Counted from the stretch's first letter, positions 1 through 64,000 are shown. The stretch: DNA of 64,000 bases from Methanobacteriota archaeon (GCA_029547145.1 JAKPPV010000022.1:124001-188000); one strand, 5' to 3'. Translations and numbers: made by a program. The notes: a model not told the origin generated them from the sequence alone.

Positions 1-64
1 CACCGGCAGCGACGATACGTGCTGTGCATAGCTCCCCGGGCTTCAGCGCCGGCCGGAATATGAA

Positions 65-96
65 TTTTTAAATACTTTACGGGTGACTTTTAAACA
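65..96 (+). promoter_or_regulatory. Two TATA-like boxes upstream of RNase J
   Basis: An AT-rich block in otherwise GC-rich sequence holds two TATA-like elements, TTTTTAAATAC (about 65-75) and CTTTTAAAC (about 87-95). With the usual archaeal spacing of 25-27 bases they would start transcripts near 98 and 119. No intact gene starts there, so the likely downstream gene is RNase J at 403. Confidence 0.45.
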
Positions 97-97
97 A

Positions 98-402
98 CCT
101 GCTGGAAGCGCGTGGGGCGTGGCCAATACCTCTCATCCCCCTCCACCGATCAGCACCCCTTCCGATACTCTCACGAGCGATGGCGAGAACTCCCGGGCGT
201 GAACGAAAAAGAACCGGTCCGAAAGGGTCATCCCGTCCGGCGTGATCGGTTCGACGGAGATGGGTGCGTTCGACGGCCCGATCGATGTCGGGTTCAACCC
301 GGGGTGAGCGAGGGTCTTCGACCGGCCCGCCGGGGGCCCCCAGAGCACGAACCCGGGAGCGCAGAAGACGGTCCCTGAAGACAGAACCAGGATGACAGCA
401 TC
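98..402 (+). other. Gene-free leader before RNase J
   Basis: About 300 bases between the inferred transcription start and the RNase J start codon. The forward reading frames look like non-coding translation (arginine- and proline-rich, no recognisable domain). A minus-strand frame at 133-348 has fairly natural composition but no recognisable domain and no promoter. The stretch could be an unusually long 5' leader, a small RNA, or a gene remnant. I see no tRNA, SRP RNA or RNase P signature in it. Confidence 0.35.
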
Positions 403-1740
403 ATGGAGATAGAGCTAATCGCCGTCGGCGGCTACGACGAAGTGGGACGGAACATGACCGCCGTCCGGTGTGGCAAGGAGGTCGTCATCTTCGACATGGG
501 CCTCCGCCTCGACCAGCTGATGGTCCACGAGGATGCGGAGGTCGACATCATGCACTCGCTTGATCTGATCCAGATCAAGGCGATACCGGACGATACCGTC
601 CTCCAGTCGGTCCCCGGAACCGTGAAGGCGATCGTCTGCTCGCACGGGCACCTCGACCATATCGGCGCCATCCCGAAGCTCGCCCACCGGTACAAGGCAC
701 CGATCATCGCCACCCCATACGCGACGGAGCTGATCCGGCAGCAGATCCAGGGGGAGAGGAAGTTCCGGGTGGAGAATACGCTCGTCCCGCTGAAGGCGGG
801 GCAGCGGCACACGGTCTCCAGGAACCTCGTGCTCGAGTTCGTCCGGACCCAGCACTCGATCATCGATACGGTGACGCCGGTCCTCCATACGCCACACGGG
901 GCGATCGTCTACGCCTGCGACTTCAAGCTGGACCGGACGCCGGTGATCGGCGCCGCACCGGACTTCGAACGGTTCCGGCAGCTCGGAAAGGAAGGGGTCC
1001 TCGCGGTCATCGTGGAGAGTCCGTACATCCAGCATCCGGGCCGGTGCCCGAGCGAGAGGGTCGCCAGCAACCTCGTTCGGGACGTAATGACCAGTTTCGA
1101 GGACGACAAGAATGCGATCATCGTCTCCGCGTTCTCTTCCCACATCTCGCGGGTGAAGACGATCGCGGAGTGCGCGGAGGCGATCGGCCGAAAACCCGTG
1201 CTGCTCGGACGGTCGATGGAGAAGTACGGCCTGACCGCGGAGCGGATGAAGTTCGTCTCGCTTCCGAAGACGATGAGCGTCTTCGGCAACCGGCGTGTGA
1301 TCGACCGGATGATGCGCCGCATGATGAAGGAGGGCAAGGAGCATTTTCTCCCCATCGTCACCGGTCACCAGGGGGAGCCCGGCGCGCTGCTCACGCGTCT
1401 CGCGCATGGCGACACCCCGTACCAGATCTCCAGGGGGGACAAGGTGCTCTTCTCCGCGAACGTCATACCGAGCCCGCTGAACCAGGCGAACCGGGCAGAG
1501 ATCGAGCTCCTCCTCGAGAGGGCCGGGGCGCGAATCTTTCCGGATCTGCACGTGAGCGGTCATGCATACCGAGAGGATCACTACGAGTTCATCCATCTGC
1601 TTCAGCCACAGCACATCGTCCCCGCGCACGGAGACCTCTCGATGGCCTCGAGGTATGTGCAGTTCGCCGGTGAGCTCGGGTACACCCTGAATGAGGGCAT
1701 ACACCCCATGACGAACGGGCAGCGGCTCCGGCTCAAATGA
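403..1740 (+). CDS. rnj: Archaeal RNase J (beta-CASP metallo-beta-lactamase ribonuclease)
   Basis: A 445-residue metallo-beta-lactamase/beta-CASP protein of the RNase J family. These enzymes degrade RNA 5'-to-3', with a preference for 5'-monophosphate ends, and act in cytoplasmic RNA turnover. The zinc motif HGHLDH lies at residues 81-86, and further family histidines occur later in the chain, including the C-terminal VSGHA and VPAHGD segments typical of this family. Length is normal for archaeal RNase J, which lacks the long C-terminal domain of bacterial enzymes. The ATG is preceded by an AGGATGA-like ribosome site. The gene stands alone, behind a long leader that might allow post-transcriptional control of the enzyme. 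Confidence 0.9.
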   Translation: MEIELIAVGGYDEVGRNMTAVRCGKEVVIFDMGLRLDQLMVHEDAEVDIMHSLDLIQIKAIPDDTVLQSVPGTVKAIVCSHGHLDHIGAIPKLAHRYKAPIIATPYATELIRQQIQGERKFRVENTLVPLKAGQRHTVSRNLVLEFVRTQHSIIDTVTPVLHTPHGAIVYACDFKLDRTPVIGAAPDFERFRQLGKEGVLAVIVESPYIQHPGRCPSERVASNLVRDVMTSFEDDKNAIIVSAFSSHISRVKTIAECAEAIGRKPVLLGRSMEKYGLTAERMKFVSLPKTMSVFGNRRVIDRMMRRMMKEGKEHFLPIVTGHQGEPGALLTRLAHGDTPYQISRGDKVLFSANVIPSPLNQANRAEIELLLERAGARIFPDLHVSGHAYREDHYEFIHLLQPQHIVPAHGDLSMASRYVQFAGELGYTLNEGIHPMTNGQRLRLK

Positions 1741-1752
1741 ACGGGGGGGCCC

Positions 1753-1758
1753 TTTTTT
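1753..1758 (+). terminator. Poly-U terminator after RNase J
   Basis: A run of six T directly follows a G/C-rich stretch 13 bases after the RNase J stop codon. This is the usual form of an archaeal transcription end. Confidence 0.5.
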
Positions 1759-1897
1759 GAGGGGCTCCGCGCTCGCCCTCGCCCCACTCATCCCTACTGC
1801 AAACCCCCATGGGCCTGCACCGCTCGAGACCACCTCTTTGCCGGTGCAGGTGGCGTCGGTCACGAATGGATCGGATCACGTCCGGGGAGTCGGACCA

Positions 1898-2187
1898 AAG
1901 TTCGAAGTCCATCCGGTTCAGGTCCGGATCATCCATCGGGAACCGGAGGGGCGTCCCCGGAACGGCGAACCTCATCGGGGTGCCGCTCCGCCGTCGACGT
2001 CGTCATGGCGGAAGGTGCCGCCCTTGTTGCCCGGTTTGGTATCGTGGAAAGCGACTCCCTCACCGCCCTTCTCGTTCACCTCCGCCCGAACGCGCCCAGG
2101 AAGGGTCATCGGGGCGGAGGGCGACGGCGTCGGCAGGGAGGTGACCGTCGGGCGGGTTTCGCCGTCGTTGTGGGCAGGCGTTTTTGA
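1898..2187 (-). pseudogene. Decayed CBM6-like carbohydrate-binding module of a surface protein
   Basis: The minus strand of this gap encodes a Thr/Ser/Pro-rich linker followed by LPGRVRAEVNEKGGEGVAFH and then DTKPGNKGGTFRHDDVD. This is very close to the conserved start of CBM6-type modules in methanogen surface proteins (PGxIEAE...GGEGVAYHDTTPGN.GG.YR.DDVD). After DDVD (about position 1993) the frame loses similarity. A second frame then gives PLRFPMDDPDLNRMDFEL (ending about 1898), resembling the module's C-terminal strand. The middle of the domain is missing and the two pieces are in different frames, and a stop lies upstream, so the gene is broken. The rest of the 1741-2343 gap (upstream linker side and 1741-1897) shows nothing I can assign. 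Confidence 0.55.
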
Positions 2188-2343
2188 CGGCGAGGTGCAT
2201 CTGGATGCTGCCCGTGCCCGGGAGGTTCATCTCCGGAGATACACTCATCAGGATCATCCGCCATACTTCGATGCACAGGGGGCCGGGACGAGGACCTGCT
2301 CGCCCCTGAGAGAGTCGACGGCGTGGGGAGGAGATGACAGCAG

Positions 2344-3120
2344 ATGGTCGTACCGGAAGACCGTAGACCGATCGTGGAAGACGAGGCGGATCGACCAGGT
2401 ATTCAGAAGGACGTGAAGCCTGCATCGTCGGAGAACCTCCTGGAAGCCCTGCCCGAGACGACCGTGCTCACCCTGCCGATCCTCCTCATGACCATGATCG
2501 CCACCGTCGTGGCGCTGGTCGGTCTCTTCAACAACAATGTCGCCGTGATCGTCGGTGCGATGGTCGTCTCCCCCCTCCTTACCCCGATCACGGGCTTCAT
2601 CCTCGAGCTCTCCCTGGGCAGGCCCCACCGGGCCCTCGCCAATCTGAAGGTGCTGATCGTGCTGATCGTCCTGGTTGTCGCCCTCTCCGCCATGATCACC
2701 GCCATCCTCTACACGATGGGCCCCATCTCCATGACCCCCCAGATCCTTGACCGGTTCGAACGGCGCGAGTCGTACCTTTTGATGGCGGTCCTGCTCGGAT
2801 TCGCCGCGATCATTGCGCAGGTGCGCGGATTCCACGAGAGCCTCGTCGGGATCGGGATCTCGCTCTCTCTGCTGCCGCCTGCCGTCGTCGCCGGAATCGC
2901 GTTCGCCCTCTTTCGGACGAACGCCGTCTCTGCCCTGGCGCTCTCGTTCGATAACATCATCGGGGTGATGATCGGCGGGTTCCTTGGAATCTTCTTCTTC
3001 AAGATCGGACCGGCCGGCTGGGAGAGAAAGAAGAAGGCCCGTGCGATCCTCCTCCGCGCCTTCGTCGTGCTGGTCGCACTTCTCCTCCTGCTCTTTTTGA
3101 ATCTGCGGGTCATGGCATGA
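2344..3120 (+). CDS. DUF389 family membrane protein
   Basis: A 258-residue integral membrane protein with about six hydrophobic segments and the family core VGAMVVSPLLTPI near residues 76-88, placing it in DUF389 (TIGR00341/TIGR00271 type). Function is unknown. Many DUF389 relatives carry an extra N-terminal soluble domain of about 80-100 residues. Here only about 30 polar residues precede the first membrane helix, and the upstream sequence does not encode the missing domain in any frame I examined. The start is supported by a GGAGGAGATG ribosome site about seven bases upstream. A basic stretch (WERKKKARA) separates the last two helices. Confidence 0.8.
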   Translation: MVVPEDRRPIVEDEADRPGIQKDVKPASSENLLEALPETTVLTLPILLMTMIATVVALVGLFNNNVAVIVGAMVVSPLLTPITGFILELSLGRPHRALANLKVLIVLIVLVVALSAMITAILYTMGPISMTPQILDRFERRESYLLMAVLLGFAAIIAQVRGFHESLVGIGISLSLLPPAVVAGIAFALFRTNAVSALALSFDNIIGVMIGGFLGIFFFKIGPAGWERKKKARAILLRAFVVLVALLLLLFLNLRVMA

Positions 3121-3165
3121 CGGCGGGGGGAACAACCTAATAGCGGTCCCACCCATGCTGGATCG

Positions 3166-4431
3166 ATGCAGTGGAGACCGATTCGACCCGTCCTACTCCT
3201 TGTTATCCTGGTGGCCGGTGTCGGGGTTGCGGGTGCCGCAGGGACGGGTACCTTCATCCTCCAGGATACGATCGCCGGGGTTGGCGAGCGGGCCGGAACG
3301 ACCCTCTCGCTCAACACCACCTGGGATCCACCCGCCTCAGAACTGTGGATGACACTCCGGTTCGACCCCGCCATCGTCCGGTACGAAGACTCCCGCTCTC
3401 TGGTCGGGGGTACGTTCTCGGCGACCCGCATCAGGGCCGGCAGTATTCTCGTCCTCGTCTCCGATCCCGCCAGGTTCCGCACGGGTCCGCTCGTGGAGTT
3501 CGAGTTTTCAGGCCTGACGAATGGCACCTCGCCCCTCGAACTCGAAATCGGCCATGTCCGGGCGTACCCGGAAGGTCGGCCCGTCGACCTCGCCGATACC
3601 GCCTTTATCCGGCAGGGGACATTCGTGGTCCTCGCCGGTTCGCCTGCAACACCCACGGCAGTCATTCCAACGACCGTGACCTCCAACCGGACACCGGTGG
3701 CAGTGATGACCTCCCCGCCCCCCCTGCTCCCGCTCACGCTTCCCTCGCCCTCCATGCTGCCCACCACCATCCTCCTCGGTGATGACTATACCGGCGCCGT
3801 CTCACAGACACCGACCCCCTATCCCACCGGGACCATGCCGGTCGGGAACCGGACCGTCCTTGAGATCATCACCCGCAACCCGGACTTCTCGATCTTCACC
3901 AGGGCGGTGAATGAAGCGAACGTCACCGCAGTCCTTGATGGCCCGGGACCGGTCACAGTCTTCGTCCCAACGGATGCCGCCTTTTCCTCGCTCCCGCCGG
4001 GTACCCTCGAGGAGCTGTTCGCGGACGAAACGGAGTTAAAAGTGCTGATCGGGTATCACCTTGCACCAGGGACACGGTCCGTAGCCGATATCACCTCGAG
4101 TGCCTTCGTGCCGACGCTGCTCGACGAACCGCTCCGGGTGACCGTCCGGGCGGGGGGCAGGGTCGAGATCGATGGGGCGAACCTCACCCTGCTCGACATC
4201 CCGGCGAAGAACGGGATCGTTCACATCGTCGACGGGGTTCTCTTCCCCCCGGGCAGGGCACCCTCGCCCGCTCCCACCCCTCTGCCGACGGAGGTCCCCC
4301 CGCCGACCACGCTCATCCCGGTGACCCGTTCGGGGCACGGGATGGTGATCATCGTCGTCGCGGTGCTGGTTGGAGCGGCGCTACCAGGACTACGTCGACG
4401 CCGATACAAAGGAGGGTCTTGCCGGGGGTGA
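3166..4431 (+). CDS. Surface protein with cohesin-like and fasciclin (FAS1) domains
   Basis: A 421-residue exported protein. It has an N-terminal signal peptide (residues 1-25), a cohesin-like beta-sandwich (about 27-165: LRFDPAIVRYEDS and later strands), a Pro/Thr-rich linker (about 165-225), and a FAS1/fasciclin domain (about 228-360: DFSIFTRAVNEANVT, VFVPTDAAFSSLP, KNGIVHIVDGVL). A second Pro/Thr linker, one C-terminal membrane helix (about 390-412) and a short Arg-rich cytoplasmic tail follow. It should sit in the cell envelope facing outward. FAS1 domains usually mediate adhesion, and cohesins bind dockerins; no dockerin gene is visible nearby. It resembles the other cohesin-like protein of this window (53655-55007) in architecture but lacks clear sequence identity in the linkers. 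Confidence 0.8.
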   Translation: MQWRPIRPVLLLVILVAGVGVAGAAGTGTFILQDTIAGVGERAGTTLSLNTTWDPPASELWMTLRFDPAIVRYEDSRSLVGGTFSATRIRAGSILVLVSDPARFRTGPLVEFEFSGLTNGTSPLELEIGHVRAYPEGRPVDLADTAFIRQGTFVVLAGSPATPTAVIPTTVTSNRTPVAVMTSPPPLLPLTLPSPSMLPTTILLGDDYTGAVSQTPTPYPTGTMPVGNRTVLEIITRNPDFSIFTRAVNEANVTAVLDGPGPVTVFVPTDAAFSSLPPGTLEELFADETELKVLIGYHLAPGTRSVADITSSAFVPTLLDEPLRVTVRAGGRVEIDGANLTLLDIPAKNGIVHIVDGVLFPPGRAPSPAPTPLPTEVPPPTTLIPVTRSGHGMVIIVVAVLVGAALPGLRRRRYKGGSCRG

Positions 4432-4487
4432 AGGGTGTTGGTCTGCGCTGAGGCGACCCTCCTTCTTCCCGTGATTGCTCCGGTCCT

Positions 4488-4697
4488 CTACGACTTCCGG
4501 GCGGCAGAATACGCATCGTACATCGAGTAAAGCCAGACGATGATGTACAAGGGAATGCCAACGAGGACGGATGAGAGGAGGGCGAAGATGACGGCGAGGG
4601 TAAAGACCAAGATCGCCTTCAACAACTGGCCCGTGTAGAACTGCCCGAGCCCCGGGACGAAGAACGAAAGGATGAGCGCGAGGAGTGGGGATGCCAT
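4488..4697 (-). CDS. Small two-helix membrane protein, TM2/PGLGQ-type
   Basis: A 69-residue protein made almost entirely of two membrane helices, opening with FFVPGLGQFYTGQLLKAI. This is the hallmark of TM2-domain and related small membrane proteins. Their function is not established. The C-terminus is short and polar (MYDAYSAARKS). The ATG at 4697 has only a weak purine-rich upstream site. It is transcribed convergently with the surface protein at 3166-4431 and has no obvious operon partner. Confidence 0.75.
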   Translation of the reverse strand: MASPLLALILSFFVPGLGQFYTGQLLKAILVFTLAVIFALLSSVLVGIPLYIIVWLYSMYDAYSAARKS

Positions 4698-5315
4698 GAT
4701 GAAGAAGGGTCGTTCGACAACATCAACACTCGCACACCTCCGCGAGCCCGGGATACTCCGCGAGGGACACCGCCTCTCTCTCTGCCATCACGCCGGCAAC
4801 CCTGTCTGCACGCAGTCAGATCGCGGAAAAGGGCACGAACTCCCGCCGCAGGAGAACGAGACGATCGTCCTCTTGCCGGAAGGGACCGCGGGTCTTTCTC
4901 CCGGCGTCGTCGCAGGCGGGTTGAAACCCCTTCTCCGTGCCCCCTCGCGTGACCCGGTCCAGGAGTCTGCCTTGCGTCGCTCGTGGGCGGGCATGGGAAA
5001 AAGACTGTCGGGTCACCGGCGACCAACCGTCACAGGTCGTCGAACGGGGTTGCCGGGATAAGGGGCTGAGTCGCTCTCCGGGCTGCGAACCCGACGTACC
5101 ATTCGAGTAACCTCGTCAACATTGTCCGGTTCCTTCGGCGTGGGATCGTCTTCTTCCGTTGCAGGATCATCGGTCAAACTCCCAGGGCAGTCCGAGAACG
5201 GCCCCTCCGCGCGGAACGGGACGACTCTCGAATCCTGCACCCGATCGATCTTCAGAAGGCGGAGTATATGACGGCATGACCGTGCGGCGAGAAAGTGTAC
5301 GCGCAGGGGTGATCC
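4698..5315. other. Gene-poor GC-rich gap of about 620 bases
   Basis: No reading frame of normal length looks coding; all six frames give Arg/Pro/Ser-rich translations. The exception is one small minus-strand reading frame, listed separately at 5030-5170, with a TATA-like element (CATATACTCC on the minus strand, 5261-5270) upstream. The remainder shows no repeat, tRNA or recognisable remnant. Confidence 0.5.
5030..5170 (-). CDS. Candidate small basic protein, 46 residues
   Basis: An ATG at 5170 opens a 46-codon frame beginning MILQRKKTIPRRR and ending IPATPFDDL, with an amphipathic-looking middle (LTRLLEWYVGFAAR). A GGGAG sequence lies about nine bases upstream, and a TATA-like element at 5261-5270 would start a transcript near 5240. 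The basic N-terminus plus short helix is compatible with a real small protein, but I recognise no family and such a frame can arise by chance in GC-rich DNA. Confidence 0.25.
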   Translation of the reverse strand: MILQRKKTIPRRRNRTMLTRLLEWYVGFAARRATQPLIPATPFDDL

Positions 5316-5321
5316 AAAAAA
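5316..5321 (-). terminator. Poly-U terminator after albA
   Basis: A run of six T on the minus strand lies seven bases beyond the albA stop codon, preceded by a purine-rich GC stretch. It likely ends the asd-albA transcript. Confidence 0.5.
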
Positions 5322-5327
5322 GGGAGG

Positions 5328-5603
5328 TCAGGTCCGGTGCGTCAGGATGATCTCGATGCTGGAGACGTTGGTCCTGCCCGCGTCGGTCTCGACCTCCTCG
5401 GTGGAGGTGATGATCTCCTTCTTCTTCACGTCCTGGAGAAAGCGGTTCAGCGCGATCTCGGCGGTGTCGACCGCCCGGCAGATCGCCTTGCCCCGGGCCT
5501 TGATTGCGACCTCTTCCGCGCCGTTCGAGAACTGGGTCACCACTGCAAGCACGTAGTTCATCACTGGTTTGTTGCCGACGTACACTGTGTTGTCTCTGTC
5601 CAA
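5328..5603 (-). CDS. albA: Chromatin protein Alba
   Basis: A 91-residue Alba protein, an abundant archaeal dimeric protein that coats DNA and also binds RNA. It begins with the family signature [14 protein letters not shown], whose lysine corresponds to the acetylated Lys of the Sulfolobus protein. It continues with [22 protein letters not shown], the RNA/DNA-binding helix region (written here as one family block of residues 35-56). Length is normal. It lies 15 bases downstream of asd on the same strand and is probably co-transcribed with it. This is an odd pairing, because chromatin proteins generally need far higher expression than a biosynthetic enzyme. Confidence 0.95.
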
Positions 5604-5618
5604 GGTGGCCCCCTCCGC

Positions 5619-6635
5619 TCAGAGATACTTATTCTTGACGATCAGCTCCGCGTTCAGGATCGACGCCCCGGCAGCTCCCCGGATCGTGTTGTGGCCGAGC
5701 GCGATCAACCTGAGCCCGGGGCGGATCCGTCCCACGGAGACGGTCATTCCCCGCCCGTGCATCCGGTCGAGGCGGGGCTGGGGCCTGTTCGGCTGGTCGA
5801 AGAGCCGGATCACGGGGTCGGGCTGGGTCGGAAGGCCGGAGATCGGCGGGGTCCATGACCGGTATGCGGCCAGGACGTCGTCGACGGGAGTGGTCACGTC
5901 CGCCCAGATCGCCATCGTGTGCCCGTCGATCACGGGGACACGGTGGCAGGAGGCCGACACCCGCAGGGGGGCCGGAGTGACCGAGGCGCCGTCGAACGTC
6001 CCCATGATCTTCAGCGTCTCGGTCTCCATCTTCTCCTCCTCCCCGCCGATGAACGGGATCACGTTGTCATAGATTGCCATCGCAGGCACCCCTGCGAACC
6101 CTGCCCCTGAGACCGCCTGCATGGTCGCAACACGGACGTCGGAGAGACCGAACGGAGCGATCGGTGCAAGGGCGAGGGTGAAGATGATCGTCGAGCAGTT
6201 GGGATTCGTCACGATGAAACCGCCGTCACCCCTGTCACGCTGGAGGTCGATCAGACCCAGGTGGTCCGGGTTCACCTCGGGGACGACCAGCGGGACGTTC
6301 TGGTCCATCCGGTGCGACGAGGCGTTCGTGCAGACACCGAGTCCCGCCGCGGCGCATGCCATCTCGACGTCTCCTGCGATCTCTGCCGGGAGGGCGGAGA
6401 AGACCAGATCACAGTCGCGCAGGGCCTTCGGGTCCGTGGGGGCGACCACGAGGTCCCCGAACGAATCGGGGAACGGGGCATCGAGTCTCCATTCCACGAC
6501 GTCCGCGTATCGTCTGCCCGCGCTCCGGCCCGAAGCGGTCAGCGTGGTGAGGTTGAACCACGGGTGATCCGCCAGGAGCTGGACGAAGCGCTGTCCCACA
6601 GCACCGGTTGCTCCGAGAACTCCGACGTTAATCAT
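5619..6635 (-). CDS. asd: Aspartate-semialdehyde dehydrogenase
   Basis: A 338-residue enzyme reducing aspartyl-phosphate to aspartate semialdehyde with NADPH, the branch point to lysine, threonine and methionine. The Rossmann motif GATGAVGQRF is at residues 9-18, and the catalytic cysteine sits in NPNCST (about residue 149). The later histidine of the active site lies in the ASCHRVPV segment. It belongs to the archaeal/yeast-like Asd branch. The start MINVGVLGATG is preceded at about 30 bases by a TATA box, so the mRNA is leaderless or nearly so. Homoserine dehydrogenase, the next enzyme toward threonine, is encoded about 9 kb away in this window. Confidence 0.95.
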   Translation of the reverse strand: MINVGVLGATGAVGQRFVQLLADHPWFNLTTLTASGRSAGRRYADVVEWRLDAPFPDSFGDLVVAPTDPKALRDCDLVFSALPAEIAGDVEMACAAAGLGVCTNASSHRMDQNVPLVVPEVNPDHLGLIDLQRDRGDGGFIVTNPNCSTIIFTLALAPIAPFGLSDVRVATMQAVSGAGFAGVPAMAIYDNVIPFIGGEEEKMETETLKIMGTFDGASVTPAPLRVSASCHRVPVIDGHTMAIWADVTTPVDDVLAAYRSWTPPISGLPTQPDPVIRLFDQPNRPQPRLDRMHGRGMTVSVGRIRPGLRLIALGHNTIRGAAGASILNAELIVKNKYL

Positions 6636-6661
6636 AGATAATCACATGATCGCGCTGCAAG

Positions 6662-6669
6662 TATTAAAT
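6662..6669 (-). promoter_or_regulatory. TATA box for asd-albA
   Basis: TTTAATAC on the minus strand, centred about 30 bases before the asd start codon. It predicts a transcript that starts at or just before the ATG. Confidence 0.55.
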
Positions 6670-6849
6670 CGTTTGATATCTTCGCGCGGATTCCTGAGAA
6701 CGACCCTCCCGGTCTTTGGTTTTCTGCGATCTTCGCCTTCTGCCGGTCTTCCTGTGCCGGTTGAACCTCTCCGGTCCAGAAAGGCTATTAATGCACCGCC
6801 GAAATGTGATCAGGAAGCACTGTTCCTGGCGAGCGGGCGGACCCCCACG

Positions 6850-7965
6850 ATGAAGATATTGCGTGTCGCAAGTGACCTGTACCCGTCTGTCGTCGGCGGT
6901 TACGGCATCCATGTCCACGAGATGTCCCGGATGCAGGTTGCCCTGGGTCACGATGTCACCGTGCTGACAGCGAACCCGGACCATCTCCCGGAGGAGGAGT
7001 TCATCGACGGGTACCGCGTGATCCGGTTCAACCACTCGATCCGGATGGTCGGAAATACGATCAGCCCGACCCTCTTCTTCCAGCTGATGGAGATGCGCAA
7101 CGAGTACGATGTGATCCACGCCCACTCCCACCTCTTCTTTCCCACCAACGTCTGCGCCCTCGTCAAGAAGTACGGCTCCTCCCCGCTCGTCATCACCAAC
7201 CACGGTATCATGTCGGCATCCGCCCCGCACTGGCTGAACGTCGGGTACATGAACACCCTCGGCCGATGGACGCTCAACTCAGCCGATCGGGTGATCTGTT
7301 ACACGCCGCAGGAGCGGGAGAGGCTCATCCTGGAGTTCGGGGTCCATCCCGAAGGGATCGCCGTGATCCCGAACGGGGTGAACACCGACGTCTTCCATCC
7401 GGGAGTCACAAGGGTGGACGACGAGTCCCGTCGTCTCCTCTGGGTCGGCCGGTACGTCAAGGGAAAGGGGGTCGCGTTTCTCATCCATGCCGCTGCCCGA
7501 CTGGTACAGGAGATACCGAACCTCTGCATCACCCTGGTCGGCGAGGGTCCCGAGGAGGAGGCGATCCGGCAGCTCGTCTCCGAGCTTCGCCTGGAAGAAA
7601 CTGTCGAGTTCCTCCCGTTCATGCCGTACGATCAGATGCCGGCGCAGTACCGCCGGGCCGAGATGCTGGTGCTCCCAAGCCTCCACGAGGGGGTGCCCCG
7701 GACCATGCTCGAGGCGATGGCGTGTGGCCGGCCCGTCGTCATATCGGAGTTCGAGCATCTCCGGCACCTGGTGGAGGGGGCCGGCCTGATGTTCCCGAAG
7801 GGGGATGTCGGAGCCCTTGCCGCGGCGATCCGCCGTCTGCTCGAGTCTCCGGAAGAGGCGGCATCCCTCGGTCAGCAGGGGCGGGAGACGATCATCCGGC
7901 AGAACTCATGGCGGAATACCGTCGACTCGACCCTTGACCTCTACCGGGAACTTGCCACGGCCTGA
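6850..7965 (+). CDS. GT4-family glycosyltransferase (first of three)
   Basis: A 371-residue GT-B fold, GT4-family transferase (Glycos_transf_1). It has an N-terminal acceptor lobe with the glycine-rich loop SVVGGYGIHV, and a C-terminal nucleotide-sugar lobe with VGRYVKGKG and the E-x7-E motif in HEGVPRTMLEAMACGRP. It should move a sugar from a nucleotide donor onto a glycan or lipid on the cytoplasmic side. The frame is open 68 codons further upstream, but that stretch looks non-coding. The TATA-like TATTAATG at 6786-6793 also supports the ATG at 6850. It heads a five-gene run ending with an MFS exporter. The substrate cannot be read from the sequence. Confidence 0.88.
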   Translation: MKILRVASDLYPSVVGGYGIHVHEMSRMQVALGHDVTVLTANPDHLPEEEFIDGYRVIRFNHSIRMVGNTISPTLFFQLMEMRNEYDVIHAHSHLFFPTNVCALVKKYGSSPLVITNHGIMSASAPHWLNVGYMNTLGRWTLNSADRVICYTPQERERLILEFGVHPEGIAVIPNGVNTDVFHPGVTRVDDESRRLLWVGRYVKGKGVAFLIHAAARLVQEIPNLCITLVGEGPEEEAIRQLVSELRLEETVEFLPFMPYDQMPAQYRRAEMLVLPSLHEGVPRTMLEAMACGRPVVISEFEHLRHLVEGAGLMFPKGDVGALAAAIRRLLESPEEAASLGQQGRETIIRQNSWRNTVDSTLDLYRELATA

Positions 7966-8029
7966 AGGTCTCGTCGGCCCGATCGCACCAACCCAGGAGC
8001 AACACCGATGTCGGAAAGGACGTGACCGC

Positions 8030-9130
8030 TTGAAACTCCTCATCTGTGCCTCCGAGTACTACCCCCATGGCTTTGGGATCGCCAACGTCGCGCATCACGT
8101 CGTCGAACGGCTTCGTGTGCGGGGTGTCTCGTGCACCGTCTGCTCGCCGACAGGACCTGAGATCCGGGTCGGGAGCGGTCGCCTGGTCCGTCAGTTCGCG
8201 ATCGGGGGCCTTCTCCACTACTGGCACGGCGTCTCCCGTCTTTGCAGGACCGGGACCTTCGACGCTGTCTGGCTCCACAACCCGCTCTTCCCGGGCTCAT
8301 CCCCCTTTCCGCATGCCGTGGCGACCATCCACTCCACCTACCGGAACAAGTTCCGGTTCGGTATGTCGCCCGCGCCGTACTTTCGCATGGCATCCTGGAT
8401 CGAGCAGCGCTCCCTTTCCCGCCTCGCCGGACGCACCCGTTTCACCGCCGTCTCCGGGTCCGTGGCGGCCGATCTTGCGGAGATCGGCATTGAACCCACC
8501 GGGATCGAGCTGGTTCCGAACGGCGTCGATACCTCAGTCTTCTCCCCCGCAGAGGATCGGGCATCCCTTCGCCGCGAGTGGGGGATCCCTGTCGACCGGA
8601 CGATCCTCCTCTCACTCGGGCGGGTGAGTGAGGCCAAACAACCGGTGCGCCTGGTCGAGGTCTTTGCGCGGGTCCACGAGACGGTCCCCGAGGCCCTGCT
8701 CGTGATCGCGGGCGGGGGCGACCAGCTCGATCAGACGCGTGCCCGGGTTGAGGCGCTCGGGCTCTCTGGTCACGTCCGATTCCTGGGTCCGGTCGACTAC
8801 CGGCAGGTCCCCGATCTCTACCGGCTCGCCGACTGCTACATCATGGCGAGCCGGAGCGAGGGCAGTCCGCTCTCGCTTCTGGAGGCGCTCTCATCGGGCC
8901 TCCCCGCGGTCGTCTCGGCGATTCCGCCGCTGCAGTTCGTCGGAGACGAGGGTCTCGGTCGCGTGGTCGAGTTTTCTGAGCCCGAGAGCGCGGCGACCCA
9001 GATCGCCGACCATCTCCGGACCGACCTGGTATCCCAGGGGAACCGGGCACGACGTTTTGTCGCAGAGTACCATGACTGGTCCGTGATCGCCGATCGCTAC
9101 CTGGCACTCTTCGAGGAGCTGCCGGCATGA
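8030..9130 (+). CDS. GT4-family glycosyltransferase (second of three)
   Basis: A 366-residue GT4-family transferase. The N-terminal lobe starts LKLLICASEYYPHGFGIANV, the donor lobe has LSLGRVSEAKQP, and the E-x7-E motif lies in RSEGSPLSLLEALSSGLP. I chose a TTG start at 8030: it is preceded by GGACGTGA, a good match to the anti-Shine-Dalgarno partner, and it gives the expected family N-terminus. The upstream open frame overlaps the preceding gene and looks like shadow sequence. It overlaps the next transferase by four bases (ATGA), so translation is probably coupled. Confidence 0.85.
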   Translation: MKLLICASEYYPHGFGIANVAHHVVERLRVRGVSCTVCSPTGPEIRVGSGRLVRQFAIGGLLHYWHGVSRLCRTGTFDAVWLHNPLFPGSSPFPHAVATIHSTYRNKFRFGMSPAPYFRMASWIEQRSLSRLAGRTRFTAVSGSVAADLAEIGIEPTGIELVPNGVDTSVFSPAEDRASLRREWGIPVDRTILLSLGRVSEAKQPVRLVEVFARVHETVPEALLVIAGGGDQLDQTRARVEALGLSGHVRFLGPVDYRQVPDLYRLADCYIMASRSEGSPLSLLEALSSGLPAVVSAIPPLQFVGDEGLGRVVEFSEPESAATQIADHLRTDLVSQGNRARRFVAEYHDWSVIADRYLALFEELPA

Positions 9131-10212
9131 AGGTCGTGCTTTTCACGCACAACGCGAGCGGCGGGCTTGTCCAGTACATCTCTCAACTCGCAAACGCGCT
9201 CGCATCCCGGATCGACATCGTTGTGTTCGGCCCGATCGACCTGGACCCTTCCCGGTTCCCCTTCTCGCCGGAGGTTCGGATCCGCCGGTTCCATGTCGGG
9301 AATGTCGTCAGGACCTTCTTCACGAACACCCTCCTCTTCTGGCGCCCGATCCGGTTCCTCCGGGCGATCCGGAGCGAGGCGCCGGACCTCCTGCACTTCA
9401 ACGGAGTCTCACCCTGGTACGGCCTCCTGCTCCCCATCCTCTCCCGTCGATACCCGATCGTGGTGACGGTCCACGATGTCGTCCCCCACGCCGGGTCGCG
9501 CGCCTGGGACCAGGAACTTGCCCGCTCGCTCTTCCTCCGCTACGCGGACGCCGTGATCGTCCACGGGGAGTGGGCGCGGCGACAGCTCGATGCACCGATC
9601 CCCACGTACGTGATCCCGCACGGCGATTACTCATTCTTCACCGGGCTCGGTGGTGAGGAGCCGGTTGACGAGGAGGACGCGGTCCTCTTCTTCGGCCGGA
9701 TCGAGGAGTACAAGGGCCTGCGGTACCTGCTCGAGGCGATGCCGCTCGTCTGGCAGGCGTCTCCCGCGACCCGTCTCATCATCGCAGGTGCGGGCGACCT
9801 TTCCCCGTATGCCGACCTCCTCGGCGACGGGCGGATCGAGCTCGTCAACCGCTTCATCGAGGACGCCGAGGTTCCCGTCCTTTTCCAGCGTGCGATGACC
9901 GTCGTCCTGCCGTACATCGAGGGTACCCAGACGGGCGTGATCCCGATCGCCTATGCCTTCTCCCGTCCCGTCATCGTCACGGACGTCGGGTCGATCCCCG
10001 AGGTCGTGGAGGATGGTCGAACCGGCTATATCGTCCCACCCCGCGACCCGGAGGCGCTCGCAGACGCAATATTGAAGTTGCTGCAGAAGAAACCGTTGAG
10101 GATCATCATGGGTACGGCCGCACGCGAGAAGATGACCCGCGAACTCTCCTGGGGGCCGATCTCGGAGCGGACGATCGCGGCGTACCGGGAGGTCATGGAA
10201 CGATGGTCATGA
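9127..10212 (+). CDS. GT4-family glycosyltransferase (third of three)
   Basis: A 361-residue GT-B transferase: N-terminal lobe with HNASGGLVQYISQL, donor lobe with FFGRIEEYKGLRYLLEAM, and the C-terminal segment PVIVTDVGSIPEVV. The usual E-x7-E pair is altered. The first glutamate is present in YIEGTQTGVIPIA but the second position is not acidic. This occurs in some GT4 members and may affect donor choice. The start overlaps the upstream gene by four bases and the end overlaps the DUF2206 gene by ten, so the unit is tightly packed. Confidence 0.85.
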   Translation: MKVVLFTHNASGGLVQYISQLANALASRIDIVVFGPIDLDPSRFPFSPEVRIRRFHVGNVVRTFFTNTLLFWRPIRFLRAIRSEAPDLLHFNGVSPWYGLLLPILSRRYPIVVTVHDVVPHAGSRAWDQELARSLFLRYADAVIVHGEWARRQLDAPIPTYVIPHGDYSFFTGLGGEEPVDEEDAVLFFGRIEEYKGLRYLLEAMPLVWQASPATRLIIAGAGDLSPYADLLGDGRIELVNRFIEDAEVPVLFQRAMTVVLPYIEGTQTGVIPIAYAFSRPVIVTDVGSIPEVVEDGRTGYIVPPRDPEALADAILKLLQKKPLRIIMGTAAREKMTRELSWGPISERTIAAYREVMERWS

Positions 10213-12434
10213 GGGTGCGCGATCCATTCCGGATCAACGACTGGGGGATCGTCTCCTTCCTCGGGGTGGTGCTGGGGATCCAGCTCCTGCTCTGGGCCAC
10301 ACTCGTGCTCGAGGAGAATGGTGCGGGGGTGCCGCTTCTCCGCCAGATCGTCGGATTCCTCTATCTCACGTGGGTCCCCGGGATCGTGCTCCTCCGGGTG
10401 CTGCGCGTTCATGGTGTCGGATCGGTGGAGACCACGCTCTTTTCCGTCGGGCTCTCGATCTCGAGCGTCATGTTCCTCGGGTTCGTGATGAACACGGTCT
10501 ACCCGGTCCTGGACATCCTGAAACCGATCTCGGAAGGCCCGCTCCTGATCACGATGACGGTCTTCGTGTTCATCGGAGCGGTGATCGCCTACATCGTGGA
10601 CCATGACTACAACCAGCCCGAATACATCATCGTCGGCGAGACCTTCGGCTGGCCCGTCTTCCTCTTCTCCCTGTTACCAGTGCTGGCGATCTTCGGAACC
10701 TGGCTGGTCAACAACTACCGTGTCAATACCCTCCTCTTTATCCTGCTCGCGGCGATCGCGATCGTGCCGGCGCTGATCGCGTTTCGGAAGGCGATTCCGG
10801 AGCGGTACTATCTCTTCATGATCTGGACGGTCGCCCTTGCCCTCCTCTTCCACACCTCCCTCATCTCGAACCATATCTGGGGATACGACATCAACCAGGA
10901 ATACTACATCGCGAACCTGGTGGTCAACAACGCCGCCTGGGACTTCTCGATCTATTCGAACGTCAACGCGATGCTCTCGATCGTGATGCTCGCCCCGATC
11001 TATGCGATCGTCTGCAACCTCGACATCGTCTGGATCTTCAAGATCGTCTATCCGCTCTTCTTCTCACTGATGGCACCGGCGATGTACATGGTGATCCGCC
11101 GCCAGTCGTACGATCGCATCGCCTTCTTCGGGACGTTCTTCTTTGTCTCCATGTTCGTCTATTACACGGAGATGCTCCAGGTGGCCCGCCAGGAGATCGC
11201 CGAGTTCTTCCTCGTGATGATCGCGCTGTTGATCATCAACAAGGACCTGGACAAGATGAAGAAGTACATCATCCTGATCGTCTTCTCGTTCTCCCTCGCC
11301 GTCTCGCACTATGGGCTGTCGTACCTCTTCATGATCGCCCTCCTGCTGGCCCTTGTGATACTCGTCTTCTCCGAGATCGGGTCGGTAAACCGGATAAAGG
11401 ACCGGATCTCGATGGTCTTCGACTGGGAGAAACGGGGGTATGCACCCAACTTCAGGCCCCGTCACGCCGGCGAGCGTGCGATCACCCTCGACTACGTGCT
11501 GCTCTTCTTCATCTTCGCGCTCGGCTGGTACATGTTCATCTCGTCCTCCTCGGCGCTCAACTCGATCACCGGACTTGCCGTGCAGTTCTCCAACAACATG
11601 GTCTCCGGTTTTCTCAGCCCCGAGACGACGGAGGGTCTCTCGATCATCGTCACCGAAGCAGCCACTCCCCTGCATCAGCTCGGGAAATACGTGCAGCTGG
11701 TGACCCAGTTCTTCATCTTCTTCGGCATCCTCTCACTCCTCCTGCGGCCGCAGAAGATGGGTTTTGGGGGGGAGTATTTTGCGATCGACCGCGAGTACTT
11801 CGCCCTGTCGCTGGTCAACTTCGCCCTTGCCGCCGCCGGCGTGATCCTGCCGTTCTTCTCGAGTGCCCTGAACACGACGCGCCTGTACCAGATCACGCTC
11901 ATCTTCCTCGCCCCCTTCTTCGTGATCGGTGTCTTCGAGGCGTTCCGGTTTCTCCGACGGTTCCTGCAGCAGACCAGCCTTGACCTCTCGAGCGATTCGG
12001 CCGTCCGGGTGACCTCGGTCTTTCTCTGTATCTTCGTCCTCTTCAACACGGGGTTCGTCTATTCGGCCCTCGGAGACGATCCAACCTCCATCGCCCTGGA
12101 CGATCGGATCGACTATCCCCGGTTCAACTCCCAGGAGATCGCCGGATCCCGGTGGCTCCATGCGGTCGGCAACAGGACGATCCACTGCGACACCCCGAGG
12201 GCGGTGATGCTCGAGGGGTTCGTCGGGACGACTGCCAGAAAGATACCCACGGATCTCTCCCAGCTCCGGAGGAACACCTATGTCTACCTCGGGACGTTCA
12301 ACGTGCTTACCGAGAAGCTCTCGTTGTTGCAGTTGAACAAGGCGTCCAGGGTCAAGGTCTACAGCGACATCGGTCCGTACACGGTACGGAGGGACATGGT
12401 CTACGACAATGGCGGAGCACGGGTCTACGAGTGA
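10203..12434 (+). CDS. DUF2206 multi-pass membrane protein
   Basis: A 743-residue protein with many membrane helices through residue about 610 and a C-terminal soluble part (about 620-743: ALDDRIDYPRFNSQEIAGSRWL). It matches the archaeal DUF2206 family, which is repeatedly found beside glycosyltransferase genes and is suspected to act in glycan assembly or transfer across the membrane; the activity is unproven. A GGAGGT site nine bases before the ATG at 10203 supports that start. A second ATG two codons later is possible. It overlaps the upstream transferase by ten bases and the downstream MFS gene by 26. Confidence 0.8.
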   Translation: MVMRVRDPFRINDWGIVSFLGVVLGIQLLLWATLVLEENGAGVPLLRQIVGFLYLTWVPGIVLLRVLRVHGVGSVETTLFSVGLSISSVMFLGFVMNTVYPVLDILKPISEGPLLITMTVFVFIGAVIAYIVDHDYNQPEYIIVGETFGWPVFLFSLLPVLAIFGTWLVNNYRVNTLLFILLAAIAIVPALIAFRKAIPERYYLFMIWTVALALLFHTSLISNHIWGYDINQEYYIANLVVNNAAWDFSIYSNVNAMLSIVMLAPIYAIVCNLDIVWIFKIVYPLFFSLMAPAMYMVIRRQSYDRIAFFGTFFFVSMFVYYTEMLQVARQEIAEFFLVMIALLIINKDLDKMKKYIILIVFSFSLAVSHYGLSYLFMIALLLALVILVFSEIGSVNRIKDRISMVFDWEKRGYAPNFRPRHAGERAITLDYVLLFFIFALGWYMFISSSSALNSITGLAVQFSNNMVSGFLSPETTEGLSIIVTEAATPLHQLGKYVQLVTQFFIFFGILSLLLRPQKMGFGGEYFAIDREYFALSLVNFALAAAGVILPFFSSALNTTRLYQITLIFLAPFFVIGVFEAFRFLRRFLQQTSLDLSSDSAVRVTSVFLCIFVLFNTGFVYSALGDDPTSIALDDRIDYPRFNSQEIAGSRWLHAVGNRTIHCDTPRAVMLEGFVGTTARKIPTDLSQLRRNTYVYLGTFNVLTEKLSLLQLNKASRVKVYSDIGPYTVRRDMVYDNGGARVYE

Positions 12435-13806
12435 GACGACACCGTCTCTCCGGCGCCAGGTTCTCGTCGCCGCCTCGCTCGCCTCGTTCCTGACCCCGTA
12501 CATGGGGTCCTCGATCAACGTCTCGCTTCCGACGATCGGAAACGAGTTCGGGGTGGATGCGGTCCTGCTGAACTGGCTCGCGACCGCGTTTATCCTCGCG
12601 ACGGCGGTCTTCATCGTCCCTGCAGGCCGGCTCGCCGATATCCACGGACGAAAGCGGGTCTTCGTCGTCGGCCTCCTGGTCTATCTCGCGGGCACCGCGC
12701 TCTGCGTCCATGTCCCATCCGTCGACCTCCTGATCGGCGTCAGGGTATTGCAGGGAATCGGGTCGGCGATGGTCTTCGGGACCTCGGTTGCCCTGCTCAG
12801 CTCGGTCTATCCCCCTGCCGAGCGAGGGCGGGCTCTCGGGATCTCCATCGCCTCCGTCTACCTGGGTCTCACCCTCGGTCCATCGATCGGTGGTTTCCTC
12901 ACCCACAACTTCGGGTGGAGGGCGATCTTCCTGGTGACGATCCCGCTCGGACTGGTCGCACTCGTTCTCCTCCTTCGCATCCGCGGGGAGTGGGCCGAGG
13001 CCCGGAACGAACCGCTGGACCTCGTCGGCTCGGTCCTCTACGGTGTGGGGCTCTGCACGCTGATGCTGGGGCTCTCGGCCCTCCCCGGGACGATCGGCCT
13101 GATCCTTGTCGCCGGCGGCCTCGCGGTTTTTTTCCTCTTCGGCTGGTGGGAACTGCGTGTTCCGTTCCCCGTGATCCAGCTCTCGCTCTTCAGAGACAAC
13201 CGGGTCTACCTCTTCTCGAACCTCGCCGCGTTGATCAACTACAGCGCGACCTTCGGGATCGGTTTTCTCCTCTCGTTCTATCTTCAGCACATCCGCGACC
13301 TGGATGCACAGACCACCGGCCTGATCCTTCTCTCACAACCGCTCGTCCAGACCGTCATCTCACCCATCGCGGGTCGTGCATCGGACCGGATCGAGCCCCG
13401 TCTGCTCGCTTCGTCCGGCATGGCGTTGATGGTGGGCGGGCTCGTCCTGTTCGCGTTCCTGGACCGTTTCACCCCCGTCGGACTGATCTTCGGTGTCCTG
13501 ATGACGATCGGGCTCGGGTATGGTCTCTTCTCGTCGCCGAACACAAACGCGATCATGGGAGCCGTTGAACGGCGTTTCTACGGTGTCGCATCGGGGATGG
13601 TCGCGACGATGCGCCTGATCGGGCAGCTCCTCTCCCTCGAGATCGTAATGCTCGCCCTGGTCATCTTCGTCGGGCGTGTCCAGCTCACCGATCTCTACGA
13701 CGAGGACCTCCTTGGGGCGATCAGGATCTCCTTTGCCGTGTTCGCGGTGCTCTGCACCGTCGGGGTATGCATCTCTCTTGCCCGGGGCAACAGGAAGGAT
13801 GGTTGA
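12409..13806 (+). CDS. MFS exporter, EmrB/QacA (DHA2)-like
   Basis: A 465-residue major facilitator with at least 12 membrane helices, probably 14. The loop 2-3 signature is GRLADIHGRKRVFVVGLL, and motif C-like sequence SVYLGLTLGPSIGGFL marks it as a drug:H+ antiporter type. By homology it would expel small molecules with proton antiport. The position at the end of a glycosyltransferase run is suggestive but does not show that it exports a glycan precursor. It is convergent with the next gene, whose end lies one base away. Confidence 0.85.
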   Translation: MAEHGSTSETTPSLRRQVLVAASLASFLTPYMGSSINVSLPTIGNEFGVDAVLLNWLATAFILATAVFIVPAGRLADIHGRKRVFVVGLLVYLAGTALCVHVPSVDLLIGVRVLQGIGSAMVFGTSVALLSSVYPPAERGRALGISIASVYLGLTLGPSIGGFLTHNFGWRAIFLVTIPLGLVALVLLLRIRGEWAEARNEPLDLVGSVLYGVGLCTLMLGLSALPGTIGLILVAGGLAVFFLFGWWELRVPFPVIQLSLFRDNRVYLFSNLAALINYSATFGIGFLLSFYLQHIRDLDAQTTGLILLSQPLVQTVISPIAGRASDRIEPRLLASSGMALMVGGLVLFAFLDRFTPVGLIFGVLMTIGLGYGLFSSPNTNAIMGAVERRFYGVASGMVATMRLIGQLLSLEIVMLALVIFVGRVQLTDLYDEDLLGAIRISFAVFAVLCTVGVCISLARGNRKDG

Positions 13807-13807
13807 T

Positions 13808-14929
13808 TCAGATCGGAAACGAGGGATCGAGCTGTGCCTCGATCGGGACGCCTGCAGTTCCGATGGCGGCGAGCGCACCGATCGCCCCTCGTCTTCCGTA
13901 TAAACGAACATCCGCCTGTTCTGCGACCTGCATCGCCTCGTCCCTGCTGACCGAACCGGTACGCGCCCGTCGGGAGAACTCCCGAAGCACCGCCGGTATA
14001 CGGAATCCCTCGCGGACGGCGACCCCCCACTCGTTCGAGAAGGCCTCGTCTCCCACGAAACGGACCGTGTGCTCCTCGACCCGCCTGAGCACCTCCCTCT
14101 CCACCGCGAGTTCTAGATAACTGCAGGCGTTGCCTGCGGTCCGTCCCTGGATGGACGGATCCAGCATCACGACCCGGTGACCGATCGGCTGAACTCCCTC
14201 AAGGCCTGCCAGGTGCTGGAGAAGCGCGAGCGCGAGCGCAAAGGTCGCCCCGCCTCCCGGGGTGTCCGTGTCGTCGATCCCGATCAGGAGATGGGTCAGG
14301 GCACGAGTGACCACTTCGGCCCGCACGGCGGAGTCGTTCCGTTCCACCCTCACATCCAGCACCCCGTCTGCGTGGGCGATCATCTCGGAGAGTGAGTAGG
14401 CGGGTCCGCCGATGGAGAGCAGTTCCTGGACCACCAGATCCCCTTCGCGACGGAGGCTCACGACGCCGACCGCGGAGCGTGGAAAGAGGCCGATCTCGAC
14501 CGGCACCCGTCCGAGTCGGCCGGTCTCGCGCAGGAGGTTGCCATCCCGTTCGACCGCGTCGATCACACCGCCGGCCACCCGGTGGTGATGGGCACAGAAT
14601 CCGGCGCACGCACTGGAGAGGCACTTGTGGAAGATCGCGACCCTGTCTTTGTCCACGGTGGTGAAGACCCGCCGGCAGGTGGACCGCGGCATCGCGCTGA
14701 TGGCGACGAAGCGCGCACCGTGCCGTCCCCGACTGTCGGTCTGGGCGGCGACACACCCCTCCGCCACAAGTCTCTTCACCCAGTCCTGGACGGTCGACCG
14801 GGGGAGCGCGGTCCGGCCCGCGATCTCGGCGATTCCGAAGGAACCCTGTTCGAGCGTGACCTGCCGCATCAGGGAGAGGAGGAGGCGTCGCCGCTCGAGG
14901 ACACGGGACATCGCCTCACCCGCACTCAA
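13808..14929 (-). CDS. Winged-helix protein with TiaS-like IDDTD domain
   Basis: A 373-residue protein with three parts. An N-terminal winged helix-turn-helix (about 8-62, ALPRSTVQDWVKRL) comes first. A middle part carries a cysteine/histidine cluster, C103-x4-C108-x3-C112 followed by HHH at 114-116, which suggests metal binding. The C-terminal domain has IGIDDTDTPGGGATF (about 216-230), the motif of the tRNA-Ile2 agmatinylcytidine synthetase TiaS and of methanogenesis marker 11. Full TiaS is longer and has OB and zinc domains that are absent here. It overlaps homoserine dehydrogenase by 14 bases if the first ATG is used; the ATG at 14911 would remove the overlap. Role unknown: a regulator with a nucleotide-binding sensor or an RNA-modifying enzyme are both possible. 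Confidence 0.65.
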   Translation of the reverse strand: MSAGEAMSRVLERRRLLLSLMRQVTLEQGSFGIAEIAGRTALPRSTVQDWVKRLVAEGCVAAQTDSRGRHGARFVAISAMPRSTCRRVFTTVDKDRVAIFHKCLSSACAGFCAHHHRVAGGVIDAVERDGNLLRETGRLGRVPVEIGLFPRSAVGVVSLRREGDLVVQELLSIGGPAYSLSEMIAHADGVLDVRVERNDSAVRAEVVTRALTHLLIGIDDTDTPGGGATFALALALLQHLAGLEGVQPIGHRVVMLDPSIQGRTAGNACSYLELAVEREVLRRVEEHTVRFVGDEAFSNEWGVAVREGFRIPAVLREFSRRARTGSVSRDEAMQVAEQADVRLYGRRGAIGALAAIGTAGVPIEAQLDPSFPI

Positions 14930-15905
14930 TAAAGCGGTCCCGGATCGCGAGGAGGTCTCCGACGATCGCCGACGCGGTCTCTCTCGACCCGGCCCCCCGA
15001 CCCATCAGGGTGACCTCACCTGCGAGGTCCATCGAGAGGGTCACCGCGTTCAGTGTCCCCTCGATCACAAGGGGGTGCGTCCGGGGCAGTACCCGTGGTG
15101 CAACGCGGATCTGTCCCCGTTCGGGCGATGCCTCGGCGATCAGACGGATCGTGCAGTCCTGGTCCGCGGCAAGCCTTAAGGCATCGACCGTCAGGCAGTC
15201 GATGCCGGTGATCGAGACGTCGTTCAGGGTGACCCCGAGGTTCCAGCAGGTATTCGCCAGGATCACCAGCTTGATCGCCGCGTCGATCCCGCGTACATCG
15301 TAGGTCGGATCGGCCTCTGCGTACCCGAGCTCGCGAGCCTCCGCGAGTGCCTGGTCGTAGGTGAGTCCCTCCTCGTCCATCCGGGTGAGGATGTAGTTGC
15401 AGGTGCCGTTCAGGACGCCGGTGATCGCGTGGGCACGGTTACCGAGAAGTCCGCTCCTGATCGCATGAATCACCGGGATCGCACCTCCCACGGTCGCTTC
15501 GTACCGGAGGGCGACCCCCTGTTCCCGTGCGAGATCTTCGAGCTCGGCGTGGGCGATGGCGATCGGTCCCTTGTTGGAGGTGACGACGTGGTGCCCGGAG
15601 ATGAGGGCGCGCCGGATATAGGTGAGGGCCGGTTCTCCCGTCGATGCATTCGTGGGGGTCACCTCGACCAGGACGTCGAATTCACCCGCATCGAGGATAT
15701 CATCGGCGGTGAGCCCTGCCGTGCCGCACCGGTTCGTGGTACATTTCCGGTCCAGCACCTCCCCCGGGTCGATCCCATCGGGATCGATCCAGCCCGAGGC
15801 GGAGTCCGCCACTCCGGTCAGCACCAGGCCGAGCTCCGGTTTCTCTGCGAGTACACGGAGCACCCCCTTCCCGACGGCGCCGAGCCCGAGCACCGCGATC
15901 CTCAT
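14916..15905 (-). CDS. hom: Homoserine dehydrogenase
   Basis: A 329-residue enzyme that reduces aspartate semialdehyde to homoserine on the way to threonine and methionine. The Rossmann loop is GLGAVGKGV (7-15). The catalytic and substrate region includes SNKGPIA, GAIPVIHAIR, GVLNGTCNYILTRM and ELGYAEADPTYDVRGIDAA, all canonical. There is no C-terminal ACT domain; instead a separate ACT-domain protein is encoded just upstream with a four-base overlap, so feedback sensing may be supplied in trans. The aspartate-semialdehyde dehydrogenase gene lies about 9 kb away. Confidence 0.95.
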   Translation of the reverse strand: MRIAVLGLGAVGKGVLRVLAEKPELGLVLTGVADSASGWIDPDGIDPGEVLDRKCTTNRCGTAGLTADDILDAGEFDVLVEVTPTNASTGEPALTYIRRALISGHHVVTSNKGPIAIAHAELEDLAREQGVALRYEATVGGAIPVIHAIRSGLLGNRAHAITGVLNGTCNYILTRMDEEGLTYDQALAEARELGYAEADPTYDVRGIDAAIKLVILANTCWNLGVTLNDVSITGIDCLTVDALRLAADQDCTIRLIAEASPERGQIRVAPRVLPRTHPLVIEGTLNAVTLSMDLAGEVTLMGRGAGSRETASAIVGDLLAIRDRFIECG

Positions 15906-16408
15906 CGGTCCGCCTCCTCGAGCGGCTCTACGATCACAAGTCCCTTCTCTGCCGCGACCTCCCGCAACAGGTCCAGGGCACGATCCATCTTGGAGCGTGT
16001 CGTCGCCTTGATCGTGATCAGTGCGGTCGAAGGCTCGGTGATCGCCGGCATCTGGACGTTCAGCTCGGCCACCTCGGCAAATCCGGTCCGGTCGATCCGG
16101 TCGATCGTATCACCGATGTCCGTGTGGATCAGGTGACCGATCATGATCACCGACTGCCGGAAGAGCAGGCGTTCCTCTCCGAGACGGAGTATGTTCACCC
16201 CCTGCCGCCTGAGTGCCGCAACGAGCCCGTCCAGCCGCTCGTGATCGATCTCGAGCACGATCTGGACACCAAGGGTGTCCGACGAGGTCTCCGGTTCTCG
16301 CTGGTGGATCACGGCGATGATATTGCCGCCGTATTCAGAGATCGGCGTCAGGGCAGCGACAAGCTGGCCCGGGCTGTCCTTTATCTCCAGTTTCATCGAG
16401 ACGTGCAC
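15902..16408 (-). CDS. ACT-domain amino-acid-binding regulatory protein
   Basis: About 168 residues with two ACT-like halves. The first contains MKLEIKDSPGQLVAALTPIS and GGNIIAVIHQRE. The second (from about FAEVAELNVQMPAITEPSTA) has the same beta-alpha fold. ACT domains bind amino acids and regulate neighbouring enzymes. The gene is upstream of and overlaps homoserine dehydrogenase by four bases, so threonine or a related amino acid is the natural candidate ligand. I chose the GTG at 16408 because it gives the family-like start HVSMKLEIKD behind a GGAGAGGGG site. An ATG at 16426 would add six residues. The longer open frame upstream looks non-coding. Confidence 0.8.
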   Translation of the reverse strand: MHVSMKLEIKDSPGQLVAALTPISEYGGNIIAVIHQREPETSSDTLGVQIVLEIDHERLDGLVAALRRQGVNILRLGEERLLFRQSVIMIGHLIHTDIGDTIDRIDRTGFAEVAELNVQMPAITEPSTALITIKATTRSKMDRALDLLREVAAEKGLVIVEPLEEADR

Positions 16409-16603
16409 GGAGATCCCCTCTCCCATAACCTTGATCCACGCTGACGATAAGCCTTCGTTGTTGACCCACTTCCTCATGGAGGCCAGAGGCGGGCCCTCCG
16501 GAGACGAACCCAAGGAGGGGACCGAAGGACGAGCGGGCGATCGACAGTCTCCGGCACCCTGACCGCATGGTGGCGGGGAATGCAGGGTCCTGTCCGGCGG
16601 CAT

Positions 16604-18070
16604 TTACCCGCTCGCCGCCTGGTCCTGATGTTCCCCGAGGGCAAGAGCGAGCAGTCGGCTCACATCGGCATGCCCGACCAGGAGCCGGGCCAGTTCGTCG
16701 TATGGATCGTCCTCGACCATCGGTTCGTACGGCAGCCCGCGCCGTTCATGAAGATATGCCAGGAGCCCGTCGACCGCCGACGGGTTCTGGAACAGCCCGT
16801 GCAGGTAGGTGCCGATGACGAGCCCGTCCCCGCTCACGGCACCATCGTCACCGAATGCGGGAGAGAGACCCTCGTCCCGGGTCGTCTCTCCCATGTGGAT
16901 CTCGTACCCGATGACCCGTCCAATGCGGGAGAGGATCGGGCCTGCAGGGTTCGCTTCGACCGTCGTCTGCCGCGTGGTCTTCTCGTACCGGGCAAAGCAC
17001 GTCTCGACTCCGAGCAGTCCCAGGCCCGGGAGCGTCGAGTGCCCCGCCTCGACGCCCCGATCCTCGACCCGGCGACCGAGCATCTGGTACCCTCCGCAGA
17101 TCCCGATCACCGGAATTCCCGCATGGCGTGCCCGGCGGACCTCATCCGCGCCCCCCGAGGCATGGAGCAGGGCCAGGTCCTCCATCGTATTCTTTGTGCC
17201 CGGCAGGATGATACAATCGTACCCGGTCAGGGGGGCACCGGGCGGCGGGTAGTCGACGGCAACCTGACGCTCGAGGACCTCGAAGTCCGTGAAGTTCGAG
17301 ATCCGGTTGAAACGGACGACGGCGATCCTGATCGGGTGATTGCGGACCCGTTTATCGCCGATGGAGAGGGAGTCCTCGCTCGGAAGGTCCAGCGAGACGT
17401 ACGGAAGTACGCCCAGTACCGGAACTCCCGAGAGTGCCTCGATCAGTGCCACCCCATCCTCGAAGAGGGCCGGATCGCCCCGGAACTTGTTGACGATCAC
17501 ACCCCGGACCAGACTCCGCACCGCAGGGGGGAGAAGGGCGATGGTGCCGCAGATCTGGGCAAAGACCCCGCCCCGCTCGATATCAGCCACCAGTACAATC
17601 GGGAGCCGAAGCCTCTCGGCGAGGCGGATGTTCGCGATGTCGCGATCGTAGAGGTTCACCTCCGCCGCTCCACCCGCTCCCTCGACGACGACGCAGTCGT
17701 GGTCCTCCGCAAGTCGGTCGTACGCATCGAGAGCCCGTTCGAGGAGGCAGTCGGTCTCACGATAATAATCGGCGATCGCCACGTCCCGGTACGGCCTGCC
17801 CATCAGGACGATCTGCGAGGTCCGGTCTCCCTTCGGTTTCAGGAGGACCGGGTTCATCTCCGCCCTGGGCTCAGTCCGGGCGGCAAATGCCTGCATTGCC
17901 TGGGCGATCCCGATCTCCGAACCGTCCCGGGTCACCCAGGAATTCAGGCTCATGTTCTGAGATTTAAAGGGAGAGACCGCATATCCGCGGTCAGAGAGGA
18001 GCCGGCAGACGGCGGCGACGATGGTGCTCTTCCCCACGTGAGAGGCGGTACCGAGGATCATCAGGGACAT
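16604..18070 (-). CDS. cbiP: Cobyric acid synthase
   Basis: A 488-residue glutamine-dependent amidotransferase that amidates adenosyl-cobyrinic acid a,c-diamide at four side chains in cobamide synthesis; methanogens need cobamides for methyl transfer. The N-terminal ATP-binding half begins [14 protein letters not shown] with the P-loop, followed by KSQNMSLNS. The C-terminal glutaminase half has the catalytic cysteine in [10 protein letters not shown] and the histidine in GTYLHGLF. The frame continues 44 codons upstream through the promoter, so the ATG at 18070 (with GGAGCACG upstream) is preferred; an ATG three codons later is also possible. Confidence 0.93.
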
Positions 18071-18133
18071 TTCTACGTGCTCCGTGTCGAGGGTATGGGA
18101 AAAGACGGGCGGACTCCGCCGCGTTATGCCAAC

Positions 18134-18144
18134 AAATATATAAG
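18134..18144. promoter_or_regulatory. Shared divergent TATA element for cbiP and aIF1
   Basis: AAATATATAAG is a strong TATA box readable in both directions. On the plus strand its centre is about 27 bases before the aIF1 ATG at 18166, predicting a leaderless message. On the minus strand it would start a transcript near 18111, giving cbiP a short leader. Confidence 0.55.
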
Positions 18145-18165
18145 CAGAACTTGAATTTAGATGTA

Positions 18166-18471
18166 ATGAGTGGAGGGATCTGTCCCACCTGTGGACTGCC
18201 AAAGGAGCTGTGCATCTGCGAAGAGGTTGCCAAAGAGCAGCAGAGAATTAACGTCATCGTGAACCGACGCCGGTATGGGAAAGAGGTGACCGTTGTGGAG
18301 GGGCTCGACCCTGCGGATATCGACCTCCAGGACCTCACCAAGTACCTCAAGGGCCGGCTCGCCTGCGGCGGGACAGTGAAGGGCAGTTCGATCGAACTTC
18401 AGGGAGACCACCGGGACCGGGTCAAGGAACTCCTGTCCAAGAAAGGATATTCCCTCGAAAATATCACCTGA
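18166..18471 (+). CDS. Translation initiation factor aIF1 (SUI1 family)
   Basis: A 101-residue SUI1/eIF1 homologue that binds the small ribosomal subunit and enforces start-codon selection. The N-terminus has a small zinc-binding cluster [13 protein letters not shown]. The SUI1 core includes [29 protein letters not shown] and the C-terminal [10 protein letters not shown]. Position 18166 is chosen because it starts the family N-terminus and sits at the inferred transcription start, so the message is probably leaderless. The preceding ATG at 18161 runs straight into a stop. Confidence 0.93.
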
Positions 18472-18486
18472 AGCCGGATACATCGC

Positions 18487-18492
18487 TTTTTT
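18487..18492 (+). terminator. Poly-U terminator after aIF1
   Basis: Six consecutive T, 15 bases after the aIF1 stop codon. Confidence 0.5.
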
Positions 18493-18523
18493 CTCCGGTC
18501 TGTCGCATTGATAGATCACCCGG

Positions 18524-19969
18524 GTGAACTCTACCGTGACCAGGGACCGGAACTCCGAGAGACGAAAGCACCTCGGCATCGAACTGGGCGTGCAGCAGCG
18601 GGCACTCAGGGACCGCGGGATCCCCGTGATCATCGTGGTCGAGGGATGGAACGCCTCCGGCATCTCCGATACGGTCGCCGCCCTCCTCGACGGGCTCGAC
18701 CCCAGAGGGTTCGATTTTCACGCGTTCGGCCATCCGAGCGAGGAGGAACGGGATCATACCTTTCTCTGGCGTTTCTGGATCCGCACCCCCTCGCGCGGCC
18801 GGATCGCGGTCTTCGCCCGATCGTGGTACTCGCGACTCCTCGCGGAAGAACTCCACGGGATCGACGGTCTCGAACGCATAAACCGTGCGATTCGTTCAGT
18901 CCGCACGTTCGAACAGCAGCTCGCCGACGCCGGCACGCTGGTGTTGAAGTACTTCCTCCAGATCAGTCGGGAGGAGCAGCGCCGACGCCTTCTCGCCCGC
19001 GAGCGCGACACGCTCACCTCCTGGCTGATCACCCGGAACGACTGGGACTTCCACCGCCAGTACGACGCCTATGCCCCGCTCATCCGGCGGATCATCGCAG
19101 AGACGGATACGCCCGACAATCCCTGGCGGATCGTGGAGGCGGACGACTCGACCCGCGCGGTCACCGAAGTGCTCTCCAGCGTGGTCGACCGCCTCCGGGA
19201 CCGCCTCGCCCTCGAGGGCGTGTGCCGTCTTCCGATCGCCCTTCCGGCGGTGGAGATGCCGCCACCGGTGGACACGGCGAAGGGGCCCCACACGATGGGC
19301 CGGCAGGAGTACGATGCCGCCCTCGTTGACTCCCAGGCGCGGCTCAGGGCATGCCAGTACTCCCTCTTCAAGCGCATGATCCCTCTCGTGATCGTGTATG
19401 AGGGATGGGATGCGGCGGGCAAGGGGGGTTCAATCAAGCGCCTTGTCCAGTCGATGAACCCACGGGGATACGAGGTGGTCCCTGTCTCAAGGCCGAACGA
19501 TGACGAACTCGCCCACCACTACCTCTGGCGTTTCTACCGTCGGTTTCCGCCTGCGGGAGAAGTCCGCATCTTTGACCGTTCCTGGTACGGGCGTGTCCTT
19601 GTCGAACGCGTGGAGGGGTTTGCCACCGAGCAGGAATGGAAACGGGCGTACAGCGAGATCAACGAGATGGAACGGACCTTCGTGGAATCCGGGGGCGGGA
19701 TCATCAAGTTCTGGCTCGAGATCGATCGCGAGACACAGCTCCGGCGGTTCCGCGAACGCGCGCAGGACCCGCTCAAACAGTGGAAGATCACGGAGGAGGA
19801 CTGGCGGAACCGCGAGAAGTGGGACCAGTACGACGCTGCCGTCCGGGAGATGCTCGCCCGGACCAGCACACCCCAGGCCCCATGGACGGTGATCGACTCC
19901 AGGAACAAGCCCTATGCCAGGCTCAGGGCCCAGCGGACCGTGATCGAATACGTGGAAGGGTTGATCTGA
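18524..19969 (+). CDS. pap: Polyphosphate:AMP phosphotransferase (tandem PPK2 domains)
   Basis: A 481-residue protein with two PPK2-type domains, the arrangement of class II PPK2 enzymes that phosphorylate AMP to ADP using polyphosphate. The C-terminal domain (about 250-481) has an intact Walker A, EGWDAAGKGGSIKR, and a Walker B-like FDRSWYGRVLVERV. The N-terminal domain (about 15-235) has lost both: GWNASGISD lacks the lysine and FARSWYSRLLAEE lacks the aspartate, so only the C-terminal half should be catalytic. The GTG at 18524 is a provisional start because no strong ribosome site is visible. It is next to chorismate mutase in convergent orientation. Confidence 0.88.
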   Translation: MNSTVTRDRNSERRKHLGIELGVQQRALRDRGIPVIIVVEGWNASGISDTVAALLDGLDPRGFDFHAFGHPSEEERDHTFLWRFWIRTPSRGRIAVFARSWYSRLLAEELHGIDGLERINRAIRSVRTFEQQLADAGTLVLKYFLQISREEQRRRLLARERDTLTSWLITRNDWDFHRQYDAYAPLIRRIIAETDTPDNPWRIVEADDSTRAVTEVLSSVVDRLRDRLALEGVCRLPIALPAVEMPPPVDTAKGPHTMGRQEYDAALVDSQARLRACQYSLFKRMIPLVIVYEGWDAAGKGGSIKRLVQSMNPRGYEVVPVSRPNDDELAHHYLWRFYRRFPPAGEVRIFDRSWYGRVLVERVEGFATEQEWKRAYSEINEMERTFVESGGGIIKFWLEIDRETQLRRFRERAQDPLKQWKITEEDWRNREKWDQYDAAVREMLARTSTPQAPWTVIDSRNKPYARLRAQRTVIEYVEGLI

Positions 19970-19978
19970 CCCGATGCA

Positions 19979-20266
19979 TCAGGGGAGGTTCCCCTCGCCC
20001 TGGCACTCACGTTGCCGCTCCTCGCTCATCTCGACGAGCACCTCCATCACGCGCTGCACCGCCCTCGGGTCGATCCCTCGTTCGACTGCTCGTTCGAAGG
20101 CATGCTCGAGCACCTGCTGCCGTCGTTTCGCATCCCTGATCGGCAGGCCTATGGTGTACTTCACTCTCGCCATCCGTCCCGCGAACGCCTGACGTTCGGC
20201 GATCAGGTCGACGATGGCGGTATCGATACGGTCGATCTCCGCCCGGAGCTCCTCGATGGAATGCAT
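19979..20266 (-). CDS. aroQ: Chorismate mutase, AroQ type
   Basis: A 95-residue AroQ-class all-helical chorismate mutase converting chorismate to prephenate for phenylalanine and tyrosine. The first helix EELRAEIDRIDTAIVDLI and the active-site arginine and lysine positions (VKYTIGLPIRDAKRRQQV) are present. It is a stand-alone domain, as in many archaea. The ATG at 20266 is supported by a TTTATC element on the minus strand at 20295-20300. The longer frame upstream is rejected because it crosses that promoter. Confidence 0.9.
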   Translation of the reverse strand: MHSIEELRAEIDRIDTAIVDLIAERQAFAGRMARVKYTIGLPIRDAKRRQQVLEHAFERAVERGIDPRAVQRVMEVLVEMSEERQRECQGEGNLP

Positions 20267-20294
20267 GGCCGTACCATGTTCTGCGGATCGTCCT

Positions 20295-20330
20295 GATAAA
20301 GCGGTCGGGTCCAAAGATTGGATATATCCG
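20295..20330. promoter_or_regulatory. Divergent promoter region of aroQ and the M50 protease
   Basis: TTTATC (minus strand, 20295-20300) lies about 30 bases before the aroQ start. GATATATC (plus strand, 20321-20328) lies about 35 bases before the protease start. Confidence 0.45.
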
Positions 20331-20358
20331 CGCACCCATCTTGTACACTGGTCCCACG

Positions 20359-20955
20359 ATGCTCGAACGCATTCCCCGCCGCGAACGGCTTGACCTCGTG
20401 ATCGCATGGCTGGCGATCGCCGTTGCATTCACGCTCATCTTCGTCCGGAACCACGTCGACCCTCTGACCGCCCTCGCCTATTTCGGGATCTCGCTGCTGA
20501 CCGTTGGTGTCGGGTTCGTGCTGCACGAGCTCGCACATAAGTTCACGGCGATGCGGTTCGGGTACTGGGCCGAGTTCCGGAAGGACAACCAGATGCTCCT
20601 GGTCGCCGTGGTGCTGGCGGCGCTCGTGGGAGTCGTCTTCGCGGCACCGGGGGCCACCGTCGTCTACGGGGATCGGATCGACCGTCGCCAGGAAGGCCTG
20701 ATCTCCGCTGCGGGACCGGTGACAAGCCTGGTCCTTGCCCTCGGGTTCGCCGGGCTCTTTCTGGCCGTCCCACCCGGCGGTATCCTCTGGCTGCTCGGAC
20801 TCTTCGGGATGCGGATCAACGCGATGCTGGCGGCCTTCAATATGCTCCCGGTCTCAGTCCTGGACGGCCGGAAGGTGCTCGCCTGGCACCCCCTGGTCTT
20901 CGTTGTGCTGATCGCCGCCTCGTTCGTCATGGTCTACCTGACCTACGTGCTCTAG
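20359..20955 (+). CDS. Site-2-protease-like M50 membrane metallopeptidase
   Basis: A 198-residue polytopic membrane protein with about five hydrophobic segments. The zinc-binding HExxH appears as VLHELAHKF (H-E-L-A-H), and the third ligand region as NMLPVSVLDGRKVL (the N-x2-P-x4-LDG motif). This places it in the M50/site-2-protease group, which cleaves within membranes, although short members such as this have no known substrate. ATG 20359 is chosen over an upstream TTG because of promoter spacing. Confidence 0.85.
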   Translation: MLERIPRRERLDLVIAWLAIAVAFTLIFVRNHVDPLTALAYFGISLLTVGVGFVLHELAHKFTAMRFGYWAEFRKDNQMLLVAVVLAALVGVVFAAPGATVVYGDRIDRRQEGLISAAGPVTSLVLALGFAGLFLAVPPGGILWLLGLFGMRINAMLAAFNMLPVSVLDGRKVLAWHPLVFVVLIAASFVMVYLTYVL

Positions 20956-20993
20956 GGGGAACCATCTTAACCTCCCCGCCGTACCTAGTAGAG

Positions 20994-21632
20994 ATGAGTG
21001 GAAAGGGACTTGCCGCGCTCTGCCTGGTCGCGCTCGCCTGCGCGCTCCTGGTGGCCGGCTGCTCGACGACGCCGGGTTCAGGCCAGGCGACCCCGACCGT
21101 CTTTACGGGGGGGACGACATCCATCTCCACCCCGGTTCCAGGAGAGAAGAACATGACGACAGAGATACCAGCCAGCAGAAAGGTCGTGCTCCACACGACC
21201 ATGGGAGACGTGACGATCGCCCTCTACGACGACATGCCCGTGACGGCCGGAAATTTTGCCCAGCTCGTCTCAAAGGGATTCTACAACAACGTGACCTTTC
21301 ACCGGGTCATCGACGGGTTCATGATCCAGGGCGGCGACCCGACGGGCACCGGTACGGGGGGACCGGGGTACGCGATCAGGGACGAGTTCCCCGCAAACCG
21401 GTCGAACCGTAACGATCGTGGCACGATCTCGATGGCGAACGCGGGCCCGAACACGGGCGGATCACAGTTCTTCATCAACCTGGTCGACAACAACTACCTG
21501 GATACCAAGCACCCGGTCTTCGGTCGGGTGATCGCGGGGATGGACGTGGTGGATGCAATCGGAAGGACACCGACAGACCAGCGCGATCGCCCGCTGACGC
21601 CGGTCACGATCACCTCCGCCGAGCTGATCTGA
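20994..21632 (+). CDS. Exported lipoprotein cyclophilin (peptidyl-prolyl isomerase)
   Basis: A 212-residue protein with a lipoprotein signal ending in LLVAGC (cysteine 23), a Ser/Thr/Pro linker to about residue 60, and a compact cyclophilin domain (about 63-210). The domain holds the active-site segments FHRVIDGFMIQGGDPTGTG and GGSQFFINLV. It should speed proline isomerisation of proteins outside the membrane. The short linker would let the domain stand off the membrane as an anchored foldase. It is a single gene with a weak TTAACC element upstream. An inverted repeat (21653-21660 with 21687-21694) lies after it and could end the transcript. Confidence 0.92.
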   Translation: MSGKGLAALCLVALACALLVAGCSTTPGSGQATPTVFTGGTTSISTPVPGEKNMTTEIPASRKVVLHTTMGDVTIALYDDMPVTAGNFAQLVSKGFYNNVTFHRVIDGFMIQGGDPTGTGTGGPGYAIRDEFPANRSNRNDRGTISMANAGPNTGGSQFFINLVDNNYLDTKHPVFGRVIAGMDVVDAIGRTPTDQRDRPLTPVTITSAELI

Positions 21633-21793
21633 ACCATCCCTCTTCTTTCGGCCCGGAATGTGCATCCAGGAGCGGGAAGTATGCCCCATTCCGGCCGGTC
21701 AGCACGGATCACCCCCATCGGGAAGGTCCGTTCGGGATCTCGGAATCTTTATCTCGTCCTTGGGCAACAGATCCAGAGAACGAGGCAATAATC

Positions 21794-22069
21794 ATGGGCA
21801 AACCGGTACTGATCGACTTCTATGCCGAATGGTGTGGACCCTGCAAGATGCAGACCCCGATCCTGGAGAAACTGAAGGAGAAGATGGGAGACAGGATCGA
21901 GGTGCGCAAGCTCGATGTCGACCAGCACATGAAGGAAGCGACCGAATACCGCATCAGCGTCGTCCCCACCCTCGTGATCGAGAAGGACGGCAAGATCATC
22001 CGACGTCTCGAGGGTGTGACGGGAGCTGCAGAGCTCGAGAAGATCCTGATGCCGCTGGTGACAGAGTGA
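21794..22069 (+). CDS. trxA: Thioredoxin
   Basis: A 91-residue thioredoxin with the active site EWCGPCKM at about residues 12-19 and the cis-proline in SVVPTLVI. It is short like other archaeal thioredoxins. It should reduce disulfides of target proteins in the cytoplasm. It is the first gene of a six-gene chain, behind a CTTTATC TATA element near 21748. It overlaps the next gene by four bases (GTGA), so the two are probably translated together. No thioredoxin reductase is encoded in the window. Confidence 0.95.
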   Translation: MGKPVLIDFYAEWCGPCKMQTPILEKLKEKMGDRIEVRKLDVDQHMKEATEYRISVVPTLVIEKDGKIIRRLEGVTGAAELEKILMPLVTE

Positions 22070-22713
22070 AGATCGGTATCGTCGGCGGGACGGGTGATAT
22101 CGGCGAGGGGATGGCGATGCGCCTCTCGCAGATGCACGAGGTCCGCCTGGGGTCACGAGACCTCTCGAAAGCACACGAGGCGAGCCAGGAATGCCGCCTC
22201 CAGGTGGAAGGAAGGGGGCTCCCCTGTTCGCTCGGCGGATGCTCCAACCAGGAGGCGGTAAACTTTGGTGACGTCGTCGTCCTCGCCATCCCCTTCAGGC
22301 ACCTGGTGGGCACGGTCGAATCGCTCTCCGGTCTCGAAGGGAAGATCGTCATCTCGCCGATCAACCCGATGGAGAAACGGGAGTTCTTCGTGTATGCCCC
22401 CCCCGAGGAGGGGTCGGCCGCCGTTCTCGTCCAGCGGCTCCTGCCCGGATCCCGCGTCGTCGCCGCGTTCAACGTGATCGCGGCAAACCGGTGGAAGGCG
22501 ATCGACGAGGAACTCGACTACGCCGTCCCGATCTGCGGGGACGACGCCGGCGCGAAACAGGTGGTCCTCGAGCTGATCAGGACCGTGCCGGGCCTCAAGG
22601 GATACGATGCCGGCCCGCTCGCGACCGCCTGCATGGTGGAGTGCATCACACCGCTGCTGCTCAACGTGGCCCGGTACAACCGGATGCACGATGTCGGTAT
22701 CCAGTTCCGCTAA
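22066..22713 (+). CDS. npdG: F420H2:NADP+ oxidoreductase
   Basis: A 215-residue Fno/NpdG enzyme that passes hydride between F420H2 and NADP+, the main NADPH source in many methanogens. It begins KIGIVGGTGDIGEGMAMRL, with the NADP-binding loop, and SRDLSKAH matches the phosphate-binding region. AFNVIAANRWKAID and ICGDDAGAK match the F420 side. The GTG at 22066 overlaps the thioredoxin stop codon and gives the exact family N-terminus. The much longer frame upstream is rejected. Confidence 0.93.
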   Translation: MKIGIVGGTGDIGEGMAMRLSQMHEVRLGSRDLSKAHEASQECRLQVEGRGLPCSLGGCSNQEAVNFGDVVVLAIPFRHLVGTVESLSGLEGKIVISPINPMEKREFFVYAPPEEGSAAVLVQRLLPGSRVVAAFNVIAANRWKAIDEELDYAVPICGDDAGAKQVVLELIRTVPGLKGYDAGPLATACMVECITPLLLNVARYNRMHDVGIQFR

Positions 22714-23332
22714 GAGACGGATCCGGCTCGTCGTCGACCACCTGCAGGAACGGTACGGGGAGATCGACTGGTGGTCCGCGGCCCCGGACGAGGTGATCAT
22801 CGGCGCCGTCCTCACGCAGCAGACGCGATGGGAGAACGTGGAGCGGGCGCTCGAACGCCTCCGGGCGGAGGGGCTCCTCTTGCTTCCCGCGATCGCGGCG
22901 TCCCCGCCGGCGCGTCTCGAGGAGGCGATCCGCTGTACCGGGTTCTACCGGGTCAAGACCCGGCGTCTTCTGGACCTCGCGCAGTTCATTGTTTCCCGGT
23001 ACGGCTCGACCGCCATGTTCGAGTCGTTCCATACCGACGAGCTTCGAGATGTCCTCCTCTCGGTCCGTGGCGTCGGAGAGGAGACCGCCGACTCGATCCT
23101 CTGCTACGGGTTCTCACGGAACGCGTTCGTGATCGACGCCTATACACGTCGTATCTGCGGGTGTGCCGGAGTCGATGGGCCCGACGGCATGCTGCGAGAA
23201 CTCTTCAAGGAGGTGCTGCCACCTGCGAATGATCGGTACCGCCAGACCCATGCACATATCGTGGAATACGCCAAAGAGTTCTGCAGCAGGAGACGGTGCG
23301 AGGAATGCTCGATCAGGAGTTTCAACGAATAG
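22691..23332 (+). CDS. Endonuclease III-like HhH-GPD DNA glycosylase
   Basis: A 213-residue HhH-GPD superfamily base-excision protein. The helix-hairpin-helix and catalytic region is LSVRGVGEETADSILCYG followed by FVIDAYTRRI, which contains the conserved catalytic aspartate. The lysine of bifunctional endonuclease III is replaced (GEETAD), so it is probably a monofunctional glycosylase, as in the MagIII-like group. The C-terminal cluster shows C-x4-C-x2-C (FCSRRRCEECS). A fourth cysteine after it is not visible, so the iron-sulfur cluster may be altered or absent. The start at 22691 lies inside the end of npdG. Confidence 0.82.
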   Translation: MSVSSSAKRRIRLVVDHLQERYGEIDWWSAAPDEVIIGAVLTQQTRWENVERALERLRAEGLLLLPAIAASPPARLEEAIRCTGFYRVKTRRLLDLAQFIVSRYGSTAMFESFHTDELRDVLLSVRGVGEETADSILCYGFSRNAFVIDAYTRRICGCAGVDGPDGMLRELFKEVLPPANDRYRQTHAHIVEYAKEFCSRRRCEECSIRSFNE

Positions 23333-23844
23333 GAAGGCGGCTCCGTGACGAGGGGCTGGTCGGCGGCACCTTCGGCAACATCTCCGTGCGGGATGGGAAC
23401 ATGCTGGAGATCACCCAGACGGGCTGTTACCTCGACGAGCCCGGCACCCCGGTGCGTCTCCCGATGATCGGCCATGCACCGCCCCAGGCATCGTCGGAAT
23501 ACCGGGTCCACCGAGCGGTCTACCTGGAGACCCCTCACCGCGCCGTGGTGCATGCCCATCCTGTCCACGCGGTGGCAGCATCGATCCTCTACGACGAGGT
23601 CGTACCGATCGACTCCGAGGGGAAGCTCCTCTGTCCCCGGATTCCGGTGGTGGAGGGGGCACCCGGTTCCGCAGAACTCGCCCGTGCGGTCGCCGATGCG
23701 CTCCGTCTCCGGAACCTCGTCCTCGTGAGGGGGCATGGCACGTTCGCCGGCGGAGCGAACCTGGACGAGGCCTGCCTCTACACGTCGCTCGCCGAACATG
23801 CCTGCCGGGTCCTCCTCCTGGTCGAGGGACACAGGTGCCGGTGA
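23305..23844 (+). CDS. Class II aldolase (fuculose-1-phosphate aldolase-like)
   Basis: A 179-residue zinc aldolase of the class II aldolase/adducin family. The catalytic acid is E65 in SSEYRVHRA, and the zinc histidines are H83 and H85 in VVHAHPVHA and H144 in RGHGTF. Relatives split deoxy-sugar phosphates into DHAP and an aldehyde. Here it directly precedes a nucleoside phosphorylase and a deoxyadenosine deaminase, so 5-deoxyribulose-1-phosphate or 5-methylthioribulose-1-phosphate is a reasonable substrate. In methanogens the lactaldehyde-producing aldolase of F420 synthesis belongs to the same family, so that alternative stays open. A GTG three codons upstream is another start. Confidence 0.85.
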   Translation: MLDQEFQRIGRRLRDEGLVGGTFGNISVRDGNMLEITQTGCYLDEPGTPVRLPMIGHAPPQASSEYRVHRAVYLETPHRAVVHAHPVHAVAASILYDEVVPIDSEGKLLCPRIPVVEGAPGSAELARAVADALRLRNLVLVRGHGTFAGGANLDEACLYTSLAEHACRVLLLVEGHRCR

Positions 23845-23866
23845 GGGGGGTTCGGGACTGCTCGCG

Positions 23867-24547
23867 GTGATCGGGGGGACGAGCCTCCTGGACTGTCCGC
23901 TCCCTCCCCATCGGGAGGAGCGGGTCGATACACCCTTCGGGACGGCGACCGTCCTCTTCGGAGAGCGTGTCCTGATCCTGCTCCGGCACATCAACGGTCG
24001 TCCGCCCCACCGGATCAACCACCGGGCGCACCTCGCGGCGCTCGCCCTCTCGGGGGCCGACCGGGTCGTTCTGATCGGGTCTACCGGCTCGCTCAGGCGG
24101 GAGATCCCCCCCGGGTCGCTCCTGATCCCCGACGACTATGCGACGACCGCCCCCGTCCCGACGGTCCACGACCGGGCGATCGTCCATGCGTCTCCCTCGT
24201 TCTCCCCATCATTCGCCGCCCGCCTTGCCACGGCGGTGCCGGAAGCCCGGCGGGGCGGGGTCTACGTCCAGACCAGGGGTCCGCGCCTCGAGACCCGGGC
24301 AGAGATTCGGGCGCTCGCCCTGTACGCCGATGTGGTCGGGATGACCTGTGCCTCCGAGGCGACGCTCGCGAACGAACTCGGTCTCGAGGTGGCGGCGCTC
24401 TGCACCGTGGAGAACTACGCAAACGGGATCTCCGACGATGCGGTCTCGTTCGAGTCCATCATCGAGGCCGCACGGGCGAACTCGGAGAGGATGGCCGGGA
24501 TCGTCGGCCGGATCATCGCCAGGATGTGGGATGAGCATGGAGACTGA
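23867..24547 (+). CDS. 5'-methylthioinosine/methylthioadenosine-type phosphorylase
   Basis: About 226 residues of the MTAP/PNP family, starting at VIGGTSLLDCP and including the phosphate-binding segments LLRHINGRPPHRINHRAHL and LIGSTGSLRREIPPGSLLIP. Further family sequence is TRGPRLETRAEIRAL and VGMTCASEATLANELGL. It should cleave 5'-modified nucleosides to base and ribose-1-phosphate. Methanogens use methylthioinosine because deamination comes first, and a deaminase is encoded next. A CTG at 23858 gives the better N-terminus LLAVIGGTSLL with correct spacing from a GGGGGG site, so the true start may be CTG. It overlaps the deaminase by 11 bases. Confidence 0.85.
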   Translation: MIGGTSLLDCPLPPHREERVDTPFGTATVLFGERVLILLRHINGRPPHRINHRAHLAALALSGADRVVLIGSTGSLRREIPPGSLLIPDDYATTAPVPTVHDRAIVHASPSFSPSFAARLATAVPEARRGGVYVQTRGPRLETRAEIRALALYADVVGMTCASEATLANELGLEVAALCTVENYANGISDDAVSFESIIEAARANSERMAGIVGRIIARMWDEHGD

Positions 24548-25874
24548 CATATTCGAGAAGAGGGCGCCGATCCTGGTCCAGAACGTGCGCCACCAGGACC
24601 GGCCCGTCGATCTCGTCATCGCCGATGACGGGACGATCGCGGCGATCGGACCCGGCACCGGGCGCGAGCACGAGTACGAGCACGTGATCGAAGGGCGCGG
24701 GCGACTCCTCCTTCCCGGACTCGCGAATACGCACACCCATGCGGCGATGACGCTGCTGCGGGGCTTCGCGGACGACATGCTCCTTCAACCCTGGCTCGCC
24801 GAGCGGATCTGGCCACTCGAGGCGCACCTCCAGCCAGACGATGTCTACTGGGGCACCCGCCTCGCATGCCTCGAGATGATCATGAGCGGGACGGTCGCGT
24901 TCAACGACATGTACTTCTTCATGGAGGAGGCGGCCCGCGCTGTGGTGGAGGCAGGTCTCCGGGGCGTCCTCAGCTACGGCTTCATCGACCTCGGGGATGC
25001 CGGGAAACGCGAGCGGGAATGCCGGGCCACGGAGTCTTTTATCGATCACGTCTCGCGCATGGCACACCCCCGGATCACCGCCTGCGTCGGCCCCCACGCC
25101 GTTTACACGGTCTCCTTCGAGGGTCTCTCCTGGTGCGGGGAGTATGCCCGGGAACGAGGGCTCGGGGTCCACGTCCACCTCGCGGAGACCCGGTCCGAGG
25201 TGGAGGAGGCAATCGCCGCAACCGGAAGGCGTCCGGTCACGACACTCGACGAGGCGGGCCTCCTCGGTCCCCGGACGGTCGCCGCGCACGGGTGCTGGCT
25301 CGACGACGACGAGTGCCGGCTCCTTGCCGCACGAGGCGCGACGGTCTCGCACAACCCGGCGTCGAACATGAAGCTGTCGACCGGGCGTGCGATGCCCTAT
25401 CCGGCGCTCCGCGCGGCGGGGGCACGGGTCGCTCTCGGCACGGATGGATGCGCGTCGAATAACAACCTCGATCTCTTCGAGGAGATGAAGATCGCAGCCC
25501 TGCTGCAGAAGTTTGCATGGAACGACCCGACGACACTCCCGGCCCGGGAAGCGCTTGCGCTTGCCACGGTGCATGGGCACCGGGCTCTCGGACTCGGGGG
25601 GGGTCTGCTCGAACCGGGTGCCCCTGCCGATCTGATCCTCGTCGAGACGCACATCCCCAGCACCACACCCCTCTTCGAGGTCGCATCGTCCGCGGTCTAC
25701 GCCTGCTCCGGGTGCGCGGTCACGACGACGATCTGCGACGGGCGCGTTTTGATGCACGAACGCTTCGTTCCCGGTTCGGAAGAGGTGCTCGTGAACGCCG
25801 CGAGGTCGGCGCACCTTCTCGTCGAGCGGGCAGGACTGTTCGAGACGGGACCGATCCCAACGCAGAAGAGCTGA
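24537..25874 (+). CDS. dadD: 5'-deoxyadenosine deaminase / MTA-SAH deaminase family
   Basis: A 445-residue amidohydrolase of the MtaD/DadD group, which deaminates 5'-deoxyadenosine, methylthioadenosine and S-adenosylhomocysteine to the inosine forms. Metal ligands are H66 and H68 in NTHTHAAM, a later histidine in HVHLAET, one in VAAHGCWL, and the aspartate in LGTDGCASNNNLD. The family feature FAWNDPTTLPAREAL is present. The start is ATG 24537, with an alternative at 24531. Together with the two genes before it this forms a coherent route for by-products of radical-SAM and polyamine chemistry. Confidence 0.9.
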   Translation: METDIFEKRAPILVQNVRHQDRPVDLVIADDGTIAAIGPGTGREHEYEHVIEGRGRLLLPGLANTHTHAAMTLLRGFADDMLLQPWLAERIWPLEAHLQPDDVYWGTRLACLEMIMSGTVAFNDMYFFMEEAARAVVEAGLRGVLSYGFIDLGDAGKRERECRATESFIDHVSRMAHPRITACVGPHAVYTVSFEGLSWCGEYARERGLGVHVHLAETRSEVEEAIAATGRRPVTTLDEAGLLGPRTVAAHGCWLDDDECRLLAARGATVSHNPASNMKLSTGRAMPYPALRAAGARVALGTDGCASNNNLDLFEEMKIAALLQKFAWNDPTTLPAREALALATVHGHRALGLGGGLLEPGAPADLILVETHIPSTTPLFEVASSAVYACSGCAVTTTICDGRVLMHERFVPGSEEVLVNAARSAHLLVERAGLFETGPIPTQKS

Positions 25875-25891
25875 TCAGATAGCGGCACCAC

Positions 25892-25908
25892 GCAACCGGT
25901 CAGGTTGC
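25892..25908 (+). terminator. Hairpin after dadD
   Basis: A perfect six-base inverted repeat (GCAACC / GGTTGC, loop of five) starts 18 bases after the dadD stop codon. There is no U-run, so it may be a weak terminator or an RNA-stabilising end. The rest of the gap to 26110 shows nothing. Confidence 0.35.
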
Positions 25909-26110
25909 CACGGTCGGAAAAGGCCCACCATCTGCCGCTGTGACACCGGGGGAGAGGTCAGAATCACCGCCCTTTGTGCCCTCGCGTCGTACCGGCCCGT
26001 TCGTGATCCCCGTCCGGGACCTCTCTGCGTCCGGTACGAGCAGTGCATCCGGGAGGGTAGAGAGCACCTCCCCCGCAGGCGCTCAGGGAGAGGACCTCCG
26101 GTGCAGGGTT

Positions 26111-27811
26111 TCAGGCCGTCTCGATCCGGGAGGCATTCTCCAGACCGAGCTCGGCGATCGAGATCTCGCGCATCCGGTACTTCTGGATCTTTCCCGTCAC
26201 CGACATCGGGAAGTCGTCGACGAACTTGATGTACCGCGGCACCTTGAAGTGGGCGATCCGGCCCCGGCAGAACTCGCGGATCTCCTCGGCGGTTGCCGTC
26301 TCGCCCTCCTTTAAGGCGATCCAGGCCATCAGCTCCTCGCCGTACTTCTCGTCGGGGACGCCGATCACGTAGACATCGCGGACCTTCGGGTGGTGGTGAA
26401 GGAACTCCTCGATCTCCCGGGGATACAGGTTCTCACCCCCGCGGATCACCATGTCCTTCAACCGCCCCTCGATCTTGAAGTATCCCTCCTCGTCCATCAC
26501 CCCGAGGTCCCCGGTGTGGTTCCAGCCGTTCCGGTCGATGGTCAGGTGGGTCGCGGACGGGTTGTTGTAGTAGCACTTCATGACCATGTAGCCCCGCGCG
26601 CAGATCTCTCCGATCTCTCCACGCGGGAGGATCCGGCCGGTTACCGGGTCGATGATCTTCAGCTCGGCGTGGGGAAAGGCCTTGCCGACGGTCGATACCC
26701 GGCGGTCGAGGGGGTCGTCGGTCGTCGTCATCGTGACCCCGGGCGAGGTCTCGGTCTGGCCGTAGACGATGACGATCTCCGACATGTGCATGCGCGTATT
26801 GACCTGTTTCATCACCTCGATCGGGCAGGGAGAGCCGGCCATGATCCCGGTTCGGAGCGTACCCAGGTAGTAGTTCGGAAAGTTCGGATGGGTGAGTTCG
26901 GCGATGAACATCGTCGGCACACCGTGGAGGGCGGTGCACCGTTCATCCTGGACCGTCCGAAGAACGGCTTCTGCGTCGAAGGTCGGTCCCGGCAGCACCA
27001 TGGTCGTCCCGTGGGTCATGCTCGCGAGGTTCGAGAGGACCATACCGAAGCAGTGGTAGAACGGGACCGGAATGCAGAGGCGGTCCTTCTCGGTGAAACG
27101 CATCCCCTCGCCGATGATGAAGCCGTTGTTGAGGACACCGTGGTGGGTCAGCACAACCCCCTTGGGAAATCCCGTTGTCCCGCTCGTGTACTGGATGTTG
27201 ATCGGATCGTCGAAGTCGAGCGACTCCGCCCGGGCGACCAGGTCATCATCGCTGACGACCTGCCCCCTGGCGTAGATCTCGCTCCAGAGAAACATGCCGT
27301 TGTAGGGGATCTCCCCGGCGAAGATTACGTTCTTCAGGAACGGGTACTTCTCCGAGCGGATCCGTCCGGCCTTGCACTCGTAGGCCTCCGGGCAGGCTTC
27401 GTAGAACATCCCCACGTAGTCTGAGGTCTTGAACCGGCCCTGGACGATCAGGGTCTGGATCTCCGCCTGCTTCAGGACGTATTCCAGTTCGTAGGTCCGG
27501 TACGCCGGGTTGATGTTGACCAGGATCGCGCCGATCTTGGCGGTTGCGAACTGGGTCACGATCCATTCGGCATGGTTCATCATCCAGAGCCCGACGCGGT
27601 CTCCCTTCTCGATTCCGATCGCCATCAGGCCCCGCGCGAGCCCGTCGACCTGCTCCTTCAGCTCCCGGTAGGTCCAGCGGATTCCCTGGTGAACCGAGAC
27701 GACCGCCTCGTTCTCGGGGTATCGCGCCGCGATCTCGTCGAACATCTCCCCGATCGTCTTGCCGATCAGTGGGATACCGGACGTCCCGGTCGCGTAGCTG
27801 AGTTGCACCAT
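26111..27811 (-). CDS. AMP-forming fatty-acyl-CoA synthetase
   Basis: A 566-residue member of the ANL superfamily, closest in style to medium- or long-chain acyl-CoA ligases. The AMP-binding loop is YTSGTTGFPKGVVLTHHG, and the later motifs are YGQTETSPGVT, GWNHTGDLG and RGGENLYPREIEEF, with the C-terminal catalytic lysine in SVTGKIQKYRM. It would activate a carboxylic acid with ATP and CoA. Such genes are not part of methanogenesis and might serve lipid turnover or assimilation of organic acids. A TATA box centred 27 bases before the ATG predicts a leaderless message. Confidence 0.92.
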   Translation of the reverse strand: MVQLSYATGTSGIPLIGKTIGEMFDEIAARYPENEAVVSVHQGIRWTYRELKEQVDGLARGLMAIGIEKGDRVGLWMMNHAEWIVTQFATAKIGAILVNINPAYRTYELEYVLKQAEIQTLIVQGRFKTSDYVGMFYEACPEAYECKAGRIRSEKYPFLKNVIFAGEIPYNGMFLWSEIYARGQVVSDDDLVARAESLDFDDPINIQYTSGTTGFPKGVVLTHHGVLNNGFIIGEGMRFTEKDRLCIPVPFYHCFGMVLSNLASMTHGTTMVLPGPTFDAEAVLRTVQDERCTALHGVPTMFIAELTHPNFPNYYLGTLRTGIMAGSPCPIEVMKQVNTRMHMSEIVIVYGQTETSPGVTMTTTDDPLDRRVSTVGKAFPHAELKIIDPVTGRILPRGEIGEICARGYMVMKCYYNNPSATHLTIDRNGWNHTGDLGVMDEEGYFKIEGRLKDMVIRGGENLYPREIEEFLHHHPKVRDVYVIGVPDEKYGEELMAWIALKEGETATAEEIREFCRGRIAHFKVPRYIKFVDDFPMSVTGKIQKYRMREISIAELGLENASRIETA

Positions 27812-27833
27812 CCGGTACCCGTTGATTGCATGG

Positions 27834-27841
27834 GTTTATAG
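27834..27841 (-). promoter_or_regulatory. TATA box for the acyl-CoA synthetase
   Basis: CTATAAAC on the minus strand, centred about 27 bases before the ATG at 27811. Confidence 0.55.
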
Positions 27842-27880
27842 CAGTGCTGATACCGAATGGCCGGTCGCGCAAAGAACAAG

Positions 27881-27890
27881 AAATTTATGC
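27881..27890 (+). promoter_or_regulatory. TATA box for tRNA-Trp
   Basis: AAATTTATGC lies about 33 bases before the mature 5' end of tRNA-Trp, predicting a start near 27912 and a short 5' leader for RNase P to remove. Confidence 0.5.
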
Positions 27891-27918
27891 TCCGGCATCG
27901 ACCGGATATACTGCGCCG

Positions 27919-28068
27919 GGGGTCGTGGCCTAGTCCGGAATGGCGACGGGCTCCAGCGGTCTCGTGCGGGTGATGAACAATGGGTCTCCTGATCGGTGAT
28001 GACCCGTTGGAGCACTGACGCACATCGGAGAGACCCGTCGATCGTGAGTTCAAATCTCACCGACCCCA
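27919..28068 (+). tRNA. tRNA-Trp (CCA) with a 76-base intron
   Basis: The acceptor stem GGGGTCG (27919-27925) pairs with CGACCCC (28061-28067), with discriminator A at 28068 and no encoded CCA tail. The D-arm is 27928-27944. The anticodon stem ACGGG (27946-27950) pairs with CCCGT (28034-28038). Anticodon CCA is at 27953-27955. The T-arm is GTGAG/CTCAC around TTCAAAT. The intron at 27957-28032 lies between positions 37 and 38, the canonical archaeal site, and its ends can pair to form a bulge-helix-bulge for the splicing endonuclease (CTC/GAG and GTGC/GCAC). Confidence 0.95.
27970..28018 (+). ncRNA. Box C/D guide RNA inside the tRNA-Trp intron
   Basis: The intron holds box C GTGATGA (27970-27976), D' CTGA (27989-27992), C' GTGATGA (27996-28002) and D CTGA (28015-28018). 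The guide before D' pairs with GAGACCC at the 3' exon; the fifth base before D' faces C at tRNA position 39 (28034). The guide before D pairs with GCTCCA at the anticodon loop, with the fifth base facing C34 (27953). It therefore should direct 2'-O-methylation of C34 and C39 of its own host tRNA, as known for euryarchaeal tRNA-Trp introns. Confidence 0.92.
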
Positions 28069-28328
28069 CATTTCTCCAGTCTGTCCATTCTGGTTGTTGC
28101 GCCCGCGTTGCCCTGTCACCTTTCATGTAACTGCCTGCTCCAGAGTTCTCACCACTGCGATGCGGGTCCCCCGTTCGTGAATCCGTTCCGTACCCCCCCG
28201 CCGTCCCGTCCATGGGTCAGTCTATCCGATCGATCCGATATCTTTGAGCCGTTCGCCGAATCGAGACCGTCTCACTCTCCCTTCGTTCCCTCTGCCGGAT
28301 TCGGGGAGTCCATCCCCAGGCAGGGCGA
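28069..28328 (+). other. Gap between tRNA-Trp and fae-hps
   Basis: About 260 bases with pyrimidine-rich tracts just after the tRNA (possible termination) and no coding frame that looks real. I see no further RNA gene here. Confidence 0.4.
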
Positions 28329-28340
28329 TTTTTTTAATAC
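28329..28340 (+). promoter_or_regulatory. TATA box for fae-hps
   Basis: TTTTTTTAATAC, centred about 27 bases before position 28362. This predicted start excludes the in-frame ATG at 28354 and supports the ATG at 28381. Confidence 0.55.
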
Positions 28341-28380
28341 CGTCCTCCAACTAATGAGAGCACGCAGGGGAATTCTGTCG

Positions 28381-29562
28381 ATGTATCTTATTGGAGAAGC
28401 ACTGGTGGGGGACGGCCCCGAACTCGCGCACGTTGACCTGTTAATCGGCGACAAGAACGGCCCTGTCGGGCAGGCGTTCGCGAATGCACTCTCGCAGCTC
28501 TCGATCGGGCACACACCACTACTCGCGGTCGTTCGGCCGAACCTGATGACCAAGCCGGCAACGCTGGTCATCCCGAAGGTGACGATGAAGAAGGGAGAAC
28601 AGGTCCGCGAGATGTTCGGACCCGTTCAGGCTGCCGTTGCGAAGGGGGTTGCCGACGCACTGGAGGAGGGGCTCTTTTCCGGCCTCGACGTCGATGACCT
28701 GGTGATCCTCGCCTCGATCTACCTGGCACCCGAGGCGTCCGATTATAACCGGATCTACCGGTACAACTACGGCGCGACGAAGCTTGCACTGACACGGGCC
28801 CTGGATGGCTTCCCGACGACAGAGACCCTGCTCTACGAGAAGGACCGCGCAGCCCATGCGGTGATGGGGTTCAAGGTCCAGCGACTCTGGGACCCGCCCT
28901 ACCTGCAGGTGGCCCTCGACCTGGTCAGCCTGGACCGGATCCGGCACGTCCTCGCCGAGCTCCCGGACTCCGACCACCTGATCATCGAGGCCGGCACCCC
29001 GACGATCAAGCAGTTCGGCCTCTCGGTCATCTCGGAGATCCGAAGGGTCCGGCCGAACGCGTTCATCATTGCGGACTTAAAAACCCTCGACACGGGCAAC
29101 CTCGAGGCGCGCATGGCGGCGGACGCGACGGCGGACGCGGTCGTCGTCTCCGGGCTCGCACCGCTTGCCACGATCGAGAAGGCGCTCGCCGAGGCGAAGA
29201 AGACCGGGATCTACTCGGTGATCGACATGCTGAACGTCGAGGATCCGGTCGCCCTCCTCTCCGCCCTGAAGGTGAAGCCCGATATCGTGGAGCTCCACCG
29301 GGCGATCGACTGCGAGGAGTCGTGCCACGTCTGGGGCAACATCGAGGGGATGCGCCAGGCGGCGGGCGGTAAGCTGCTCGTTGCGACGGCGGGCGGGATC
29401 CGTGTCGACAAGGTACGCGAGGCGATCATGGCGGGTGCGGATATCCTGGTGGTCGGTCGGGCGATCACGGCGTCGAAGGACGTCCGCCACGCGGCGGAGG
29501 AGTTCCTCGAGGAGCTCAACCGCGAGGAGATCGACCAGTTCCGCATCATGACCGACTTCTAG
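28381..29562 (+). CDS. fae-hps: Bifunctional formaldehyde-activating enzyme / hexulose-6-phosphate synthase
   Basis: A 393-residue fusion. The Fae half (about 1-160) joins formaldehyde to tetrahydromethanopterin and carries the active histidine H17 in PELAHVDLLIGDKNGPVG. The Hps half (about 170-393) interconverts ribulose-5-phosphate plus formaldehyde and hexulose-6-phosphate, with the TIM-barrel motifs FIIADLKTLDTGNLEA and ILVVGRAITAS. In archaea the fusion mainly makes ribulose-5-phosphate for nucleotides while releasing formaldehyde that Fae captures. The start is fixed by the promoter and by the family N-terminus MYLIGEALVG. Confidence 0.95.
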   Translation: MYLIGEALVGDGPELAHVDLLIGDKNGPVGQAFANALSQLSIGHTPLLAVVRPNLMTKPATLVIPKVTMKKGEQVREMFGPVQAAVAKGVADALEEGLFSGLDVDDLVILASIYLAPEASDYNRIYRYNYGATKLALTRALDGFPTTETLLYEKDRAAHAVMGFKVQRLWDPPYLQVALDLVSLDRIRHVLAELPDSDHLIIEAGTPTIKQFGLSVISEIRRVRPNAFIIADLKTLDTGNLEARMAADATADAVVVSGLAPLATIEKALAEAKKTGIYSVIDMLNVEDPVALLSALKVKPDIVELHRAIDCEESCHVWGNIEGMRQAAGGKLLVATAGGIRVDKVREAIMAGADILVVGRAITASKDVRHAAEEFLEELNREEIDQFRIMTDF

Positions 29563-30358
29563 TCGGTCAGGCTCTCCCCTTTTCTCCGCTGGACCAACAA
29601 TCTCATTCCGGTGCACGATTCCAGACCCCGGTGCCTGGGGGGCCTGGAGACGGACAGACCGGGAATCCGTCCGGTACCGTGGTCCGTGCCTTCCGGGACG
29701 TTCCCTCTCGTCAGCCCCGACGAAGAACGCTTCGTGATCTCCTGGATACAGGATGCCTCGGACCCCGTGATGAGACACGGTGGGTGGGCGTACCCCGACA
29801 ACGGGGCGGTGATAGCAGGGTCGACGACGTGAACCGAACGGGTGGTTCGGCTTTGCGGACACCGTTTCCCGCATCAACAGTCTCCGGGTGGGTCGGAACC
29901 GGTCTTCCCTGCCGCTGCCGGCTTTCCCAGCTGTCCCACATCACCCCTGGAACCGGGCAGGAACGGAGGGGCTGGAACCCCGACCAGCCCGCGATCTGTG
30001 GACAGCCATGGAGGGGGAGACTGGTGGCCCGCCCGTTGAACACGGGCCGAGAGCCCCCGATGGGCTGCCTTTCATGAAGAACCGGCGAACGCCTTGGACC
30101 GCGCGGGAGAGGGTGAGGCGTGGTCCCGATCGGGGTGGGCACCGGTGCCGGGCGAAGTTTTGGGTCTGTGACGACGTCCTCGGATACGGTCGATGCGCGT
30201 GCATGTGCGGCGCCAACGGACGGTGCATGGATCGGACGGAGAGCGTTGACCGGCCCGGAGAGAAGGCTGGGAACAGTGCGCGGCAGGGAGGGGGGGCGGT
30301 GGTGGCGACGGCACCGGGATTGGGTGGTATCGTTCCCCTTCCGCCCCACCGGGAGAGG
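29563..30358. other. Nearly 800-base gap without a convincing gene
   Basis: All six frames give Arg/Pro/Gly-rich translations typical of non-coding GC-rich DNA. A short forward stretch (about 29695-29815) reads more like protein (DEERFVISWIQDAS) but has no start, promoter or recognisable family. There is no AT-rich promoter block and no repeat or tRNA. By analogy with the decayed module at 1898-2187, remnants of an old gene are possible. I cannot assign one. Confidence 0.45.
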
Positions 30359-31015
30359 TCAGGGGAGCTCGATCGACTCTCCCGGTGCCAGTACGGCCAC
30401 CCGGATGTCGGTGGTCCGTTCGAGCGCCTCCTTGAACGGCAGCGGGTCCTGGGCGATCACCGGCCAGGTGTTGTAGTGGATCGGGACGACCAGCGGGGCC
30501 CCGATCCACCGTGCGGCACACATCGCAGCTGAAGGGTCCATCGTGAACCGCCCGCCGATCGGGAGGAGGGCCACATCGGGTTCATGGAGGGTTCCGATCA
30601 GTTTCATGTCTGAGAAGAGCGCGGTATCTCCTGCGTGGTAGACGGTCACCCCGTCCATCTCGATCACCATCCCCCCTGCATCGCCGCCGGGCAGGCGCTG
30701 CCCGTCCAGTTCCAGGATGTTGGAGTGGAGGGCGGGCGTCATGGTGATCCGGACGCCCGCGAGCTCCACACCTCCGCCCGCGTTGATCCCCTCGGCAGGC
30801 ACTCCCCGTTCGACGAGTTCTTTTGCGATCTCGTTGGTCGTCACCGTCGGTCGCGCGAGGGCGAGGGTCTCTCCCAGGTGGTCCCTGTGACCGTGCGTCA
30901 CGACGACAAGGTCGGGGTCCGCTGGAAGATGCATTTTTTGCACGTACGGGTCGACGAGCACGCGACGGGTCCCCTCGAGCAGGACACAGGCATGTTCGAC
31001 ATAGGTCAGGCGCAT
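30359..31015 (-). CDS. UPF0173/UlaG-like metal-dependent hydrolase
   Basis: A 218-residue metallo-beta-lactamase fold protein of the UPF0173 group. It has the zinc motif VVTHGHRDHLG, a downstream ligand region in VYHAGDTALFSDM, and the C-terminal VVPIHYNTWP, all typical. The natural substrate is unknown; related UlaG proteins open lactones. It starts MRLTYVEHACVLLEG. The gene is downstream of the regulator at 31072-31683 on the same strand, but a strong poly-U stretch separates them, so they are probably separate transcripts. Confidence 0.85.
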   Translation of the reverse strand: MRLTYVEHACVLLEGTRRVLVDPYVQKMHLPADPDLVVVTHGHRDHLGETLALARPTVTTNEIAKELVERGVPAEGINAGGGVELAGVRITMTPALHSNILELDGQRLPGGDAGGMVIEMDGVTVYHAGDTALFSDMKLIGTLHEPDVALLPIGGRFTMDPSAAMCAARWIGAPLVVPIHYNTWPVIAQDPLPFKEALERTTDIRVAVLAPGESIELP

Positions 31016-31055
31016 GAGGGATCGATCCGCGGCCCCCCGATATGGAGGTTGCGGT

Positions 31056-31065
31056 AAAAAAAAAA
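31056..31065 (-). terminator. Strong poly-U terminator
   Basis: Ten consecutive T on the minus strand, seven bases past the stop codon of the two-HTH regulator. It is the longest such tract noticed in the window. Confidence 0.65.
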
Positions 31066-31071
31066 GAGGGG

Positions 31072-31683
31072 TCAGGAGAGCTCGGCCAGTTCGGCCTCGG
31101 TGATGTCGATCGCCTCGCCGAGCCCGTCGTTGGTGGCGGAGTGGGTCATCTGCTCGGTCAGGTCACGGTCCTCCATGATGTCCTTGATCCGCTCCAGATA
31201 GACATCCAGCGTATGGTCCTCCTCCTGTTCGAGGACGTGCCGGTACTCGCGGAGTGTCGAAGGGGAGACGTTCAGCCGCTCGGCGATCTCCTTCATGGTC
31301 AGGCCGGCATCAACCATGTCCCGGAAGTCCTGTCTGTCGAACGGCATCCTGAAGTCCAGGTCACGGAAGAGCTTCAGACGGATCCTCGCCCGTGCCACGG
31401 TCTTGGACAGCTTCTCGTCCCCGAGGTCCCGGGCGATCTCGGTATCATTTCGACCTGCATAGAAGTCTGATACGAGCTTGGCGAGCTGGAGGGGCTTGAG
31501 CTTGGTCTTGAAGAACCCCTGGTCGAGCACCTCCCGCATCACCAGGGCGATCTCCCGTTCGACGGCGTCGCGGTCACGCAGTGACCCGTGGATCTTCTTC
31601 ATCGGCTCCACGATCTTGGTCTTGCTGGTGATGTTCGAGAAGAGCTGCAGGAGCTGGGCTTTACGTCGTTCTTCAGCCACCAT
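31072..31683 (-). CDS. Two-HTH sigma-region-4-like protein (Cmi4-like)
   Basis: A 203-residue, charged, all-helical protein. Two helix-turn-helix units are visible: LAKLVSDFYAGRNDTEIARDLGDEKLSKTV around residues 65-95 (given here only as positions and key turns: AGRNDTEIARDLG), and MVDAGLTMKEIAERLNVSPS around 123-142. From memory it matches the archaeal 'conditioned medium-induced protein 4' family of haloarchaea, including the C-terminal DLTEQMT...GLGEAID pattern. That family's function is unknown. DNA binding is likely from the fold. Promoter elements CTTAAATAAATTA (31721-31733) and CTTATTATAG (31705-31714) lie upstream. Confidence 0.65.
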   Translation of the reverse strand: MVAEERRKAQLLQLFSNITSKTKIVEPMKKIHGSLRDRDAVEREIALVMREVLDQGFFKTKLKPLQLAKLVSDFYAGRNDTEIARDLGDEKLSKTVARARIRLKLFRDLDFRMPFDRQDFRDMVDAGLTMKEIAERLNVSPSTLREYRHVLEQEEDHTLDVYLERIKDIMEDRDLTEQMTHSATNDGLGEAIDITEAELAELS

Positions 31684-31995
31684 GGTAGATCACTGCCGGA
31701 TACGCTATAATAAGTATACGTAATTTATTTAAGCATTTCCATGCTGTATCAGCGAAAAAGTCCAAAAAAAATCGTATTATTCGATAATCTCCCGAATTCA
31801 GCAGAATCCGCGCATACCATTACCATGCGTCAGACTTATATCCGGGTCATCAGGAGTATACAGGGACATACACGGGTACAGATAATAGCCTTTCTGGTCG
31901 TCACCCGGTCATTTCGTCGTCGCGGAGGGCATGCCGGGTGGGAGTGTTCAAATCACCCTTAATATGCCGGCGTCGAATAATGAAGGGACGCGATC
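31684..31995. promoter_or_regulatory. AT-rich divergent control region
   Basis: About 310 bases, notably AT-rich in its left half. It holds the promoter of the minus-strand regulator (31705-31733), a plus-strand TATA-like ACTTATATCC near 31831, an inverted repeat CACCCGG/CCGGGTG (31902-31908 and 31934-31940), and CTTAATATGC (31958-31967), the probable glyS promoter. No gene is evident; a 73-codon plus-strand frame at 31741 lacks features. Confidence 0.4.
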
Positions 31996-33732
31996 ATGGC
32001 AGGCGATGTATACGAGCGGGTGATGGACCTTGCCCGCCGGCGGGGTTTTGTCTGGCCCACCTCGGAGGCCTACGGTGCGGTTGCAGGTTTCATCGATTAC
32101 GGCCCTCTCGGTGCGATGATGAAACGGCGGATCGAGGACACCTGGCGGAATTTTTTCGTCATCCGCGAGGGCTTCTACGAGATCGAGTGCCCCACCATCG
32201 GGCAGGAGGCGATCTACGTCGCATCCGGTCATGTCAAAGGGTTCACCGACAAGATGTTCCAGTGTCCTCACTGCGGCGAGTTCTTCCGGGCCGACCACGT
32301 GGTCGAGAACGGCGGGCACTGCGAGCACGCGGCAGCCCTCGACGAGGAGTCTCTCGCCCGGGAACTCGCAGAGATCCCCTGCCCTGTCTGCAACGAGACG
32401 ATCGGCGAGGTGACCGTCTTCGGCTTTTCGCTCATGTTCAGGACCTCGATCGGCCCCGGATCACAGCGAACCGGGTACCTCCGGCCTGAGACCGCACAGG
32501 GGATCTTCACCGACTTTGCCCGCCTCCTGCGATTCTACCGGGACAAGCTGCCGTTCGGTGTCACGCAGATCGGCAAGTCCTATCGGAACGAGATCTCGCC
32601 CCGCCAGGGAATGATCCGTTTGCGGGAGTTCACGCAGGCGGAGGCGGAGATCTTCGTGCACCCCGATCGCAAGGAACACCCGGACTTCGACCGGTATGCT
32701 GACTACCGCATGCCTCTCCTCGGGTATCCCGCCCAGCTGGCCGGCACGGGGGCGACCGAGATGAGTATGGCCGAAGCGGTCCGGTCAGGCACGGTTGCGA
32801 ACGAATATGTCGCCTACTACCTCGCCCTGACCCATGAATTCCTCATGCGTGTCGGCATCTCCCCGGATCGGCTCCGGTTCCGCCAGCACCTCCCGGACGA
32901 GAGGGCGCACTACGCCGAGGACTGCTGGGATGCCGAGTGCCTCTCCGACCGTTTCGGCTGGGTCGAGACGGTGGGGATCGCGGACCGCACCGATTACGAC
33001 CTCAGGGCCCATGCCAGCCATTCGGGGGAGCCCTTCACGGTCTTCATCCAGTACCCCGAACCGATCCGGCGGACCGAGACACGGGTCGTTCCCCGGATGG
33101 GCGCACTCGGCCCGCGGTTCCGGGGGTCGGCAAAAGCGATCGCCGAAGCGATCGCGGCGACCGACCCGGCGAGCATCCCGGGAGATGGCGGTTTTGTGGT
33201 GACAGTCGGTGGGAACGCCATCGAGATCGGGCCCGAACTCTACGACGTCCGCGAGGTCGAGGTCGAGGTCCAGGGGGAGGAGGTGATGCCGCATGTGATC
33301 GAGCCGAGCTACGGGATCGACCGTATCCTCTATTCCATCCTCGAGCACTCGTTCGGCGAGGAACAGCTCGAAGACGGGAGCCGGACCGTCCTCCACCTAC
33401 CCCCTGCGATCGCGCCGATCCAGGTCGCCGTCTTTCCGCTGATGAGTCGCGATGGGATGGACGGGCTCGCCCTGGAGATTGTCCGGGAGCTGAAGTCCAG
33501 CGGCCTGATGGCTGAGTACGACGATTCCGGCGCCATCGGCCGGCGGTATCGCCGGCAGGACGAGATCGGTACCCCATTCGCGGTCACGGTCGACTATGAC
33601 TCGCTGGAGGATGGCACAGTGACCCTCCGCGACCGCGACACCATGCGCCAGGTGCGCCTGCCCCGGTCCCGCCTCGCCTTGACCTGCATCGAGCTCTGCA
33701 CGGGCCGTCTCCGGTTCAACGACCTCGAATGA
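31996..33732 (+). CDS. glyS: Glycyl-tRNA synthetase
   Basis: A 578-residue class II synthetase of the alpha2 archaeal/eukaryal type. The N-terminus ARRRGFVWPTSEAYG and GFIDYGPLGAMMKRRIED are diagnostic. A CxxC pair, FQCPHCGEFF, and a second pair, PCPVCNET, form the zinc insertion. Motif 2 is SYRNEISPRQGMIRLREF, and motif 3 lies in EPSYGIDRILY. The C-terminal anticodon-binding domain ends near residue 575. It overlaps hef by four bases (ATGA), so the two are translationally coupled. Confidence 0.95.
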   Translation: MAGDVYERVMDLARRRGFVWPTSEAYGAVAGFIDYGPLGAMMKRRIEDTWRNFFVIREGFYEIECPTIGQEAIYVASGHVKGFTDKMFQCPHCGEFFRADHVVENGGHCEHAAALDEESLARELAEIPCPVCNETIGEVTVFGFSLMFRTSIGPGSQRTGYLRPETAQGIFTDFARLLRFYRDKLPFGVTQIGKSYRNEISPRQGMIRLREFTQAEAEIFVHPDRKEHPDFDRYADYRMPLLGYPAQLAGTGATEMSMAEAVRSGTVANEYVAYYLALTHEFLMRVGISPDRLRFRQHLPDERAHYAEDCWDAECLSDRFGWVETVGIADRTDYDLRAHASHSGEPFTVFIQYPEPIRRTETRVVPRMGALGPRFRGSAKAIAEAIAATDPASIPGDGGFVVTVGGNAIEIGPELYDVREVEVEVQGEEVMPHVIEPSYGIDRILYSILEHSFGEEQLEDGSRTVLHLPPAIAPIQVAVFPLMSRDGMDGLALEIVRELKSSGLMAEYDDSGAIGRRYRRQDEIGTPFAVTVDYDSLEDGTVTLRDRDTMRQVRLPRSRLALTCIELCTGRLRFNDLE

Positions 33733-35975
33733 GCCAGATCCAGCACCCGCTGATCCGACCGGGAGCCCTCGAGGCCCGGCAGTACCAGCTCGCGATCGCG
33801 ATGCGGGCCCTCGAGGGCAATACCATGGTGGTCCTCCCGACCGGTCTCGGGAAGACCGCCATCGCCCTCCTCGTCGCCGCCTCCCGGCTCAGGGAGCCCG
33901 GGTCGCGGGTCCTGGTCCTTGCGCCAACCAAGCCCCTCGCCGAGCAGCACTACCGCTATTTCAGCAACCTTCTTCAGCTCCCGGAGGAGAACCCTTTCGT
34001 CCTCTTCACGGGGGAGACACCGCCCGCCGAACGGGTCCGGGGATGGCAGCGCGCCCGCGTCTGCTTCGCGACACCGCAGGTGATCAAGAACGACTGTCTT
34101 GCCGGGCGGTACTCGCTCGAGGACGTCTCCCTGCTCGTCGTGGACGAGTGTCACCGGGCAGTCGGGAACTACGCGTATACCTTTCTTGCCGGGTGGTACG
34201 CAAAAACGGCGGCGCGTCCCCTCCTGCTCGCCATGACCGCCTCCCCCGGAGGCGACCACGAGAAGTTGCTCGGTATCTGCTCGACGCTCGGGATCACACA
34301 GGTCGAGACCCGGACGGAGGCGGACCCCGACGTGGCCCCGTACGTTCATGAGCGAACCGTCGAATACCTCCGGGTCGAGCTCCCCCCCGAGCTCGTGGAG
34401 GCCAGGAACCGGCTCTTCTCCCTCCTCGACTCCCGGCTCGAAGCCCTTCACCGGCTGGGTTTCACCGTCCCGGATCGGGCGCGTCTCTCGATGAGGGCGT
34501 TGAACCAGTTGAACGCCGAGATCCAGGAGAGGATCGCCAACAGGGATGCCTCCGCGTTCCAGGCCGCATCGGTCCACGCCGAGCTCTTGAAGATCCGCCA
34601 CGGGATCACGCTCTGCGAGTCGCAGGGCTCCGTGGCACTCACCCGTTTCCTCGAGCGTCTCGCCGGGGAAGGGGCCTCCGCGTCGGGATCGAAGGCGAGC
34701 CAGCGCCTCTCCGCCGACCCCGTCTTCATCGAGCTGGTCACCGCGGCCCGCGCGTGGGAGGGGGAGGTGCATCCCAAGTACCCCCTCGTGCGGTCGGTGG
34801 TCGAGAAGCAGCTCCGGGCCGACCCCGGGAGCCGGATCATCGTCTTCGCCTCGTACCGTGATACGGTGCAGGCGCTCGGTAGTTACCTCTCGGCAGCCGG
34901 CATCGGTGCCGAGCGGTTCGTCGGACAGGCATCGCGCGACTCCGAGAGGGGGCAGTCCCAGAGGCAGCAGCTCGATACGCTCCGCCGGTTCCGCGCGGGA
35001 GAGTTCCGGGTCCTGATCGCCACCTCCGTGGGGGAGGAGGGGCTCGATATCCCCTCCACCGACCTGGTCGTCTTCTACGAGGCGGTCCCATCCGAGATAC
35101 GCTCGATCCAGAGGAAGGGGCGCACCGGCAGGTCCGGCGAGGGACGCATCGTCGTGCTCCTGACCGCCGGAACCTCGGACGAGACGTTCCGCTATGTCTC
35201 GCAGTCCCGGGAACGATCGATGCAGAGGGGTCTTGCCCGCCTCCGGACGCCACCGGGCGCTGACGGGCAGACACGGCTCCCTTCCGGACCGATGCCGGAT
35301 GAGGACCTGGTCCAGCAGCGTCTTGCCGAGTTCTTCCCCGATGGTCCCCGCATCGTGGCGGACGACCGGGAGACCTCGTCACGGGTGGTCGAGGTTCTCC
35401 GGCTCGCCGGTGCTGCACTGGAGATCGCCCACCTCGAGACCGGTGACTACGCGATCGGTGACCGCGTGCTGATCGAGCGGAAGACCACGCGTGACTTCGT
35501 GGACACGCTCGTCGACCGGGACCTCTTCGGGCAGCTGGGGGCGCTCGCCGGGGCCGTTCCAAGACCCGTCCTCGTCATCGAGGGGGCCGACCTGTATGGG
35601 CAGCGCAACATCCACCCGAATGCGATCCGGGGTGCCCTCGCCGCAATCGCAGTCGAGATGGGCATCTCGCTCTTCTATACCGCGGACGAGGACGAGACCG
35701 CGCAGCTGCTGCTCGTGCTCGCCCGACGTGAGGAGGGTGAACCCGGAGAGAGGAAGGTCCATCCAGGGAAGACACGGCGTTCGGTTCGCGAGCAGCAGGA
35801 ATACCTGATCTCCTGTCTGCCTGACGTCGGACCCAGGACGGCGCGCATGCTCCTCGACGCGTTCGGCTCCGTCCTCGGCGTCCTCACTGCCGATCGAGAG
35901 GCGCTCCAGGCGGTCCCGGGGATCGGAAAGAGGACCGCCGAGCGGATCGTCACGTTCGTTCGGGAGGGTTCCTGA
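33729..35975 (+). CDS. hef: Hef helicase-nuclease (XPF/FANCM-like)
   Basis: A 748-residue protein joining an SF2 helicase and an XPF-family nuclease, acting on stalled forks and branched DNA. The helicase half (about 1-500) has Walker A PTGLGKT at 37-43, the DECH box in VVDECHRAVGNYAY, and motif VI QRKGRTGRSGEG. The nuclease half has GDYAIGDRVLIERKTTRDF. Two helix-hairpin-helix motifs close the protein (PDVGPRTARMLL and PGIGKRTAERI). Its coupling to glyS is probably only positional. The stop codon abuts the stop of the convergent next gene with no spacer. Confidence 0.95.
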   Translation: MSQIQHPLIRPGALEARQYQLAIAMRALEGNTMVVLPTGLGKTAIALLVAASRLREPGSRVLVLAPTKPLAEQHYRYFSNLLQLPEENPFVLFTGETPPAERVRGWQRARVCFATPQVIKNDCLAGRYSLEDVSLLVVDECHRAVGNYAYTFLAGWYAKTAARPLLLAMTASPGGDHEKLLGICSTLGITQVETRTEADPDVAPYVHERTVEYLRVELPPELVEARNRLFSLLDSRLEALHRLGFTVPDRARLSMRALNQLNAEIQERIANRDASAFQAASVHAELLKIRHGITLCESQGSVALTRFLERLAGEGASASGSKASQRLSADPVFIELVTAARAWEGEVHPKYPLVRSVVEKQLRADPGSRIIVFASYRDTVQALGSYLSAAGIGAERFVGQASRDSERGQSQRQQLDTLRRFRAGEFRVLIATSVGEEGLDIPSTDLVVFYEAVPSEIRSIQRKGRTGRSGEGRIVVLLTAGTSDETFRYVSQSRERSMQRGLARLRTPPGADGQTRLPSGPMPDEDLVQQRLAEFFPDGPRIVADDRETSSRVVEVLRLAGAALEIAHLETGDYAIGDRVLIERKTTRDFVDTLVDRDLFGQLGALAGAVPRPVLVIEGADLYGQRNIHPNAIRGALAAIAVEMGISLFYTADEDETAQLLLVLARREEGEPGERKVHPGKTRRSVREQQEYLISCLPDVGPRTARMLLDAFGSVLGVLTADREALQAVPGIGKRTAERIVTFVREGS

Positions 35976-36320
35976 TCAGTCCAAGAGTTCCCAGGCGGCC
36001 TTCACGCACCTGATGAGCGTCCGGCACCGTTCGGGATCGGGCTCCGTCCGGATCCGCTCGAGGAGGCAGGCGATCGTGGCCTTCAGCTCGTGTTGGAGAT
36101 CCCCCCCCACGGAACCCCTCCCGGGTCTCGGAACCTCTGTAACCGATGCAGCGGGCTCGGGCTCCTCATCCGGGGTTGACTCCCGGCGTGCCCGACAGAC
36201 GACGCAGCTCGTCTCTCCTTTCACCTCGAAGAGAGGGCACCCGCAATCGGGGCAGGTCCGCGCGAGCATCTTTCCGCCGCGGAGCAGGTATTCGGCCATG
36301 ATCTCGTCGTCGCTCTTCAT
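35976..36320 (-). CDS. Zinc-ribbon protein of the Sjogren/scleroderma autoantigen 1 family
   Basis: A 114-residue protein opening with the family signature IMAEYLLRGGKMLARTCPDC, followed by the zinc ribbon CPDCGCPLF...CVVC (residues about 23-42). A Pro/Glu linker and a C-terminal helical segment follow. The archaeal members are of unknown function. It faces the UPF0147 gene across a short, TATA-rich divergent promoter region. Confidence 0.85.
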   Translation of the reverse strand: MKSDDEIMAEYLLRGGKMLARTCPDCGCPLFEVKGETSCVVCRARRESTPDEEPEPAASVTEVPRPGRGSVGGDLQHELKATIACLLERIRTEPDPERCRTLIRCVKAAWELLD

Positions 36321-36336
36321 TGGCGAGAGATTTGGG

Positions 36337-36351
36337 TTATAAACTTATTTA
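36337..36351. promoter_or_regulatory. Divergent promoter of the zinc-ribbon and UPF0147 genes
   Basis: TTATAAACTTATTTA contains TATA elements in both directions. On the plus strand it predicts a start near 36366, supporting the GTG at 36397. On the minus strand AAATAAG would start transcription about at the ATG at 36320. Confidence 0.5.
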
Positions 36352-36396
36352 TGGTTGTATGGGACACCTATAACAAAGGAACAGGGGGACAAGAGA

Positions 36397-36660
36397 GTGA
36401 CTGCCCAGGACGAGCGCATCGGGACCTGTATCCAGATGCTCCAGCATATCATGGAGGACTCCTCCATCCCGCGCAACATACGCCGGGTCGCCGACGAGAC
36501 GAAGGGCATCCTGCTCGACAGCTCGAAGACGATCGGGCTCCGTGCAGCGACAGCCATCTCGAAGATCGACGAGGTCAGCAACGATCCGAACATGCCGGTT
36601 CATGCCAGGACCCGGATCTGGGAGCTGGTCTCCCAGCTCGAGTCGATCCCGCTCGATTAA
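36397..36660 (+). CDS. UPF0147 family protein
   Basis: An 87-residue helical protein of the archaeal UPF0147 family, recognisable from [20 protein letters not shown] and [20 protein letters not shown]. Function is unknown; members are widely conserved in archaea. GTG at 36397 is preferred over the upstream TTG because of promoter spacing and a GGGGGAC site. An 11-base C run (36691-36701) follows the gene. Confidence 0.88.
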
Positions 36661-36821
36661 ACCGGGAGAGCGGCGGCGTCCCGCATCGAGCCCCCCCCCC
36701 CACCTCCTGCTTCTCATCACCTACCGTAACGTTGCATGGGGACGGTCTCCCCGCAGATGTCGGTTCCGTCATTCCTTTTAGAGGAGGACCACCGGTACAC
36801 GATCCAGCGTCGCTCCCCGGG

Positions 36822-37247
36822 CTACGCGAGGATCGTAACGGATACCCTGCGCGTCCGGGAGGGGCGCACGTCGAGTTCTAGTAATACCACCTGCTGCCAG
36901 GTGCCGACCATCAACCGTCCCTGCCGGACAGGGATCGTCAGGGACGGACCGACCAGGGCGGCCCGCACGTGACTGCGGCCATTACCGTCTCCCCATGCCG
37001 CGTCGTGTGCGTAGGGCTGCTCATCCGGGGCGATCACCCGCAGGGCACGACGGAGATCCTGGAGGACCCCCTCCTCGTACTCGATCGTCGTCAGGGCGGC
37101 GGTCGACCCCTGCACGAAGAGGTGGACGACCCCGTCCTGTATACCGCTCTCCCCGACGACAGCGGCGATACGGGAGGTCAGGTCGACGATCATCCCCTCT
37201 CCTCGGGTTGGAATGGAGAGCTCCTTCGTGAACACGTAGTATTCCAC
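36822..37247 (-). CDS. YjbQ/UPF0047 family protein
   Basis: A 141-residue single-domain protein of the YjbQ (UPF0047) family. It contains the conserved HLFVQGSTAALTTIEYEEG and the histidine-rich segment AAWGDGNGRSHVRAALVGPS, then QGRLMVGTWQQVVLLELD. Some members show weak thiamine-phosphate synthase activity, so that is the usual database name, but the physiological role is unproven. It is transcribed away from the two-gene unit at 37361-40920, with which it shares a 113-base intergenic space. Confidence 0.85.
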   Translation of the reverse strand: MEYYVFTKELSIPTRGEGMIVDLTSRIAAVVGESGIQDGVVHLFVQGSTAALTTIEYEEGVLQDLRRALRVIAPDEQPYAHDAAWGDGNGRSHVRAALVGPSLTIPVRQGRLMVGTWQQVVLLELDVRPSRTRRVSVTILA

Positions 37248-37360
37248 CGATGCTGAGTCGGACCCGGAGGGTTTCCCTCTTTTGGTTTCACTCTCAGGCC
37301 GAAGAGGGTTAGACCAGTGTCTTTTTCTCCTCCACCTGCCATCTCTCCCCGGAAAGACCT

Positions 37361-39301
37361 ATGACCGAAAAGGCCGGCATCATCGCCGAACTGGGTGAAC
37401 AGGAGATCCTGTTTCCGGCTCTGGTCCAGCAGGCCCTGGTCGCGAACGACCATGTCAAATACTACTTCTCGCTTCTGCAGACGGCGCGGCAGCGTGCAGA
37501 GCACCCGGGCCAGACCCCCTCGACGCTCAGGGCTGAACGGGAGGCGGCAGGGATCGAGGATCCGACCCTCGATGGGGTCGTTGTCGGCACGGTCCGCACC
37601 GGGGAGGGGCGTTACGCCATACCCCAGCTGGCCCGCATCCTCGCCGGGATCCGGACCTCGATCGAGACGATGATTCGCCCGGTCCAGACCGCCCCGGGGG
37701 AGGGGGAGGTCTTCGAAAAACGACTGAATAGTTTCCCATTCCTGGAGCCCGGCGAGTCCCGGGACGAGATCACCACCGAAGAAGTGAGTGCGATCACATC
37801 GGGCGACCGGACAATGGGAGACAGTCCGCACCTCCTGGTCATGGACCTTCACCGGGCGCTGAACGAACTGCTCTCTGTCCTTTCGAACGAGACGGTCGAG
37901 GGAGCCCAGACCTACCTCCTGACCGAGGAAGACCGTGACCTGGTCGGTGCCTTCATGGCTGGTCTTCACCGCACCGCCCACCTGAAGTTCGGCCACCCGG
38001 GCCTGGGCACGACCGCAACGCGGGTTGGGGAACGGCTCCTGATCCAGAACGATATCGGCCTGACCGATGCACATGTCCTGGTGATCGCAGTCGGGGATCT
38101 CACGGTCAACATCACCTATACGGACGTCCATATGGCCCGGCTCGAGTTTTTCCAGTCACTCTTCGAGGCCCACGGGATCGAATGGACCGATACACTCACC
38201 CGAAAGAGCGAGAAGGGTGCCGTACGCGGGGCGTACCACCTTGCCGTCGGGACCTTCCGGGCTGCCGATCGGGGGAGTGTGAGGGCGATCCTTGAGGAGA
38301 TCGGTGCGCGGGTGGTCTTCCTGATCGACTGGAACAGGGCGAGAAAACAGCTGCGTAACTTCCTCCTGAACAAGGACGCGATCCAGGTGCTCCGCTGGGC
38401 GGCAACCGAGGAGGTCGGTCACAGGGGATTCCTCGAGCTCGGCGGGGAACGTCTCGTCTACACCGCACTGGACTTCGGAGTCCGGATGCCGCTCCGGTAC
38501 GGTGAGCCCCTTCACCGGATACTCGGCAGGGAGAAGACGATCGAGTACCTGCGGTGGGTGCTCAGGACCACATCCGAGGGACTCTCCCAGGGTCTTCCCC
38601 GCATGCTGATCCAGGATGAGTGCCGGGCCGAACTCCGCCGGTATTTCCGCTCTGCACAGGCGGAGCTCCTGGAGATCTCCCTGGCGCATGCAACCCTGCT
38701 CTTCGACGTCGCCGAGGTGCTGGAGGCGTCCCTTTCCGCGCGACGTGCGGGAACCGGTACGGAGCGGATCGGGCGGAACGCTGTCCGGGCAAAACAATGG
38801 GAGCGGGAGGCGGACCACCTCGTCTCGGAGGTCCGCACCCTCTCCCGGCGCGTCGAGGAGGTCGGGTACTTCGTCGACCTGATCACCGCCCAGGACGACG
38901 CTCTCGATGCTCTCGAAGAGGGCTGCTTCTATACCACCCTGATCTCCGGCACGAGCTCCCCCGTCGAGATCCAGAGGGGGCTGGAGGAGTTGATCGCGCT
39001 CGCTGTGGCGTCTGCGCGTGAGTTTATCCGGGCGGTGAGCGCTGCCCAGTACGCCCATACCGGCTCATCGCGCGATGAGATGCAGGATTTTCTCGCTGCG
39101 AAGAATCGCGTGATCGCGCTCGAGCAGGAGTGCGATGAGGCATGGCGCCGGTTCGAACGCACGCTCCTGATCGAACAGCCCGACGGCCCATCGCTCCGGG
39201 TCTACGCCGAACTCTCCCGGACGATCGAGGAGTCGACCAACGCGCTGATGAAGTCGGTCTACGTCCTGCACGACAACATCTTCGGGGAGGTACGGCGATG
39301 A
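37361..39301 (+). CDS. Large protein with unknown N-terminal half and PhoU/DUF47-like C-terminal half
   Basis: A 646-residue soluble protein. The C-terminal part (about 435-646) is all helical and PhoU/DUF47-like: QWEREADHLVSEVRTLSRR, YFVDLITAQDDALDALEEG, ALEQECDEAWRRFER and RTIEESTNALMKSVYVLHDN. PhoU relatives bind metals and regulate phosphate uptake. The N-terminal 430 residues match nothing I recognise. They contain HPGLGTTATRVGERLLIQND, a segment IGARVVFLIDWNRARKQLRN, and a region rich in helices. There is no membrane segment. It overlaps the following truncated dikinase by four bases (ATGA), so the two products very likely act together. Confidence 0.65.
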   Translation: MTEKAGIIAELGEQEILFPALVQQALVANDHVKYYFSLLQTARQRAEHPGQTPSTLRAEREAAGIEDPTLDGVVVGTVRTGEGRYAIPQLARILAGIRTSIETMIRPVQTAPGEGEVFEKRLNSFPFLEPGESRDEITTEEVSAITSGDRTMGDSPHLLVMDLHRALNELLSVLSNETVEGAQTYLLTEEDRDLVGAFMAGLHRTAHLKFGHPGLGTTATRVGERLLIQNDIGLTDAHVLVIAVGDLTVNITYTDVHMARLEFFQSLFEAHGIEWTDTLTRKSEKGAVRGAYHLAVGTFRAADRGSVRAILEEIGARVVFLIDWNRARKQLRNFLLNKDAIQVLRWAATEEVGHRGFLELGGERLVYTALDFGVRMPLRYGEPLHRILGREKTIEYLRWVLRTTSEGLSQGLPRMLIQDECRAELRRYFRSAQAELLEISLAHATLLFDVAEVLEASLSARRAGTGTERIGRNAVRAKQWEREADHLVSEVRTLSRRVEEVGYFVDLITAQDDALDALEEGCFYTTLISGTSSPVEIQRGLEELIALAVASAREFIRAVSAAQYAHTGSSRDEMQDFLAAKNRVIALEQECDEAWRRFERTLLIEQPDGPSLRVYAELSRTIEESTNALMKSVYVLHDNIFGEVRR

Positions 39302-40920
39302 TGGAGCGATCCATCTTCTTCGGGCCGAACCGGGTCTTCGGTGAAGTTCCGCTGGCCCTCTTCGGCAATAAGGCGGCGGTACTGTCCCGGATGGCTGAGA
39401 TCGGTGTTCCGGTTCCACCGGGGTTCGCACTGTCGGTGCAGATCTGCGAGGAGTACTTCGCCGAAGGCCGTCGCCTGCCACGGGACGTACCGGACCTGCT
39501 CCGCCAGGGGATCTCCCAGCTGGAGGAGGCGACCGGCCTCGTCTTCGGGTCTGCACGGCGTCCCCTGCTCGTCTCGGTCCGTTCCGGAGCGCCCGTCTCG
39601 ATGCCTGGCATCATGGAGACCGTGCTGAACGTCGGCCTCAACCGGGAGACGGTCAGGGGACTGATCTCCCGCACGGGGAACCCGCGGTTCGCCTGGGACT
39701 CGTACCGTCGGTTCCTCTCCCAGTTCGGAGAGGTGGTACGTGGCATTCATCCCTCGGAGTTCAGGGAGATCCTGCGCGAAGTGATGGAGCAGGAGGATGT
39801 ACCCGACGAGAGCGAACTCGCAACGGCGGGGGTCCGGGAAGCGGCCGATCGGTTCGAGCGGCTCTTCGCGGAGACCGGAGTGACCTTTCCCACTGATACC
39901 ATGGACCAGCTGCTCGCCTGCACCGAGGCGGTGATCGCATCATGGGAGAGCCCCCGCGCCGAGGCCTTCAGACGACTCGGACTTGCGAGGGATGCGACCG
40001 GAACGGCCGTCGTGGTCCAGGCGATGGTCTTCGGCAACCTGGGAGCCGCCTCGGGCGCAGGGGTCGCCTTCACCAGGAACCCCTGGAACGGGGCACGGGA
40101 GCTCACCCTGGATTTCCGTTTCGGGGCGCAGGGGGAGGAGGTCGTCTCGGGCGATCGCTCCGGCCAGGACCAGGTGACGTTCGCCCGCGTCATGCCCGAG
40201 CAGTACGCCGCGTTGCGCTCGCTCGGGAGCCTGCTCGAACGAGAGTTCTCGGACATGCTGGATCTCGAGTTCACCATCGAGGAGGGGAGGCTGTTTCTCC
40301 TCCAGTGCCGCGCGGGGAAGAGGACTCCGCTCGCCGCCCTCCAGATCGCCGTGGACCTGGTCCGCGAGGGGTTGATCGACGAACTGGAGGGGGCTCGCCG
40401 CCTCGACGGCATCGATCCGGACCTGATTCGCATTCGCCGGATCAGGGGGACGCACTCCCCCGTGGCGAGGGGGACTCCGGCATCCGGCGGTGTGGCCGTC
40501 GGGACGTGTGCCTTCTCGGCAGAACGGGCAGAGCAGGACGCCGTCGACGGGCCCGTGGTCCTGGTTCGTCCGACTGCATCACCCGACGACATCGGCGGGA
40601 TCGATGCGGCAACCGGCCTGCTCGTGGCACGGGGGGGTCGGACCTCCCATGCCGCGGTGGTCGCCCGTGAGCTCGGGGTCGTCTGTGTCGTGAACTGCCA
40701 GGACCTCCAGGTCGATTCGCTCCGCCACCGGTGCTCCTTCGGAGAGACCGTCGTCCGTGAGGGGGAGGTGATCTCGATCGACGGCGACACCGGTGACGTC
40801 TTCCTCGGGGAGGTGGAGGTCGTCGAGGAGAGGCCGGACGACCTGCTCGCGTGCATACAGGACTGGCCGATGGGCGACCATTCCTCACGATATCAGGGAC
40901 CGGTAGGGGGACGGCGGTAG
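39298..40920 (+). CDS. Truncated pyruvate phosphate dikinase-like protein (ATP-grasp + phosphohistidine domain only)
   Basis: A 540-residue protein closely resembling the first two-thirds of pyruvate phosphate dikinase. The nucleotide-binding half has GNKAAVLSRMAEIGVPVPPG and SVRSGAPVSMPGIMETVLN. The swivelling domain carries the catalytic histidine in ARGGRTSHAAVVARELG (about residue 455). The PEP/pyruvate TIM barrel that should follow is absent. The stop lies where a convergent gene already occupies the other strand, so this is not a recent frameshift. It could phosphorylate its histidine from ATP but needs another acceptor. The coupled PhoU-like partner is the obvious candidate. The start has a GGGGAGGT site eight bases upstream. 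Confidence 0.8.
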   Translation: MMERSIFFGPNRVFGEVPLALFGNKAAVLSRMAEIGVPVPPGFALSVQICEEYFAEGRRLPRDVPDLLRQGISQLEEATGLVFGSARRPLLVSVRSGAPVSMPGIMETVLNVGLNRETVRGLISRTGNPRFAWDSYRRFLSQFGEVVRGIHPSEFREILREVMEQEDVPDESELATAGVREAADRFERLFAETGVTFPTDTMDQLLACTEAVIASWESPRAEAFRRLGLARDATGTAVVVQAMVFGNLGAASGAGVAFTRNPWNGARELTLDFRFGAQGEEVVSGDRSGQDQVTFARVMPEQYAALRSLGSLLEREFSDMLDLEFTIEEGRLFLLQCRAGKRTPLAALQIAVDLVREGLIDELEGARRLDGIDPDLIRIRRIRGTHSPVARGTPASGGVAVGTCAFSAERAEQDAVDGPVVLVRPTASPDDIGGIDAATGLLVARGGRTSHAAVVARELGVVCVVNCQDLQVDSLRHRCSFGETVVREGEVISIDGDTGDVFLGEVEVVEERPDDLLACIQDWPMGDHSSRYQGPVGGRR

Positions 40921-41927
40921 GCGGCGAGCCCCATCATCACCAGCAGGTAGAAGGCAAGGGCGATGAGGAGGACCTCGACGTACAGCACCCCCCAGCGGAA
41001 CAGGGCCGCCTCGAAACCAAGACGCTCGGCAAAGGCCGGACCGAACGCGTTCAGGGTGGCGAGCGGAGTCTGCCACCCCTGGAGAAGGGAGACCACGGGG
41101 AGGGCCACGAGGGCGCAGACCACAGTCCCCACGCCCTCCCGGCGGGTCAGCACCCGGGGCTCCAGCAGGATGAAGGGGGTGATCACCGCGAGGGCGGGGA
41201 CGATCAGCGGAAGGATCAGGGATTCGGACCCGACGAGCCCCTGTGCCCCCTCAGCGAACGCGGTGACCACAAGCCCTCCGGCGGTGACCGGAAAGAGAAG
41301 GAGCATGTGGATCCCCTTCTCGGGGACGAGCCGGACGAGGTGGAGAAGCGCCAGCGCAAGAAGCCCCCCCAGGACCCCCTCGCCGATCATGAGGGTGGCG
41401 AGCAGCAAAAGAACACCGAAGAAGAGGCCCGAGACGAGGGACGACATCCGGTCCGCGATCTCATCGATGAAGAGGACGAGCGCGTGTCCGATCGCGGCGA
41501 CGAGGAGGGCATAGAGGAAGAGCACGAGGGAGGTGATCGGCCAGGTAACGGGCCCCGCGATCCCCCCGATGTTGACGAGCAGGGCGCCGAGGCCGGTCAG
41601 GGGACTCGGCAGGAACGAGAAGAGGAGGAAGAGGGAGACCGCCCCCGCGATCGTCACCGCCGTTGTCCGGGAGACCCGGTCGAGCGCGTACGAGAAGGCA
41701 GGGAGGGTCACGGGGGCGGCAAGAGATACGGTCACGGCGAGGAGCAGGAACCCATACCCTTCCCGACCGGCGGGGGGGACCGCGAAGAGGGCGAGCGAGC
41801 AGGCGAGCCCGAGCAGGACCGGTACGACCTGCCGCCACCGTTCGGTGACCCCTCTGTCCAGGAGCTGGACAAGGACGGGCGGGACGAACACCGCCGGGGC
41901 GAACCATATCCAGGAGGGACCGGGCAT
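40893..41927 (-). CDS. Multi-pass membrane protein of unknown function
   Basis: A 344-residue protein with about ten predicted membrane helices and short loops; sequence is Leu/Val/Ala rich throughout. I recognise no family motif. A conserved-looking acidic pair lies in FIDEIADRMSSLVSG. Its 3' end overlaps the end of the dikinase-like gene by 28 bases on the opposite strand. There is no neighbour on the same strand within 90 bases except gyrA upstream (89-base gap), with which it might be co-transcribed. Confidence 0.6.
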   Translation of the reverse strand: MPGPSWIWFAPAVFVPPVLVQLLDRGVTERWRQVVPVLLGLACSLALFAVPPAGREGYGFLLLAVTVSLAAPVTLPAFSYALDRVSRTTAVTIAGAVSLFLLFSFLPSPLTGLGALLVNIGGIAGPVTWPITSLVLFLYALLVAAIGHALVLFIDEIADRMSSLVSGLFFGVLLLLATLMIGEGVLGGLLALALLHLVRLVPEKGIHMLLLFPVTAGGLVVTAFAEGAQGLVGSESLILPLIVPALAVITPFILLEPRVLTRREGVGTVVCALVALPVVSLLQGWQTPLATLNAFGPAFAERLGFEAALFRWGVLYVEVLLIALAFYLLVMMGLAAYRRPPTGP

Positions 41928-42016
41928 CAGCGCAGGGAACAGATCGGGTGTCGTGAAGGAGAGATCGGCGGGGAAGGGTAAAATGATTGGCCTTTCACCC
42001 CGGTTTTCCGCCGGAT

Positions 42017-46595
<4,579 letters not shown>

Positions 46596-46683
46596 TTATA
46601 GATCCCGATCCCGGTACCCGGGTTGGGTGCGTACCGGGAGATTTTGAGAAAAAGAGGATATCTGGCGGTCTTTCAACCCGCCA

Positions 46684-47001
46684 TCACTCGAACGATCCGA
46701 CGGCGGCGTCCTCGATCCCGAGTTCCCGGTCCACGGTGACGCAGAGGCGCGCGAAGAGCCTTTTGATCTCGGGGAGTTCCTCGCGATCGACCGTGCCTGC
46801 CTGATGCCAGAGAATCCGTTTCCTGAAAAGGGTGAGGAGATCCTCAACCTCGGTGCCGCGGAACCGTTCCGGAAGGATCAGTTCGTCCAGGTGGTCGGCC
46901 AGACCGTAAAACGCCTGCTCGGGTGGCAGGCAGAGATGTCGCTCGATCTGCATCAGGTTGGTGACGAATCCACGTCCGAACTTCGACGCCATGAAGAGCA
47001 T
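46684..47001 (-). CDS. Conserved-looking hypothetical protein
   Basis: A 105-residue protein with natural composition (SKFGRGFVTNLMQIERHLCL, then acidic helices). No family is recognised, and no membrane segment or signal is present. The internal ATG at 46992 gives a plausible alternative start. It lies 12 bases downstream of the PP2C phosphatase on the same strand and is probably in one transcript with it. A short U-run (46649-46653) follows the gene. Confidence 0.55.
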   Translation of the reverse strand: MLFMASKFGRGFVTNLMQIERHLCLPPEQAFYGLADHLDELILPERFRGTEVEDLLTLFRKRILWHQAGTVDREELPEIKRLFARLCVTVDRELGIEDAAVGSFE

Positions 47002-47013
47002 GTTCCCGCCCGC

Positions 47014-47853
47014 TTAAAATGGCTGCCGATGGAACCGATGGGCGATGGGACCGGCCCTTTTAAACCTTCCGGATTCGGGACCGGGGGGTTCGTCGATCAC
47101 GACCACGGAGATATTGTCAAGCCCGCCCCGGGTATTCGCCCGTTGTACCAGTTCCCGGCAGCACTGCATCGGTTCGGTGTACCGGACGAGTATCGATTCG
47201 ATCTCGGGGTCACCGAGCATGGTCGTCAGTCCGTCGGAACAGAGAAGGATGCGGTCACCGGGTCGTCGCCCGACGAACCGGAGCTCGGGGACTGCGCTTC
47301 CGGCATGACCCAGTGACCGTGTGATCACGTGCCTCTGCGGGTGATGGCGGGCAACCTCGACAGAGATCCGGCCGGCGTCGAGCAGTTCCTGGATCACCGA
47401 ATGATCCCTCGTCAGGGCCTCCATTCTTCCGTCACGGAGCAGGTAGGCGCGGCTGTCGCCCACGTGGGCCACCAGGTACGGACCGGACTCGGGGACGAGG
47501 ACGAGCACGACGGTCGTCGCCATCCCCGTGACCCCTGGATCGGAGGATGCGTGTAGCCTGATGGCGTCGCCGGCGCGGGCGATCGCAGTCCTCACCCGCT
47601 CCTCGGGGGTGCCATCCCCCTCGTCTCGGGAGAGTGCCTCGCCGATCCGCCTCGCCGCGATCCGGCTCGCGACATCGCCACCTGGAATTCCTCCCAGGCC
47701 ATCGGCGACGACGAAGACTCCTCTCCGGGGGTCGGCGAAGATCGAGTCCTCGTTCTTCTCTCTCGACCGTCCCGGATCCGTCAGCCATCCCGCTCTCACC
47801 ACCCCTGTCAAGCGCCTCTTCACTCCCTGGACAGGATTGGGAGAGGACCACAT
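47014..47853 (-). CDS. PP2C-family serine/threonine protein phosphatase
   Basis: A 279-residue PPM/PP2C phosphatase removing phosphate from Ser/Thr (metal dependent). The metal-binding aspartates lie in RSREKNEDSIF, VVADGLGG and LLCSDGLTTM, with the closing motif GLDNISVVVIDEP. There is no membrane anchor, so it is cytoplasmic. Partner kinases are not in this window. The N-terminal 15 residues before GVVRAGWLTDPG could be non-native; I kept the ATG at 47853. It is probably in one transcript with the small hypothetical protein downstream. Confidence 0.9.
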   Translation of the reverse strand: MWSSPNPVQGVKRRLTGVVRAGWLTDPGRSREKNEDSIFADPRRGVFVVADGLGGIPGGDVASRIAARRIGEALSRDEGDGTPEERVRTAIARAGDAIRLHASSDPGVTGMATTVVLVLVPESGPYLVAHVGDSRAYLLRDGRMEALTRDHSVIQELLDAGRISVEVARHHPQRHVITRSLGHAGSAVPELRFVGRRPGDRILLCSDGLTTMLGDPEIESILVRYTEPMQCCRELVQRANTRGGLDNISVVVIDEPPGPESGRFKRAGPIAHRFHRQPF

Positions 47854-47872
47854 ATGAACCTTGATACGGCGA

Positions 47873-48691
47873 CTACACGGAGAGTGCGTGGATCGCCAGC
47901 GGGCAACCGATCACGACCACCATGCAGGCGAGAAGTGCCCCCCACTCGGAACGCGCGAGAGGCTTCTTCGGTACAAAGAGAAAGGCGTCCTTGCCGTATC
48001 CGCGGCAGAGCATCGCCATATAGGTCCGTTCTCCCTGTTCGTACGAGCGGATGAAGACCATACCGATCGTGTTGCCGAGCTGACGGATACGGTACCGGTA
48101 CGGCAGGGAGCGGTCAAAGGGATCGAAGCACCGCGTGGAGAGCGCGTTCCTCACCCGGAGAAACAGCTGGCCGAAGACGAAGAGGTACCGGGTCATCATA
48201 CCGAGGATCAGGGTAAACTCGGAGGGGAACCCGAGTCGGCGCGCACCCACGAGCAGGTCCTGGATCCTGGTCGTCGAGGAGAGCAGGACGATGAAACCGA
48301 TACAGAGGACGAACCGGACACCGATCATCGATGCCTTGGAGAGGGCCTCCGCCGTGAGGGTCAACCCGAACGGGAGATCGGCGAGAACGGTGGTCGTCGG
48401 GAAGGCGACGGGCGGGAAGAGGAGCTGAAAGAGCAGGATCGAGAGTCCGAACGGAAGGATCACAAGGACCCTCTTGATGAAAGAGCGGAGCGGAACCCGG
48501 GATATCGCCAGGAGGAGACCGAGCAGAAGGGCAAAGATGAGGGAGACGTGGTAGATGGAAGAATGGACGGGGTATGCGACGAGGGCGATGATCGCCCCGA
48601 AGGTGACGAGCAGTTTGACCCGTGCATCGAGCCGATGGATCGGGCTGGTGCCGTAGGCAAGACGCTCCAGTTCGAAGAGGTCTTCGATCAT
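47873..48691 (-). CDS. cbiQ: Transmembrane component CbiQ of the ECF cobalt/nickel transporter
   Basis: A 272-residue energy-coupling-factor T component. It has about six membrane helices, with coupling motifs near FIRSYEQGERTYMAMLCRGYG (the A-R-G type helix that docks on the ATPase; positions about 210-230). It links the metal-binding CbiM to the ATPase CbiO. Its start overlaps the cbiO stop codon by four bases. It is the last gene of the transporter operon, followed after 19 bases by the unrelated PP2C gene. Confidence 0.9.
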   Translation of the reverse strand: MIEDLFELERLAYGTSPIHRLDARVKLLVTFGAIIALVAYPVHSSIYHVSLIFALLLGLLLAISRVPLRSFIKRVLVILPFGLSILLFQLLFPPVAFPTTTVLADLPFGLTLTAEALSKASMIGVRFVLCIGFIVLLSSTTRIQDLLVGARRLGFPSEFTLILGMMTRYLFVFGQLFLRVRNALSTRCFDPFDRSLPYRYRIRQLGNTIGMVFIRSYEQGERTYMAMLCRGYGKDAFLFVPKKPLARSEWGALLACMVVVIGCPLAIHALSV

Positions 48692-49527
48692 GGTTTGGGA
48701 GGGAGAGCGAGTGCGGAAGCGAGGACCTCCTCCGCCTCCACCAGCGTGTATACCACCGGGATGCCGGCACCCCGCCGACGCAGGGAGCGGCAGAGTTTCG
48801 GGATCACGGGCAAATCAAGCCGGATCCGCTGGAGCATCTCCTCCTGCTCGAAGATCTCGGGGACCGTGCCCTGGGCAAGGATCCGCCCCTGGCTCATCAC
48901 GTAGACGTAGTCTGCCATGCGGGAGACCAGGTCGAGCTCGTGAGTCGAGAAGATCACCGTGATGCCGTATCGGGACCAGAGTGAGTTTACGAACCGAACC
49001 AGGTCATCCCGCCCCCGGGGATCGAGTCCCGCCGTCGGCTCGTCCATCACGAGCACACCCGGTTCCATCGCTAGGACTCCGGCGATGGCAACCCGTTTCT
49101 TCTCTCCACCCGACAGGTGATGCGGGGCGCGGTGCCGCAGGTACTCGATGTCGAGCAGTCCCAGCGCCTCGTCGACACGGTGCATGACGGTCGCCTCGTC
49201 CAGACCGAGGTTCGTGGGGCCGAAGGCGATGTCCTGTTCCACCGTCGGAGCAAAGATCTGGTCGTCGGGGTTCTGGAAGACGACGCCGACGAATTTGCGC
49301 ACCTCCTTGAGGTTCCGCTTCGAGATCGGCTCCCCGCGCACCAGCACCTGGCCGGATTGCGGTCTGATCACACCGTTCAGATGCCGGAAAAGGGTGGACT
49401 TGCCGGCTCCGTTGGGACCGATCACCGCGATCCGCAGATTCCGTGGAGCAACGAAGTTCACGTTCTCGAGCGCTCTGACGTTGTCGCGGTAGGCGTACGA
49501 CAGGTTGATCGTTTCGATCAGGTGCAT
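48688..49527 (-). CDS. cbiO: ATPase component CbiO of the ECF cobalt/nickel transporter
   Basis: A 279-residue ABC ATPase: Walker A GPNGAGKST at 37-45, Q-loop FQNPDDQIFAPTV, signature LSGGEKKRVAIAG, Walker B GVLVMDEPTAGLDP and the H-loop STHEL. The FQNPDDQ Q-loop is typical of ECF-type ATPases. Position 49527 is chosen as the start because MHLIETINLSYAY is the family N-terminus. It powers the import of nickel or cobalt needed for F430, hydrogenases or cobamides. Confidence 0.95.
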   Translation of the reverse strand: MHLIETINLSYAYRDNVRALENVNFVAPRNLRIAVIGPNGAGKSTLFRHLNGVIRPQSGQVLVRGEPISKRNLKEVRKFVGVVFQNPDDQIFAPTVEQDIAFGPTNLGLDEATVMHRVDEALGLLDIEYLRHRAPHHLSGGEKKRVAIAGVLAMEPGVLVMDEPTAGLDPRGRDDLVRFVNSLWSRYGITVIFSTHELDLVSRMADYVYVMSQGRILAQGTVPEIFEQEEMLQRIRLDLPVIPKLCRSLRRRGAGIPVVYTLVEAEEVLASALALPPKP

Positions 49528-49567
49528 GATCCGGGCCGGTACTGATCTGGTAAGAAAAGGGGAAAAA

Positions 49568-49915
49568 TTATGATGATCGGGTGCGCCCAAAGGCCTTCAG
49601 ACCCTTCCCGAGCGCAAAGACGAGGATGAGGGCGATCAATGTGCCGACCACGAGCAGGGCGGCATCGGTGACCTTCGTTCCTCCCTCCAGGGTATAGTCG
49701 GGGAAGGGGGCCGAGTACTCAAACTTACCGGGGAGGGCCGACTCATCGATCTCGGCATCGGGTTTCGCCGGCTGGGTCAGTTCTTTCTGGCCCTGCACGA
49801 CCAGGGCGGTGCTGTCCAGCCCGTCGGGATCGCCCGAAGCGAAGAAGACGGCGGCGATCCCGATGACGAGGGCAAGGACGATCCCGACGGCAAGAAACGT
49901 CCTGTTCGGGATCAT
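49568..49915 (-). CDS. CbiN-like PDGLE-domain membrane protein
   Basis: A 115-residue protein with two membrane helices flanking an external loop that contains DPDGLDSTA, the PDGLE-type motif found fused to or beside CbiM. It is the accessory subunit (CbiN/NikN type) required for metal transport by many such systems. It overlaps cbiM by four bases (ATGA). The 40-base space before cbiO is unusually wide for this operon and T-rich. Confidence 0.85.
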   Translation of the reverse strand: MIPNRTFLAVGIVLALVIGIAAVFFASGDPDGLDSTALVVQGQKELTQPAKPDAEIDESALPGKFEYSAPFPDYTLEGGTKVTDAALLVVGTLIALILVFALGKGLKAFGRTRSS

Positions 49916-50550
49916 GCGGGTATCCCTCCGGCGGACTCGAGGATATCAGGACGCGCGCTCGAGATGAGACCGAGCACCACCGCCGTGATGCCGCCCTCGA
50001 TCAGGCCGATCACGGCATGGTAGATCCCCATGCTGATCATCCCCGGGACGAGCGGGAACGTCCCTGCGAGCGCCAGCTCAACCGAAGCGGCGAGCGCGGG
50101 GATGATGCAGGCGAGCCACGCGGCGCAGGCGGCGGAGGCATAGATGTTGCGGGTGACCGACAGGAGACCGTGGTACCCGTAGTATCCAACGAACCCGCCG
50201 ATCACGCCCATGTTGATTATGTTTGCTCCCATGACGGTGATGCCGCCGTCACCGAACAGCACCCCCTGGACGATCAGGACGAGGGAGAGGACGAAGATCG
50301 CGGCGAAGGGCGAACCGAGGACGATCGCAACGAGTGCCCCTCCGACGAGGTGACCGCTCGTCCCCATGGTGACCGGGAGATTGAAGGCCTGGAGGGCAAA
50401 GACTCCCGCCGCGAGGACTGCGACGAGCGGGACCTTCTCCTCGCTCAACTCGTTCTTCACCCACCGGAGGGCCAGGGCGATGAAGATCAGGGCGATGATC
50501 CAGTAGACCGCCCCCTGGGTGATCGGCATGAATGAATCGGGAATGTGCAT
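49912..50550 (-). CDS. cbiM: Substrate-specific component CbiM of the ECF cobalt/nickel transporter
   Basis: A 212-residue membrane protein starting MHIPDSFM, the N-terminal metal-coordination motif of CbiM/NikM in which His2 and the N-terminal amine bind the ion. About six membrane helices follow, with the TMGTSGHLVGGALV metal-site helix. Family members transport Co2+ or Ni2+ and the sequence alone does not decide. A NikR-like operator upstream favours nickel. ATG at 50550 follows a GGTGAGATC ribosome site; the longer frame is rejected. Confidence 0.92.
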   Translation of the reverse strand: MHIPDSFMPITQGAVYWIIALIFIALALRWVKNELSEEKVPLVAVLAAGVFALQAFNLPVTMGTSGHLVGGALVAIVLGSPFAAIFVLSLVLIVQGVLFGDGGITVMGANIINMGVIGGFVGYYGYHGLLSVTRNIYASAACAAWLACIIPALAASVELALAGTFPLVPGMISMGIYHAVIGLIEGGITAVVLGLISSARPDILESAGGIPA

Positions 50551-50564
50551 GATCTCACCAGTTC

Positions 50565-50592
50565 GTGTTACGTATCCATATTCTAATAACAT
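50565..50592. promoter_or_regulatory. NikR-like operator upstream of cbiM
   Basis: GTGTTAC (50565-50571), 14 bases, then ATAACAT (50586-50592): an inverted repeat with a perfect five-base core TGTTA/TAACA. From memory the geometry and sequence are close to the GTGTTAC-N13/14-GTAACAC NikR site described for some bacteria and archaea. It sits between a TATA-like AATAATAATAAGG (minus strand, about 50612-50624) and the start codon, where a repressor would block transcription. Confidence 0.5.
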
Positions 50593-50632
50593 CCAGTGCA
50601 AGAAAAAGATTCCTTATTATTATTCGGGCGGT

Positions 50633-51793
50633 TCAGCACCGACCGACGATCTCCGCGATGCCACGACGCATCAGGATGGGCAGGATCGGCCAGAGTGCGG
50701 GCATGCGACAGAGACGGGCGAGCAGTGCACTCGGGCGGTCCATGTCCCCGTCCTCGATGATCGCCCGGATCACCCCGGGGTGACCGAAGGCCCGGATGAG
50801 GCGGTCGATCTCGTCGGGTGTGACCCGGCGCCGGGCCATCTGAAGGCGATACCCGAGGAGGAGCTCGCGCCCGAAGTCCGCCTTCCAGCGGTTCTCGTAG
50901 GCAGCGAGCGCCTCGTCCGAGAGATCCCCCGCCTCGAGGCATGCAGCAGCCGTCTCTGCCGCGTATCGCCCGGAACGGACCCCGGTGTAGATACCTCCGC
51001 CTGAGGTGGGCTTGGCGAGTCCGGCCGCATCTCCGACAAAGAGCGTTCTTTTCCCGTAACTCCTCGGCATGGTTCCGAGGGGGATGGTCCCGGAGACCAG
51101 GTAGATGACCGATCCGGCCCAGCGGGACCGGAATGCCATGAAGAGATCGCGGACACCCGTCTCACCGCAGAGCCCGACCCTGACGAGCCGATCGGAGACG
51201 GGGATGCACCAGGCAAAGAACTCGGGCGCGGCATTCGGATAGATCTCGACGAGGCGGGGGTCGACCGACCCGGTGAGGAGGATGTCTGCCTGCACACCGC
51301 CCAGGTGGGTGGGGGACCGTGTAAAACCAAGTGAACGCGCGATGGTGCCCCTGGGGCCGTCCGCCGCGATCAGCACACCGAATGCGATCTCGGAGGCACA
51401 GGGTCCCCCCGTGACGACACGGTCACCCTCGACCCGCCGGACGGGGCTCCTGAGACGGAACTCTGCCCCGGCGCTGGCAGCGGCCCCCGCCATCTCCCGG
51501 TCGAGTTCCCCACGGTCCACCACGACTGCCCGGGTACATCCGGCATCGAAGGTGAGCTCGCTGCCCATATCGGAGACGATCCGCGCTCCCTGAACCCGGT
51601 TTCGAACCGGGCGATCGGAGACGAGGCATTCTGCGAAGGCTGCCGTCGAGAGGAGGCCCGCGCACTGCACCGGATGGCCGATGGTGCCGTGCTCCTCCAG
51701 CACCAGGGTCGAGAGTCCGAGCGATGCCGAGCGCTCCGCCGCCGCCGCCCCGACGGGTCCGGCACCCACCACCACGCAGTCATACCGCTCCAT
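50633..51793 (-). CDS. Geranylgeranyl reductase family FAD protein
   Basis: A 386-residue flavoprotein with the N-terminal FAD fold DCVVVGAGPVGAAAAERS and the second FAD motif TLFVGDAAGLAKPTSGGGIYTG. This is typical of geranylgeranyl reductases that saturate archaeal lipid chains. Many genomes carry several paralogues, and the short C-terminal part here makes lipid hydrogenation plausible but not proven. It could act on another isoprenoid, such as a quinone-like or dolichol substrate. It is a single gene on the minus strand. Confidence 0.82.
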   Translation of the reverse strand: MERYDCVVVGAGPVGAAAAERSASLGLSTLVLEEHGTIGHPVQCAGLLSTAAFAECLVSDRPVRNRVQGARIVSDMGSELTFDAGCTRAVVVDRGELDREMAGAAASAGAEFRLRSPVRRVEGDRVVTGGPCASEIAFGVLIAADGPRGTIARSLGFTRSPTHLGGVQADILLTGSVDPRLVEIYPNAAPEFFAWCIPVSDRLVRVGLCGETGVRDLFMAFRSRWAGSVIYLVSGTIPLGTMPRSYGKRTLFVGDAAGLAKPTSGGGIYTGVRSGRYAAETAAACLEAGDLSDEALAAYENRWKADFGRELLLGYRLQMARRRVTPDEIDRLIRAFGHPGVIRAIIEDGDMDRPSALLARLCRMPALWPILPILMRRGIAEIVGRC

Positions 51794-51889
51794 CTGCCTG
51801 ATGGTTGGTGCTCAGTCCTCAATAACGATCCGCGACTCGGTCCGGCTTCCTTGTATACGAGAGATGCACGATGGATCCAGGAGGGGGGG

Positions 51890-53497
51890 CTAGCGCGAGA
51901 CCTCGATCGTGCGTCCCTTGATCCGCCGGCGCGACATCACCTTCACCACCCGGTCGACCTCCTCTTCCGGAACCTCGATCGAGGACCGGTCCGCATCCAC
52001 CTCGATCAGACCGAAGAGTTCCCCGGCGATACCGGTCTCTCCTGCAAAGGCCCCGAGGATGTCCCGCGGCCGGACACCCTGGTTCCTGCCGGCGTTGATA
52101 TGGACGCGGATGGTCCCGGGGGTGCGGGGCCGACCGCCGATCTCCGTCTGACCGGTGACCTCGTCGCTCTGCAGGCGGAGGAGAGCGGCGGCGATCTCGA
52201 GGGAGGTATACCCCTCGAGCATCAACCGTTCGATCCGTGCGATCTGTCGTTCCAGCCCACCCGAGGCGATCGTGCGACGGAGCTGGTCTTCGAACATATG
52301 AGTGCGGACCTCCTCAACATCCGCGAGGCTGGGTACCTGCCGCTGGACGATCCGGGTCTGGGTGTACTTCATGATGTCGCGCAGTTTCCAGTGCTCGCGC
52401 CCGGTGACAAAGGTGAAGGCCCGGCCCGACCGTCCGGCCCGTCCTGTTCGGCCGATACGGTGGACATAATACTCCTCGTCCTGCGGGAGGTCGAAGTTAA
52501 AGACTGTCGTGATCTCCTCGACATCGATTCCCCGGGCGGCGACGTCGGTGGCGACGAGCAGGTCGATAACACCCTGGCGGAACCGTGCCATCACCCGGTC
52601 CCGCTGGTTCTGCTTCATGTCGCCATGCAGTCCCTCCGCCGAATACCCCCTGGCACGTAGCTGCGAGACGACCTCGTCGACGTTCCGTTTCGTGTTGCAG
52701 AAGACGAGTGCCCTGCCACCCTCGCTCAGGTCGAGCAGACGCGAGAGGGCCTCCAGTTTCTCGTTCTCCCGAACCTCGAAGTAGACCTGTTCGACCTGAG
52801 GCACGGTCAGCTCGCGGTGGACCGTCCGGACCTCCACCGGGTCGCGCAGGTATCGCTGGGCGAGTTCGCGGATCTCGGGTGAGAGGGTTGCGGAGAAGAG
52901 GAGCGTCTGCCGGGTGGCGGGAGTCCTGTCAAGGATCTCGGTGATATCGTCGCGAAAGCCCATGTCGAGCATCTCATCGGCCTCGTCCAGGACGGCGAAC
53001 CGCACCGAACCGAGCGAGAGGGTTCCGCGGCGGATGTGATCCAGGACGCGCCCCGGGGTCCCGATCACCATCTGCGCACCCTTGCGAAGCGCTGTGATCT
53101 GGCGCTCGATCGGCTGTCCACCGTATATCGGAACGACCGTGAGCCCCCGGCGGTAGCGCGCAAGCCTGAAGAGCTCCTCTGCCACCTGCACGGCGAGCTC
53201 GCGGGTCGGACAGATGATCAGCGCCTGGACGTTGCGGTCGGCTGGATTCACCATCTCGACGAGTGGCATGCCGAAGGCGGCGGTCTTTCCGGTACCGGTC
53301 TGCGCCTGACCGATGACGTCGCGGCCGGAGAGGACCGCAGGGACCGCCTGCTGCTGAATCGGGGTTGGCTCCTCGAACCCGAGGGCGGCAACCGCCCTGA
53401 CGATCGCGTCGGAGACGCCGAGCGCTGCGAATCGTTCGGTCATCCCCGAGACCGGAGCGGTCCCTTCGTCGCCCAGTCCCAGGGCCGTGTCGTTCAT
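51890..53497 (-). CDS. DEAD-box RNA helicase with DbpA-like RNA-binding domain
   Basis: A 535-residue helicase. It has Q-motif TPIQQQAV, motif I AQTGTGKT, motif II in VLDEADEMLDMGF, motif III FSATL and motif VI HRIGRTGRAGR. The C-terminal domain (about 455-535, IRVHINAGRNQGVRPRDIL) matches the DbpA/CsdA RNA-binding fold, so the enzyme probably acts in ribosome assembly or cold-stress RNA unfolding. Such bacterial CsdA-type helicases are common in methanogens. No operon partner is evident. Confidence 0.93.
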   Translation of the reverse strand: MNDTALGLGDEGTAPVSGMTERFAALGVSDAIVRAVAALGFEEPTPIQQQAVPAVLSGRDVIGQAQTGTGKTAAFGMPLVEMVNPADRNVQALIICPTRELAVQVAEELFRLARYRRGLTVVPIYGGQPIERQITALRKGAQMVIGTPGRVLDHIRRGTLSLGSVRFAVLDEADEMLDMGFRDDITEILDRTPATRQTLLFSATLSPEIRELAQRYLRDPVEVRTVHRELTVPQVEQVYFEVRENEKLEALSRLLDLSEGGRALVFCNTKRNVDEVVSQLRARGYSAEGLHGDMKQNQRDRVMARFRQGVIDLLVATDVAARGIDVEEITTVFNFDLPQDEEYYVHRIGRTGRAGRSGRAFTFVTGREHWKLRDIMKYTQTRIVQRQVPSLADVEEVRTHMFEDQLRRTIASGGLERQIARIERLMLEGYTSLEIAAALLRLQSDEVTGQTEIGGRPRTPGTIRVHINAGRNQGVRPRDILGAFAGETGIAGELFGLIEVDADRSSIEVPEEEVDRVVKVMSRRRIKGRTIEVSR

Positions 53498-53654
53498 GTT
53501 CTATATCCTGGTGCCGAAGCTACTTCACGTTTTTGAGGGGAAAGAGACGTTCTCCGGGGTTCCCTGAGCGGAACCTTCTTCATCCTGCAGGAAGACCGTT
53601 TATCACATTCGAGGACTCGTCCGTTGCCCTGCAGGCACCGGTCAGGAGCCGAAC

Positions 53655-55007
53655 ATGATACGTCGCTGTCTGCCATTCATTCTCCTGTTGCTCTGCTGCA
53701 CGGTCTCGATCGCCGCTGCCGGGGGCATGGCGAAGGTCTCTGTCTCTCCGTCGGAGGCGAACTGGAAGACGGGACAGTCGGTCGAGGTCAAGGTGATCTT
53801 CGACAACAACCTGAATCCGCTGGCCAGGGACATCTCGCTCTACTTCGACTGGAACCCGGAGATGCTCAAGTACGAGGGCTGCGACTTCAAGGTGGGCCGG
53901 AGCACCGTCGCAGGGCTTCTCTCTTCCCACGAGCTGAACATGATGCTCGGAGACTTTACCAACGGCTATCCCAAGGGGTCGTACCCCCTCGCTGTCCTGA
54001 AGTTCAAGGTGATCGGCCCGGGTGAGACACCGATCATGGTCCGTATCGCTCATATCAAGGACATGAACGATAAGATGGTCACCTTCGTTGCCAGCAAGGG
54101 GAGCTACACCATCACGGGGGAGACCGTGGCAAAACCGACCACCATTCCGACCACGGGGATGAGTACCTTCTCCCCCCCGGCAGGTCAGCCCACGGTGATC
54201 GTCGTCACCCCCGGCACGTTCACCCCGATCCCGACCGTTCCGCCATCGGTGATCCCTCCCCCGGTGATGCCGGCCACCACGGTGATCCCGACGACCAATC
54301 CGACCTCTGTCTTCGTCACGCCGGTTCAGCAGAACACCGTCGCGCCCGGCGGAATTCCCGCATGGCCCCAGCTGACGCCGGGCGCCACTCTTCCGACCCC
54401 CGTCCCGACGACGATCGAGATCACCACCCAGCCGACGACGATCCCGACACCGATGCCCACCACGGTCCTGACCACCGTCCCGACGACCCTGCCGCCACGG
54501 ATCTTCACCACGCTGCCGACCCGGACGCAGGTGACCGTCCTGACGACGACCGTTCCGACCACCACGGTCTCCACCATTGCAACCACGCTCACGACGACGG
54601 AGACCCCCGAGATCACCTGGACGCCGATCCCGACGACGCCAGGCCAGATCGCCTACCAGACCGGACCCGCCCGGACGCCGACGCCCGAGGAGACGCCCGA
54701 AGAGACACCCGAGGAGACGCCTTCGCCTGACCGGACACTGCCCTCGCCCCTGGGCGGCGCTCCGAACTGGACGGACGACGAGAATGAGAACGCCGACTGG
54801 CCAGTCGATGAGACCCCGACCGTTGCGGGAGCCTTCGGCGGAAGGATGACCACAGCGCCCGTCGGGAACAACACGTCTGCCACGGTCGGGGCGGTATCTT
54901 CCATCTTCGGGGGTGCGTGGATGATGGTCCTCGCCGGTATCACCGGCATCGCCCTCGTCGCGCTCGGGATCGTTGCCGTGCGGCGGACGCGCGAGGACGA
55001 ACTCTAA
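53655..55007 (+). CDS. Cohesin-like cell-surface protein with long Thr/Pro stalk
   Basis: A 450-residue exported protein. It comprises a signal peptide (1-22), a cohesin-like beta-sandwich (about 25-155: AKVSVSPSEANWKTGQSVEV, LYFDWNPEMLKYEGCDF), and a very long Thr/Pro/Val-rich stalk (about 160-390) that probably carries O-glycans. An acidic repeat segment with TPEE units, a membrane helix (about 420-442) and a short basic tail complete it. Cohesins bind dockerins or act as adhesive surface domains. No dockerin is visible here. It is promoted by TTTATC at about 53599-53604, which gives a start near 53628. Confidence 0.8.
   Translation: MIRRCLPFILLLLCCTVSIAAAGGMAKVSVSPSEANWKTGQSVEVKVIFDNNLNPLARDISLYFDWNPEMLKYEGCDFKVGRSTVAGLLSSHELNMMLGDFTNGYPKGSYPLAVLKFKVIGPGETPIMVRIAHIKDMNDKMVTFVASKGSYTITGETVAKPTTIPTTGMSTFSPPAGQPTVIVVTPGTFTPIPTVPPSVIPPPVMPATTVIPTTNPTSVFVTPVQQNTVAPGGIPAWPQLTPGATLPTPVPTTIEITTQPTTIPTPMPTTVLTTVPTTLPPRIFTTLPTRTQVTVLTTTVPTTTVSTIATTLTTTETPEITWTPIPTTPGQIAYQTGPARTPTPEETPEETPEETPSPDRTLPSPLGGAPNWTDDENENADWPVDETPTVAGAFGGRMTTAPVGNNTSATVGAVSSIFGGAWMMVLAGITGIALVALGIVAVRRTREDEL
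54684..54719 (+). repeat. Three 12-base repeats in the stalk
   Basis: CCCGAGGAGACG, CCCGAAGAGACA and CCCGAGGAGACG in tandem encode PEET-type repeats in the acidic stalk of the cohesin-like protein. Repeat number may vary between strains. Confidence 0.8.
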
Positions 55008-55012
55008 TCTCC

Positions 55013-55018
55013 TTTTTT
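55013..55018 (+). terminator. Poly-U terminator after the cohesin-like protein
   Basis: Six consecutive T five bases after the stop codon. Confidence 0.5.
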
Positions 55019-55110
55019 CCCCGGCCCGGTACAGCGGTTCACTCCCGTTCTCCGGTGAACGGACCCTACAGAATGGTAAGATCGGGAGAGGAGGGGATCG
55101 GGGTCGCCGT

Positions 55111-56955
55111 TCAGGGACGAGCGGGGACGGAAACCTCGGCGTTCGCGATCTTGGCGATCAGCCCCTCGAGGACCTGTTCCCGCATCCCCTCGACGAACTT
55201 GATCGACCCGACCACGAGATGACCGCCGCCGCTGATCCCACCGCCCGTGATCTCCGTCCGGAGCTCCCGGACCATGCGCGGGATGTTCATCAGCACTCCG
55301 CGGGACCGGAGCACGGCGAAGTCCGGGCCGAACCCGATCGTCACCACGGGTTCGCCGGGATGAAGCCTGCAGAGCCGGTCGTGGACCTCTCCGGAGGTCT
55401 TTCCCGGAGGCGGGAACGTGAACTTATGGGCATGGATCTCGACGTCCAGCAGAAAGAGCCGGGCCCCGTTCCCGAGGATTCGTTCGCGGACGTGGGGCAT
55501 CGTCGCCTCCATCTGGTCGGCGATCATCGCGTTCGCACCCTCCACCAGGAGTCTGACGAATCTGACATGCCGGTCGTGATCGGGCCCGAGGTCGAGGATC
55601 TCTTTCACGATCTCGCGTCCGTCGTTGAAGCGGAGCCAGAACTGCTCGTAGTCCAGGGCAAGCGCCATCTCCTTGCATTCTTCCTCCGTGTACCGATCGG
55701 CGACCAGGTCGAGGTAGCGCTGACGTTCCGGCGCCTCGGATCGATCGCCGACCGCTGCAACGGCCGGCAGGTGCCGGATCATCTCATCGACGGCAGGGTT
55801 GATCATCCGCGCGAGCTCGGTGCCGAGCATCCCCGCCGTGATCCCGAAATCACCGCCGACATGGTACGGGTTGACATGCCCTGCCAGGTACTGGTCGATC
55901 ACCGCGTCGGGATGGTGATGGTCGACGACGAGCACCTTCAGGCCGAAGACCTGCGCCTGCCTGAGTGCCGGCTCATCCTCCTCCGTGGAGCCGTTATCGG
56001 TCAGCAGGATGAGCGGCATCTTCTGCCCGTACCGGACCAGGTCCTTCGTCGCAAAGTCGAGATCCCGGGTGATGTCCTCGATCTCGTAGAAGGGAGCCTT
56101 CGACGGGGCACGCTTGAAAAGGAAGTAATCGGCATCGAAGTCCCCGCCCGATTCGCGGATCAGGGAGACGACGGCCTGCTCGATCGCGACGGCGGAGCAG
56201 ATCCCATCAGCATCGGCGTGGTGGCGAAGGACGATCGGCTGGGAGACGAAGACCGCCTTTCGGATCTGCTTTGCAACCTCCCGGAGCTGCGGACGCAACA
56301 GGCTCATCACCTCCGACTCGACGAGGAGCGGGATCTCGGGGGGTTCAGCGCGCCGTTCCAGGGCCTCCTCGATCTGGCGACGGACGGTATCCGCCTCCTC
56401 TCCCGAGAGCACCGTGAGTGAGGCGATCTCGATCTGGACCTGGGAGTTGCGCTGCATCACCTGACCGTAGACCTGGACGATATCGCCGAGGTCGGCCTCT
56501 GGATACGCCCGCACGCCCGCCTCGACGAATGCGGCCCCGTTCTCGGTGCCGCTCTCGTCGACCAGTGTGAAGATGGTTGGACCGCTGGTCTGCTTGATCT
56601 GGGCGATCTCGGCCATGACCGTCACGGTTCGGCCTATCCGGCCGGCGAGGTCGGCCAGGCGTGTCGAGACGATCTTCCGTACCACATCCTTTATCTCGTA
56701 CGAAGGGAGGATCACCTCTTCGAGGTCGATGTTGCCGTTCGGACGGATCTGCTTGACCCGGACCAGTATCTCGTCCCGCTCGTCGTGGTCGGTCCTGACG
56801 TTCGACTTATGGACGAGGCCCTTGAGACGGTCGGTCAGCTGGACGAAGGTGCCGAAGGCGGCAAAACCCTGGACCCGTCCGACGTAGATCGCCCCGACCT
56901 CGACATCGGAGAGGTCACAGGCGGGACTGAGACGGTATACAATCACGTTTGACAT
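55111..56955 (-). CDS. RecJ/DHH-family phosphoesterase with S1 and OB domains
   Basis: A 614-residue protein. An S1 RNA-binding domain (about 18-85, VGRVQGFAAFGTFVQL) and an OB-fold segment (about 105-185) precede a DHH domain with HHADADGICSAVAIEQA, LLTDNGST and LVVDHHHPD. The C-terminal DHHA1 domain ends with GGGISGGGHLVVGSIKFV. It belongs to the archaeal RecJ-like single-strand nucleases; some partner with GINS/CMG, others act on RNA. The S1 domain points to RNA. A TATA element ATCTATATACC (57028-57038, minus strand) lies about 75 bases upstream. Confidence 0.88.
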   Translation of the reverse strand: MSNVIVYRLSPACDLSDVEVGAIYVGRVQGFAAFGTFVQLTDRLKGLVHKSNVRTDHDERDEILVRVKQIRPNGNIDLEEVILPSYEIKDVVRKIVSTRLADLAGRIGRTVTVMAEIAQIKQTSGPTIFTLVDESGTENGAAFVEAGVRAYPEADLGDIVQVYGQVMQRNSQVQIEIASLTVLSGEEADTVRRQIEEALERRAEPPEIPLLVESEVMSLLRPQLREVAKQIRKAVFVSQPIVLRHHADADGICSAVAIEQAVVSLIRESGGDFDADYFLFKRAPSKAPFYEIEDITRDLDFATKDLVRYGQKMPLILLTDNGSTEEDEPALRQAQVFGLKVLVVDHHHPDAVIDQYLAGHVNPYHVGGDFGITAGMLGTELARMINPAVDEMIRHLPAVAAVGDRSEAPERQRYLDLVADRYTEEECKEMALALDYEQFWLRFNDGREIVKEILDLGPDHDRHVRFVRLLVEGANAMIADQMEATMPHVRERILGNGARLFLLDVEIHAHKFTFPPPGKTSGEVHDRLCRLHPGEPVVTIGFGPDFAVLRSRGVLMNIPRMVRELRTEITGGGISGGGHLVVGSIKFVEGMREQVLEGLIAKIANAEVSVPARP

Positions 56956-57331
56956 GCGTATCTATCCGGCGAATGAGTGCGTATTCGGTATCCTTTCTGC
57001 GCGGTCGTTCAGGTATTGGATGGCGCGGTATATAGATGCCGTTGAAACGGCGGTGGCAGATCGGGTCGATCGGCCGTACTGGACAGAAGGTCGCGGATAG
57101 ACCCCGGGCACCCGGTGGCGGGAGGTCTCCTGCCTGGAAGGAGCAAGACAGTGCTGGTCCTGCATGGGTCTCACACAAGGAACCCCTGTCACGCCGCAGG
57201 TCGACCGGTCCGGGGATTCATGGAACCGGCATGGTCCGCTGCGGTTCCATGGCAACACGGTCCATTCTGCCGCCCTGGGAGAGCAGGAATCCATGGACGT
57301 ATCGGTGGTGCTGATCGGGAGCGAGTCACCG
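56956..57331. other. Gap with a 9-bp inverted repeat
   Basis: About 375 bases. They hold the promoter of the DHH gene (57028-57038) and a perfect inverted repeat CATGGAACC/GGTTCCATG (57219-57227 and 57243-57251, loop 15). No intact gene is visible. One forward frame contains TVLVLHGSHTRNP, reminiscent of a chelatase N-terminus, but it has no further similarity. Confidence 0.4.
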
Positions 57332-57339
57332 AAAAAAAA
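57332..57339 (-). terminator. Poly-U terminator after ribosomal protein L10e
   Basis: Eight consecutive T on the minus strand, four bases beyond the L10e stop codon. Confidence 0.6.
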
Positions 57340-57343
57340 GAGA

Positions 57344-57859
57344 TCAGGCCGCGGGGGCGGCGGTCTCGATCGTCAGGCGGAAGGGAGACGGGAGCTTGTA
57401 TCCTCCGCGCTTCATCGCCTCCTTCGCCTTCTCGATGTGCTGTTCGTTGGTGTAGACGGTGAAGATCTTCTGGTGGGGTGCGACCCGTGCCGCCGTCCCG
57501 ACCGCCTTGCCGAACGCAAGTCTCATCCCCTCCGAGACACGGTCGGCACCGGCACCCGTCGCCTGCTTGTTCTCGCGAAGGACGTGGTGAGGGTAGGTGC
57601 GGATCTTGAGGTGGAAGTTCTGGCGCCCGATCTCGCTCATCAGCTTCCGGTTGATGGAGATGCGGGCCGCCTCGAGCGCCGTGTGGCGGATCTGGCATGC
57701 CTCCTCGACCTCGAGCGAGAGCTGGACCGGAAAGTCCGCCGACAGGTTGCCCATCTCGAACTGAACGATCTTCGAGCCAGGAACGCCGCCCATGTATTCA
57801 CGTCGTGTATATGCCTTCTTCGAGAGATTCCTGTACATCTTGCCGGGTTTTCGGACCAT
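57344..57859 (-). CDS. rpl10e: 50S ribosomal protein L10e (uL16)
   Basis: A 171-residue large-subunit protein of the archaeal/eukaryal L10e (uL16) family, positioned at the tRNA-binding face and needed for late subunit maturation. It starts [20 protein letters not shown], and has [14 protein letters not shown], the long loop [20 protein letters not shown] (around 98-117) and a hydrophobic C-terminus. A TTTTTAATAG promoter lies about 35 bases upstream (57891-57900). It is a single-gene transcript with its own poly-U end. Confidence 0.96.
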
Positions 57860-57923
57860 GGTATATACTCCTCGTCAGGGCTCCGTGCTCTATTAAAAAG
57901 AGATGCAGGCTATTAAACCTTCC

Positions 57924-58685
57924 TCACGTATCCGGACGTCCTTCGTCGATCAGCCCGAGCACGTACCGTCTCAGGGATGCGCCGGCGGTGCAGGTCCGGT
58001 CTCTCGGTCGAGCCTCGTTGACAGCGACGATCTCGCGGATCCGGCCGGGACGGGTGGTGAGCACCACGATCCGATCGGCGAGGAAGACCGCCTCGTCGAC
58101 CGAGTGCGTGACAAAGAGCACGGTCTTCATCGTCTTCTCCCAGATCTCCAGGAGCTCCCGCTGCATCGCGTTCCGTGTCTGCGCATCCAGCGCTCCGAAC
58201 GGTTCGTCCATCAGCACGACGGCCGGCTCGGTGGCGAGCGCGCGAGCGACGGCGACCCGCTGCCGCATCCCCCCGGAGAGTTCGTAGGGGTATGCGTCGG
58301 CAAACTCGTCGAGGCCGACGAGCTCGAGATACTCCCGTGCCCTCTCGGTTCGGGTCGCCTTTCCCACCCCGGCAAGCTCGAGGCCGAACGCGATGTTGTC
58401 GACCACCCGGCGCCACGGATAGAGCGAGTAGTCCTGGAAGATCATGCCGAGCCGGGGGGTCGGTCCTCTGACGGGCTCACCGTCGACGAGCACCGCACCC
58501 TCCGAGGGCGTGTCAAGGCCGGCGATGATGCGGAGGAGGGTCGTCTTGCCACACCCCGATGGCCCGAGGATACAGATGAACTCCCCCTCCTCCACCTCGA
58601 GCGTCACTCCCCTCAGGGCTTCCACCTCCTCGCCGGTATCGGTCTCGAAGGTCTTCGAGACACGGTCGACCACAAGTTTCTTCAT
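57924..58685 (-). CDS. ABC transporter ATPase, SsuB/TauB/NrtD type
   Basis: A 253-residue ABC ATPase: Walker A GPSGCGKTT, Q-loop FQDYSLYPW, signature ELSGGMRQRVAVARAL, Walker B AVVLMDEPFGALDAQTR and H-loop VTHSVDEA. The pattern is that of the nitrate/sulfonate/taurine importer family. The ATG at 58685 overlaps the permease stop codon by four bases. The last gene of a binding protein-permease-ATPase operon. Confidence 0.95.
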   Translation of the reverse strand: MKKLVVDRVSKTFETDTGEEVEALRGVTLEVEEGEFICILGPSGCGKTTLLRIIAGLDTPSEGAVLVDGEPVRGPTPRLGMIFQDYSLYPWRRVVDNIAFGLELAGVGKATRTERAREYLELVGLDEFADAYPYELSGGMRQRVAVARALATEPAVVLMDEPFGALDAQTRNAMQRELLEIWEKTMKTVLFVTHSVDEAVFLADRIVVLTTRPGRIREIVAVNEARPRDRTCTAGASLRRYVLGLIDEGRPDT

Positions 58686-59485
58686 CGCTCCAGCTCCCTC
58701 CACCGGAACTTCCGTTCCTCGAAACGGCGAAGTCCGGTGTCTATCCCGAGCCCGATCAGCCCGATGACGATCATGCCGGCGATGATCACCTGCACCTGGC
58801 TGAAGTTGTAGGCGTAGAGGATCAGGTAACCCAGTCCCGAGTTCGTGCCCGGCATCATCTCGGCGGCCACGACGCACATCCACGCGATGCCGAAGCCGAC
58901 CCGCATCCCGGTCCAGATCGTGGGCAGAGCGCCGGGCAGGATCACCTTCGTGAGGACCTGGCGTTCGGTCGCACCAAGGGTCATCGCCGCCTCGATCCAG
59001 GTCCGTTTCACAGACCGGACACCGTCGAGGGTGTTCAGCAGGACGGGAAAGAAGGACCCGAGGGCGATGATGAAGACCATCGAGGCGAGCCCGATCTTGA
59101 ACCATGCAAGCGCGAGGGGTACCCAGGCGAGGGGAGGAATCGGCCGGAAGACCTGGATGAGGGGATCGACGAGACGGTCGACGGTTGACCAGCGCCCCAT
59201 CGCCACCCCGAGTGGGACGGCGAGGGCGGCACCGACGGCGAAGCCGACGACAACCCGCTGGAGCGAGTCGATTGCGTTGTCCACCAGGGACCCGGACCCG
59301 AGGATCGGGGAGAACGGGGTCGCAAGCACCACCGCCACGGACCCGAGGCGGGGCAGAATAAACTGGTTGTTGATGGCGATCGCCGCCATCTCCCAGACAA
59401 CAAGGAAAAGGATGGGCATGACCGCCCAGTGGAAACCCCGGGGCGTACCCCGGAACCGACGGTTCTTCTGGACGTTCTCCCTCAT
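58682..59485 (-). CDS. ABC transporter permease, SsuC/TauC type
   Basis: A 267-residue inner-membrane permease with about six helices and the EAA-type loop EAAMTLGATERQVLTKVILP that docks on the ATPase. It forms a homodimeric channel. It overlaps the ATPase by four bases and lies 23 bases downstream of the binding-protein gene. The substrate (sulfonate, nitrate, pyrimidine precursor or another small anion) is not determined. Confidence 0.93.
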   Translation of the reverse strand: MRENVQKNRRFRGTPRGFHWAVMPILFLVVWEMAAIAINNQFILPRLGSVAVVLATPFSPILGSGSLVDNAIDSLQRVVVGFAVGAALAVPLGVAMGRWSTVDRLVDPLIQVFRPIPPLAWVPLALAWFKIGLASMVFIIALGSFFPVLLNTLDGVRSVKRTWIEAAMTLGATERQVLTKVILPGALPTIWTGMRVGFGIAWMCVVAAEMMPGTNSGLGYLILYAYNFSQVQVIIAGMIVIGLIGLGIDTGLRRFEERKFRWRELER

Positions 59486-59508
59486 TCTCCTCCGCGCGTC
59501 CTATCCGC

Positions 59509-60732
59509 TCATCCTTCGGTGACGGCGATCCCGGCGTCCCTGAGCGAGTATCGCAGCATGACGTCCTGGATGGAACCCTTGGATGGGGCTGCGATCTTCA
59601 GCGGTTTCCCCTCGGTCGACCGGGACTTCGCCCACGTCACGAAGGTGGACCAGTCCCTCGCAGGCGAACCCACAGTCGCGACGAGACCGGATCCCTCTGT
59701 ATTGATGGGGTGGAGAACCTTAATAGGAGTTCCCCTGTCGATCGCGGCGATCGCGGGCGGGACACCGGCGAAGCCCATCTGGACGTTGTTGGTCGCCGCC
59801 ATCTGCATCAGCTCGGGGCCGGCGTTCGCCGAGACGAGACGGACCTCGGCGACGGTCTCCCCGTTGACGACAAGGTCGCAGACTTCGGGTTTCGCATCGG
59901 CGACGTTCCTGGGCCTGAGCATGATGCCGTAGTTGTCGTTCATCCACTGGTACTTCTTGATCGCGACCAGCAGGCCTCCCGAGTGCATGTCTGCCTTGAG
60001 GTATCCGAGGGTGACCGGGCTTGAGAGGCGGGCGGGGGTGACGATCCTCTTCTGGGCGATCATCTGGCTGGCGGACTCGTACGGACCGAAGTCGAACAGG
60101 ATCTCGTCGAGTTCGACCCCGCTCACGTTCGCCAGCCGGCCCTGGACGATCCCGAGTTCCTTCTGCGCGGCGACAAACCGCCGGGTGCCGTTCTTCCAGT
60201 CGTCGGTCGGCTCCGTCGTGTACTTCACGGTCCTGATCGCGTTCTGTATCACACCGACGGATCCGACGGAGACGTTGCCGTAGGTGAAGTTCGCCTTGCC
60301 GACAAGCCAGTCTGCGAGCAGATCGGCCGCTTCATCGGGGTGTTCGGTGACGTATGAATCGCCCAGGATCGTGATCGCCGAGATCGCGTTGACGAAGTCG
60401 GGGTTCGAGGCGAGCAGGTCGTCGCGCGCCGTGATGACGCAGCAGGGATGGTCGTTCCACATCCCGGCAGGAGGCATGTCACCCGAACTGGCAACAAGCT
60501 GACCGATCTGAGACTCGGTCGCGATCGAGACGAACGGCTGCCAGGCGATGTAGCCGTCCACCTGGCGGGTCGCGAGCAGGTTCGGCATCGGGCCGACGCC
60601 CTGGCTGTAGAGGATCGAGACGGTTCCGTTTCCAACCTGGCCCCCCCCGTTCTGGGAGGTGGTGCATCCGGCAGAGCAGAGGCCCGCGACGGCAAGCATG
60701 ACCATCGCAAGCGTCAGGAAGCGAGTATCCAT
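59509..60732 (-). CDS. Substrate-binding lipoprotein, apparently circularly permuted NMT1/SsuA type
   Basis: A 407-residue lipoprotein with signal and lipobox CSAGC (Cys23). Residues about 36-145 (DGYIAWQPFVSIA, NDHPCCVITARDDLL) correspond to the C-terminal lobe of NMT1/SsuA binding proteins. Residues about 238-407 (VTLGYLKADMHSGGLLVAIK, NVQMGFAGVPPAIAAIDRG, GKPLKIAAPSKGSIQDVMLR) correspond to the N-terminal lobe, and the protein stops at GIAVTEG. The usual order is therefore reversed, as in a circular permutation. It should bind the solute outside the membrane and deliver it to the permease encoded next. Confidence 0.8.
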   Translation of the reverse strand: MDTRFLTLAMVMLAVAGLCSAGCTTSQNGGGQVGNGTVSILYSQGVGPMPNLLATRQVDGYIAWQPFVSIATESQIGQLVASSGDMPPAGMWNDHPCCVITARDDLLASNPDFVNAISAITILGDSYVTEHPDEAADLLADWLVGKANFTYGNVSVGSVGVIQNAIRTVKYTTEPTDDWKNGTRRFVAAQKELGIVQGRLANVSGVELDEILFDFGPYESASQMIAQKRIVTPARLSSPVTLGYLKADMHSGGLLVAIKKYQWMNDNYGIMLRPRNVADAKPEVCDLVVNGETVAEVRLVSANAGPELMQMAATNNVQMGFAGVPPAIAAIDRGTPIKVLHPINTEGSGLVATVGSPARDWSTFVTWAKSRSTEGKPLKIAAPSKGSIQDVMLRYSLRDAGIAVTEG

Positions 60733-60800
60733 GCTGCTATCATGGAGAGGAGAGGATGATTAACGTTTCTCTCGATCCGAGAAAAATTTTCCAAAGAGGA

Positions 60801-60830
60801 AATATTAATTGTAAATATTATCCTTTTATA
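60801..60830. promoter_or_regulatory. AT-rich divergent promoter with repeat AATATT-N7-AATATT
   Basis: A strongly AT-rich block between the binding-protein gene and argH. AATATT (60801-60806) is repeated after seven bases (60814-60819); because AATATT is palindromic this also forms an inverted repeat, a possible operator. CTTTTATAC (60822-60830) is a plus-strand TATA candidate for argH. The overlap with either promoter suggests a regulator of the transporter. Confidence 0.4.
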
Positions 60831-60972
60831 CATTTTTTAGCGGTTCTCATGTCCATTCATCACCCAACCTGAGGCCCCCGGCAGGTGACGCCCCGGCTCT
60901 TTAGGTTCTCTCGTGGATCCGGTTCCCTCCGACACGCTCATCTCGCTGTGGGCCGACGTAGTAGGGAGCGGC

Positions 60973-62451
60973 ATGGTTCGAGACGTGGTGCGGAACGGAC
61001 GCCTCTCGGAGGAGCGCGATGAAGAGATCGCACGGTACCTCTCCTCCTCGTGGGCGGACCGGTGGATCGGAGAAGCGGACCTGCTCGTCGACATGGCACA
61101 CGTGCTGATGCTACAAGAGCAGGGGATCATCGAAGCGTCCCATGCGCGGGCGCTCCTCCGGGAACTTGTCCGGTTGTACGAGGAAGGGCTGCCCGAGGCG
61201 GTCTTCGATCCCGACTTCGAGGACATCCATGCCGGGATAGAGTCGTACCTCACCGGTATGATCGGAACGGAGGCGGGGGGACGGCTCCATGTCGGTCGCT
61301 CGCGAAACGACGAGGTGGCCACCTGCCTGCGCCTCCGCCTCCGTGACGAGTTGCTGGCCCTCGCCGACGAAGTCGTCGGACTCCGCGAGGCCCTGATCTC
61401 GACCGCTTCCGACCACGTAACGAGCGTGATGCCCGGATTCACCCACATGCAGCATGCCCAGCCGACGACCCTCGCTCATCACCTCCTCGCCTACGCAGCG
61501 GCCTTCGAGCGCGACACCGCCCGGCTTTTTGATGCCTACGGGCGGGTGAACCGGTCGCCCCTCGGAGCCGCTGCCTTCGCGTCGACGGGGTACCCGATCA
61601 GTCGGGAGTCGACCGCCGTCCGCCTCGGGTTTTCGGGACTGCTCGTGAACTCGATGGACGCGGTCTCGGCACGCGACTTCGCCCTCGAGACCCTCGCCGC
61701 TCTCGCCGTCCTCATGACGACGGCGAGCCGGCTCGCCGAGGAGCTGGTCATCTGGTCCTCACCCCTCGTCGGATTCGTCGTGCTGGACGACCGGTACTGC
61801 TCCACCTCGTCCATCATGCCCCAGAAGAAGAACCCCGATACCCTCGAGCTCCTCCGGGCCCGGTCCGCATCGGTCTCGGGCGAGCTCGTCGCCGCACTCG
61901 GGATCGTCAAGGGGCTGCCACAGGCCTACAACCGCGACCTGCAGCAGCTCTCGCCCCATCTCTGGCGCGGTGTCGGCGAGACCCGGTCCTCGGTCCGGAT
62001 CCTGAAGGGCGTGGTCGAAACCGCGCGGTTCATGACGGAGCGGATGGCGGCAGAGGCCGGGGGCGGGGGATCGACCGCGACCGAACTGGCGGACCGACTC
62101 GTTCGCGAGTTCGGACTGCCGTTCCGGACGGCCCACCACGTGGTCGCCCGTGCGGTGCGCGAAGGACGCTTGGACGCGGACGGGCTCGAAGAGGCAGGGC
62201 GCGAGACGGGCGGGCTGTCGCTCGCCTCCCGGGGGCTTGACCAGGGATGGGTGGAACAGGCCCTCGACCCCCTGGAGTCGGTCCTCGTCCGACGGAATCC
62301 GGGAGGGCCCGCTCCGGAGGCGGTGGAAGAGCAACGGGACGAACTCGCGTCCCGTGCGGCACGGGACCGGGACTTCCTGGCGCACGAACGCAGACGCGTC
62401 GATCGAGCGATCGGTGGCCTGATCCAGGCAGCCCGCGAGGTGACGGAGTGA
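60973..62451 (+). CDS. argH: Argininosuccinate lyase
   Basis: A 492-residue fumarase-superfamily enzyme, last step of arginine synthesis (argininosuccinate to arginine plus fumarate). Conserved segments are GRLHVGRSRNDEVAT, GFTHMQHAQPTTLAHHL and the signature SSIMPQKKNPDTLELLR. The ATG at 60973, preceded by GGGAG, gives the family start VRDVVRNGRLS. A GTG at 60913 would add 20 residues of no apparent family. It is followed two bases later by gatD, so the genes form an argH-gatD-gatE transcript. Confidence 0.93.
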   Translation: MVRDVVRNGRLSEERDEEIARYLSSSWADRWIGEADLLVDMAHVLMLQEQGIIEASHARALLRELVRLYEEGLPEAVFDPDFEDIHAGIESYLTGMIGTEAGGRLHVGRSRNDEVATCLRLRLRDELLALADEVVGLREALISTASDHVTSVMPGFTHMQHAQPTTLAHHLLAYAAAFERDTARLFDAYGRVNRSPLGAAAFASTGYPISRESTAVRLGFSGLLVNSMDAVSARDFALETLAALAVLMTTASRLAEELVIWSSPLVGFVVLDDRYCSTSSIMPQKKNPDTLELLRARSASVSGELVAALGIVKGLPQAYNRDLQQLSPHLWRGVGETRSSVRILKGVVETARFMTERMAAEAGGGGSTATELADRLVREFGLPFRTAHHVVARAVREGRLDADGLEEAGRETGGLSLASRGLDQGWVEQALDPLESVLVRRNPGGPAPEAVEEQRDELASRAARDRDFLAHERRRVDRAIGGLIQAAREVTE

Positions 62452-62453
62452 CA

Positions 62454-63686
62454 ATGGGATTGATTCCGGGAGACCGGGTCGCCTGTACGGTTGGGACGAC
62501 GGAGCTATCAGGCACCTACATCACCGACCGTGACGGTATGCACGTGGTCAAGCTGGACAGCGGGTACAATATCGGGGTCGATCCGCGCCGGGTGATCCTG
62601 CTCGAACGGGGCCGGCCCGCAGAACAACCGGACATGGATGTGGTCCAGGACCCGTCGCTCCCGGAACTCGCGATCATCTCGACCGGGGGGACGATCGCGA
62701 GCCGGATCGATTACCGCACGGGAGCGGTGACGAGCCAGTTCACGGCCGCCGACATTCTCCGGGCGATCCCGGGACTCGCCGAGATCGCCCGGTTCCGGAC
62801 CCATGTCCTGGCGACGATCCTCTCCGAGAATATGACGCCGGCCCTCTGGCAGGAGATGGCGCGGGCGGTCCACGATGTGATCGCGGAGGGTGTTGCAGGC
62901 GTGATCGTGACCCATGGCACCGACACCATGTCGTATTCTGCTGCGGCGCTCGCGTTCATGCTCCAGTCCCCCGTCCCGGTCGTATTCGTCGGCTCGCAGC
63001 GGTCCGCTGACCGCCCGAGCTCGGACAACGTGATGAACGGCATCTGTGCCGCTGCCGCCGCAGTCTCGGAACTGGGGGAGGTCACCGTCGTGATGCACGG
63101 GACCCCGTCGGACGACCGTTGCGCAATCCACCGGGCGACCAGGGTACGGAAGCTCCATACCTCCCGGCGGGACGCCTTCCGTTCGGTGGAGTCCGCCCCG
63201 ATCGGGTACGTGGACTACCCCTCCCGGACCGTCTCGCTCGCGGACGAGGCTGTTCGACGGGGAACCCGCCCCCTCTCCCTCGATGACCGGCTCGAGCCGG
63301 AGTGCGGCCTCCTCCAGTTCTATCCCGGGATGGATCCGGCCCTGATCGATGTCTTCTCAGGTTATGCGGGGCTCGTGGTCGCAGGCACCGGTCTCGGACA
63401 TGTCTCGACCGCCTGCATCGAGCGGCTCGGTGCCCTCGTCGACGCGGGCACCACCGTCGTCATGACCTCGCAATGCCTCTACGGGCGCGTCTGCGACCGT
63501 GTCTACGACACGGGCCGCGACCTCCTCGCGGCGGGTGTGATCGAGGGAGCGACCATGCTCCCCGAGGTGGCGCTCGTCAAGCTGATGTGCGTCCTCGGTC
63601 GGACACGGAACCGCCATGAGGTCGTGCGACTCATGCAGGCCGACATGGCCGGAGAGATCCTCGGGAGGACCCCGCATGGACTTTGA
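62454..63686 (+). CDS. gatD: Glu-tRNA(Gln) amidotransferase subunit D
   Basis: A 410-residue archaeal GatD, the asparaginase-like subunit that releases ammonia from glutamine or asparagine for GatE. An N-terminal small beta domain (1-60) precedes the asparaginase fold. The catalytic threonines lie in [12 protein letters not shown] (about 76-84) and [11 protein letters not shown], and the lysine region in [20 protein letters not shown] 62454 is chosen with a GAGGTGA site nine bases upstream; a GTG at 62448 is possible. It overlaps gatE by 11 bases. Confidence 0.95.
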
Positions 63687-64000
63687 GGAGATCGGACTGG
63701 TCGCAGGGCTGGAGATCCACCAGCAGCTCGACACCGCCTGCAAGCTCTTCTGCGGCTGTCCCACACGGATCAGGCCGGTCGAGGAGCACAACGGCGAGTT
63801 CTACCGGTATCTCAGGGCGACGGTCTCGGAGATGGGTACGATCGACCGGGCCGCCGAGGAGGAGATGAAGCACATCCGGCGGTTCCGGTACCTTGCCTAC
63901 GACTCCACCTGCCTCGTCGAGAACGACGACGAGCCGCCGTTGCCCCTGAACGGGGAGGCCCTCGAGATCGCCCTGCAGATCTCCAGGAGCTTCGGGATGA
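63676..64000 (+). CDS. gatE: Glu-tRNA(Gln) amidotransferase subunit E (5' part only)
   Basis: The first 108 codons of GatE; the gene continues past the window. The start [20 protein letters not shown] and [13 protein letters not shown] are the canonical GatB/GatE N-terminus, and [12 protein letters not shown] is the GatE-specific continuation. GatE binds Glu-tRNA(Gln), phosphorylates it and amidates it with ammonia from GatD. The GatDE pair confirms an archaeal genome. Confidence 0.95.

Follow-up and report, generated by a model that had tools for sequence, protein, structure and literature searches.

Within the window, by which we mean the whole stretch of 64,000 nucleotides of archaeal DNA that was analysed, two genes follow one another on the same strand, the second of them encoding a pyruvate phosphate dikinase (PPDK) without its PEP/pyruvate barrel (Table 1). 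A first-pass annotation made from the sequence had described the two as overlapping by ATGA, stop codon upon start codon, and both the coordinates and the overlap agree with the sequence. It had also placed a convergent gene on the other strand at the end of gene 2; this frame is present, it has a homologue at the same position in a related genome, and it marks the end of gene 2 while lying outside the system.

Table 1. The gene pair, its domains and its convergent neighbour, in coordinates of the window
Feature	Coordinates	Strand	Basis or description
Gene 1 (P0001, 646 aa)	37361..39301	+	ORF; N-terminal domain without assignment and PhoU/DUF47-like C-terminus
Gene 1 N-terminal domain, residues ~1-412	37361..38596	+	invariant residues (27 sequences); AlphaFold2
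Gene 1 PhoU/DUF47-like helical domain, residues ~413-646	38597..39298	+	PF01865 in orthologues; Foldseek 3l39
ATGA stop/start overlap of gene 1 and gene 2	39298..39301	+	sequence
Gene 2 (P0002, 540 aa)	39298..40920	+	PPDK without PEP/pyruvate barrel
Gene 2 ATP/Pi-binding (PPDK_N) part, residues ~1-387	39298..40458	+	PF01326 6.9e-38
Gene 2 swivelling phosphohistidine domain, residues ~388-510	40459..40827	+	PF00391 7.5e-21
Gene 2 catalytic histidine H451 codon	40648..40650	+	alignment; equivalent to H455 of C. symbiosum PPDK
Convergent ORF, 344 aa, membrane-type	40893..41927	-	no Pfam match; overlaps gene 2 stop

An obligate pair with a single origin

Orthologues of gene 1 occur in 44 of the 232 genomes of Methanomicrobiales (16 of 40 genera), at full length in two further, more distant archaea, and in six bacteria (Hyphomicrobium, three Tepidiphilus species, Methylocella and Aquabacterium), the bacterial spread being under-sampled by a search that consisted of one scan of species genomes with a single archaeal query. 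Whether the two genes co-occur across genomes, a question raised by the annotation, is answered by their order, since gene 2 comes directly after gene 1 in all 50 genomes that could be checked (44 archaeal and six bacterial; G539 and G540, where contigs end, are outside this count), their spacing being -4 to +25 nt in almost every relative, an adjacency far beyond chance. In a sample of 150 Methanomicrobiales genomes, gene 1 stands upstream of 22 of the 22 short PPDKs and of none of the nine full-length PPDKs; G457 is the only genome with both the pair and a full-length PPDK, and as one such overlap is what chance would give, no mutual exclusion of the two is claimed.

A tree was built from 54 PPDK N-terminal parts, 27 archaeal and six bacterial paired proteins among them. 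The paired gene 2 proteins form one group in it (100/100), archaea and bacteria together, separate from the full-length PPDKs and from the other short PPDKs, which do not make up a single group themselves. The distances within gene 1 and within gene 2 are closely correlated (r=0.95, Mantel p 0.001), a value to be read knowing that shared ancestry alone also yields a high r. Gene 1 and gene 2 are one obligate, conserved unit of single origin. The presence of a single paired clade in two domains of life shows that here, separately from the other truncated PPDKs sampled, the barrel of PPDK was lastingly replaced by a dedicated partner.

What the two proteins contain

The match of gene 2 to the PPDK model TIGR01828 covers positions 17-522 of 865, and its residues 4-513 align with the PPDKs of the PDB, with no barrel beyond; the protein stops after the histidine domain and, as had been claimed, is without the PEP/pyruvate barrel, which makes up about 40% of a PPDK. 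With this barrel missing, gene 2 alone cannot be a PPDK. What it shares with that enzyme are all the residues of the ATP, Pi and histidine sites, together with the motif ARGGRTSHAAVVARELG. The residues K22, R92, G101, R135, D321, E323, Q335, R337 and H455 of the C. symbiosum PPDK, whose roles at the nucleotide, Pi and histidine sites are well established, correspond in gene 2 to K25, R95, G104, R138, D322, E324, Q336, R338 and H451. All of these are conserved throughout the pair family, and K25, R95, G104, R138, E324, Q336, R338 and H451 are invariant in its alignment, so that the ATP-binding and catalytic-histidine domains, described at first sight as intact, keep every residue checked at the three sites, and no ATP-binding residue has been lost. 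Because the Pi-site arginine and the glycine loop are kept, a half-reaction of the PPDK type (ATP + Pi -> AMP + PPi + phosphohistidine) is to be expected.

The barrel could have been encoded elsewhere, as in an ordinary split PPDK, which the annotation had named as one of the findings that would speak against its reading. However, in the genome of the window (2.04 Mb, 93% complete) the only PEP barrel (PF02896) belongs to a 765-aa PEP synthase frame, and the split PPDK is therefore rejected; a second barrel could conceivably lie on a missing contig, but the full-length PPDKs of relatives fall in a different clade. A recent truncation or decay of gene 2 is rejected as well, because the paired proteins are a single old clade with intact residues; the remark that this is not a fresh truncation is thus borne out. 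There is also the idea that the pair is a remnant or an alternative form of PEP metabolism, which makes or uses PEP with a pyruvate site contributed by gene 1 or by the PEP synthase. The descent of gene 2 from PPDK, seen in its sequence, is in its favor; but gene 1 has no barrel signature in Pfam or Foldseek, a complete PEP synthase is already in the genome, and we regard this explanation as highly improbable.

The C-terminal ~230 residues of gene 1 are PhoU/DUF47-like, as judged by sequence and by predicted fold. The first-pass annotation had assigned them in the same way from the window protein, where the match to DUF47/PhoU is below threshold in Pfam (E=0.005). Given this weak score, the assignment rests on the orthologues, 11 of 20 of which match PF01865 (best 1.9e-9), and on an AlphaFold2 model built with 20 orthologues (whole-chain mean pLDDT 87, pTM 0.65), whose C-terminus resembles the PhoU-like structures 3l39 (TM 0.82, E=1.5e-4) and 2olt in Foldseek. 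The likeness to PhoU/DUF47 (PhoU_div) is that of the C-terminal helical fold; standard DUF47 proteins, in contrast, are of ~210 aa and have neither the N-terminal domain nor a dikinase partner.

The N-terminal part, which had been left without assignment (430 residues then, ~410 in our delimitation), matches no Pfam family, no PDB sequence, even in a profile search of the PDB, and no fold significantly in Foldseek against the PDB and viral models; resemblances to YbjN-like and LAGLIDADG-like domains in the PDB profile search and Foldseek were too weak and were set aside. Within it, D154, H157, D162, H164, H212, Q229, N230, D231, H238, Y253, D255, H257, R260, D323, W324, N325, R328, K329 and H354 are invariant in 27 sequences, six of them being histidines (H157, H164, H212, H238, H257 and H354), and a motif IDWN..RK occupies residues 322-329. 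The mean pairwise identity is 0.57 in this core (150-365) versus 0.40 in the PhoU domain. Such a pattern of conservation in the core has the look of a site for binding or catalysis.

The neighborhood of the pair

The neighbors of the pair vary between lineages, and two of the bacterial copies are plasmid-borne; this variation of the surroundings suggests that the pair is portable. Genes for the biosynthesis of branched-chain amino acids (BCAA) lie beside it at loci L063 and L077, and fatty-acid genes beside the Methylocella pair, neither being consistent across loci. A role in anti-phage defence was considered and rejected, as PADLOC gave no match.

The polyphosphate kinase gene PPK1 lies within about 10 kb of the pair in eight of the 44 pair-bearing Methanomicrobiales genomes (four of 16 genera), and at least three arrangements are seen. 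It heads a same-strand run of PPK1, CHAD, the exopolyphosphatase gene Ppx, gene 1 and gene 2, with SixA convergent, in G273 (locus L124), and, in G025 (locus L135), a same-strand series of PPK1, Ppx, gene 1 and gene 2, near which lie a convergent SixA and PhoU; the pair faces Ppx, CHAD and PPK1 in G457; a PPK1-CHAD-Ppx group is divergent from the pair in G052 and G423, with PhoU nearby in both and, in G423, PstS and PstC beyond PhoU; and PPK1-CHAD is divergent at some kb from the pair in G016 and G495, PPK1 being at a similar distance upstream in G496. Elsewhere, the pair is followed by SixA, PhoU, PstS and PstC (G377), has SixA and CHAD near it (G008), lies downstream of PhoU and a Pst permease (G540), or has SixA downstream (G545). 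In all, SixA-family genes, which exceed the TIGR00249 cut-off, are near the pair in five genomes of four genera, and PhoU and/or Pst genes in four genera.

By chance, PPK1 would fall within 10 kb in ~1% of genomes, and its presence in four of 16 genera corresponds, counted by genus, to P ~2e-5; as the test came after the linkage had been noticed, and as arrangements within a family may be partly inherited, we call it strong but not conclusive. In gene content, PPK1 is found in 22 of 22 pair-bearing versus 57 of 128 other genomes of the 150-genome sample (Fisher 1.6e-7, inflated by shared ancestry), and the PPK1-less genomes of the window's family that are at least 85% complete (G306, G027, G015, G026 and G500) are all without the pair. 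In the window's own genome PPK1 is on another contig than the pair, most pair loci are not adjacent to polyphosphate genes, and at the six bacterial loci no such gene was found within the stretch read.

The same-strand runs at L124 (PPK1, CHAD and Ppx) and L135 (PPK1 and Ppx) would suit a polyphosphate-linked enzyme, in which gene 1 would be the site for polyphosphate and the overall reaction polyP(n) + AMP + PPi <-> polyP(n-1) + ATP + Pi. The PPDK half-reaction is indeed reversible, and so large a number of invariant His, Asp, Arg and Lys residues in gene 1 would fit a site of binding or catalysis better than a docking surface; against this, gene 1 is without a domain recognizable as polyphosphate-binding in Pfam or Foldseek, in the bacteria the pair is found apart from polyphosphate genes, and such an enzyme seems to us unlikely. 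The wide variation of the neighbors by lineage, on the other hand, resembles that of a self-contained enzyme, and would suit a small-molecule phosphotransferase, in which gene 2 phosphorylates a metabolite bound by gene 1, after the manner of phenylphosphate synthase or rifamycin phosphotransferase, and the polyphosphate neighbors are incidental or indirect. The greater conservation of the N-terminal core over the PhoU domain points the same way, as do the known split dikinases with other acceptors (PMC7500099). From this explanation, however, one would not expect a PhoU-like domain, nor polyphosphate, SixA and Pst genes so repeatedly linked to the pair, and we hold it to be quite unlikely.

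CHAD is a polyphosphate-binding domain, and proteins in which it stands alone are common in polyphosphate operons (PMC6537752). The dephosphorylation of the phosphohistidine carrier NPr by SixA is established (PMC7948535); nonetheless, a further report has SixA adjoining CHAD/PPX genes in other archaea also (PMC10892726), and on that showing SixA need not act on the pair, and its presence favors a polyphosphate setting over a specific role as eraser.

A proposed split dikinase and its known counterparts

The explanation that we prefer, and whose chances of being right or wrong we judge to be about even, is that of a split dikinase, in which a histidine charged from ATP and Pi would pass its phosphoryl group to gene 1 or to its ligand, in the service of phosphate and polyphosphate homeostasis. 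The steps could have been arranged as follows: (i) gene 2 would phosphorylate its own H451 with ATP and Pi, releasing AMP and PPi, as PPDK does in its opening half-reaction; (ii) the phosphohistidine domain would swing to gene 1, which takes the place of the lost pyruvate barrel; (iii) the N-terminal domain of gene 1 would take up the phosphoryl group, either on a residue of its own, as in a relay in which SixA might serve as eraser, or on a bound ligand, for instance polyphosphate; (iv) and finally, the PhoU-like tail would connect this phosphotransfer to phosphate control. Since the charging would depend on the balance of ATP, Pi, AMP and PPi, homeostasis is the function proposed. The annotation had supposed an ATP-driven phosphohistidine carrier with a phosphate- or metal-sensing partner, which is partly supported: of the three outcomes that it had named as speaking against itself none was observed, the link to phosphate has gained from the polyphosphate, PhoU/Pst and SixA genes of the neighborhood, and the phosphotransfer and any sensing are predictions from sequence.

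More broadly, and more tentatively, the pair may represent an unrecognized phosphotransfer system of archaea and bacteria, in which a PPDK-derived dikinase reads the ATP/Pi/AMP/PPi balance and charges a PhoU-tailed protein with a new acceptor domain, controlling or feeding polyphosphate and phosphate uptake; we consider it possible, with the chances somewhat against it. The regulation of polyphosphate in archaea is largely open, the ppk1 of Methanosarcina mazei, for instance, being reported not to be under the classical phosphate-starvation control (PMC6864096), and the pair is a specific and testable candidate, as it couples a PhoU-like protein with a predicted histidine dikinase that would consume Pi, and is found beside ppk1, ppx and pst in several lineages.

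Among known systems, VadK (Rv1127c) of Mycobacterium tuberculosis is a barrel-less PPDK that autophosphorylates the equivalent histidine with ATP and Mg, and that binds and acts on methylcitrate-cycle enzymes, no paired partner, PhoU-like or other, having been described (PMC13400623). As VadK is a working histidine kinase, the idea of phosphorylation by a PPDK without barrel is no longer new. Gene 2 has the same ATP-binding and histidine domains and the same absence of the PEP/pyruvate barrel; autophosphorylation has been demonstrated in VadK, whereas gene 2 is likened to it by sequence. The pair might then be a regulatory histidine kinase of the VadK type, in which gene 2 acts alone and gene 1 is a mere adaptor or inhibitor, with no phosphoryl transfer between them; the functioning of VadK without a described partner would agree with this, and PhoU-like domains are typical of regulators. 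But gene 1 is never absent, gene 2 falls under the curated cut-off of NF004531 (413 vs 456 bits), and the paired clade is separate from the actinobacterial short PPDKs sampled (plasmid-borne relatives, the nearest in the tree to VadK, which is itself absent from it), all of which makes this interpretation very doubtful.

The split dikinase that we prefer has its closest working analogues in phenylphosphate synthase and phenylphosphoamidate synthase (PpsAB, PasAB), which are split dikinases with non-pyruvate acceptors (PMC7500099). Of the claim that the pair is a new phosphotransfer system, one part stands, in that no description of it was found in the open-access literature, and another part yields, in that VadK (PMC13400623) and the split dikinases are already known. 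The likeness to PpsAB and PasAB would lie in a dikinase chemistry distributed over separate polypeptides, a non-pyruvate acceptor and a phosphohistidine intermediate, features that are proposed by analogy for the pair, itself made up of two coupled polypeptides. In PpsAB and PasAB the split falls elsewhere, between the ATP-binding part and the histidine part, and the proteins resemble PEP synthase in type. A PhoU-like partner has not been described for them; what they share with the pair would be a mechanism, by analogy, rather than the homology of a partner.

Neighbourhoods of the pair

The membrane-type protein encoded convergently with the barrel-less PPDK gene (gene 2) has no match in Pfam or NCBIfam, and a homologue occupies the corresponding position in L060, which comes from a related genome. 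In the archaeal loci, the CHAD proteins of L071 and L125 carry a calcineurin-type phosphoesterase domain at the C-terminus, and that of L124 has a Ppx-type domain III. The neighbourhood in Tepidiphilus is unlike the archaeal ones: after the pair come a GT4-like glycosyltransferase frame, overlapping its end, and a metallophosphoesterase.

Coordinates of the features compared
Feature	Position	Strand	Source
Membrane-type protein, 344 aa, convergent with gene 2	window 40893-41927	-	window
Pair locus entry	L032:8445-10583		Tepidiphilus
Lone ORF similar to residues 75-319 of gene 1	L054:1282-2298		genome G017
Barrel-less PPDK of another kind	L115:3911-5617		Skermanella rosea plasmid
Barrel-less PPDK of another kind	L120:3360-5075		Azospirillum ramasamyi plasmid
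Short PPDK	L112:4878-6590		Rhodococcus opacus plasmid
Short PPDK	L113:4953-6599		Streptomyces atratus plasmid

A gene 1-like ORF and interrupted copies of gene 1

The lone ORF of G017, which resembles part of the partner with the PhoU/DUF47-like tail (gene 1), has lost the conserved residues of that protein and has no dikinase gene next to it; the genome contains a full-length PPDK. On G021:C234 (L024, L131) and G004:C12 (L064), gene 1 is split over two or three frames, which would reflect either assembly error or early decay, and the frame of gene 2 is open.

Short PPDKs on bacterial plasmids

The barrel-less PPDKs of the other kind (568-571 aa) come without gene 1; in Skermanella, pyruvate kinase directly precedes the short PPDK within a glyoxylate carboligase/otnI/glxR run, and in Azospirillum pyk lies near it. 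The actinobacterial short PPDKs adjoin cytochrome P450 and redox genes, and the curated cut-off of NF004531 is exceeded by that of Rhodococcus, but not by gene 2 of the window. Both actinobacterial proteins are possibly relatives of VadK, the barrel-less PPDK of Mycobacterium tuberculosis.
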